The notes beneath the pieces are model-generated. The model searched no databases and was not told the origin of the DNA. It saw only the letters and a list, made by a program, of their open reading frames with translations. Below are positions 1 through 34,174 of a stretch of DNA of 34,174 bases, piece after piece. Every line of letters begins with the position of its first letter. Position 1 is the first letter of the stretch. The position numbers were made by a program, and so were the translations under genes. Source of the stretch: Marinilabiliales bacterium (GTDB lineage: Bacteria; Bacteroidota; Bacteroidia; Bacteroidales; F082); NCBI GenBank assembly GCA_002869465.1, contig PKSW01000475.1:1-34174 (forward strand), in the 5' to 3' direction.

Positions 1-218
1 CCGAATTTTCCATTTTCCTGTGCTTTTAACCACCTGATATCAAATTCAAAATCAGTGATTAATGTAGAAGTGTTTGGTAGGTTTACGCCAGTTGTGTTTC
101 TGAATTGAACTGCAATAAATCCATTTCCATCTAATACTATTCTTCCTTCAAAGTTTTGAGAATAGGTGTCTGATAAAATTATTACTATGAAAAGTAATAG
201 AGTGTACAGCTTTTTCAT
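1..218 (-). CDS. Secreted protein of unknown function, N-terminal fragment cut by the window edge
   Basis: This ORF is not in the supplied track. Read on the minus strand from the ATG at 218, it stays open to base 1 for 72 codons. The product begins MKKLYTLLLFIVIILSDTYS, a typical Sec signal peptide (Lys-rich start, long hydrophobic core), with a likely cleavage just before QNFEGR. The visible mature part (FEGRIVLDGNGFIAVQFRN) looks like beta-strand-rich extracytoplasmic sequence, but I recognise no family. The C-terminal part and any sorting domain lie outside the window. The start is supported by the signal peptide and by the A/T-rich, gene-free DNA immediately upstream. Confidence is good that it is coding and low on function. 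Confidence 0.7.
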   Translation of the reverse strand, partial: MKKLYTLLLFIVIILSDTYSQNFEGRIVLDGNGFIAVQFRNTTGVNLPNTSTLITDFEFDIRWLKAQENGKF

Positions 219-578
219 TTTCTTTCTTTTTTGTTTCCCTTAGTTTTTTCAAATTAACAATCTGTTTTTCTTGATTGTCAGCTTGTGTTTGAATTCCAAA
301 ACTGGGATTTCAGAAAATTACTCGAGATGTAAGAAATTCATAATTTGCTTGTAACAAAGTTACTTGCAATGAAAGGTATTCATAATTGGCATATACTACT
401 TGAAGTGAGTGGGAATCATAATTGGGTAAGAAATCCGCTTTGCTTGACGCCCAAAAAATGGGCAAGCGGGCTACAAATATAAGACAAAAAAAATAAAAGT
501 CAAGCTTTTATCAAAAAAATCCAGAAATCGCACTTAAATTTTATAGATTTACAACAGCTAAAATTAGTATTATTTACT
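219..578. other. Gene-free stretch of 360 bp
   Basis: This is the divergent intergenic region between the secreted-protein fragment and the ZIP transporter. It holds three imperfect 30-bp direct repeats (separate entry). It also has an imperfect hairpin at 442-467 (GCTT-gac-GCCC ... GGGC-AAGC), then an A-rich run with no T tract on the + strand, so it is not a convincing terminator. The frame 333-482 is open and would encode a repeated G(I/N)HNW peptide. It has no convincing start signal and I do not call it a gene. No TAnnTTTG box was found close to the zupT start. Confidence 0.5.
318..425. repeat. Three imperfect direct repeats of about 30 bp
   Basis: The copies are at 318-347 (ttactcgagatgtaagaaat...), 360-389 (ttacttgcaatgaaaggtat...) and 396-425 (ctacttgaagtgagtgggaa...). 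Each ends in a shared TCATAATTKG block. Start-to-start spacing is 42 and then 36 bp. The two right-hand copies are the most alike. Both spacings are multiples of three, so the repeats stay in one frame and would encode a recurrent HNW/HNL peptide in the open stretch 333-482. They could be a decayed repeat protein, an intergenic repeat family or regulator sites. Three copies with uneven spacing do not make a CRISPR. Confidence 0.55.
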
Positions 579-1388
579 ATGGAATTTGAAACAATTGCTT
601 TTGCCTTTGGGCTGACTTTATTTGCAGGATTATCAACGGGTATTGGAAGTGCGATTGCCTTCTTCGCCAAAAAAACAAATACCGGTTTTCTTTCGGTGGC
701 GCTGGGTTTTTCGGCAGGTGTGATGATCTATGTATCGTTTGTGGAGATCATGGTGAAGGCCAGGGATGAATTAATAACAGTGGTTGGAGATACACAGGGC
801 TACTGGCTGACTGCCGCTGGATTTTTTGGTGGCATACTTTTTATTGCCATCATAGATAAGCTTATTCCTTCTGCTGAAAATCCGCATGAAATGCATAAAG
901 TTGAAGAGATGCAGGATGTGGAAGCGAAGAAATCGAAAAAATTGATGCGCATGGGGATGTTTACGGCCCTGGCCATTGCCATTCATAATTTTCCGGAAGG
1001 ACTGGCCACTTTTACCGCCGCGCTTACCGATCCGACACTGGGAATCGCTATTGCGGTGGCTATTGCGATTCATAATATTCCGGAAGGGATTGCAGTTTCT
1101 GTGCCCGTTTTCTATGCCACAGGAAGCAAAAGGAAAGCATTCTGGTTGTCGTTTTTTTCAGGATTGGCAGAGCCTGTGGGTGCACTGATCGGTTATTTGA
1201 TTTTAATGCCTTTTCTTAGCCCGGTGGTTTTTGGATTGCTTTTCGCCGGCGTGGCCGGAATTATGGTATTTATATCATTGGATGAATTATTACCGGCAGC
1301 AGAAGAATATGGCGAACACCACCTTTCTATTTACGGAATGATTGCCGGCATGGCTGTGATGGCTTTAAGCCTGTTGCTCTTCCTGTAA
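579..1388 (+). CDS. zupT: ZIP-family divalent metal transporter (ZupT-like)
   Basis: Inner-membrane importer of zinc and possibly other divalent cations, in the ZIP family. The 269-residue length is close to E. coli ZupT. The two diagnostic ZIP motifs are present: HNFPEG at about 136-141 and HNIPEG at about 165-170. Their His and Glu residues form the metal path in characterised ZIP proteins. About eight hydrophobic segments flank a charged, His/Lys/Glu-rich cytoplasmic loop (about 96-124), as is usual before TM4. The ATG at 579 gives a sensible first membrane segment. The gene stands alone, convergent with hsp20, and ends nine bases before a shared terminator. Substrate specificity (Zn, Fe, Mn, Co) cannot be read from the sequence. 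The family call is secure and the gene name is by similarity. Confidence 0.9.
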
Positions 1389-1396
1389 ACAAAAAA

Positions 1397-1420
1397 CCCC
1401 GCTTCAATTAATAAGCGGGG
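1397..1420. terminator. Bidirectional terminator between zupT and hsp20
   Basis: Perfect 8-bp stem CCCCGCTT/AAGCGGGG with the 8-nt loop caattaat. On the minus strand it is followed by a run of six T (aaaaaa before the stem on +), so it best terminates hsp20. On the + strand the tail is only TAATGAAAACTTT, so zupT termination may be weaker. Confidence 0.8.
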
Positions 1421-1443
1421 TAATGAAAACTTTACAATTTTAA

Positions 1444-1857
1444 TTATGCAACCTTGATTTCACGGGTTAGCTTCGTTTTTTCGTCTTTTGGGATGGATAT
1501 ATTCAAAATACCATCTTGGTAGTCCGCTTTGATCTTGTCGGCAACAATGTTTTTGGGCAATGTAAATGACCTGCTAAAACTGTTGTAGCCAAATTCGCGG
1601 CGTGTGTAATTCGTTTTGGTTTCTTCATTTTCTTCTTTTATTTCAGAAGAAATGGTAAGTACCTGGTTTTCAAGATTGATCTTAAAATCATCTTTTTTCA
1701 TGCCCGGAACCGCAAATTCCAATAAAAATTGTTTTTCATCATCCTGGATATTCACCGCAGGAACGTTGCAATTACGTTTGTAATTTGAAAAATCATCTTC
1801 CATGGCATTCATAAAACCGCTGTAGAATGGATGTCTGTTAAATCTAACTAAGTTCAT
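1444..1857 (-). CDS. Small heat-shock protein, Hsp20/alpha-crystallin family
   Basis: ATP-independent cytoplasmic holdase that binds unfolding proteins. The 137-residue protein has a short N-terminal arm (about 1-30), the alpha-crystallin domain from about residue 33 (beta strands around FLLEFAVPGMKKDDFKINL) and the conserved GILNISIPK motif near 117-125. A short basic C-terminal tail follows (LTREIKVA), which contains an I-K-V version of the I-x-I assembly motif. It has an unusually strong Shine-Dalgarno site for Bacteroidota (AAAGGAG on the minus strand), fitting high induced expression. No HrcA CIRCE element is visible upstream. A loose CCAA-N7-TTGG dyad at about 1922-1936 is the only operator-like sequence seen. 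Confidence 0.92.
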   Translation of the reverse strand: MNLVRFNRHPFYSGFMNAMEDDFSNYKRNCNVPAVNIQDDEKQFLLEFAVPGMKKDDFKINLENQVLTISSEIKEENEETKTNYTRREFGYNSFSRSFTLPKNIVADKIKADYQDGILNISIPKDEKTKLTREIKVA

Positions 1858-1864
1858 TTTTTAT

Positions 1865-1870
1865 CTCCTT
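1865..1870 (-). promoter_or_regulatory. Strong Shine-Dalgarno site of hsp20
   Basis: The minus strand reads AAGGAG, seven bases before the ATG at 1857. Few other genes in the window have such a site, as is typical for Bacteroidota, so it stands out and also fixes the hsp20 start. Confidence 0.7.
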
Positions 1871-2034
1871 TAATTTAAATTATTTCATGATTAAATTTGA
1901 AATGTGGAAGTCAACTTTTATTCCAATTGATATTTGGCAATAAAACAAGACAAAATGACAGTAAAAGATTTTATATCAAGACAATATGGCCGGCTGGTTA
2001 AATAGAATTTCATTTATTGTGCCTATTGTTTTCG

Positions 2035-2042
2035 TATCTTTG
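2035..2042 (+). promoter_or_regulatory. Bacteroidota -7 box (TATCTTTG) of the YbhN-like gene
   Basis: TATCTTTG matches TAnnTTTG and lies 19 bases before the TTG start at 2062, implying a leader of roughly a dozen bases. A TTG at 2017-2019 is slightly too close to be an ideal -33 element. Confidence 0.55.
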
Positions 2043-2061
2043 TGCTCCTTAAAACCTTGTT

Positions 2062-3111
2062 TTGGATAAAGTTGTAAACAGTTTACGCCCCAACAGAATC
2101 CTTTGGCCGATCGTTATCGGGCTGGGGGTGAGTGGCTATATGTTATACAACAAATTTGACAGTGAAACTTTTACTTTCCTGGAATTAAGCTGGCATGTAG
2201 TGCTGTTTGTTTTGCTTGCTTTCCTGATGATGGTCGTGAGGGATGTGGCTTATATGTATCGTTTGATGGTATTAACCGATTATGGTTTGAGCTGGAAGCA
2301 AGCCTTTAATGTGATCATGTTATGGGAATTCAGTTCGGCGGTATCACCTTCTGTTGTTGGTGGAACAGGTCCTGCTATATTCTTTTTATATAAGGAAGGA
2401 TTGAGTGGAGGTAGCAGCACGGCGGTTGTACTCACAGCTATTTTTCTCGATGAGATGTTCTTTGTTATTTCTGTTCCGATTGTCTATTTTGTGTTCGGGA
2501 TGGATATTTTTCCACCTGATTCGTTAAACTACAATACCATATTATCGGCCTTTTATATTGGTTATTTGATCATTTTGGTTTATACATTGTTCCTGGCGTA
2601 TGCGCTGTTCATCAACCCGCAAATGTTCAAATCATTTGTATCCTGGGTATTTTTATTTCCGATTTTGGTGCGATGGAGGACGAGAGCGCGTAAATCAGCC
2701 AATCAACTGATTCAAACATCGAGGGTGATTCGGAGTAAACCATTTTCATACTGGGCGAAAAGTTTTACGGCAACCATTTTTTCGTGGACAGCCAGGTATT
2801 GGGTAGTTAATTTCCTATTGATGGCTTTTATGCTGGATCGATATTCAGTAACGGATCAATTCCTGATTTATGGAAGGCAATTAAGCATGTGGATTATTCT
2901 TCTCATCAGCCCGACGCCTGGCGGAAGTGGCGTTGCCGAGTTTATTTTTTCTGATTTTCTGGGCGACTTTATTGCCAACGAATCATGGTATGCTCCGCTG
3001 GCATTTTTCTGGCGGCTGATTTCTTATTATCCTTATCTGTTTATTGGTGCCATTATATTGCCGATCTGGCTTAAAAAGGTATTCTCCAATAAGTATAAAG
3101 AAGTGAAATAA
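2062..3111 (+). CDS. Lysylphosphatidylglycerol-synthase-TM (YbhN/UPF0104) family membrane protein
   Basis: Polytopic inner-membrane protein of 349 residues with about eight hydrophobic segments. It matches the LPG_synthase_TM family (PF03706) by two landmarks: SPSVVGGTGPAIFFLYKEG near residue 95 and the family signature PTPGGSGVAE near 284-293. MprF uses this module to flip aminoacylated lipids. Stand-alone members such as YbhN have poorly defined roles, mostly in envelope lipid handling. No aminoacyl-transferase domain is attached, so lysyl-PG synthesis should not be assumed. The start is TTG: an in-frame TAA lies at 2050-2052 and no ATG precedes the first membrane segment. It converges on glutamine synthetase with one base between the stops. 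Confidence 0.85.
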   Translation: MDKVVNSLRPNRILWPIVIGLGVSGYMLYNKFDSETFTFLELSWHVVLFVLLAFLMMVVRDVAYMYRLMVLTDYGLSWKQAFNVIMLWEFSSAVSPSVVGGTGPAIFFLYKEGLSGGSSTAVVLTAIFLDEMFFVISVPIVYFVFGMDIFPPDSLNYNTILSAFYIGYLIILVYTLFLAYALFINPQMFKSFVSWVFLFPILVRWRTRARKSANQLIQTSRVIRSKPFSYWAKSFTATIFSWTARYWVVNFLLMAFMLDRYSVTDQFLIYGRQLSMWIILLISPTPGGSGVAEFIFSDFLGDFIANESWYAPLAFFWRLISYYPYLFIGAIILPIWLKKVFSNKYKEVK

Positions 3112-3112
3112 T

Positions 3113-4615
3113 TTAACCGCAGTAAAAGTACTTATTCACCAGGTTCATAATTTTTTCATCATCAGCCTTGATTTTTGAAATCAGGCCTTTGTCTTTATGG
3201 CTCTTTAAAAGATTTACAAGGAAGTTGATCTCTTCATTGGGGAATACATTATACATGGTATAAATATCGCGTTGCCTGACAAGCTGCTCTGCCGACTCTT
3301 CGCATGAACCCGGTAGCTGTTCAAGTTTAGATAATTTATCCTTATGTTCATCGTCGAAAATATTGACATCTACATAGGTTTTCTCTGCCACTTTTAACGG
3401 GTCTTTCATTTCAAAACCATGACGGGCAGCTACGGTTAAGCCGGCAAGTAACAAATAAATATCTGCTGATCCATCCGGACTGCGGAATTCAACTGTTTGC
3501 TTGTCGGAAAGGTCGATCAGGTCACCACTTTCCTGAGGATTCACTTTATGAATCATATTTACAGGTGCACGCCATCCCAGCGGAATACGCACCAATACAG
3601 AACGGTTGCGATCGCCCCAGCAAACATTGGTGGGTGCCTCCTGGTGCGGTACCAGCCTGAAATAGGATGTCGGATTCATATTTCCGAAAGCCGTTAATGA
3701 TGGTGCCAGGTCCATGTAACCGGCTATTACTGTTTTCGCAATTTTACTCAAATCACCGTTTTCGGTCATCATATTTTTACCGTTTTTCATCACACGAGTA
3801 TGGATGTGCAACCCACTGCCCGCTTTTCCAACCGTAATTTTTGGGGCAAAAGTTACTTCAACCCCATAATGTGCCGCAAGTGTCCTGATGATCCATTTGG
3901 CTTTAATGAGTTGATAAGCGCTGTCTTCAACATTGGTGGGTAAAAATTCTATTTCGTTTTGCTCGTAAACAAGTCCTTCTTTGGTAAAATTGCCTACCTC
4001 TGAATGTCCATACTTGATCATCCCTCCTGATTCGGCAATAAGTTTCATAGCATGGTTTCGGAACAAATTCCATTTAGAGAATGGCGATGATTCATGATAT
4101 CCGCGCTGGTCATCAGCTTTAAACAAACCTTCGTCTTCGCTAATGATATAATATTCCAATTCGCCCATGGTTTCAAATTCGTAGCCGGTCACTTTCTTAA
4201 ATGCATCATGTGCTTTCTTGAGGATGTTCTCGGGTGCTCCTTCAAAAGCATTTCCGTAACGGTCGTAATAGGAGCATAAAATATCCATCGTAGGGATATC
4301 AGTAAAAGGATTTACATATGCGGTTTTGTATCGTGGAATTACGTATAAATCGCTCGATCCGGCTTCAATGAAAGGAAATAAACTGGAGCCATCCACACGT
4401 TCGCCTGCGGTCAGCAAATGATCGAGATGTTCACGGTTACCGATGAAAAAATTCAGGGTTTTTAAGCGGCCATCCCATCCCACATACCTGAAATTGATCA
4501 TTTCAATATCATGGTCTTCAATATACTTGATCAGATCGGCTTTGGTAAATTCTTCAGAATGTTTGTTTAAATACTGAACTATCGGATTCGGGTTCATAGA
4601 AATATTATCGTTCAT
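3113..4615 (-). CDS. Glutamine synthetase family protein (class I-like), adenylylation tyrosine absent
   Basis: ATP-dependent ligation of ammonia to glutamate, in the cytosol. The 500-residue protein has the beta-grasp N-domain (about 20-110, with GERVDGSS) and the catalytic domain. Visible active-site stretches are MGELEYY (metal Glu), GSGLHIHTRV near 270 (metal/ATP His), NPTSYFRLVPHQEAPTNV near 318 followed by NRSVLVRIP, and VEFRSPDGSAD near 378. The first and last are somewhat altered from enterobacterial GlnA. The region equivalent to the adenylylation loop (NLYDLPPEE in E. coli) reads NIFDDEHKD, so Tyr is replaced by Phe. It is divergent from the DUF302 pair. GS-like gamma-glutamyl ligases are an alternative, but the conserved catalytic stretches favour a true synthetase. 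Confidence 0.85.
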   Translation of the reverse strand: MNDNISMNPNPIVQYLNKHSEEFTKADLIKYIEDHDIEMINFRYVGWDGRLKTLNFFIGNREHLDHLLTAGERVDGSSLFPFIEAGSSDLYVIPRYKTAYVNPFTDIPTMDILCSYYDRYGNAFEGAPENILKKAHDAFKKVTGYEFETMGELEYYIISEDEGLFKADDQRGYHESSPFSKWNLFRNHAMKLIAESGGMIKYGHSEVGNFTKEGLVYEQNEIEFLPTNVEDSAYQLIKAKWIIRTLAAHYGVEVTFAPKITVGKAGSGLHIHTRVMKNGKNMMTENGDLSKIAKTVIAGYMDLAPSLTAFGNMNPTSYFRLVPHQEAPTNVCWGDRNRSVLVRIPLGWRAPVNMIHKVNPQESGDLIDLSDKQTVEFRSPDGSADIYLLLAGLTVAARHGFEMKDPLKVAEKTYVDVNIFDDEHKDKLSKLEQLPGSCEESAEQLVRQRDIYTMYNVFPNEEINFLVNLLKSHKDKGLISKIKADDEKIMNLVNKYFYCG

Positions 4616-4636
4616 TGCTTAAAAAATTTGGGGACA

Positions 4637-4644
4637 CAAAATTA
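4637..4644 (-). promoter_or_regulatory. -7 box (TAATTTTG) of the glutamine synthetase gene
   Basis: The minus strand reads TAATTTTG, matching TAnnTTTG, 21 bases upstream of the ATG at 4615. No clean -33 box was found at the usual distance. Confidence 0.5.
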
Positions 4645-4683
4645 GCCAAATAATTACATATCTATTCATTACAAAATTTGTAT

Positions 4684-4699
4684 TGTTATATTTATAACA
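4684..4699. promoter_or_regulatory. 16-bp palindrome, candidate operator between glutamine synthetase and DUF302
   Basis: TGTTATA-TT-TATAACA is a perfect 7-bp inverted repeat with a 2-bp spacer. It lies 40 bp outside the glutamine-synthetase -7 box and 23 bp upstream of the DUF302 -7 box. A dimeric regulator bound here could affect either gene. The size resembles CRP/FNR-type sites but the bases are not a textbook match. Confidence 0.45.
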
Positions 4700-4722
4700 G
4701 GTTTAAATAATATAAATACCCT

Positions 4723-4730
4723 TATTTTTG
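4723..4730 (+). promoter_or_regulatory. -7 box (TATTTTTG) of the DUF302 pair
   Basis: TATTTTTG matches TAnnTTTG and lies 25 bases before the ATG at 4756, directly downstream of the palindrome at 4684-4699. Confidence 0.5.
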
Positions 4731-4755
4731 CAAATAAATATCAAACAAATTCATA

Positions 4756-5151
4756 ATGAAGAATCAATCATTTTATACAAGTAAATTCGTGGCTACTGAC
4801 TTTGAAACCACCATTGAAAAATTGAAATCAGCATTGGCTGAGGAGGGATTTGGTATCGTATCCGAAATCAACATGCAGGAAAAATTAAAGGCAGGTGCCG
4901 GAAAAGAGATTAATAAATACATGATTCTCGGTGCATGCAATCCGCATGGAGCCTACCAGGCCGTTCAGATTGAAGAACATATCGGGGTAATGCTGCCGTG
5001 TAATTTTATTGTGAGAGAAACGGAAAACGGTCAGGTTGAAGTGGCAGCTATCAATCCGGAGCAAACCATTGCCAGTATAGGAAAACCTGAAATGAAACCT
5101 CTGGCGGATGAAATAGGTGCCGGCATGCAAAAGGCAATGAATAAAATTTAA
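4756..5151 (+). CDS. DUF302 domain protein, cytosolic copy
   Basis: A 131-residue single-domain DUF302 protein (PF03625). The family hallmarks are visible: the TDFETTIEKLKSAL start of the domain, the LGACNPHGAYQA segment, and MLPCNFIVRE followed by VAAINPE near the end of the fold. Two conserved Cys (in GACNP and LPCN) could bind a metal or thiol, but the biochemical role of the family is not established. There is no signal peptide, so it should stay in the cytosol. It is the first gene of a two-gene unit; the next gene, 19 bp downstream, is a paralogue about two-thirds identical over the domain. The family call is firm and the function unknown. Confidence 0.88.
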   Translation: MKNQSFYTSKFVATDFETTIEKLKSALAEEGFGIVSEINMQEKLKAGAGKEINKYMILGACNPHGAYQAVQIEEHIGVMLPCNFIVRETENGQVEVAAINPEQTIASIGKPEMKPLADEIGAGMQKAMNKI

Positions 5152-5170
5152 TAACTCAAAAATAAAACTC

Positions 5171-5665
5171 ATGAAAACGACCAGAATTATTACTTTATTT
5201 GTGGCAGGGGTAATTGCATTTATATCCCATGCTCATGCCCAGGACATATCTGCTTCCTCAGTTACTGATCAGATAGAAGGTAAGTATTATACAGCCGTTA
5301 TAGTTGACACTGATTTTGAAACAACTATTGAAAACGTGAAAATAGCTTTGAAAGAGCAAGGGTTTGGTGTAGTGTCGGAGATCAATATGCAGGAAAAACT
5401 TAAAAAGGGCACCGGAAATGATGTACCGAATTATACCATTTTAGGAGCCTGCAACCCAAACGGTGCTTACCAGGCATTACAAATTGAGGAACAAATTGGG
5501 GTTATGTTGCCCTGTAATGTGATCGTAAGAGAAACATCAAACGGCAAAGTAGAGGTAGCTGCCATCAACCCGGAGAGAACGATGCAATCCATCGGTAATC
5601 CTGAAATGATACCTTTGGCCAGGGAAATCAGCGACAAACTAAAGCTGGTGTTAGAAGCGCTCTAA
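5171..5665 (+). CDS. DUF302 domain protein, exported copy
   Basis: A 164-residue paralogue of the preceding gene. It adds a classical signal peptide (MKTTRIITLFVAGVIAFISHAHA, cleavage before QDIS) and a short linker ahead of the DUF302 domain (from about residue 46). It keeps the same landmarks: TDFETTIENVK, LGACNPNGAYQA and MLPCNVIVRE. By my hand alignment about 82 of 121 domain positions are identical to the cytosolic copy, which points to a local tandem duplication followed by gain or loss of the export signal. It is likely co-transcribed with its neighbour. Its stop lies nine bases from the stop of the convergent peptidase gene, and no terminator is visible between them. Confidence 0.87.
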   Translation: MKTTRIITLFVAGVIAFISHAHAQDISASSVTDQIEGKYYTAVIVDTDFETTIENVKIALKEQGFGVVSEINMQEKLKKGTGNDVPNYTILGACNPNGAYQALQIEEQIGVMLPCNVIVRETSNGKVEVAAINPERTMQSIGNPEMIPLAREISDKLKLVLEAL

Positions 5666-5674
5666 GCGTCTTAA

Positions 5675-7816
5675 TTATAGGTTATCAATGAAGTAATTAG
5701 AGATTTTTTCGTACATATGTGACCTGTCGACTCCCCTTACATTATGGCCGTGGCCGGGATAGACAAAATAGTCCATTTGTTTATTTGCTTCAATGGCTTT
5801 TTTAAGGAACTGTAAGCTATTCTGCCAAACAACCGTGGGGTCGTTGGTGCCGTGGATGATCATCAATTTGCCCTGGAGATCCTCCACATAATTCAGTAGG
5901 CAAGCGTTTTTGTATCCTTCAGGATTGTCCTGTGGGGTATCCATATAGCGCTCGCCATACATTATTTCATAATATTGCCAATCGATAACCGGACCACCGG
6001 CTACGCCTACTTTAAATACACCGGGGTTTTTCAACATCATGGAAATGGTCATAAATCCTCCATAACTCCAACCATCCACACCGATTCTATCGGGGTCAAC
6101 ATAGGGCAGCGATTTCAGATAATCAACGCCTATCATCTGGTCGCGGACTTCAAGTGTTCCAAGATTTCTGAATATGGATTGTTCAAAATCCCTTCCCCTG
6201 TTTGCGGTTCCGTGGTTATCGAGCGTGAACACCACAAATCCTTTTTGAGCCATGTAATATAAAAACAGTTGTGCTCCTCCTAACCATGAATCACTGATTA
6301 ATTGGGCGTGTGGACCACCATACACATAAATGAAAATCGGATATTTTTTTGCGCTGTCAAAATCAACAGGCTTGATCATCCTGCAATACAGGTCATCACC
6401 ATTCTCAGATTTTAAAGTGAAAATGGACAATGCTCCTAATTTGTATTCTTTCAGTGGGTCGTGGTTTTCCTGAAGCACACGCATCACTTCACCCTTTTGG
6501 TTCAATAATTTGTATTCGCGACTCACATCAATGCTGCTGAAATAATCAAGGATGTATTTTCCATCACTGCTTACCTGTGCACCATGGGTTCCATGGTCAG
6601 GAGAAATTCGGGTTATATTACCATCTTTTAGATTAACAGAATAAATATTCTTTTCTAACGGACTTTCTTTAGTGCCCAAGAAATAAACTGTTTGGTCTCC
6701 ATAGAAACCCAGAAAATCTGTGACAACCCAATCTCCTTTTGTGAGTTGTTTCAGCAAGGCACCATCAGTCGCGCTATGCAAATACAAATGATTATATCCA
6801 TCTCTTTCGCTAATCCAGATAAATTCTTCACTATTCTCAGGGTTAAAATATATGGGATCTTCTGGTTCAACATATTTCGTATGAAACTCTTCAAAAAGTA
6901 TTTTTATGATATTACCAGTAGCGACATCATATTGGGTTAATTTAAGATGGTTCTGATCACGGTTTAACAAAGCTATATAAATGTATTTGCCATCAGGACC
7001 CCAACTAACGGATGTCAGGTATTGTTCCTTTGGTTCACCGGTTTTCATGAAAACGGTGTTGCCGCGCACAAGATCATATACACCAAGCGTGACTTCTTCG
7101 CTTGTCATGCCTGCCATGGGATACTTTGTGTTAGCCAATTCCGCTATGCGGGTGTCCAGATTTACCAGCGGATAATCGGTGACCATGGTTTCGTCTTTTC
7201 TGTAAAAGGCAATTTTGGTTCCTGAGGGCGACCAGAAGATACCTTTGGTGATGCCAAATTCATTCCGGTGCACCGTTTGGCCGTTCACAATACCGGGGTC
7301 ATCATCAAAGGTGATCTGTTTTACTTTTCCATCAACTACCAAATATAAGTTGTTGTTTACCGTATAAGCTGCTGCACCGGTTTTATCGTTGAATTCAATA
7401 TTTTCTGCCGTATCCGGTATCGTATTTATCTTTTTGAGATCGTATGTATTGAAATCGTATAAAAAATAAATGTTCCCGGATTTAAACTGGCAGGTTTTAT
7501 CATCATTGAAAGAAACAGAAGGCAGACGGTTTAATGAATCAAATCCGTTTACGTACATTTCTTTATTGATCATATCCAGATCGAACAGCAGTTTTTCTGT
7601 TCCTCTTTTTGCAGTTACTTTATATATGGCATTTTCTTCTGCAAAGGCATAATCATCTGAATCACCAATCCATTGCAACTGTGGAATCCTGTCTGGAAAA
7701 AGGGCCCGGTTTCGATAGTTAATGTCATCAAGTGTCAGTAATTTATCCTGAGCGGGTAATATATTCGCTTGTAAAACAATGATGGATAATAGAAGAATAC
7801 CAAATAACTTTTTCAT
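5675..7816 (-). CDS. Secreted S9B dipeptidyl peptidase (DPP IV-like)
   Basis: Serine exopeptidase that removes N-terminal dipeptides, probably in the periplasm. It has 713 residues: a signal peptide (MKKLFGILLLSIIVLQANILPAQ), the DPP IV N-terminal eight-bladed propeller (about 80-450), and the S9 alpha/beta-hydrolase domain. The catalytic triad is visible: Ser in GWSYGGF near 585, Asp in GTNDPTV near 657, and His in GHGHNVRG near 692. The DW-x-x-Glu type substrate-binding region of the propeller was not checked residue by residue, so Pro/Ala specificity is inferred from the family. It follows the GGGP synthase on the same strand with a gap of about 53 bp. No -7 box is obvious there, so read-through from the met operon is possible. 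Confidence 0.92.
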   Translation of the reverse strand: MKKLFGILLLSIIVLQANILPAQDKLLTLDDINYRNRALFPDRIPQLQWIGDSDDYAFAEENAIYKVTAKRGTEKLLFDLDMINKEMYVNGFDSLNRLPSVSFNDDKTCQFKSGNIYFLYDFNTYDLKKINTIPDTAENIEFNDKTGAAAYTVNNNLYLVVDGKVKQITFDDDPGIVNGQTVHRNEFGITKGIFWSPSGTKIAFYRKDETMVTDYPLVNLDTRIAELANTKYPMAGMTSEEVTLGVYDLVRGNTVFMKTGEPKEQYLTSVSWGPDGKYIYIALLNRDQNHLKLTQYDVATGNIIKILFEEFHTKYVEPEDPIYFNPENSEEFIWISERDGYNHLYLHSATDGALLKQLTKGDWVVTDFLGFYGDQTVYFLGTKESPLEKNIYSVNLKDGNITRISPDHGTHGAQVSSDGKYILDYFSSIDVSREYKLLNQKGEVMRVLQENHDPLKEYKLGALSIFTLKSENGDDLYCRMIKPVDFDSAKKYPIFIYVYGGPHAQLISDSWLGGAQLFLYYMAQKGFVVFTLDNHGTANRGRDFEQSIFRNLGTLEVRDQMIGVDYLKSLPYVDPDRIGVDGWSYGGFMTISMMLKNPGVFKVGVAGGPVIDWQYYEIMYGERYMDTPQDNPEGYKNACLLNYVEDLQGKLMIIHGTNDPTVVWQNSLQFLKKAIEANKQMDYFVYPGHGHNVRGVDRSHMYEKISNYFIDNL

Positions 7817-7869
7817 TTTTAATTGGGTTTGTATGCGAAATAAAATGTTTATCCTTAAATAAATTTGGA

Positions 7870-8601
7870 TTATGTTATAAAAGACGACTTAACACTGGTA
7901 AAATGTTGCATGCTGGTCATATTATTTTCAAAGTGGGTGCCTATAACAGCAATATCAGCGCCTGCTTTATACTTTTCATGCAACAATTCGGGAGTTTTGA
8001 TGCCGCCGCCAACCACCAGTGGAATATCTATTGAATCTTTTACAAATTGAATCATTTCTTTGGGGATGCTATTTTCAGCACCACTTCCGGCATCCATGTA
8101 GATCATTTTTAATCCCAGCATTTCTCCGGCCATGGCCGTACAGGCAGCAATGTCCTTCTTGTCTGAAGGAATCGGAAACGAATTGCTCATATAACTTACA
8201 GATGTTGGTTTTCCGCTATCGATGAGCATATAACCGGTAGCAATGGATTCGAGGCCGCTTAATCTGATGTAGGGCGCTGCGATCACATGCATGCCAATCA
8301 GCATATCAGGGTTTCGGCCTGAAATGAGTGATAAAAATAAAATAGCATCCGCATTGCTGCTTAATTGGTAATTGTTACCAGGAAAAATGACAACGGGTAA
8401 ACTGCAATTGTCTTTGATAATCTGAATGCTTTGATGCAGGCTGTCGTTAATCAGCAAGCTGCCGCCCACAAAAAAATAGTCGGCTTCGGCAAGTTGGGCA
8501 TTTTTTGCTGTTTTTTCAATCTCTTCACGGGTCAGTTTATCAGGGTCAACCAGGATGGCCAACTGTTTTCTTTTTCTGTAAAACTGATCGAGAATTTGCA
8601 T
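7870..8601 (-). CDS. GGGP/HepGP synthase family protein (PcrB/GGGPS-like TIM barrel)
   Basis: Prenyltransferase family joining a polyprenyl diphosphate to sn-glycerol-1-phosphate. In archaea this makes the first ether bond of membrane lipids; in Bacillus, PcrB makes heptaprenylglyceryl phosphate. Diagnostic segments are ILVDPDKLT, FVGGSLLIND, VIFPGNNYQLS, the DAGSGAE loop and VVGGGIKTPE (phosphate binding). The computed ORF starts at a TTG (8619). I prefer the ATG at 8601 (MQILDQF, 243 aa), because family members start shortly before the VDPDK strand. It follows metF with a 24-bp gap from the ATG (6 bp from the TTG) and so is probably in the riboswitch-controlled transcript. Which prenyl chain it uses is not visible. 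Confidence 0.88.
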   Translation of the reverse strand: MQILDQFYRKRKQLAILVDPDKLTREEIEKTAKNAQLAEADYFFVGGSLLINDSLHQSIQIIKDNCSLPVVIFPGNNYQLSSNADAILFLSLISGRNPDMLIGMHVIAAPYIRLSGLESIATGYMLIDSGKPTSVSYMSNSFPIPSDKKDIAACTAMAGEMLGLKMIYMDAGSGAENSIPKEMIQFVKDSIDIPLVVGGGIKTPELLHEKYKAGADIAVIGTHFENNMTSMQHFTSVKSSFIT

Positions 8602-8625
8602 ACAACATCTTTCAGACAAAAATAA

Positions 8626-9585
8626 TTAAAAAACCGCTTTTGCGATCTTTTGAATATTGTCTGTTTTACCCATGGTATACAGATGCAATACCGGTACCCC
8701 GGCAGCTATTAATTCCTTTGATTGATTGATGGCCCATTCCACACCAAGTTCTCTTACCTGTTTGTTGTCTTTACATTTAATAATCTCTTTAACCAGTTCA
8801 ACCGGCATATCCACATTGAATGTTTTTGGGATGGATGTAAGATGATTTGCTATCGAAACCGGCTTTAAACCGGGAATAATAGGCACGGTGATCCCTTTTT
8901 GGCGGCATCGTTTTACGAAATCAAAATACTTTTTATTGTCAAAAAACATTTGAGTAACAATATAGGATGCTCCTGCTTCGATTTTCTTTTTTAGGAAGAA
9001 AAGATCACTATCCATATTGGGTGATTCGGCATGTTTTTCGGGATACCCCCCCACACCGATACAGAAATCCATAGACCTGGTATTTTCAAGGTCTTTTTCA
9101 AGATAAATTCCCTTATTCAGATCCATTACCTGGTTCACCAGATCCAGGGCATAGGTATTGCCTTCGGGTTCAGGGATGAATACCTTGGCATTTGGCAATG
9201 GGTCACCTCTGAGGAGCAGTACATTTTTAATTCCTAAAAACTGAAGGTCGATCAATGCATTCTCTGTGTCTTCTTTGGTGAATCCACCACAAATGATATG
9301 TGGCACAACCACCAGGTTGTAACGGTATTTGATGGCTGCTGCAATACCAACAGTTCCGGGCCTTTTGCGAACCGTGCGCTTTTTATGATATCCATTGGGC
9401 ATGTGATCGTAAACCACCTCCTGCTGGTGATATGTGATATTTACAAAAGAAGGGTCAAATTCAATCAACGCATCGATGGCTTCACGGGTTGATTCAAAAT
9501 CGTGACCTTTTAAAGGGGGAAGCAATTCGAATGAAAACAATGTTTTCTCGGATCTTTCTATATGTTCAGTAACTGATAATTCCAT
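8626..9585 (-). CDS. metF: 5,10-methylenetetrahydrofolate reductase
   Basis: FAD-dependent enzyme reducing methylene-THF to methyl-THF, the methyl donor for MetH. The 319-residue length is normal for a bacterial single-domain MTHFR. Visible family landmarks are FSFELLPPL near the N-terminus (catalytic Glu of the FExxPP-type motif), VPHIICGGFTKEDTE, VLLLRGDPLP, the SYIVTQMFFD strand and VPIIPGLKPVS. The ATG at 9585 lies three bases beyond the metH stop, so metH-metF is a tightly coupled operon. The downstream neighbour is the GGGP synthase. Regulation is expected through the SAM riboswitch ahead of metH. Confidence 0.95.
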   Translation of the reverse strand: MELSVTEHIERSEKTLFSFELLPPLKGHDFESTREAIDALIEFDPSFVNITYHQQEVVYDHMPNGYHKKRTVRKRPGTVGIAAAIKYRYNLVVVPHIICGGFTKEDTENALIDLQFLGIKNVLLLRGDPLPNAKVFIPEPEGNTYALDLVNQVMDLNKGIYLEKDLENTRSMDFCIGVGGYPEKHAESPNMDSDLFFLKKKIEAGASYIVTQMFFDNKKYFDFVKRCRQKGITVPIIPGLKPVSIANHLTSIPKTFNVDMPVELVKEIIKCKDNKQVRELGVEWAINQSKELIAAGVPVLHLYTMGKTDNIQKIAKAVF

Positions 9586-9588
9586 AGT

Positions 9589-12500
9589 TTAAAGGGTGTT
9601 TACGGGTAACCATTGTTTTACTTGTTGTTCGCTTACTTTTTTCCGTTGTGCATAATCACGGACCTGGCCAGGCAATAATTTGCTGATGTTGAAATATTTC
9701 GATTCAGGATGTGCAAAATAGTATCCGCTCACGGTAGCCGCCGGATACATGGCAAAACTTTCAGTTAATTGCACCCCGGTTTTATTTTCAGCATCCAGCA
9801 GATCAAAAAGGGTTCTTTTTTCAGAATGTTCCGGACAAGCGGGATATCCCGGTGCGGGCCTGATACCCTGGTAGGCTTCCTTAAGCAGTTTTTTCATATC
9901 AGGATTCGATTCATCCGAATAGCCCCAGTATTCAGTTCTAACTTTATAATGTAATAGTTCAGCAAAAGCTTCAGCAAGCCTGTCAGCCAGTAATTTCAAC
10001 ATGATGGCATTGTAATCGTCTCCTTCTTTCTGAAATTTTTGAAGTTGCTTTTCGATGCCTATACCGGCAGTTGCCACAAAGGTACCCATGAAATCAGTTG
10101 TACCGGATTCTTTTGGGGCAATAAAATCAGCCAGGCATAAATTAGGTGTTCCCGGTTTCTTTTTTTCCTGGTTTCTGAGAAAGTGGAACGTACCGAGTTG
10201 CTTTTTTTTATCAAGGTCGTTAAAAAATTCAACACTATCGTTTACCGAATAGGCCGGATAAATGCCAAAAGCGGCATTAGCAGTCAGCCAATCTTCTTCT
10301 GTGATTCTGTCCAGCATCTGCTGTGCATCATCATATAGTTTTCGTGCTTCAACACCTTTTAACGGATCATCAAATATGGCTGGATATTTACCACTGATCT
10401 TCCATGCATGAAAAAAGAAGGTCCAGTCAATAAACGATCTGATCTCCGCAATTGGATAATTCATCAGGTATTTATTACCGATGATTTTGGGTTGCTGAAT
10501 AGAATCCTGCTTCCAATCTAATTGAAGTTTATTTTTTCTGGCTTCCGCGAGACTAATGAGGTTTTTTTCGCCTTGCTTTTGCAGGTGCTGATTTTTCAGT
10601 GCTTCATATTCCTGATCAATATTCTTAATAAATGCTGCTTTATCAGTTTCAGATAGTAACTTACCAGCGATATGGATCACTTTTGAAGCATCCTTTACGT
10701 GGACGATGGGTACATCTGCTGCCGGTTTAATTTTAACTGCTGTATGAATTCTGGAGGTTGTGGCGCCACCAATAAGCAGTGGAATTTTGATGCCCTTTCG
10801 CTTCATTTCAGAAGCTACATGTACCATCTCTTCGAGCGAAGGTGTAATAAGGCCACTTAATCCCAATAAATCGGCATTCTCTTTTTCTACAACTTCCAAA
10901 ATCTTTTCAGCAGGCACCATCACACCCAGGTCAATTACTTCATAGTTGTTGCAGGCAAGCACCACGCCAACAATGTTTTTTCCAATGTCGTGTACGTCTC
11001 CTTTAACGGTTGCTAATACGATCTTGCCCGAATTTTTTCTACCGGATATTTTTTCGGCTTCTATATAGGGCAGGAGATAAGAAACCGCCTTTTTCATCAC
11101 CCGGGCACTTTTAACTACCTGAGGCAGGAACATTTTACCATCACCAAACAAGTCACCCACGATATTCATTCCATCCATCAGGGGTTGTTCGATCACATCA
11201 ATGGCACGAGGTAATTTTATACGGGCTTCTTCCACATCCACTTCAATATGATCGGTAATACCTTTCACCAATGCGTGTTTTAATCTTTCCTCTACTGAAG
11301 CCTTTCTCCAGGCCAATTCTTCTTTTATTTTCTCGCCTCCCCGATCTTTGATCGTTTCGGCATATTCCAGTAGTCGTTCTGTTGCATCCTCTCTCCTGTT
11401 TAATACAACATCTTCCACATATTCTTTTAATGGTTCTGGTATTTCATCATAAATTTGCAACATACCGGGGTTTACAATGCCCATATCCATTCCTGCTTTG
11501 ATGGCATGAAACAGAAACACCGAATGCATGGCTTCGCGCACCATATAGTTGCCCCTGAATGAAAATGACAGGTTGCTCACCCCACCGCTAACTTTGGCGT
11601 GTGGCAAATTTTCCTTGATCCATTTTGTGGCTGTGATATAATCAACTGCATAATTATTATGCTCAGGAATACCTGTGCCGATAGCCAGAATATTCGGATC
11701 GAAAATGATGTCTTCCGGTGGAAATTTTGCTTTATCAACCAACAAATGATATGCGCGCTTACAAATTTCGATGCGTCTTTTAAAACTGGCGGCCTGGCCT
11801 TCTTCATCAAAAGCCATGACAACTGCTGCAGCACCATAAGCATGGATTTTTTTAGCCAGTTGAATGAATTCCTCTTCCCCGTTTTTTAAACTAATAGAAT
11901 TGACAATGCATTTGCCCTGAACACATTTGAGACCGGCCTCGATCACTTCCCATTTGGAGGAATCGATCATGATGGGCAGTCGTGAAATTTCTGGATCAGA
12001 TGCCAGCATATTCAGGAAATTCACCATTTCTTTTTCGGCATCGAGCATACCATCGTCAAGATTCACATCCAGGATCTGAGCACCGCCTTTTACCTGGTGG
12101 CTGGCTACTGAAAGGGCTTCTTCATAAGCTTCCTCCCTGATCAGCCTGGCAAATTTCTTCGAGCCGCTTACATTGGTTCTTTCTCCAATGTTGATGAAAT
12201 TTTTCTCTTTTTCGATTTTAAGTGCTTCCAGTCCGCTGACTTCAGTCGCTTTTGGTTTAACCGGTATTTCCCTTTTACAGTGTTCAGCAACAATTTGAGA
12301 AATGACCCGGATATGTTCAGGAGTAGTACCACAACATCCACCGACAATATTTACAAAACTATTCTCAACAAAATCTTTGATGTGGCGGCCCATCTGCTCA
12401 GGTGATTCGTCATATTCACCAAATTGGTTAGGCAATCCGGCATTCGGATAGACACTGACATTAAACGGTGCCAGAGAAGAAAGTTCTGAAAGATGCGGTC

Positions 12501-13254
12501 TGATCTGCTCGGCTCCGAGCGAACAATTTAAGCCAACACTCAACAAATCCATATGAGAAACAGAAGTGAAAAAGGCTTCCAGTGTCTGACCTGACAACGT
12601 GCGACCGCTGGCATCGGCAATGGTCCCGGAGACCATTACAGGGATTTTAGATCCGACTTCGTCCTGTAATTTTTGAATGGCAAATAAGGCAGCTTTCGCG
12701 TTTAATGTATCGAAAATTGTTTCAACTATCAGGGCATCAACACCTCCTTCCCAAAGAGCCTTCGACTGTTCATAATAATCGTTACAAAGCTGGTCGAAAC
12801 TGACATTCCGGTAACCAGGGTCAGTGACTTTAGGTGACATGGAAGCTGTTTTATTGGTCGGTCCGATGGCCCCGGCAACAAAGCGGGGTTTGGTGGGTGT
12901 AAGTGCTGTGAATTTATCAGCTGCTTTTTGTGCAATGCGTGCAGCGTTGAAGTTTATTTCATGCACATAATCTGCCAGCCCATAATCACTTTGTGAAATG
13001 CGGGTACTGTTAAAGGTGTTGGTTTCAATAATATCTGCACCCGCTTCCAGATAGGCTTCATGAATTTCTGCGATAATTTGAGGCTGGGTTAAACTTAACA
13101 AATCGTTATTGCCTTTTTGTAAACCTGCAACATCTTTAAATCGCGTTCCCCTGTATTCATTTTCTTCCAGCTTATAGCGCTGTATCATGGTTCCCATGGC
13201 GCCATCCAGAACAAGGATGCGATTTTTAAGTTCGTTATGAATATTAGCTTTCAT
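9589..13254 (-). CDS. metH: Cobalamin-dependent methionine synthase
   Basis: Transfers the methyl group of methyl-THF to homocysteine through cob(I)alamin. The protein is full length (1221 aa) with all four modules in the standard order. The homocysteine/Zn barrel (1-330) has Cys ligands in NCSLGAE near 243 and VGGCCGTT near 306. The pterin barrel (about 345-620) has [18 protein letters not shown]. The B12 cap and Rossmann domain (about 640-890) carry the cobalt-ligating His in DVHDIGKN near 753. The AdoMet reactivation domain (about 900-1200) has [15 protein letters not shown] near 1135. No frameshift is seen. It is the first gene after the SAM-I riboswitch and is followed at once by metF. 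Vitamin B12 must be made or imported by the cell. Confidence 0.97.
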
Positions 13255-13260
13255 TTTTAA

Positions 13261-13283
13261 TTCATGTATTCATATACATAGAA
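13261..13283 (-). promoter_or_regulatory. Hairpin just upstream of metH, possible riboswitch expression platform
   Basis: Stem TTC-ATGTAT / ATACAT-a-GAA (one bulged base) with loop TCAT, six bases before the metH ATG. There is no U run, so it is not an intrinsic terminator. It could instead affect ribosome access. This reading is inference only. Confidence 0.35.
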
Positions 13284-13320
13284 CAATTGCTAAATTAACT
13301 TTGATTGTTTGACTTAGCGC

Positions 13321-13432
13321 TTTCATTTATCATTTCCCCGTAAACGAGGTTAGGTATTGGCACCTTTTCCGTTGCAGGAGGGTTGCCAGGGCTTCATTGA
13401 GCCTAATCTCTCCACCCTTCTTTATAAATCAA
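13321..13432 (-). ncRNA. SAM-I riboswitch (S-box leader) of metH
   Basis: The minus strand carries the S-box core in order. The 5' P1 strand (ATTTAT) is followed by AAGAAGGGTGGAGAGATT, then the P2/P3 region AGGCTCAATGAAGCCCTGGCAACC with the invariant AUGAA and GGCAACC, then AAGGTGCCAATACCT and a P4 stem (CCTCG ... CGGGG). The 3' P1 strand ATAAAT pairs with the first. The aptamer ends about 66 nt before the metH ATG. No classical terminator follows, so control may act on translation. Binding of S-adenosylmethionine should lower metH-metF expression when SAM is plentiful. Confidence 0.93.
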
Positions 13433-13482
13433 AAAGCCTCAGGTTTATTGCAGGAACGCAGGAGAGGATTTGAATTATGAGG

Positions 13483-13490
13483 CAAATGTA
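13483..13490 (-). promoter_or_regulatory. -7 box (TACATTTG) of the riboswitch-metH transcript
   Basis: The minus strand reads TACATTTG (TAnnTTTG). A GTTT lies about 19 bp upstream as a possible -33 element. Transcription would begin near 13477, about 45 nt ahead of the aptamer. Confidence 0.6.
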
Positions 13491-13528
13491 GTATTTTTTC
13501 CAGATATGTAAACGGATTCTAAATAAGA

Positions 13529-13777
13529 TCAGGGTGCTAATTCCAATTCTAACGATCTTAAAGACAGTTCCCGTTTTGGTTTTTGGCAATTCGCCCTGTG
13601 ATTATCGCAGCAATGCATGATTTCAACGGCCTCTTTTTCAGTTACACGTAGGAGGAGTTCGAGTTTTTGGTATTGATCGAACTGATGAAATTTCAAATAC
13701 GGGCAAGCGTTATTTTCCAAACCGAATTTACAACCATTAAGGAATCTGGAAAAATCCAACCATTTATGTTCTGTCAT
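13529..13777 (-). CDS. Small cysteine-rich conserved-looking protein of unknown function
   Basis: This 82-residue soluble protein has no signal peptide or membrane segment. Cys and His are clustered: FLNGCKFGLENNACPYLKF near 13-31 (two Cys eight residues apart) and IMHCCDNHRANC near 53-64. This pattern suggests a metal site or a redox pair. I recognise no named family. The ORF fills the space between the riboswitch promoter and sahH, and no competing gene overlaps it. A 7-bp hairpin lies in its leader. Placed within the methionine/SAH locus it could be related to sulfur or methyl metabolism, but nothing in the sequence proves that. Confidence 0.65.
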   Translation of the reverse strand: MTEHKWLDFSRFLNGCKFGLENNACPYLKFHQFDQYQKLELLLRVTEKEAVEIMHCCDNHRANCQKPKRELSLRSLELELAP

Positions 13778-13787
13778 TTTGATGGTT

Positions 13788-13806
13788 CTTTAGTTTTTCA
13801 CTAAAG
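13788..13806 (-). promoter_or_regulatory. Leader hairpin of the small Cys-rich protein
   Basis: CTTTAGT/ACTAAAG forms a perfect 7-bp stem with a 5-nt loop, ending ten bases before the ATG at 13777 on the minus strand. It may be an RNA structure affecting translation or an operator. Confidence 0.35.
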
Positions 13807-13864
13807 ACAAATAAACAATTCGAAGGTCACATTGTTAAAACGGTATTAATAAACGCATCACGCT

Positions 13865-13880
13865 TATATTTCAAAATATA
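13865..13880. promoter_or_regulatory. 16-bp palindrome abutting the sahH -7 box
   Basis: TATATTT-CA-AAATATA is a perfect 7-bp inverted repeat with a 2-bp spacer, two bases upstream of TATCTTTG. A protein bound here would block the promoter. It is A/T-only in the arms, so chance is a real alternative. Confidence 0.3.
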
Positions 13881-13882
13881 GC

Positions 13883-13890
13883 TATCTTTG
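13883..13890 (+). promoter_or_regulatory. -7 box (TATCTTTG) of sahH
   Basis: TATCTTTG matches TAnnTTTG and lies 24 bases before the ATG at 13915. It overlaps the TTG used as the start by the computed ORF, which rules that start out. Confidence 0.65.
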
Positions 13891-13914
13891 CACCCCAAAA
13901 TAAAAATCGTATTT

Positions 13915-15369
13915 ATGTCAGAAATTGCAGTGAAACAAGAATTAAAATATAAAATAGCGGATATTTCCCTGGCCGAATGGGGAAGAAAAGAAATTGATAT
14001 TGCCGAAAAGGAGATGCCGGGTTTGATGTCAGTGCGTGAAAAATATGCGGCTGAGAAACCACTAAAAGGTGCCAGAATTATGGGCTCTTTGCATATGACC
14101 ATTCAAACAGCGGTGTTGATTGAAACACTTGTTGAATTGGGTGCCGATGTAAGGTGGGCCAGTTGTAATATATTTTCGACTCAGGATCATGCCGCAGCAG
14201 CCGTTGTAGTGGGTAAAAATGGTACCGTTGACAGCCCAAAAGGAACACCGGTTTTCGCATGGAAAGGTGAAACACTGGAAGAATACTGGTGGTGTACTAA
14301 ACAGGCACTGTCATTTCCCGATGGCAAAGGTCCTCAGTTAATTGTTGATGATGGGGGAGATGCCACGCTACTGATTCATAAAGGATATGCAGCAGAAAAC
14401 GATGCGTCAATCCTGGATGTAGTTCCGGAAAGTGTTGAAGAACGTGAAATTTTGAAGCTGTTGAAAAATACATTGGTTGAAGAGCCTAACAAATGGCACA
14501 AAACTGCTGAAGATTGGAGAGGCGTTTCTGAAGAAACGACAACAGGTGTTCACCGTTTGTATCAAATGATGGAAGAAGGAACTTTGCTGGTTCCAGCTGT
14601 GAATGTGAATGATTCGGTTACCAAATCGAAATTTGACAATTTATATGGCTGTCGCGAATCACTGGCTGATGGAATTAAAAGAGCTACCGATGTGATGATT
14701 GCCGGAAAAGTAGTCGTTGTTGCCGGTTATGGTGATGTGGGTAAAGGTTGTGCCAAGTCGATGAAATCATACGGCGCCAGGGTGATTGTTACAGAAATTG
14801 ATCCGATTTGTGCATTGCAGGCTGCCATGGAAGGATTTGAAATTACCACCATGGAAGAAGCCCTGAAAGAAGGAAATATTTTTGTGACTACCACCGGAAA
14901 CAAAGATGTGATCACGGCTGAACACATGGCAAACATGAAGGAAGAAGCCATCGTGTGTAATATTGGCCATTTTGATAATGAAATTCAGGTGTCTCAGCTT
15001 GAGAAATACCCGGGAGTTCAAAAAACCAATATCAAACCCCAGGTGGATAAATATACGTTTGAACATGGTGGTTCCATTTATCTATTAGCAGAAGGACGCC
15101 TGGTCAACCTGGGTTGTGCTACAGGCCATCCCTCTTTTGTTATGAGTAACTCGTTTACCAACCAAACACTGGCACAATTAGATCTATGGAAGAATAAAGA
15201 GAATTACAAAATTGATGTATATCGTCTTCCAAAGCATCTGGACGAGGAAGTAGCCAGACTTCATTTGGAAAAATTAGGTGTAAAACTGACGAAATTAACT
15301 CCTGAGCAGGCTGCGTATATAGGCGTAAAACCTGGTGGACCATACAAGCCTGAACATTACAGGTATTAA
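13915..15369 (+). CDS. ahcY: S-adenosylhomocysteinase (SAH hydrolase)
   Basis: NAD-dependent hydrolysis of S-adenosylhomocysteine to homocysteine and adenosine; cytosolic and normally tetrameric. The 484 residues from the ATG at 13915 (MSEIAVKQ) match the longer bacterial form. Landmarks are [47 protein letters not shown] (catalytic Lys/Asp region), the Rossmann motif [14 protein letters not shown] and the C-terminal [11 protein letters not shown]. That C-terminal Lys-Tyr tail reaches into the neighbouring NAD site in known structures. The track start at 13888 is a TTG inside the promoter, so I moved it. It diverges from the metH/small-protein side and supplies homocysteine to MetH. The released adenosine could be a substrate for the kinase at 25285. 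Confidence 0.96.
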
Positions 15370-15389
15370 ATTTTTTTTAGATTAAATGA

Positions 15390-15417
15390 AGCGCTGCCGA
15401 TTGGTAGCGCTTTTTTT
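15390..15417 (+). terminator. Intrinsic terminator of ahcY
   Basis: AGCGCTGCC-GATT-GGTAGCGCT (9-bp stem including one G-T pair) followed by seven T. The T run overlaps the stop codon of the convergent lipoprotein gene. Confidence 0.88.
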
Positions 15418-15898
15418 AATTGTGAATGTACAACAGTGCACCATCATATTCGGCGGCATATTCAATCAAAGGATATTTTCCTTCTCCTTCATATAAATTG
15501 CCATCAAAAATAAAATAACTGTTATCGTTGCAAGTATCTTTTACTGTAGGGAAATAGTCTCCAACCACGAGCTTGCCGCAAACAGTCATATTCGTATTGC
15601 AACATAAAAATGGGTCGTTTGGAGGCTGACGTTCATAAGCTTTAAACTTGTCAATGTCTGCCCTGTAAACAATAATTCCACGGCTGCCCGGTGGTATATA
15701 TACCCCCGGCTTTTCATCCAGATAAAGCCAGCCGCTAACCGTGTTAATTTCAAGAAATTGTGTTGAATTAGGATTGATAGTTATATGAATGGAGACATTC
15801 GGGATATTCGGATTCACATTATTCTTATTGCACGATACAATCAGACTTAATACGAAGATTAAAACTACTGAAAATATAACTAAAATGGCTCGATTCAT
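15416..15898 (-). CDS. Lipoprotein with a Rieske-like fold, canonical 2Fe-2S ligands not present
   Basis: This 160-residue protein has a membrane-targeting N-terminus and a lipobox-like LIVSC (Cys23). The rest resembles Bacteroidota lipoproteins with a Rieske-type beta fold: GIIVYRADIDKFKAYER near 74-90, a Cys-rich middle, then SYFIFDGNLYEGEGKYPLIEYAAEYDGALLYI, which recalls the second half of a Rieske domain. The CxH and CxxH cluster ligands are missing. The middle holds Cys99, Cys100, Cys107 and Cys123 (PFLCCN, TVCG, DTCND) and no matching His. A disulfide-stabilised relic or another metal site is possible. The fold assignment is by remembered pattern only. It converges with ahcY. Confidence 0.6.
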   Translation of the reverse strand: MNRAILVIFSVVLIFVLSLIVSCNKNNVNPNIPNVSIHITINPNSTQFLEINTVSGWLYLDEKPGVYIPPGSRGIIVYRADIDKFKAYERQPPNDPFLCCNTNMTVCGKLVVGDYFPTVKDTCNDNSYFIFDGNLYEGEGKYPLIEYAAEYDGALLYIHN

Positions 15899-15976
15899 CG
15901 AATAATGGATATGATCAAAAACGCAATTAATTCAATATTATTTTGATATAAAAACTAATATATAATTACTTCCTTA

Positions 15977-15984
15977 TATTTTTG
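15977..15984 (+). promoter_or_regulatory. -7 box (TATTTTTG) of the small Lys-rich lipoprotein
   Basis: TATTTTTG matches TAnnTTTG but lies only six bases before the ATG at 15991, so the transcript would be leaderless or nearly so. It covers the TTG used by the computed ORF. Confidence 0.4.
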
Positions 15985-15990
15985 TTGTAT

Positions 15991-16293
15991 ATGCGAATCA
16001 TTGGCAAAAATAGAAAATTACTGACTGTGTTGTTATTGGCAGTCTTATTGTTGTCAATACAAACGATATCCGGTTGCAGGGGTAGTAAGGGTCAGCGGAG
16101 TGCATATAAAGCCCAAAAAGAGGCAGTAAAAGAAGATAAAAAAGAGCATGAAGAAATATTAAAAACCCATTACGACAGGCAATCGGATTATACGAAGCAA
16201 ATGATGAAAGATATGAAGAAGGAGAATAAAAGAATAAAAAAAAGTAAGAAAAGATCTCTTTGGGACCGCCTGTTTAATAACAAATGCCGGTAA
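15991..16293 (+). CDS. Small Lys/Glu-rich lipoprotein of unknown function
   Basis: 100 residues from the ATG at 15991 (MRIIGKNRKL); the track's TTG start at 15982 lies in the likely promoter. A lipoprotein signal peptide is clear (LLLAVLLLSIQTISGC, lipid-modified Cys29). The mature part is a highly charged, probably helical chain (KEAVKEDKKEHEEILKTHYD and a run rich in KKENKRIKKSKK) ending in SLWDRLFNNKCR. No known domain is seen. Such short basic lipoproteins are common in Bacteroidota and the role is unknown. The efflux operon starts 141 bp downstream with its own -7 box, so the gene is probably separate. Confidence 0.65.
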   Translation: MRIIGKNRKLLTVLLLAVLLLSIQTISGCRGSKGQRSAYKAQKEAVKEDKKEHEEILKTHYDRQSDYTKQMMKDMKKENKRIKKSKKRSLWDRLFNNKCR

Positions 16294-16394
16294 TTATCAA
16301 GTTAAACCCCACCATATAAACCCCGTTATGTTTTTTTAACAAAAACCTTCAGAAACTGTTAACAATAAAATAGTTTCCAAAGTTTATATTTTTA

Positions 16395-16402
16395 TATATT
16401 TG
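16395..16402 (+). promoter_or_regulatory. -7 box (TATATTTG) of the efflux operon
   Basis: TATATTTG matches TAnnTTTG, 32 bases before the ATG at 16435. A GTTT near 16373-16376 sits at roughly the spacing of a -33 element. No palindromic TetR operator was recognised next to it. Confidence 0.55.
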
Positions 16403-16434
16403 CTGCTCGTTTTAAAATTCAAAATAGAGAATAG

Positions 16435-17784
16435 ATGAAAATATTCAATAAAATCATATTAGCCATCACGCTTCTTTTTACGATGGAATGCGCGAGTGCG
16501 CAAAACACCTATCAGTTCTCCCTGCAGGAAGCAATTGATTACGCCATGGAGAATAATTACGATGTAATCTACTCTGAGAAGAATATTGAGGCAGCTAAGC
16601 AACAAATGCGCGAAGCAACAGCATTTGGTTTGCCTCAAATTAATGGCTCAATTGATTATACGGATAATATTGCGTTGCCTACGAGTGTAATTCCTGGGGA
16701 TTTTTTTGGAACGCCAGGGCAAGATACAGAAATTCAATTTGGTACAAAATACAATATGAACGCTGGGCTTTTTGCCTCCCAACTACTATTTAGCGGGAAA
16801 TATATTGTTGGTCTTCAAACGGCAAAAATTTTCATGGAGAAAGCGTCTATTGACTTTTTTAAAGATAAAGTAGCCGTCAGGCAGCAGGTTGCAAATTCAT
16901 ATTATAGTGTTTTGTCTACTGAAGAGGCACTTTGGGTCATTGACACTACGCTTGCTGTTACCCAAGAGTTAGCTGAAGAGACCAGAATGACATATGACGT
17001 TGGTTTTGCAGAGGAAACCGATGTAGATCAATTGGAATTATTGGTGGCAGATTTGGAGGCTTCAAAGATTTATATTAAAAATCAATTGGGTATAACCCAT
17101 GCTTTTTTAAAATTTTACCTGGGGCTGTCCGATCAGGATACTGTAATATTAAAGGATAATATGGAAAACCTGATTGATCTGCGGAAAAATTCAAAGATAA
17201 TAAGCCGGCATTTTAACTATAATGAGAATGTTGATTATGCCTCTTTGGCAAAACAGAAAGAAATTAGGTGGATGCAGGTAAAATTGGAAAAAACCAATTA
17301 CATGCCAACTCTGGCTGCAAATATCAATGTGATGACAAATGCCCAGCGCGATCAGTGGGACTTTTTCGATCCGGGCGGTATATGGTATACCAGTTCGGCA
17401 TTTGGAGTTAGTTTACAGATACCTATATGGTCGAGTGGTGAGCGTGATGCTAAAGTAAAACAGGCGAAAATTGCTTTCGATCAAATATCGGTGCTGGAAG
17501 ATCAATTGATTACAACATTGAAATTACAATTTCAAACTGCACAAAATGAATATATAAATGCTTTCACTGTTTATAAGAATAAAGAAAAAGCCCGGAAAGT
17601 GGCAGAAAAGATTTTTACTACAACTAGTGTAAAGTTCACAGAAGGAATGGCTTCAAGTCTGGATATCCTGAATACTCAAAACCAGTTCCTGAGTGCAGAA
17701 CAGGATTATATCAATGCGGCATTGTCCTTATTGAAAGCCGGTGAAGAACTTGAAAAACTGCTCACCAAATCAATTAATCCATAA
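16435..17784 (+). CDS. TolC-family outer-membrane efflux protein
   Basis: Trimeric outer-membrane/periplasmic channel for the RND pump encoded downstream. It has 449 residues with a signal peptide (MKIFNKIILAITLLFTMECASA, mature QNTYQF). Two OEP-type halves are visible, each opening with a helix-rich segment (FSLQEAIDYAMENNYDVIYS; later AKQKEIRWMQVKLEKTN). The second half has the typical strand sequence FGVSLQIPIWSSGERDAKVKQAK, then a long coiled coil and VKFTEGMASSLDILNTQNQFL. It is the first gene of a four-gene unit (OMF, TetR, MFP, RND), with five bases to the TetR gene. The substrate is not predictable. Confidence 0.93.
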   Translation: MKIFNKIILAITLLFTMECASAQNTYQFSLQEAIDYAMENNYDVIYSEKNIEAAKQQMREATAFGLPQINGSIDYTDNIALPTSVIPGDFFGTPGQDTEIQFGTKYNMNAGLFASQLLFSGKYIVGLQTAKIFMEKASIDFFKDKVAVRQQVANSYYSVLSTEEALWVIDTTLAVTQELAEETRMTYDVGFAEETDVDQLELLVADLEASKIYIKNQLGITHAFLKFYLGLSDQDTVILKDNMENLIDLRKNSKIISRHFNYNENVDYASLAKQKEIRWMQVKLEKTNYMPTLAANINVMTNAQRDQWDFFDPGGIWYTSSAFGVSLQIPIWSSGERDAKVKQAKIAFDQISVLEDQLITTLKLQFQTAQNEYINAFTVYKNKEKARKVAEKIFTTTSVKFTEGMASSLDILNTQNQFLSAEQDYINAALSLLKAGEELEKLLTKSINP

Positions 17785-17789
17785 AGAAC

Positions 17790-18401
17790 ATGAACGAAAA
17801 AAAGTTAGAAATCGTCAAAAAGGTGTATGAGCTTTATCGTCAGTTTGGTATCCGCAGTGTTACTATGGATGATGTGGTGCGCGAACTGGGGATCTCAAAA
17901 AAAACACTTTACCAGCACTTTAAAGATAAGACAGATATGGTATTGGCGGTGATGGAATATGATTTTGAAACCAAAAAGGAAGAATATATCAAGTGTTTCG
18001 GTGCGCAGTTGAATGCAGTTGAAGAGTTGATTAACTATTCAATACTGCAACTGAAGATCATAATGGATCATAAGCCTACCCTCATTTATGACCTTAAAAA
18101 GTATTACCCGGCCGTATTCGATCATTTCAATAAATTAAAACGTGAAAATATGTACAACGGGCTTCTTATGAATTTGAAACGGGGTAAAAAAGAAGGGCTG
18201 TATCGTAGTGACTTAAATGTTGAATTGATCGCACGTTTAAATCTTGTTCGCGTTGAAGGCATGTTGAACTCAAAGATATTTAAACCGGAAGAAATAAGAT
18301 CACACGAGTTTTTTAAAGAACTAATAAAATATCATGCATATGGTATTGTGAGTGAAAAAGGAAGAAAAGTATTAGAATTAAATATTGATAAACTGAAATA
18401 A
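17790..18401 (+). CDS. TetR/AcrR-family transcriptional regulator
   Basis: 203-residue one-component regulator. The N-terminal HTH reads GIRSVTMDDVVRELGISKKTLYQHFKDK (about 20-47), a standard TetR helix-turn-helix. The rest (about 55-203) is the helical ligand/dimer domain with no recognisable ligand motif. Its position between the TolC gene and the membrane-fusion gene (gaps of 5 and 7 bp) makes it a cis-encoded regulator, probably a repressor, of the efflux operon. The ligand would be a pump substrate or a related compound. Being inside the operon gives autoregulation without a divergent promoter. Confidence 0.92.
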   Translation: MNEKKLEIVKKVYELYRQFGIRSVTMDDVVRELGISKKTLYQHFKDKTDMVLAVMEYDFETKKEEYIKCFGAQLNAVEELINYSILQLKIIMDHKPTLIYDLKKYYPAVFDHFNKLKRENMYNGLLMNLKRGKKEGLYRSDLNVELIARLNLVRVEGMLNSKIFKPEEIRSHEFFKELIKYHAYGIVSEKGRKVLELNIDKLK

Positions 18402-18408
18402 TAAATAA

Positions 18409-19536
18409 ATGAAAAAATTATTCACACTTATTATACTGGCAAGTTTGCTGGTTGCCTGTAGTAATGGAGGGTCTGACCCCGAATCAATTCAGAATGATAT
18501 AAAAAAATATAAGAACGAAATCATCGATCTGGAAGCAAAAATAAAAGACCTGGAAGCGAAATTACCTGAAAACGGCGTGGAAATAAATAAATTAAAAGTT
18601 CGAGTAAAGGAAGTTAACAGGAAAAATTTTTCAAAGTTTTTTGAAGCTACCGGGCAACTTGAAGCCAAAGATGAAGCATATATCAGTCCGGAAGTTAGTG
18701 GTCAGATAACCAGTATAAACGTCAAAGAAGGAGAGATAGTTGCCAAAGGTCAGTTATTGGCCAAATTAAACACCAGCCTGATCGAAAAAAACATAGAGGA
18801 ACTAAAAACGCAACTCGATTTGGCGGAAACTTTTTACAATAAGCAATCGGAGTTATGGGAAAAGGGCATTGGTTCGGAACGCCAGTATCTGGAGACAAAA
18901 AATAATTACGAAACGTTAAAAAATAAGCTGGCGGCCCTGCAAACACAATATAATATGTCTATTATAAAATCACCTATTAGCGGTGATATTGAAAAAATTA
19001 TGTTGAAAAAAGGGGAGTTGGCTGTACCTGGAATGCAGCTTATGCACATTGTAAATCTCGATAAGCTTTTAGTTTCTGCAATGATATCCGAATCATACTT
19101 ACCAGTTATTCATAAAGGAGATGAGGTAGCTATCACATTCCCCACTTATCCCGATCTTGTTTTACATGAAAAAGTAAGTAGAGTTGGGAATGTTATCAAC
19201 CAACAAAATAGAACATTCATTGTAGAAATTGAAATCAGTAATAAGGATGGTAGGTTAAAACCAAATTTACTTGCAACGATCAAAGTAAACGATTATAATG
19301 CTGAAAACGCATTGCTGGTTCCTTCCCTGATTATTCGTGAAGATTTGAAAGGGGCATATTTATATGTCGCAGAACAGCTGGATAATACCTGGGTTTCGAA
19401 TAAAAGATATGTTGATACAGGACGTTCATATATGAATGAAACTGAAATTCTTTCAGGAATAACTGAAGGAGATTTAGTGATTACAGATGGATATAGTGAT
19501 GTTTCTGACGGAACGGTGATAAGTATATCTAAATAA
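18409..19536 (+). CDS. RND periplasmic adaptor (membrane-fusion protein), lipoprotein
   Basis: Links the inner-membrane RND pump to the TolC-type channel. It has 375 residues with a lipoprotein signal (LIILASLLVAC, Cys17). Next comes an extra N-terminal coiled coil (about 24-55, IQNDIKKYKNEIIDLEAKIK) not found in E. coli AcrA. The usual order follows: barrel-sandwich half (EAYISPEVSGQITSINVKEG near 87), helical hairpin (LKTQLDLAETFYNKQSELWE), second half (SIIKSPISGDIEKIMLKKGE), then the beta-barrel and membrane-proximal domains. It lies 7 bp after the TetR gene and 21 bp before the RND pump, in one operon. Confidence 0.93.
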   Translation: MKKLFTLIILASLLVACSNGGSDPESIQNDIKKYKNEIIDLEAKIKDLEAKLPENGVEINKLKVRVKEVNRKNFSKFFEATGQLEAKDEAYISPEVSGQITSINVKEGEIVAKGQLLAKLNTSLIEKNIEELKTQLDLAETFYNKQSELWEKGIGSERQYLETKNNYETLKNKLAALQTQYNMSIIKSPISGDIEKIMLKKGELAVPGMQLMHIVNLDKLLVSAMISESYLPVIHKGDEVAITFPTYPDLVLHEKVSRVGNVINQQNRTFIVEIEISNKDGRLKPNLLATIKVNDYNAENALLVPSLIIREDLKGAYLYVAEQLDNTWVSNKRYVDTGRSYMNETEILSGITEGDLVITDGYSDVSDGTVISISK

Positions 19537-19557
19537 ATTGACTAAACAACTATACGA

Positions 19558-22500
19558 ATGGAGAATAAAAATAAAGAAGTTGTCAGGAATTTCTGGCTTT
19601 CCTCATGGGCATTAAATAATAAAAATACGGTTTACTTAATTATTTTAGCCATTTTCACTTTCGGAACATACTCCTATGTTTCGTTACCGAAAGAGTTATT
19701 CCCCGAAATTAATATTCCCACGGTAATGGTTCAATCGTTGTATCCGGGTAATGCGCCAGTTGATATTGAGAATTTAATAACCAGGCAGCTTGAAAAGGAA
19801 ATAGAATCGGTAAAGGGAATTAAAAAAATGACTTCACTCTCAAGTCAGGATATTTCAAATATTTTCGTGGAATTCCAAACCAATGTAGACATTAAAACAG
19901 CCCTGCAAGATGTAAAAGATGCCGTAGACAAAGCAAGAAGCGATTTACCAACTGATTTACTTGACGATCCCATGGTAACTGATATTGATTTTTCTGAATT
20001 TCCAGTTATTAATATAAATCTGTCAGGTGATTATAGTATTAACGAATTAAAAGACTATGCCGAAGATTTGAAAGATGAGTTTGAGGCTATTTATGAAGTT
20101 TCAAAGGTTAATTTAACGGGTATAACCGAACGTGAGGTTAAAATTAAACTTGATCCTTTTAAAATGAGTGCTATGGAAGTGAGTTTTAGCGACGTTGAAA
20201 ATGCTGTTGCTGCGGAAAACATTTCCATGTCGGGTGGCGATATTTTAATGGGAAGAATTAAACGGTCTGTTAGGTTGATTGGTGAATTCACTGATCCCTC
20301 TGAAATAGACAATATTATTGTAAAAAGCGAAAAAGGAAATATTGTTTATTTAAAAGATATCGGTAAAGTTGAATATGGTTTTGCCGAAAGGGATAGTTAT
20401 GCGCGACTGGAAAAAAATCCCGTAGTTTCATTGCAAGTGGTTAAAAAAAGTGGGGAAAACCTATTATCAACTATCGATCAGGTGGTAAACATTCTGGATG
20501 AATCAAAGAAGGATCATATTATTCCTGAAAACCTGAGAATTTCAATAACACAGGATCAATCTGAGATGGTTAAAAAGCAATTAAGTAACTTGGAAAACAG
20601 CATTATTATGGGGATGATTTTCGTCATCATTGTCTTATTTCTGTTTTTAGGAACACGTAATTCTCTGTTTGTTGGAATAGCAATTCCCTTGTCTATGTTC
20701 ATGTCATTTATGATCATGGGTATGTTAGGATATAAGATCAATATGATCGTTCTTTTCTCTCTGATCCTGGCACTAGGTATGCTGGTAGATAATGCAATTG
20801 TTGTAACTGAAAATATTTACCGGTATGTTTGGAAGGGGTACTCAGTGATTGAAGCTGCAAAACAAGCAACAGGGGAAGTAGCGATGCCTATCATTTCATC
20901 AACAGCTACAACGCTTGCTGCTTTTGTTCCTCTCTTATTCTGGGATAGCCTCATGGGCGAATTTATGTCGTTTTTGCCAGTTACTTTAATTATAGTCCTT
21001 ACCTCGTCACTGTTTGTTGCACTAGTTATTATTCCGGTAATCTTCGCTCAATTCTTTAAAAAGGGCGCTAATGTTGTCTTGCCCAAACCCAAAAAAAGCC
21101 TGACGACTGCCTTTGTACTTGTATTATTTGGACTGCTTTTTTATGTTTTAAAAGTAAATTGGATAGGAACCTTGTTAATGCTGTTTGCACTAATAGGAAT
21201 TCTTGATTTACTCTTTTTATCAAGGTTAGCGATGTGGTTCCAGAACGTGGCTTTGCCTTGGTTAGAGGAAACCTATATAAAATTTATCAATTTTGCCCTT
21301 AAGGGATGGCGCCCTTATGCACTTATAGCAGGAACATTTATACTCATGTTTGTTACGATGGCATTTTATTTTGGATCAGATCCAAAGGTGGTAAACTTTC
21401 CCACTTCTCCACCAAAATATATTAATGTCCTTGCTGAAATGCCCATTAATACAGATATTGATGTAATGGATTCAGCGATGTACAAAATCGAAAATAAAGT
21501 TTTTGAAGTACTTGATCCTGATACTGATATTGTAAAATCAGTTTTGACAACGGTCGGAAAAGGAGCTATAGGTGAACGTGAAGGCTGGAGTGGAAGAAGT
21601 GGTGGATCAAACCGTGGCCTAATCACAATTAATTTTGTCGAATTTGAGGATAGAATGGGGAAAGATACCTGGAAGATTCTTAACGATTTAACGGATAAAT
21701 TAGTGGGTCAATATCCTGGTATTACCATTTCAGTTGAAGAACAAAAAAATGGTCCACCAGTTGGAAAGCCAATTAATCTTGAAATTCATGGACAAGATTT
21801 TAACACCCTTGTATATTTAACGGATACCATCCGCTCAGTAATTAACAGGAACAATATTTCTGGTATAGAGGGTTTAAAAATTGATCTTGATGTTGGCAAA
21901 CCTGAAATCATCGTTCATATCAACAGGGAAAAAGCGCGTCGATACGGACTTTCAACAGCTCAAATAGGAAGTGCTCTAAGAACTGCTTTATTCGGCAAAG
22001 ATATATCTGACTTTAAGGCGGGTGAAGATGAATACAAAATCAGGATGAATCTGGATGATAACTACAGATATAATTTAGCTGATTTGATAAATCAGCGTAT
22101 TACTTTCCGCAGCGCATCAAGTGGAAAAATCGTTCAGGTCCCTATATCTGCTGTAGTTAATTTCGAATATGGCACAACTTATGGCGCCATTACCCGAATT
22201 GACAGGGACAGGGTAATTACGATTTATTCAAATGTTTTGCAGGGATATAATGCAACTGAAATCAATAATGAGTTGAAACAGATCATGAAAGATTTTGAAT
22301 TTCCGCAGGGGTATGGCTACGAATTTACCGGAGAACAGGAAGAGCAGGCTGAATCTATGGCTTTTTTGGAAACAGCATTGTTAATTGCTGTTGCCTTGAT
22401 TGCTATCATTTTGGTTTCACAATTTAATTCGTTTGTAAAACCAGCTATTATTATCTTTACTGTATTGTTGAGTACTATTGGAGTATTTGGAGGGCTGGCT

Positions 22501-22980
22501 ACTTTTAAGATGGACTTCGTGGTCATTATGACAGGAATCGGAATAGTATCGTTAGCGGGAGTTGTAGTAAACAATGGAATAGTATTAATCGATTATATTG
22601 GTTTGCTAAAACAGCGCAAAAGAAAAGAACTTGACTTTCCGGATGGTGCTGATTTGCCAATAGATATTGCCAAGCAATGTATTGTTGATGGAGGAAAGAC
22701 CAGGTTGCGCCCTGTATTGTTAACAGCCATAACAACGGTACTGGGACTTATACCTTTGGCAACCGGTCTTAACGTTGATATACTTGCTTTTTTGGAGACA
22801 TTCAACCCTCATATCTACTTTGGTGGTGATAATGTAGCATTCTGGGGCCCAATGAGTTGGACAGTAATCTTCGGATTGAGTTTTGCAACTTTCTTAACCC
22901 TGGTTATTGTGCCATCCATGTATCATGTGTTGGTTGTTGGCAAGATGAAATTAGGTAAGATGTTTAAGCAACAGGGATAA
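19558..22980 (+). CDS. RND-family efflux pump (AcrB/MMPL superfamily, HAE1-like)
   Basis: Proton-driven inner-membrane trimer exporting hydrophobic compounds. It has 1140 residues and about 12 TM helices in two repeats, each with a large periplasmic loop. The RND entry segment is clear (YSYVSLPKELFPEINIPTVM, PGNAPVDIENLITRQLEKEI). TM4 carries LALGMLVDNAIVVTENI near 400-416, where AcrB has a DD pair; here the second Asp is Asn. TM10 is ISLAGVVVNNGIVLIDYIG. A hydrophilic cytoplasmic insert lies between the halves, and an unusual loop (DILAFLETFNPHIYFGGDN) precedes the last TM helix. It is the last gene of the efflux operon, followed by a strong terminator. The absence of CusA-type Met residues argues against a heavy-metal pump. 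Confidence 0.93.
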   Translation: MENKNKEVVRNFWLSSWALNNKNTVYLIILAIFTFGTYSYVSLPKELFPEINIPTVMVQSLYPGNAPVDIENLITRQLEKEIESVKGIKKMTSLSSQDISNIFVEFQTNVDIKTALQDVKDAVDKARSDLPTDLLDDPMVTDIDFSEFPVININLSGDYSINELKDYAEDLKDEFEAIYEVSKVNLTGITEREVKIKLDPFKMSAMEVSFSDVENAVAAENISMSGGDILMGRIKRSVRLIGEFTDPSEIDNIIVKSEKGNIVYLKDIGKVEYGFAERDSYARLEKNPVVSLQVVKKSGENLLSTIDQVVNILDESKKDHIIPENLRISITQDQSEMVKKQLSNLENSIIMGMIFVIIVLFLFLGTRNSLFVGIAIPLSMFMSFMIMGMLGYKINMIVLFSLILALGMLVDNAIVVTENIYRYVWKGYSVIEAAKQATGEVAMPIISSTATTLAAFVPLLFWDSLMGEFMSFLPVTLIIVLTSSLFVALVIIPVIFAQFFKKGANVVLPKPKKSLTTAFVLVLFGLLFYVLKVNWIGTLLMLFALIGILDLLFLSRLAMWFQNVALPWLEETYIKFINFALKGWRPYALIAGTFILMFVTMAFYFGSDPKVVNFPTSPPKYINVLAEMPINTDIDVMDSAMYKIENKVFEVLDPDTDIVKSVLTTVGKGAIGEREGWSGRSGGSNRGLITINFVEFEDRMGKDTWKILNDLTDKLVGQYPGITISVEEQKNGPPVGKPINLEIHGQDFNTLVYLTDTIRSVINRNNISGIEGLKIDLDVGKPEIIVHINREKARRYGLSTAQIGSALRTALFGKDISDFKAGEDEYKIRMNLDDNYRYNLADLINQRITFRSASSGKIVQVPISAVVNFEYGTTYGAITRIDRDRVITIYSNVLQGYNATEINNELKQIMKDFEFPQGYGYEFTGEQEEQAESMAFLETALLIAVALIAIILVSQFNSFVKPAIIIFTVLLSTIGVFGGLATFKMDFVVIMTGIGIVSLAGVVVNNGIVLIDYIGLLKQRKRKELDFPDGADLPIDIAKQCIVDGGKTRLRPVLLTAITTVLGLIPLATGLNVDILAFLETFNPHIYFGGDNVAFWGPMSWTVIFGLSFATFLTLVIVPSMYHVLVVGKMKLGKMFKQQG

Positions 22981-22999
22981 AATAAGCAGATTGAAATAA

Positions 23000-23029
23000 A
23001 AAAAGGGATTTCGATTGAAATCCCTTTTT
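23000..23029. terminator. Perfect bidirectional terminator between the efflux operon and the EF-G2-like gene
   Basis: AAAAAGGGATTTC-GATT-GAAATCCCTTTTT is a perfect 13-bp stem with a 4-nt loop. The A and T tracts work in both directions, and it sits between two convergent genes. Confidence 0.92.
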
Positions 23030-23048
23030 AATGTTTTAATATTTGAAA

Positions 23049-25184
23049 TTAATCTTCATCTTCCAAAGACTCTTCGTATTCTTTGAGCAGTTTGTCCTGA
23101 ACATCGCCCGGCACCTGCTGGTAATTGTCGTAGGTTAACTTAAACGTTCCCCTACCTGAAGTAATAGAGCTTAATGAAGTCACATATTTACTCATTTCAG
23201 CCAATGGAACCTTTGCTTTGATCACCTGGTTTTTACCTTCAGAATCCATCCCCATAATGATGGCACGTCTGCCTTGCAGGTCAGTCATTACCGCTCCCAT
23301 ATTATCCTCAGGAATACTCACTACCAAATCGCAAATTGGTTCCATAATTTTTGGACCTGCATTTTTAAATGCGGTGCTGAAAGCATGACGTCCGGCGAGC
23401 TTGAAAGAAATCTCATTGGAGTCGACCGGGTGCATTTTTCCATCATAGATGTAAACAACAATATCGCGGGCGTATGAGCCGGTCAAAGGGCCTTCATTCA
23501 TTCGTTCCATAACGCCTTTTAAAATGGCAGGAAGGAAGCGCTGATCAATGGATCCACCTACGATACAGTTATTGAATACCAGTTTACCACCCCAGGGCAG
23601 ATCGTGTACATCAGTACCACGAACCGGGAAATCGGTTGGGTCTTTATAGCCTTCAAAATAAGGCTGGATCATTAAATGAACCTCACCAAACTGTCCTGAT
23701 CCACCTGATTGCTTTTTATGGCGGTAGTCGGCACGGGCCGATTTGGTAATGGTTTCACGATAAGGGATTTTAGGCGGGAATAAATTGATGTCAATTTTAT
23801 GAATATTGTTCAAATACCATTTCACCGTGTTCACATGAAATTCACCCTGCGATTTTAAGAGCAACTGCTTTAATTCGCGTGAAAACTCAATGATTAAAGT
23901 TGGGTCTGTTTTGTGCATTTCATTTAAAACGGCACCCAGTTTTTCATCATCGGATGAATTCTCAGGTTTGACCGCAATTGTGTACAATGGCTCAGGTAAA
24001 TGCAATGGTTCAAAGCCACCTGCTGCAGCTTTTGGATCCATTAATGAATCGCTGGTTCTAACATCTTTCAGTTTAATGGTAACAGCAATATCACCTGCAT
24101 AAACAGTATCTACTTTTTCGCGGTTTTTACCATTAAGGATAAATAATTGTGAAATCCTTTCTTTATTATCATTCCGTGTATTAATCAGGTCTTGTGCTTC
24201 TTTAACCGTTCCGCCCAATACTTTAAAGAAGGAAACTTCACCCAGGTGAGGCTCAATGGATGTCTTAAAAACAAAGAGAGCTGTCGGATCATTTGCGTTA
24301 CATGAAAATTCTTTTCCTTTTTTGGTCTTTTTTACCGGCATCAGATCAGGGGAAGGACATGAAAGGGTAATAAACTCCAGAATGCGGTGTATACCAATAC
24401 CGTGTTTTGCTGAAGAACACATCACCGGGAAGATACTTCTGGAAACCATTCCTAACCTTACACCTTCTCTCATTTCGTCCATGGTAAGCGTATCGTGCTC
24501 AAAATATTTTTCCATGAGTGCTTCGTCACCTTCGGCTGCATTTTCAACCAAAGTCAGGTGTAATTCTTCTGCTTTATCTTTTTCTGAATCAGGAATATCA
24601 GTAACTTCAGGTGCACCACCGCCATCTTTAAATGTAAGTTGTTTCATCAGGATGAGGTCAATCACGGTATTGAAACCTTCACCGGCATTTACCGGGTATT
24701 GAACGATGGTAACTTTTTCACCAAAGTAATCTTTCAGCGAACGGATGGTTTCATCAAAATTAGCCCCATGATGGTCTAACTGGTTGATTGAAAAGAATAC
24801 CGGTGTATTATTGGCGGCTGTTTGTCTCCAAGCGGTTTCTGTGGTAGCTTCAACACCAGATTGTCCGTTCACCAGGAAAAGTGCTGTGTCGGCAGCATCA
24901 ATAGCAGCGATGGTTTCTCCTACGAAATCTGAAAATCCCGGAGTATCAATGATATTTATTTTTATATCGTTAAAAATGGTATTCAGCAAGGATGAATGGA
25001 CAGAATGCTGCCTTTCAATCTCAATTTGTTTGTAGTCGGAAACAGTATTATGATCTTCAACAGTTCCTTTCCTATTGATTGATTTTCCTTCAAAAAGCAT
25101 GGACTCAGCCATGGTAGTTTTCCCTGACTTAGCTCCACCAATCAACGCAACATTCCTAATTTCAGTCGTCTTAAAAACCTTCAT
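23049..25184 (-). CDS. Elongation factor G paralogue, EF-G2-like
   Basis: 711-residue translational GTPase-fold protein with the full EF-G domain order: G domain (1-270), barrel, and domains III-V (RQHKKQSGGSGQFGEV-type domain IV start near 480, DLQGRRAIIMGMDSEG in domain V). Its G motifs differ from housekeeping EF-G. G1 is GGAKSGKTT (16-24, not AHIDAGKTT), the switch-I RGITI is missing (RQHSVHSS instead), G3 is DTPGFSDF (80-87, with Phe at the catalytic His), and G4 is NQLD (134-137). This matches the Bacteroides EF-G2 type, reported to support translation during starvation without GTP hydrolysis. It has a TACATTTG -7 box. A canonical EF-G must exist elsewhere in the genome. Confidence 0.88.
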   Translation of the reverse strand: MKVFKTTEIRNVALIGGAKSGKTTMAESMLFEGKSINRKGTVEDHNTVSDYKQIEIERQHSVHSSLLNTIFNDIKINIIDTPGFSDFVGETIAAIDAADTALFLVNGQSGVEATTETAWRQTAANNTPVFFSINQLDHHGANFDETIRSLKDYFGEKVTIVQYPVNAGEGFNTVIDLILMKQLTFKDGGGAPEVTDIPDSEKDKAEELHLTLVENAAEGDEALMEKYFEHDTLTMDEMREGVRLGMVSRSIFPVMCSSAKHGIGIHRILEFITLSCPSPDLMPVKKTKKGKEFSCNANDPTALFVFKTSIEPHLGEVSFFKVLGGTVKEAQDLINTRNDNKERISQLFILNGKNREKVDTVYAGDIAVTIKLKDVRTSDSLMDPKAAAGGFEPLHLPEPLYTIAVKPENSSDDEKLGAVLNEMHKTDPTLIIEFSRELKQLLLKSQGEFHVNTVKWYLNNIHKIDINLFPPKIPYRETITKSARADYRHKKQSGGSGQFGEVHLMIQPYFEGYKDPTDFPVRGTDVHDLPWGGKLVFNNCIVGGSIDQRFLPAILKGVMERMNEGPLTGSYARDIVVYIYDGKMHPVDSNEISFKLAGRHAFSTAFKNAGPKIMEPICDLVVSIPEDNMGAVMTDLQGRRAIIMGMDSEGKNQVIKAKVPLAEMSKYVTSLSSITSGRGTFKLTYDNYQQVPGDVQDKLLKEYEESLEDED

Positions 25185-25231
25185 AATAATCGTATTCTTA
25201 AATGGTTAGCACTTTAAAATTTATAGGTGGG

Positions 25232-25239
25232 CAAATGTA
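25232..25239 (-). promoter_or_regulatory. -7 box (TACATTTG) of the EF-G2-like gene
   Basis: The minus strand reads TACATTTG, identical to the metH riboswitch promoter box, 47 bases before the ATG at 25184. In Bacteroides the equivalent gene is under the carbon-starvation regulator Cur; no binding site for it could be recognised here. Confidence 0.5.
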
Positions 25240-25284
25240 ATAAAATAAGTTTTTCGTTAGCAGCTATTTAACTATTTATACTGA

Positions 25285-26271
25285 TTAAATTGAACCTAAC
25301 GATGCGATTTCCTTTCTGATAAATGCAATTGAGGTTTCCGGTATTTTAGCGCCGTAAATTTCAATCACTTTGGATGCCATTAATGATCCCAGATAACCTG
25401 CGTTCATAATTCCCAGATTATTGATAAAGCCATATAAAAACCCGGAAGCATATAAATCACCTGCACCGGTTGTGTCGATAGCAGTTGTTGGTACCGGTGG
25501 TATTTTGTACAAAGTATCCTCGAACATTACTAATGAGCCGTTTCGGCCTACTTTTACTACTGCCAGCTCAGTATTTTCAGCTAAAATATGAAGTGCTTCC
25601 AAGGGGTCAGCTTTAGCTGTAAAAGCCCTCGACTCTTCCTCATTGGCAAAAACAATGTCAACATAGCGAGCAACCATATCTTTCAGAAAATCCAAATTAT
25701 CTTCAACTACATTATAGCTTGCCAAGTCCAATGAAATCATGAGACCTGCCTGTTTAGCTTTTCTTAAAACAGCTTCCAGTAAATCATGGTTATATACTAT
25801 ATAGCCTTCAATATGAAGTATGTCGAAACCTTCTAGATTTTTTTCATCTAGTTCATCACCTGAAAGTTCTACAGAAGCCCCAAGATAAGTACCAAATGTT
25901 CTTTCACCGTCAAGACTTATTAAAGTGCTTGCAATACCTGAATCGGTTGAAGTACGAATAAGCATTGGCTGAATCGAGCTTTTTTCAAGATCCGAATAAA
26001 AAAAGTCTCCGGTAGCATCATTACCAACTTTTCCCCAAAAAGCAGTTTGCATACCAAGTTTCGCTAATCCGTGTATCGTATTTGCTGCGGAACCGCCTGA
26101 AACAAGTTCTTTTTCGAGGTGAAACGTCTTATTTGCAATCATGTCTTTTATTTGAGCATCCACCAAGGTCATACTGCCTTTTGGAAGCTTTAATTCATCA
26201 AGTAATTGATCATTTTCAAGTTTAATGAGTAAATCAGTCAAAGCACTTCCAATACCAATAATTTTTGCCAT
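25285..26271 (-). CDS. PfkB-family carbohydrate/nucleoside kinase, adenosine-kinase-like
   Basis: ATP-dependent phosphorylation of a sugar or nucleoside. The 328-residue protein shows PfkB signature 1 as VSGGSAANTIHGLAKLG (about 57-73) and signature 2 as DTTGAGDLYASGFLYG near 267-282. The latter contains the catalytic Asp and the anion hole GAGD. The general layout and the IIGIGSALTDLL start resemble genes annotated as adenosine kinase in Bacteroidota. Adenosine would come from S-adenosylhomocysteinase, encoded elsewhere in the window. Ribokinase or fructokinase activity cannot be excluded. The gene has its own -7 box and is transcribed towards the EF-G2 gene after a gap of about 100 bp. Confidence 0.85.
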   Translation of the reverse strand: MAKIIGIGSALTDLLIKLENDQLLDELKLPKGSMTLVDAQIKDMIANKTFHLEKELVSGGSAANTIHGLAKLGMQTAFWGKVGNDATGDFFYSDLEKSSIQPMLIRTSTDSGIASTLISLDGERTFGTYLGASVELSGDELDEKNLEGFDILHIEGYIVYNHDLLEAVLRKAKQAGLMISLDLASYNVVEDNLDFLKDMVARYVDIVFANEEESRAFTAKADPLEALHILAENTELAVVKVGRNGSLVMFEDTLYKIPPVPTTAIDTTGAGDLYASGFLYGFINNLGIMNAGYLGSLMASKVIEIYGAKIPETSIAFIRKEIASLGSI

Positions 26272-26287
26272 ATAATTTAATTTGCCG

Positions 26288-26295
26288 CAAAAGTA
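26288..26295 (-). promoter_or_regulatory. -7 box (TACTTTTG) of the PfkB-family kinase
   Basis: The minus strand reads TACTTTTG, matching TAnnTTTG, 16 bases before the ATG at 26271, giving a short leader. Confidence 0.55.
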
Positions 26296-26409
26296 GTTAA
26301 TTAGTTAGGATACAAAAAGCGTATAATACTGAAATTGGCTCAACGGCTTTTGATCTTTTTCTAATTTTACAGATATTTTTAATTTCCATATTCAAAGCCT
26401 AAACTCATA

Positions 26410-28155
26410 TTGGAATTAGAGACTAAACAGTTTAAAAAAACGCATTGGACACAGTCGAAATACCTGTATTATGGTATTCTGCTTTTTTGGTTGCTCATCA
26501 ATCTTTTACAAGCTGGGTTTACTGAGCTTATTCACGACGAGGCGTATTACTACTATTATTCAACTGATTTAGCCTGGGGTTATTTTGACCACCCACCCAT
26601 GATTGCCCTGTTTATTAAAGTGGGAACATTACTAACAACTAATGAGGTGGGTGTGCGGTTGATCATCTGTTTGTCGTCTGTCATTGCTTTGGCCCTTGTT
26701 ATAAAAATTGCTGAGGTTAAGAATTATTTGCTGTTTTTTGTTTTATGGTTTTCTGTTTTAATTATTCATGTTGGCGGCTTTATAGCTGTTCCTGATGTAC
26801 CGTTAATTTTTTTTAGCACTGTATTTTTTATTCTTTACCGCAACTATTTACAAAAAGATAATTGGCTGAATACTTTGCTGCTTTCAATAACTATTGCCGC
26901 TCTTTTTTATAGTAAATATACCGGAGTGCTTGTCGTTTTTTTTACTGTGCTCTCAAACCTAAAATTGCTGAAGCAAAAATCATTTTGGATAATTGTTGCT
27001 ATTACTTCTATTTTAATGATTCCTCATTTTATATGGCAGGTCAAACATAATTTTGTTACACCATATTATCACTTGGTTGAAAGATCCGCCGCATTCACTT
27101 TTAAATGGCAAAGCGTTTACGAATTTATATTAGGACAAATTGGGATATTGAACCCTCTTATTGCTTTAATATTGATTTACTTCGGATTTATTTTCAAACC
27201 TAAAGATGAATTTTACAGATCGCTGAAATACAATGCATTTGGAGTATTGTTTATTGGTTTTATAATGTCTTTTAGGGGGCATGTTGAAGCCAACTGGACT
27301 AGTACAGCTTTTATCCCATTAATAATCATCGCATTTCAAGGAATACGAAATAGGAGGAAAGTTATTAAAGCAATATATATAATAGGCATCATTAGCGGTT
27401 TGTGCATTCTGGCTCTGCGAGGGATTATGATGGTGAATTATTTGCCCGAAGAATATAAACATCATTTTAGGGTCGAATTTCATAATTGGGATACATGGGC
27501 TGAAGAACTGCATGAGAAAGCGGGAAATAAGCCGGTTGTTTTCGTTAATTCATACCAGAGAGCCTCGAAATACTTGTATTATGCCAACAAGAACACTTTC
27601 ACATATAATTCACTGCTATACCGTAAGAATCAGTTTGATATTGGAAGGTTTGAACAAGGTTTACAAGGTAGTGAGGTCGTGCTGTTTAATAATGAAAGAG
27701 GGTTTTGGATCAATAATGAAACTTCATTTCCGATACCCGAACAGGATAGTATAGAAATATCTACAGGAGAGAAAATGTATGTAACAAATATAAAGAACTA
27801 TCGAACCTATAATTTTCTGGAAATAGACATCGATTTAGAAGAACATGAATACACAGCAAATACGGAAATCGTCATCCCAATTACAATAAAAAATCCCCTT
27901 GGGAAACCAGTAACAATTTTATCAGATAGTCTCAACTCGGTGATTGCCGTTGCCATTTTTCAGAGAGGAGATGTGGTTTTATATAAAGAAGTAGAAGATA
28001 TCTCGGGTTTGACAATAGATAAAAAATATCAAACAAACCTCAAGTTAAAACTACCGGAGGTTACCGGAAAATGCTATATGAGAGTGGTTATCAGGTCAGG
28101 TTGGCTACCACCCGGATTAAACAGTCGGATTCAAAAAATAACATTAATCGATTAG
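26410..28155 (+). CDS. GT-C membrane glycosyltransferase, ArnT/PMT (GT39/GT83) type
   Basis: Integral-membrane transferase that moves a sugar from a polyprenyl-phosphate donor to an acceptor on the outer face of the inner membrane. It has 581 residues with around ten hydrophobic segments in the first two-thirds. The family catalytic site is in the first periplasmic loop: ELIHDEAYYYYYS (about 39-51), the DE motif of the PMT_2 clan, followed by YFDHPPMIALFIK. The soluble C-terminal part (about 350-581) is periplasmic and ends in a beta-rich region (EIVIPITIKNPLGKPVTI). The only start near the first segment is a TTG at 26410. The acceptor could be lipid A, a protein or a glycan. It has no clear operon partner. 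Confidence 0.85.
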   Translation: MELETKQFKKTHWTQSKYLYYGILLFWLLINLLQAGFTELIHDEAYYYYYSTDLAWGYFDHPPMIALFIKVGTLLTTNEVGVRLIICLSSVIALALVIKIAEVKNYLLFFVLWFSVLIIHVGGFIAVPDVPLIFFSTVFFILYRNYLQKDNWLNTLLLSITIAALFYSKYTGVLVVFFTVLSNLKLLKQKSFWIIVAITSILMIPHFIWQVKHNFVTPYYHLVERSAAFTFKWQSVYEFILGQIGILNPLIALILIYFGFIFKPKDEFYRSLKYNAFGVLFIGFIMSFRGHVEANWTSTAFIPLIIIAFQGIRNRRKVIKAIYIIGIISGLCILALRGIMMVNYLPEEYKHHFRVEFHNWDTWAEELHEKAGNKPVVFVNSYQRASKYLYYANKNTFTYNSLLYRKNQFDIGRFEQGLQGSEVVLFNNERGFWINNETSFPIPEQDSIEISTGEKMYVTNIKNYRTYNFLEIDIDLEEHEYTANTEIVIPITIKNPLGKPVTILSDSLNSVIAVAIFQRGDVVLYKEVEDISGLTIDKKYQTNLKLKLPEVTGKCYMRVVIRSGWLPPGLNSRIQKITLID

Positions 28156-28281
28156 ATGTTTTGATATTAGAATATTCTTGTTTTAAAAAGTTATCCCAAT
28201 TAAAAACAAAATTTATTAAAACAAATCAAGCAAGCGCAGTAGGTTAAAAGCTAACAGATATGCATAATAAAAAGTAATGGA

Positions 28282-28953
28282 ATGAAAAAAGTAATCATAA
28301 CTGGAGCAACCGGAATGGTTGGAAAAGGAGTCTTGCTGGAGTGCCTTGACCATGAATCAATAGACGAAGTATTTGTTATTGGTAGAAATACAGTTGATGT
28401 TGACCATAAGAAACTAAAACAATTAGTTCATAAGGATTTTTCCGATTTCACAACTGTAAAAGATAAATTGGAAGGCTATAATGGCTGTTTTTATTGTTTG
28501 GGGATCAGTGCAGCTGGATTGAACGAAGATCAGTATAAAAAAATCACTTACGATTATACAATGGCTCTTGCCAAAACATTGTTTGACAACAATCCAGATA
28601 TGACCTTCAACTATGTTTCGGGGCAGGGGACAGATTCTTCCGAAAAAGGCAGGGTCATGTGGGCAAGAGTAAAAGGAAAAACTGAAAATGATATACTGAA
28701 ACTTGGTTTTAAGCAAGCATTTGCTTTCAGACCAGGAATGATCATCCCGTTAAAGGGAATAAAATCGCGGACAAAAAGCTACCAGTTTTTGTACGATTAT
28801 TTTATGTGGCTGGTTCAGTCGGTCAAAGTCATATCTCCAAATTCCGTGGTGAATACAACCCAAATCGGATTGGCTATGATTAACACAATGTTAAATGGTT
28901 ATGAAAAGAAAATTTTGAGGCCTAAGGATATAATTATTTTATCAGAAAAGTAG
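28282..28953 (+). CDS. NAD(P)-binding Rossmann protein, nucleoside-diphosphate-sugar-epimerase-like
   Basis: 223-residue atypical/extended SDR. The N-terminal dinucleotide-binding motif is TGATGMVGKG (7-16), followed by LLECLDHESIDEVFVIGRN. The middle has NGCFYCLGISAAGL and FNYVSGQGTDSSEKGRVMWARVKGKTE, where a Ser and the later Lys stand where SDRs place their active site. AFAFRPGMIIPLKG resembles the late RPG segment of epimerase-type proteins. The expected YxxxK tyrosine is not seen (MWARVKGK), so catalysis is uncertain. It could be a reductase or an NmrA-like sensor. It is monocistronic by spacing (over 120 bp on both sides), with no recognisable promoter box. Confidence 0.8.
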   Translation: MKKVIITGATGMVGKGVLLECLDHESIDEVFVIGRNTVDVDHKKLKQLVHKDFSDFTTVKDKLEGYNGCFYCLGISAAGLNEDQYKKITYDYTMALAKTLFDNNPDMTFNYVSGQGTDSSEKGRVMWARVKGKTENDILKLGFKQAFAFRPGMIIPLKGIKSRTKSYQFLYDYFMWLVQSVKVISPNSVVNTTQIGLAMINTMLNGYEKKILRPKDIIILSEK

Positions 28954-29097
28954 AAAAATAAAAGAAGGACTGATATTGGAATTCTAAACAAGACGATTCT
29001 GTGCGCATACTCTATTTTTTGTCGCTCCAAAACAAATTGAATTTAAATTTGTTATAATGTTTTAGATTAGTATAAAAAAGTTTTATAATTAAAAAAT

Positions 29098-30018
29098 ATG
29101 AACAAAGAAAAATGGACTATAGATAATGTCCCCGATCTAACAGGAAAAGTAATCATTGTAACCGGCGGTAATAGTGGCCTGGGTTATGAATCAGTAAAAG
29201 CTTTTGCTGGGAAGGGTGCTGAAGTAGTGTTGGCCAGCCGGTCAGTTGATAATGGTAACAAGGCAAAAACAGACATTGAAAAAAGCCATCCTGTGGGCAA
29301 TATTGTGACCATGCAGCTTGATTTGTCTGATCTAAATTCGATTCGTAAGTTCTCTGCCAAATTCCACGAAAAATACAAACGGCTGGATGTACTGCTCAAC
29401 AACGCGGGGATTATGACAACACCTTACTTCTTGACAAAAGATGGTTTTGAAGCCCAAATGGGAACCAACCACCTCGGGCATTTCGCTCTGACAGGATTAT
29501 TGTTTGACCTGCTTAAGAAAACACCGGATTCCAGAATTGTAAATGTAAGCAGCTCTGCCCATAAACAAGGTAAAATGGATTTCGATAATTTGTTGTTTGA
29601 AGAGGGAAAAGGCTATTCACCCATAAAATCTTATGGGAGGTCAAAATTATCTAACCTGTTGTTTACCTATGAACTGCAAAGAAAACTGGAACATAGTGGG
29701 ATGCATTCAATTGCTGTTGCTGCCCATCCTGGGGTGGCTCAAACCAACCTGGCAAGGTATCTCGATGGGAAATTTTGGTTTAAATTATTAATGCCTGTCT
29801 TTAAATTGATTTCACAGGACCAGGCGCAAGGGGCGTTGCCACAAATTAGAGCGTCCGTTGACACGAATGTTATGGGCGGACAGTATTATGGACCACATAG
29901 AGGGATGAAAGGCGATCCGGTTGTTGTAGAATCAAATGCAGCTTCACATAATAAAAAAGATGCGAAAAGACTTTGGGAAGTTTCAGAAAAGTTAACCGGA
30001 GTTCACTTCCAATTTTAA
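29098..30018 (+). CDS. Short-chain dehydrogenase/reductase (retinol-dehydrogenase-like SDR)
   Basis: Classical NAD(P)H-dependent SDR of 306 residues. The cofactor motif is TGGNSGLG (22-29), the structural motif NNAG (101-104), with catalytic Ser in VSSSAH (near 152) and Tyr179-Lys183 in SYGRSKLSN. AAHPGVAQTNL follows the active site. The length and the MGTNHLGHFALT segment resemble the retinol-dehydrogenase/WW-domain-oxidoreductase-like SDRs often annotated simply as oxidoreductase. Arg-rich ASRSV after the second strand favours NADPH. The substrate is unknown. It stands alone between the epimerase-like gene and the Mo/W transporter operon, 83 bp ahead of the latter. Confidence 0.9.
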   Translation: MNKEKWTIDNVPDLTGKVIIVTGGNSGLGYESVKAFAGKGAEVVLASRSVDNGNKAKTDIEKSHPVGNIVTMQLDLSDLNSIRKFSAKFHEKYKRLDVLLNNAGIMTTPYFLTKDGFEAQMGTNHLGHFALTGLLFDLLKKTPDSRIVNVSSSAHKQGKMDFDNLLFEEGKGYSPIKSYGRSKLSNLLFTYELQRKLEHSGMHSIAVAAHPGVAQTNLARYLDGKFWFKLLMPVFKLISQDQAQGALPQIRASVDTNVMGGQYYGPHRGMKGDPVVVESNAASHNKKDAKRLWEVSEKLTGVHFQF

Positions 30019-30063
30019 GAGAAAAGAAGCGCTTATTTAGATTACAAATTATTGATAAAATAG

Positions 30064-30071
30064 TAATTTTG
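30064..30071 (+). promoter_or_regulatory. -7 box (TAATTTTG) of the Mo/W transporter operon
   Basis: TAATTTTG matches TAnnTTTG, 30 bases before the ATG at 30102. No ModE-like palindrome or Moco riboswitch was recognised in the short leader. Confidence 0.5.
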
Positions 30072-30101
30072 AATCGGCAAATTGAAATTAATTAGCCTAA
30101 C

Positions 30102-31040
30102 ATGATTCAAAAATATATTACTTTTTTTCTCGGATGCCTTTTTTTTATATCGACATCGTGTCAGCGACAGCAGGAAGTGATCAAGGTATTTCATGCCGGA
30201 AGCCTGTCGGTGCCATTGCATGCGATTGCTGAAGCTTACGAAAATTTGCATCCTGGTGTTAAAGTCCAACTGGAAGGTGCCGGCAGTTTAACCTGTATCA
30301 GAAAAATTACGGAGTTGCATAAAGCCTGTGATGTGCTTGCCGTGGCTGATTATGCGTTGATCGACCAGTTGATGATCCCTGATTATACGAACTTTAATAT
30401 TTTGTTTGCCGGTAATAAAATGGCGATTGGATACGAACCCGGATCAAAGTGGGGTAATGAAATAAGTGAAACCAATTGGCATGAAATCCTTTTAAGAGAT
30501 GATGTACACTTTGGCCGCTCGAATCCCAATCATGATCCTTCAGGCTACAGAACAGAGATTGTGATGGGACTGGCAGAAAAAAAATTACAAATACATGGTT
30601 TACAGCAGGGGTTACTGAATAAAGATCAGAAATTTATTCGTCCGAAAGGTACCGAGTTGCTTCCCTTATTGGAAACAGGAACCATTGATTTTATATTTCA
30701 TTACAGCTCGGTTTTACAACAGCACAACTTGTCTGTCCTGTGGCTACCCGACAGCATCAACCTGAGTAATCCTGCCCTTGATGATTGGTATGCTTCGGTT
30801 TGTACCGAAGTGGATGGAACAAGCCGTGAACAACGCATTACCAAGTGTGGCGAAGCAATGGTGTATGGTATCTGTCTTCCGGATAATGGGAATAATCCCA
30901 GTGGAGCAACCCAATTTCTACAGTTTATGCTGACAAACGGTAGGGATATTTTGGAAAACCATGGACAACCTACTATTCAACCTGTTTTATCGACAAAATC
31001 AATAGAAATTCCTGCATGGTATTCATCTATTATAAATTAA
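30102..31040 (+). CDS. Molybdate/tungstate ABC transporter substrate-binding lipoprotein, WtpA-like
   Basis: Periplasmic oxyanion-binding protein of 312 residues with a lipoprotein signal (LGCLFFISTSC, Cys20). The ModA/WtpA class is indicated by KVFHAGSLSVPLHAI near 30, the LEGAGSLTCIRKITEL segment, HFGRSNPNHDPSGYRTEIVM near 145, RPKGTELLPLLETGTIDFIF and the C-terminal HGQPTIQPVL. The NPNxDPxGYR motif is the WtpA hallmark and favours the archaeal/tungstate-type branch over E. coli ModA. Molybdate or tungstate selectivity cannot be decided from sequence. It is the first gene of the four-gene operon, four bases before the next gene. Confidence 0.92.
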   Translation: MIQKYITFFLGCLFFISTSCQRQQEVIKVFHAGSLSVPLHAIAEAYENLHPGVKVQLEGAGSLTCIRKITELHKACDVLAVADYALIDQLMIPDYTNFNILFAGNKMAIGYEPGSKWGNEISETNWHEILLRDDVHFGRSNPNHDPSGYRTEIVMGLAEKKLQIHGLQQGLLNKDQKFIRPKGTELLPLLETGTIDFIFHYSSVLQQHNLSVLWLPDSINLSNPALDDWYASVCTEVDGTSREQRITKCGEAMVYGICLPDNGNNPSGATQFLQFMLTNGRDILENHGQPTIQPVLSTKSIEIPAWYSSIIN

Positions 31041-31044
31041 CCCA

Positions 31045-32112
31045 ATGAAAAAAATTCTTGTATCAAATTTAGTCATCATCACGATCTTTTTCCTTTTTGG
31101 AAAATGTACAACCATATCAAATGAAAAAAAGCCAACTGTATTATTACCCGCGGTTGACACAAATGACGCTACCAATGATTTTTATGATAACGAAGCAACA
31201 CATTTACTGCCTCTGGAAAAAATTATTGTGGATGGTGAAACAAAAGGCCAGATAGAAATCGATTTGACCAGTTTGCCATTGCATTCGGTGATTGTAAAAG
31301 AAACAGCATGGACTGCTGACAGTAACAAATTTATAGGCGCCTACCGATATGACGGGCCATCACTTTATGACATTCTAAATACTGTCCCATTAATAAAAAA
31401 GAATGCCGAACAATTTAACCCGATTATTGATGCCTTTGTTGAGATCAGTAATGATGCAGGAGAAAAAGTAATATTCAGCTGGGGAGAAATTTTTTATCCG
31501 ATTCATCGTCATGAGATCATTATTGGAACCCGGGTGATGCAAATTGTACCCAGCAAGACCAAAGAATATTGGCCTTTACCTGAAGAACCCCGGTTGATCG
31601 CAGCGGCTGACTTGCTCACGGAAAGAAATATTAGCAACCCAAGCCGAATTACTATAAAATCTCTTGATCAGTATTTTGAAGTGAACCGTGAAATAAACCC
31701 CATGTTTTCTGAAAGCATGGGCATCTATGATAATGATGAGCAGGAAATATCCCGTATTTCGGATATGCCTGAAGATAATGAAATCAGTTATCCCAATATA
31801 TTTTATGGCCGGGGTCGTGGTATTCATGCCGTTACACCTTTTAACGGAGTCCTGCTGAAAAACCAACTCGCATCCTTTTTCCCACTGAGTCGCGAAGCAT
31901 TAAAAACCGGAATGTTCACAATTTCTTCAGTGGACGGTTACCGTGCAGCATTCACATACAGTGAAGTTATGAATAGGAATGACCAGTCGGAAGTGTTGTT
32001 AATTGACCAGGGTGAAACTGACGGCGGGCGTTTCATTATTTATCCTTCGGCAGACTTTTTTTCTGACAGGGCCGTAAAATCCATTAATGGAATCTGGTAT
32101 CATGAGCTCTAA
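31045..32112 (+). CDS. Exported protein with two degenerate molybdopterin-oxidoreductase-fold repeats, in the Mo/W transporter operon
   Basis: 355 residues with an N-terminal hydrophobic export segment. The lipobox candidate LFGKC (Cys21) has Lys at -1, which is non-canonical. The rest shows an internal duplication that resembles the sulfite-oxidase/YedY Moco-binding fold (PF00174). Repeat 1 has YDGPSLYDIL (102-111), VEISNDAGEKVIFSWGEIF (132-150) and EPRLIAAADLLTERNISNP (181-199). Repeat 2 has FNGVLLKNQL (266-275), FTISSVDGYRAAFTYSEVM (291-309) and GRFIIYPSADFFSDRAVKSI (328-347). Apart from Cys21 there is no Cys, so the thiolate that binds Mo in true enzymes is absent. Gaps of four and three bases to the binding protein and permease genes make it an integral operon member. 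It may be a binding or cofactor-handling partner; the function is not known. Confidence 0.7.
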   Translation: MKKILVSNLVIITIFFLFGKCTTISNEKKPTVLLPAVDTNDATNDFYDNEATHLLPLEKIIVDGETKGQIEIDLTSLPLHSVIVKETAWTADSNKFIGAYRYDGPSLYDILNTVPLIKKNAEQFNPIIDAFVEISNDAGEKVIFSWGEIFYPIHRHEIIIGTRVMQIVPSKTKEYWPLPEEPRLIAAADLLTERNISNPSRITIKSLDQYFEVNREINPMFSESMGIYDNDEQEISRISDMPEDNEISYPNIFYGRGRGIHAVTPFNGVLLKNQLASFFPLSREALKTGMFTISSVDGYRAAFTYSEVMNRNDQSEVLLIDQGETDGGRFIIYPSADFFSDRAVKSINGIWYHEL

Positions 32113-32115
32113 AAA

Positions 32116-32910
32116 ATGATACAGGGTAACCGAATACATATCTTTTCTGTATTTATGATGCTGGCCGGGGCGTTGGTGTTGCTTTTTGTGATCGCGCCAC
32201 TGGCAGGCATGTTTTTACACACAAGCGGAAGCAGTATTGCTGAAGCGCTGCAGGATACCGAAGTAACACACAGCATACTGCTTACCCTGGGAAGTGCCAT
32301 GGCGGCGACACTAATCTTTAGCCTGGGTATTATTCCTCTGGCCTGGCTCATGGCACGCCATACATTTCGCGGAAAACGCATTATCCAGGGAATTATCGAC
32401 TTACCTGTGGTTATTCCGCATAGTGCAGCAGGCATTGCATTGCTCAGTGTTGTGTCAGAAAACGCCATCTTTGGAAAAGCAGCGGCAGGATTGGGATTAA
32501 GCTTTATAGGGACGATTGGAGGTGTTATTATTGCCATGGCATTTGTGAGCCTGCCGTTTCTTTTTAATGCAGCACGCGATAGTTTCGAGTCCATTGACCG
32601 TCGCCTCGAGTATGCAGCTATGAATCTGGGGGCTTCACCGGCAAAAACATTCTTCACCATTTCTTTACCGCTGGCTAAAAATGGCATTATCTCTGGAATG
32701 ATCATGATGTTTGCACGTGGTATGAGCGAATTTGGAGCCATTGTTATCATTGCCTATTACCCGATGGTAACCCCGGTAATGATCTACGACCGTTTTGCTT
32801 CTTTCGGACTGGAAGCTTCCCGACCTATTGCATTACTTTTTATTTGTATAGCATTGATTGTATTTATCATTATTCGCCTTTTTACACGCCGACGCTATGC
32901 TACACGTTAA
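32116..32910 (+). CDS. Molybdate/tungstate ABC transporter permease (ModB/WtpB-like)
   Basis: Inner-membrane permease, 264 residues, about six TM helices, binding-protein-dependent transport family. The cytoplasmic coupling loop (EAA motif) is visible as RRLEYAAMNLGASPAKTFFTISLPL near 167-191, followed by the typical GIISGMIMMFARGMSEFGA. The PVVIPHSAAGIALL segment before it is characteristic of ModB/WtpB/CysT permeases. It starts three bases after the previous stop, and its last codons overlap the start of the ATPase gene, which indicates translational coupling. Homodimeric assembly is expected. Sulfate or thiosulfate permeases are the nearest alternative, but the WtpA-like partner supports Mo/W. 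Confidence 0.92.
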   Translation: MIQGNRIHIFSVFMMLAGALVLLFVIAPLAGMFLHTSGSSIAEALQDTEVTHSILLTLGSAMAATLIFSLGIIPLAWLMARHTFRGKRIIQGIIDLPVVIPHSAAGIALLSVVSENAIFGKAAAGLGLSFIGTIGGVIIAMAFVSLPFLFNAARDSFESIDRRLEYAAMNLGASPAKTFFTISLPLAKNGIISGMIMMFARGMSEFGAIVIIAYYPMVTPVMIYDRFASFGLEASRPIALLFICIALIVFIIIRLFTRRRYATR

Positions 32911-33601
32911 AGATGTAACCATATACGCGGGAACATTTGCAGTGAACTCCGCAACATTCCGTATTAATAAGGGAGAATATTATTTTCTTCTTGGGGAGAG
33001 CGGATCCGGCAAATCACTGCTGTTGGAAGCCATTAGTGGCACCAGGGATATACAAAAAGGAAGCATAATGGTAGCCGGTGAAGATATTACCCATCAGCCG
33101 TTGAATAAGCGAAATGTTGGTATTGTTTTTCAGAACCTTGCATTATTTCCACATAAAAAAGTATTTAAAAACATATCATTTTCACTGAACTGCCGAAAAA
33201 TCAGCAAGAAAGAAATTGATTTTGAAGTACATCAAATGGCGGAAAAACTGGGTATTTCAAAGCTACTTCAACGCTATCCGGAAACTTTAAGCGGGGGAGA
33301 ACACCAGCGGGTGGCATTGGCTCGCACCCTTATTATGAAGCCTGCCGTATTGCTGCTTGACGAACCCCTGTCGTCGCTTGATATTTTGTTGAAAGAAGAA
33401 ATGGTAACCTTGCTGAAGGATATCCATCAGCAAGGTCAAACTATTTTACACGTAACACATGATTATCATGAAGTTGCCCAACTGGCTGATAGAATTTCCA
33501 TCATTGAGAACGGGCAGATTTTGCAAACAGGAACCCGTCTGGAAATTTCAAAAGCACCATGTAATCGGCTGGCGAACCGAATTAGCAACCCTTTCTTATA
33601 A
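32897..33601 (+). CDS. Molybdate/tungstate ABC transporter ATPase (ModC/WtpC-like)
   Basis: Energising subunit, 234 residues from the ATG at 32897 (MLHVKDVTIY). The computed start at 32858 is a TTG deep inside the permease gene and adds a non-homologous MYLSLFAFLHADA, so I reject it. All ABC motifs are present: Walker A GESGSGKS, Q-loop VFQNLALFPH, signature LSGGEHQRVALART, Walker B VLLLDEPLSSLD and H-loop HVTHDYHE. There is no C-terminal TOBE/MOP domain, so the trans-inhibition by molybdate seen in some ModC proteins is not expected. It overlaps the permease gene by 14 bases. It is the last gene of the operon. Confidence 0.93.
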   Translation: MLHVKDVTIYAGTFAVNSATFRINKGEYYFLLGESGSGKSLLLEAISGTRDIQKGSIMVAGEDITHQPLNKRNVGIVFQNLALFPHKKVFKNISFSLNCRKISKKEIDFEVHQMAEKLGISKLLQRYPETLSGGEHQRVALARTLIMKPAVLLLDEPLSSLDILLKEEMVTLLKDIHQQGQTILHVTHDYHEVAQLADRISIIENGQILQTGTRLEISKAPCNRLANRISNPFL

Positions 33602-33631
33602 CTAGAATGCCTTACAGGATGGCATAAAAAA

Positions 33632-33658
33632 ATCGGCCCCGAATGAATCAAAGCCGAT
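33632..33658 (-). terminator. Terminator of the YceI-family gene
   Basis: On the minus strand GATCGGC ... GCCGAT(T) forms a stem (ATCGGC at 33632-33637 with GCCGAT at 33653-33658, 15-nt loop) followed by TTTTTTT. A second small hairpin, ATGCC/GGCAT at 33607-33625, lies between it and the ATPase stop. Confidence 0.65.
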
Positions 33659-33679
33659 CAAGAGAATATATAATTACAG

Positions 33680-34174
33680 CTATAAAGCTGAAGTACTTTC
33701 ATCAATGGTCGCGATCTTCACGGTCATAGTAAAATCATCGTATATCATTTTATCTCCCAAATTATCAAAGAAAGATCCGGATCCATAGCGTACATCATAC
33801 TTTGATCTGTCAACAACAATTTCTGCCATAAACCAATTTCCGTCTTTTTGAGCTTCAAACTCAATCGGATGTGTTATATCTTTAATAGTTAAGTGCGCTT
33901 TTACTTTCGCTTTGCTATTACTGAAATTTTCACTGCTTTTAATTTCGAGTTTGGCAGTTGGAAATTTTTCTACACCAAAAAAATCATCAGATTTTAAATG
34001 GTTGACAAGCTTGGCATTATATTCAGCATCCTTTAGGTCGGTATTTGTGATGCTGCTCATATCAATAATAAATTCACCACCGGTTAATTTATCATCGTTC
34101 CAGCTTAACCATCCTTCTTTAAGTTCGATCATACCATCATGTTCTCCGGTCACTTTTTCACCGTGCCAGGCAAG
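33680..34174 (-). CDS. YceI-family lipid-binding protein, 5' end outside the window
   Basis: YceI-like beta-barrel (lipocalin-like fold, binds polyisoprenoids in characterised members), normally periplasmic. The track starts it at a GTG (34153), but the frame stays open to the window end and adds LAWHGEK, which fits the usual W-x-G-x-K-V-T-G-E-H start of the domain. So the real start and any signal peptide lie beyond 34174. Visible features are GGEFIIDMSSITNTDLKD, HLKSDDFFGVEKFPTAKLEI (the DFFxxxxFPxA hallmark), HLTIKDITHPIEFEA and the C-terminal FDNLGDKMIYDDFTMTVKIA. It converges on the Mo/W transporter operon. Confidence 0.9.
   Translation of the reverse strand, partial: LAWHGEKVTGEHDGMIELKEGWLSWNDDKLTGGEFIIDMSSITNTDLKDAEYNAKLVNHLKSDDFFGVEKFPTAKLEIKSSENFSNSKAKVKAHLTIKDITHPIEFEAQKDGNWFMAEIVVDRSKYDVRYGSGSFFDNLGDKMIYDDFTMTVKIATIDESTSAL

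Follow-up and report, generated by a model that had tools for sequence, protein, structure and literature searches.

ModABC, WtpABC and TupABC, the importers of molybdenum and tungsten (Mo/W) oxyanions, start in the periplasm. To our knowledge, the step before it, by which scarce Mo/W enters through the outer membrane of Gram-negative bacteria, is largely unexamined, and we know of no described Mod, Wtp or Tup system in which another exported protein is encoded between wtpA and wtpB. BtuB–BtuG and other Bacteroidota systems built on a TonB-dependent receptor (TBDR) combine a surface lipoprotein carrying an export signal with the receptor and an ABC importer (PMC10404256, PMC5080379). The sulfite-oxidase fold is itself already known in a cofactor-less, signalling role: PruR of Proteobacteria is a periplasmic protein of this fold without the Moco cysteine, which binds reduced pterins and controls DcpA (PMC13259868). 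Here we describe a tandem sulfite-oxidase-fold lipoprotein, hereafter referred to as X, that is encoded within a Wtp-type importer operon of a Marinilabiliales bacterium, and in which metal acquisition appears to have taken over an old fold of molybdenum enzymes. A first-pass annotation knew of no such subunit in described Mod, Wtp or Tup systems, and our search of the open-access literature likewise found no description of one, nor any account linking Mo/W to TonB or to molybdophores, or placing cofactor-less sulfite-oxidase proteins in molybdenum transport.

The window, which is the whole stretch of DNA analysed (34,174 nucleotides), contains the operon wtpA–X–wtpB–wtpC (Table 1). The coordinates agree with the first-pass reading that X lies between a WtpA-like gene and a permease gene with gaps of only four and three bases. 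The closest solved relatives of the window WtpA are 3k6u, 3cfz and 2onk, and its WtpC covers positions 1–225 of the 347-residue tungstate_WtpC model, the C-terminal part being absent. In comparison with the related locus L001, dN/dS is 0.066 for X, 0.112 for WtpA and 0.041 for WtpB; X is thus under strong purifying selection. WtpA has an unusual feature in this clade. D153 and E218 of AF_0094, which we take to be the carboxylate ligands of the oxyanion (tungstate), correspond to D145 and G183 in the window protein; the glycine is shared by the window, L001, L002 and L003, and the position is Glu in nearly all other WtpA proteins in which the motif was found.

Table 1. Positions of the operon genes and of the parts of X in the window.
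Feature	Coordinates	Strand	Basis
wtpA, Mo/W oxyanion-binding lipoprotein	30102..31040	+	TIGR03730, 278.4 bits (equivalog cut-off 242.75)
X, predicted tandem cofactor-less sulfite-oxidase-fold lipoprotein, 355 aa	31045..32112	+	AF2/Foldseek, hhalign
X, signal peptide and lipobox ending at Cys21	31045..31107	+	sequence
X, first predicted sulfite-oxidase-fold domain, residues 43–212	31171..31680	+	domain-only AF2 model, Foldseek
X, second predicted sulfite-oxidase-fold domain, residues 213–355	31681..32109	+	hhalign probability 98.2 to single-domain relatives
wtpB, permease	32116..32910	+	best NCBIfam match tungstate_WtpB, 279.7 bits (below 340 cut-off)
wtpC, ATPase	32897..33601	+	best NCBIfam match tungstate_WtpC, 261 bits (below 440 cut-off)

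Sequence searches with X returned no match in Pfam (even at an E-value of 10), in NCBIfam or in the PDB (phmmer and profile searches); none of 11 X homologs matched PF00174, and X does not reach a Pfam gathering score. Structure prediction was more informative. An AlphaFold2 (AF2) model of X built from the 11 homologs (pLDDT 80.8, pTM 0.79) had sulfite oxidases, SorA and MsrP (also known as YedY) as its top PDB matches in Foldseek, with E-values of 1.6e-5 to 2e-3. When the N-terminal domain was modelled alone (pLDDT 82.1), all 20 of its 20 PDB matches at E < 0.01 were sulfite-oxidase-fold proteins, including PruR (7kp2; TM-score 0.63 by target length), and both models matched 6y0k, 2blf, 1ogp and 1xdy with a probability of 1.00. 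The TM-scores of the N-terminal domain are moderate (0.49–0.59 by query length), values to be expected when relatives are distant and alignments short, and a viral fold library gave no meaningful match to X. This structural check, which could have spoken against the fold assigned by the first-pass annotation, agrees with it: X is predicted to have the sulfite-oxidase fold both in the whole protein and in its N-terminal half.

Profile–profile comparison with hhalign, using 100 column shuffles as a control, bears out the suspected internal duplication. Alignments of the N-terminal and C-terminal halves matched each other with a score of 34.9 (probability 71, E 3.8e-5) against a shuffle maximum of 21.9. 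Compared with a family of single-domain relatives described below, the N-terminal half scored 67.9 (probability 96.9) and the C-terminal half 87.1 (probability 98.2); shuffles gave at most 32.5 and 18.4, respectively, and never reached the real scores. Judged from these profiles, the internal repeat is real and both halves are homologous to the single-domain, PF00174-like family. Equivalent pieces of copy 1 and copy 2 are DGPSLYDIL and NGVLLKNQL, VEISNDAGEKVIFSWGEIF and FTISSVDGYRAAFTYSEVM, and PRLIAAADLLTER and GRFIIYPSADFFSDR. The two-copy segment pattern that had been read by eye therefore corresponds to a detectable duplication, but its last block is two residues longer in copy 2 than the pattern allows.

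The cysteine that ligates molybdenum in the enzymes of this fold is missing from X. As first noted, the only Cys of the window protein, Cys21, belongs to the lipobox of its export signal, and the absence of the usual Moco thiolate extends to the family: across 77 varied X proteins, with identities as low as 29%, no cysteine besides that of the lipobox is conserved, the next most frequent cysteine positions being occupied in 24 and 17 of them. The lipobox itself was recognised by the pattern used in 36 of the 77 open reading frames. The conserved K85 and Y254 lie near the positions equivalent to the Moco cysteine, a placement that is approximate and derived from a pattern; profile comparison of the X halves with Escherichia coli MsrP alone was too weak to place the lost cysteine exactly. 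The strictly conserved positions of X, which include K85, D109, D129, E148, D189, R194, Y254, D297, E307, R311, D313, D341 and R342, are for the most part occupied by Gly, Asp, Glu, Arg or Lys; this composition suggests that both domains have a polar binding surface. R300 is conserved as well, and so are two tryptophans, W146 and W176, which lie away from the position of the Moco cysteine.

X differs from both described groups that it resembles. It shares with PF00174 proteins, MsrP, SorA and the sulfite oxidases a predicted fold and, via the single-domain relatives, homology of both halves, but it has no Cys ligand, falls below Pfam detection, is an apparent Sec lipoprotein, is tandem and resides in a transporter operon. 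With PruR it shares the predicted fold, the missing Moco cysteine, the expected periplasmic side and a length of about 170 residues per domain. PruR, however, is a single domain of this size in which Trp replaces Cys, and it is accompanied by DcpA or a DTB kinase, whereas X is a tandem lipoprotein with Wtp or TBDR partners and with its conserved tryptophans elsewhere. Among the labelled neighbours of X at the loci examined (Wtp, TBDR, ModE and Moe/Moa), no DcpA or DTB sensor was recognised.

We surveyed 393 genomes of the order, most of them MAGs, and found X in 74 (in one as a 37-residue fragment only) and WtpA in 121. WtpA is present in 71 of the 74 X-bearing genomes compared with 121 of 393 overall (Fisher 5.6e-41, for counts that are phylogenetically non-independent). 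The expectation that X would occur in related transporter operons thus holds in that the gene recurs across the order, but not throughout, as in some wtp operons X is missing and its position is either empty or taken by a porin-like gene. Outside the order, tandem X occurs in three Bacteroidota genomes in the arrangement Wtp–X–MoeA–MoaA (L015–L017, L127–L129), and in a Fibrobacterota MAG (L006) it follows a TBDR with no Wtp transporter nearby. The latter X nests inside the Bacteroidota X tree, and horizontal transfer or a binning error is therefore possible. A lipoprotein at the same locus, taken by eye for a further sulfite-oxidase domain, was unsupported on checking. Two other loci hold damaged genes, one with an in-frame stop (L007:4479-5540) and one broken with its middle missing (L013:6001-6592), each being either a decaying copy or a MAG sequence error.

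We labelled the neighbours of X within 6 kb at 72 loci, using BLAST or HMM similarity to a small number of query sequences. Wtp genes lie within this distance at 40 loci. A TBDR does so at 36, and at 30 loci it immediately precedes X, which is as much tied to these receptors as to Wtp. ModE is found at 17, a characteristic lipoprotein of about 300 residues at 28, a T9SS-sorted-type protein at 15 and CcsA/ResB-like genes at 5, while MoeA and MoaA occur in part of the set. At 60 of the 72 loci X is accompanied by one or more of Wtp, TBDR, ModE and Moe/Moa, and the 12 with no Mo/W or TBDR neighbour include some on short contigs. Typical gene orders are wtpA–X–wtpBC, wtpA–TBDR–X–wtpBC and lipoprotein–(T9SS protein)–TBDR–X, the last with or without an adjoining transporter. 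The fuller cassette (L105, L110, L115, L101, L102, L071 and others) consists of a surface-export lipoprotein of about 300 residues, usually a T9SS-sorted-type protein of about 290 residues (assigned from a sorting domain above the cut-off in one representative), a TBDR and X, with CcsA-like and ResB-like genes in some loci. At L012 the ModE-like protein scores 81 bits against the ModE repressor domain, just under the cut-off of 98.5. The TBDRs beside X are closest, below the cut-off, to haemin/haemoglobin receptor models, a match that reveals little of what they bind. Mapped onto the X tree, the Wtp label changes at least 14 times and the TBDR label at least 19 times, which indicates that both linkages have been broken or lost and rebuilt repeatedly.

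Two observations bear on where X would act. An acid-rich segment after the lipobox cysteine is described as the surface-export signal of Bacteroidota lipoproteins (PMC5080379). Acidic residues at positions +2 to +6 average 2.26 in the lipoproteins that precede the TBDR (for example, CKKDE and CSKDEDE), compared with 0.61 in X and 0.55 in WtpA, and the window X has no acidic surface-export signal after its lipobox cysteine; X is thus expected on the periplasmic side. Furthermore, among 20 sampled wtp operons without X (one from a genome with an X fragment elsewhere), the slot after wtpA holds a porin-like protein of about 420 residues, similar in appearance throughout, in 7 (L134, L137, L138, L139, L142, L144 and L147), and all three of those scanned match the outer-membrane barrel family Alginate_exp (PF13372) above the cut-off. 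That the same slot can hold either an outer-membrane barrel or X suggests that the step of Mo/W uptake concerned lies at the outer membrane or in the periplasm.

A scan of the phylum recovered the single-domain relatives, proteins of 156–207 residues; against PF00174, four of them score above the gathering cut-off (24.4–35.4 bits against a cut-off of 24). Judged by pattern, 17 of 37 keep a cysteine at the place matching the Moco ligand of MsrP (Cys146 of the precursor), and others have VTNHxGE there. These proteins often, though not always (18 of 37), adjoin ModE, TBDR or ModBC genes. In L191–L196 and other single-domain loci the order is ModE, TBDR and then a Cys-bearing single-domain protein, an arrangement for which we found no description, and in L206, a class-level genome, T9SS, lipoprotein and TBDR genes are followed by a Cys-bearing single-domain relative and ModE in place of X. 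Together, these arrangements suggest related functions for the single-domain and the tandem proteins. PruR was not recovered when a profile built from the single-domain relatives was searched against PDB sequences. One further open reading frame of 414 residues, in L218, joins a single-domain relative to a second domain of about 220 residues.

The first-pass annotation had suggested a binding component, a sensor or a chaperone as possible roles of X. We propose that X is a periplasmic, non-enzymatic and cofactor-free accessory of Mo/W acquisition, both of its domains having lost the molybdenum-ligating cysteine, which would handle a ligand and link outer-membrane uptake to WtpABC; we put the probability of this joint reading at roughly one half (about 0.48). 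It builds on a predicted fold, on the observed duplication, the lost thiol and the purifying selection, and on the repeated occurrence of X beside genes for WtpABC, TonB-dependent receptors and ModE and, in part of the lineages, for Moco synthesis; from these we infer that X binds a ligand and passes it to WtpA. A Mo/W species, either the free oxyanion or a chelate, would enter through a dedicated TBDR, or by diffusion where none is linked; X would bind it in the periplasm and hand the Mo/W over to WtpA, after which WtpBC would import it. Where the cassette is fuller, the surface lipoprotein and often a T9SS-secreted protein would probably capture the ligand outside. The association with a TBDR and with secreted and surface partners favours a chelate, or metal at very low concentrations, as the ligand. 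Molybdate is small enough for general porins, and the need for a receptor is therefore an assumption of scarcity or chelation; that many wtp operons manage without X counts against its role in uptake, as do the 12 loci with no Mo/W or TBDR neighbour and the lack of a TBDR in the window operon. More tentatively, and as a possibility well short of even, Bacteroidota may have a dedicated TonB-dependent Mo/W route, for the oxyanion or a metallophore chelate, composed of the surface lipoprotein, the T9SS protein, the TBDR, a carrier derived from the duplicated thiolate-less fold and WtpABC. Unlike in systems of the BtuB–BtuG type, the ligand would be Mo/W and the cassette would include a periplasmic-side component of a different fold, X.

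The main rival, which we consider doubtful, holds that X is a PruR-like sensor of a reduced pterin or Moco fragment that passes on the status of the cofactor, either to a partner in the membrane or to the transporter. A periplasmic protein of this fold without the Moco cysteine does bind pterins (PMC13259868), PruR is among the structural matches of the N-terminal domain, and some X loci carry MoeA and MoaA; yet X has two domains where PruR has one, it lacks the Trp that replaces the cysteine there, its linkage is to transport genes, and no DcpA-like or kinase-like partner was recognised among its labelled neighbours at the loci examined. Release of the metal from a chelate by redox or ligand exchange is an unlikely role, although candidate electron donors exist: a NapH-like ferredoxin-type membrane protein is encoded between the TBDR and X in L012 (4574-5974) and L068, and a CcsA/ResB-like pair follows X in L101, L105, L110 and L115 and lies near it in L112. 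Such partners are rare, however, at 5 of 72 loci for CcsA/ResB and 1 of 72 for NapH, and X has no conserved cysteine or recognisable cofactor motif.

Two further alternatives keep the cofactor itself in play. X might capture intact Moco or molybdopterin imported by the TBDR, the loss of the thiolate making binding reversible. In favour of such salvage, enzymes related by this fold bind molybdopterin, and TBDRs carry ligands larger than oxyanions. The co-encoded WtpABC, however, is an oxyanion transporter that would not carry Moco, and MoaA and MoeA co-occur in some operons, where Moco is therefore made de novo, so that we regard salvage as decidedly improbable. That X is an oxidoreductase which retains Moco in the absence of a protein thiolate is very improbable. 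The sulfite-oxidase fold and the many strictly conserved charged residues (for example, K85, D109, E148, D297, E307, R311, D313, D341 and R342) would fit such an enzyme; exported Moco enzymes normally use Tat, however, and the missing thiolate together with the apparent Sec lipoprotein signal makes a catalytic role unlikely.

If the acquisition role is correct, a catalytic cofactor fold has been turned into a transport or sensing part, the second such reuse beside PruR, and short Bacteroidota proteins annotated as 'molybdopterin-dependent oxidoreductase' may not be enzymes. A conserved family joining an ABC importer to TBDRs would also make the outer-membrane step of Mo/W uptake testable.

In the window genome, which is 93% complete, two enzymes of the DMSO-reductase family are encoded, one of them with PhsA as its closest match (below the cut-off). 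There is no match to PF00174, a combination that counts in favour of the acquisition role. The genome also has no match to an AOR-type tungsten enzyme, and a tungsten-only role of X is therefore less likely there. The window operon itself is without a TBDR, and no close relative of the one receptor used as a query was found in the genome. Given these enzymes and no such receptor relative, X in the window clade may support a molybdoenzyme and may do so with no receptor encoded beside it.

Minor observations concern genes and RNA elements nearby. Proteins of about 250 residues with the motif GIDDTDN or GLDDTD, resembling TiaS (a weak Pfam match to TiaS_TCKD only), are encoded beside wtpA at L143:8623-9363 and L114:1426-2205, one of these loci being X-less. 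The window contains no Moco riboswitch; a SAM riboswitch (RF00162, 75.9 bits) is located at positions 13324-13430 on the minus strand.
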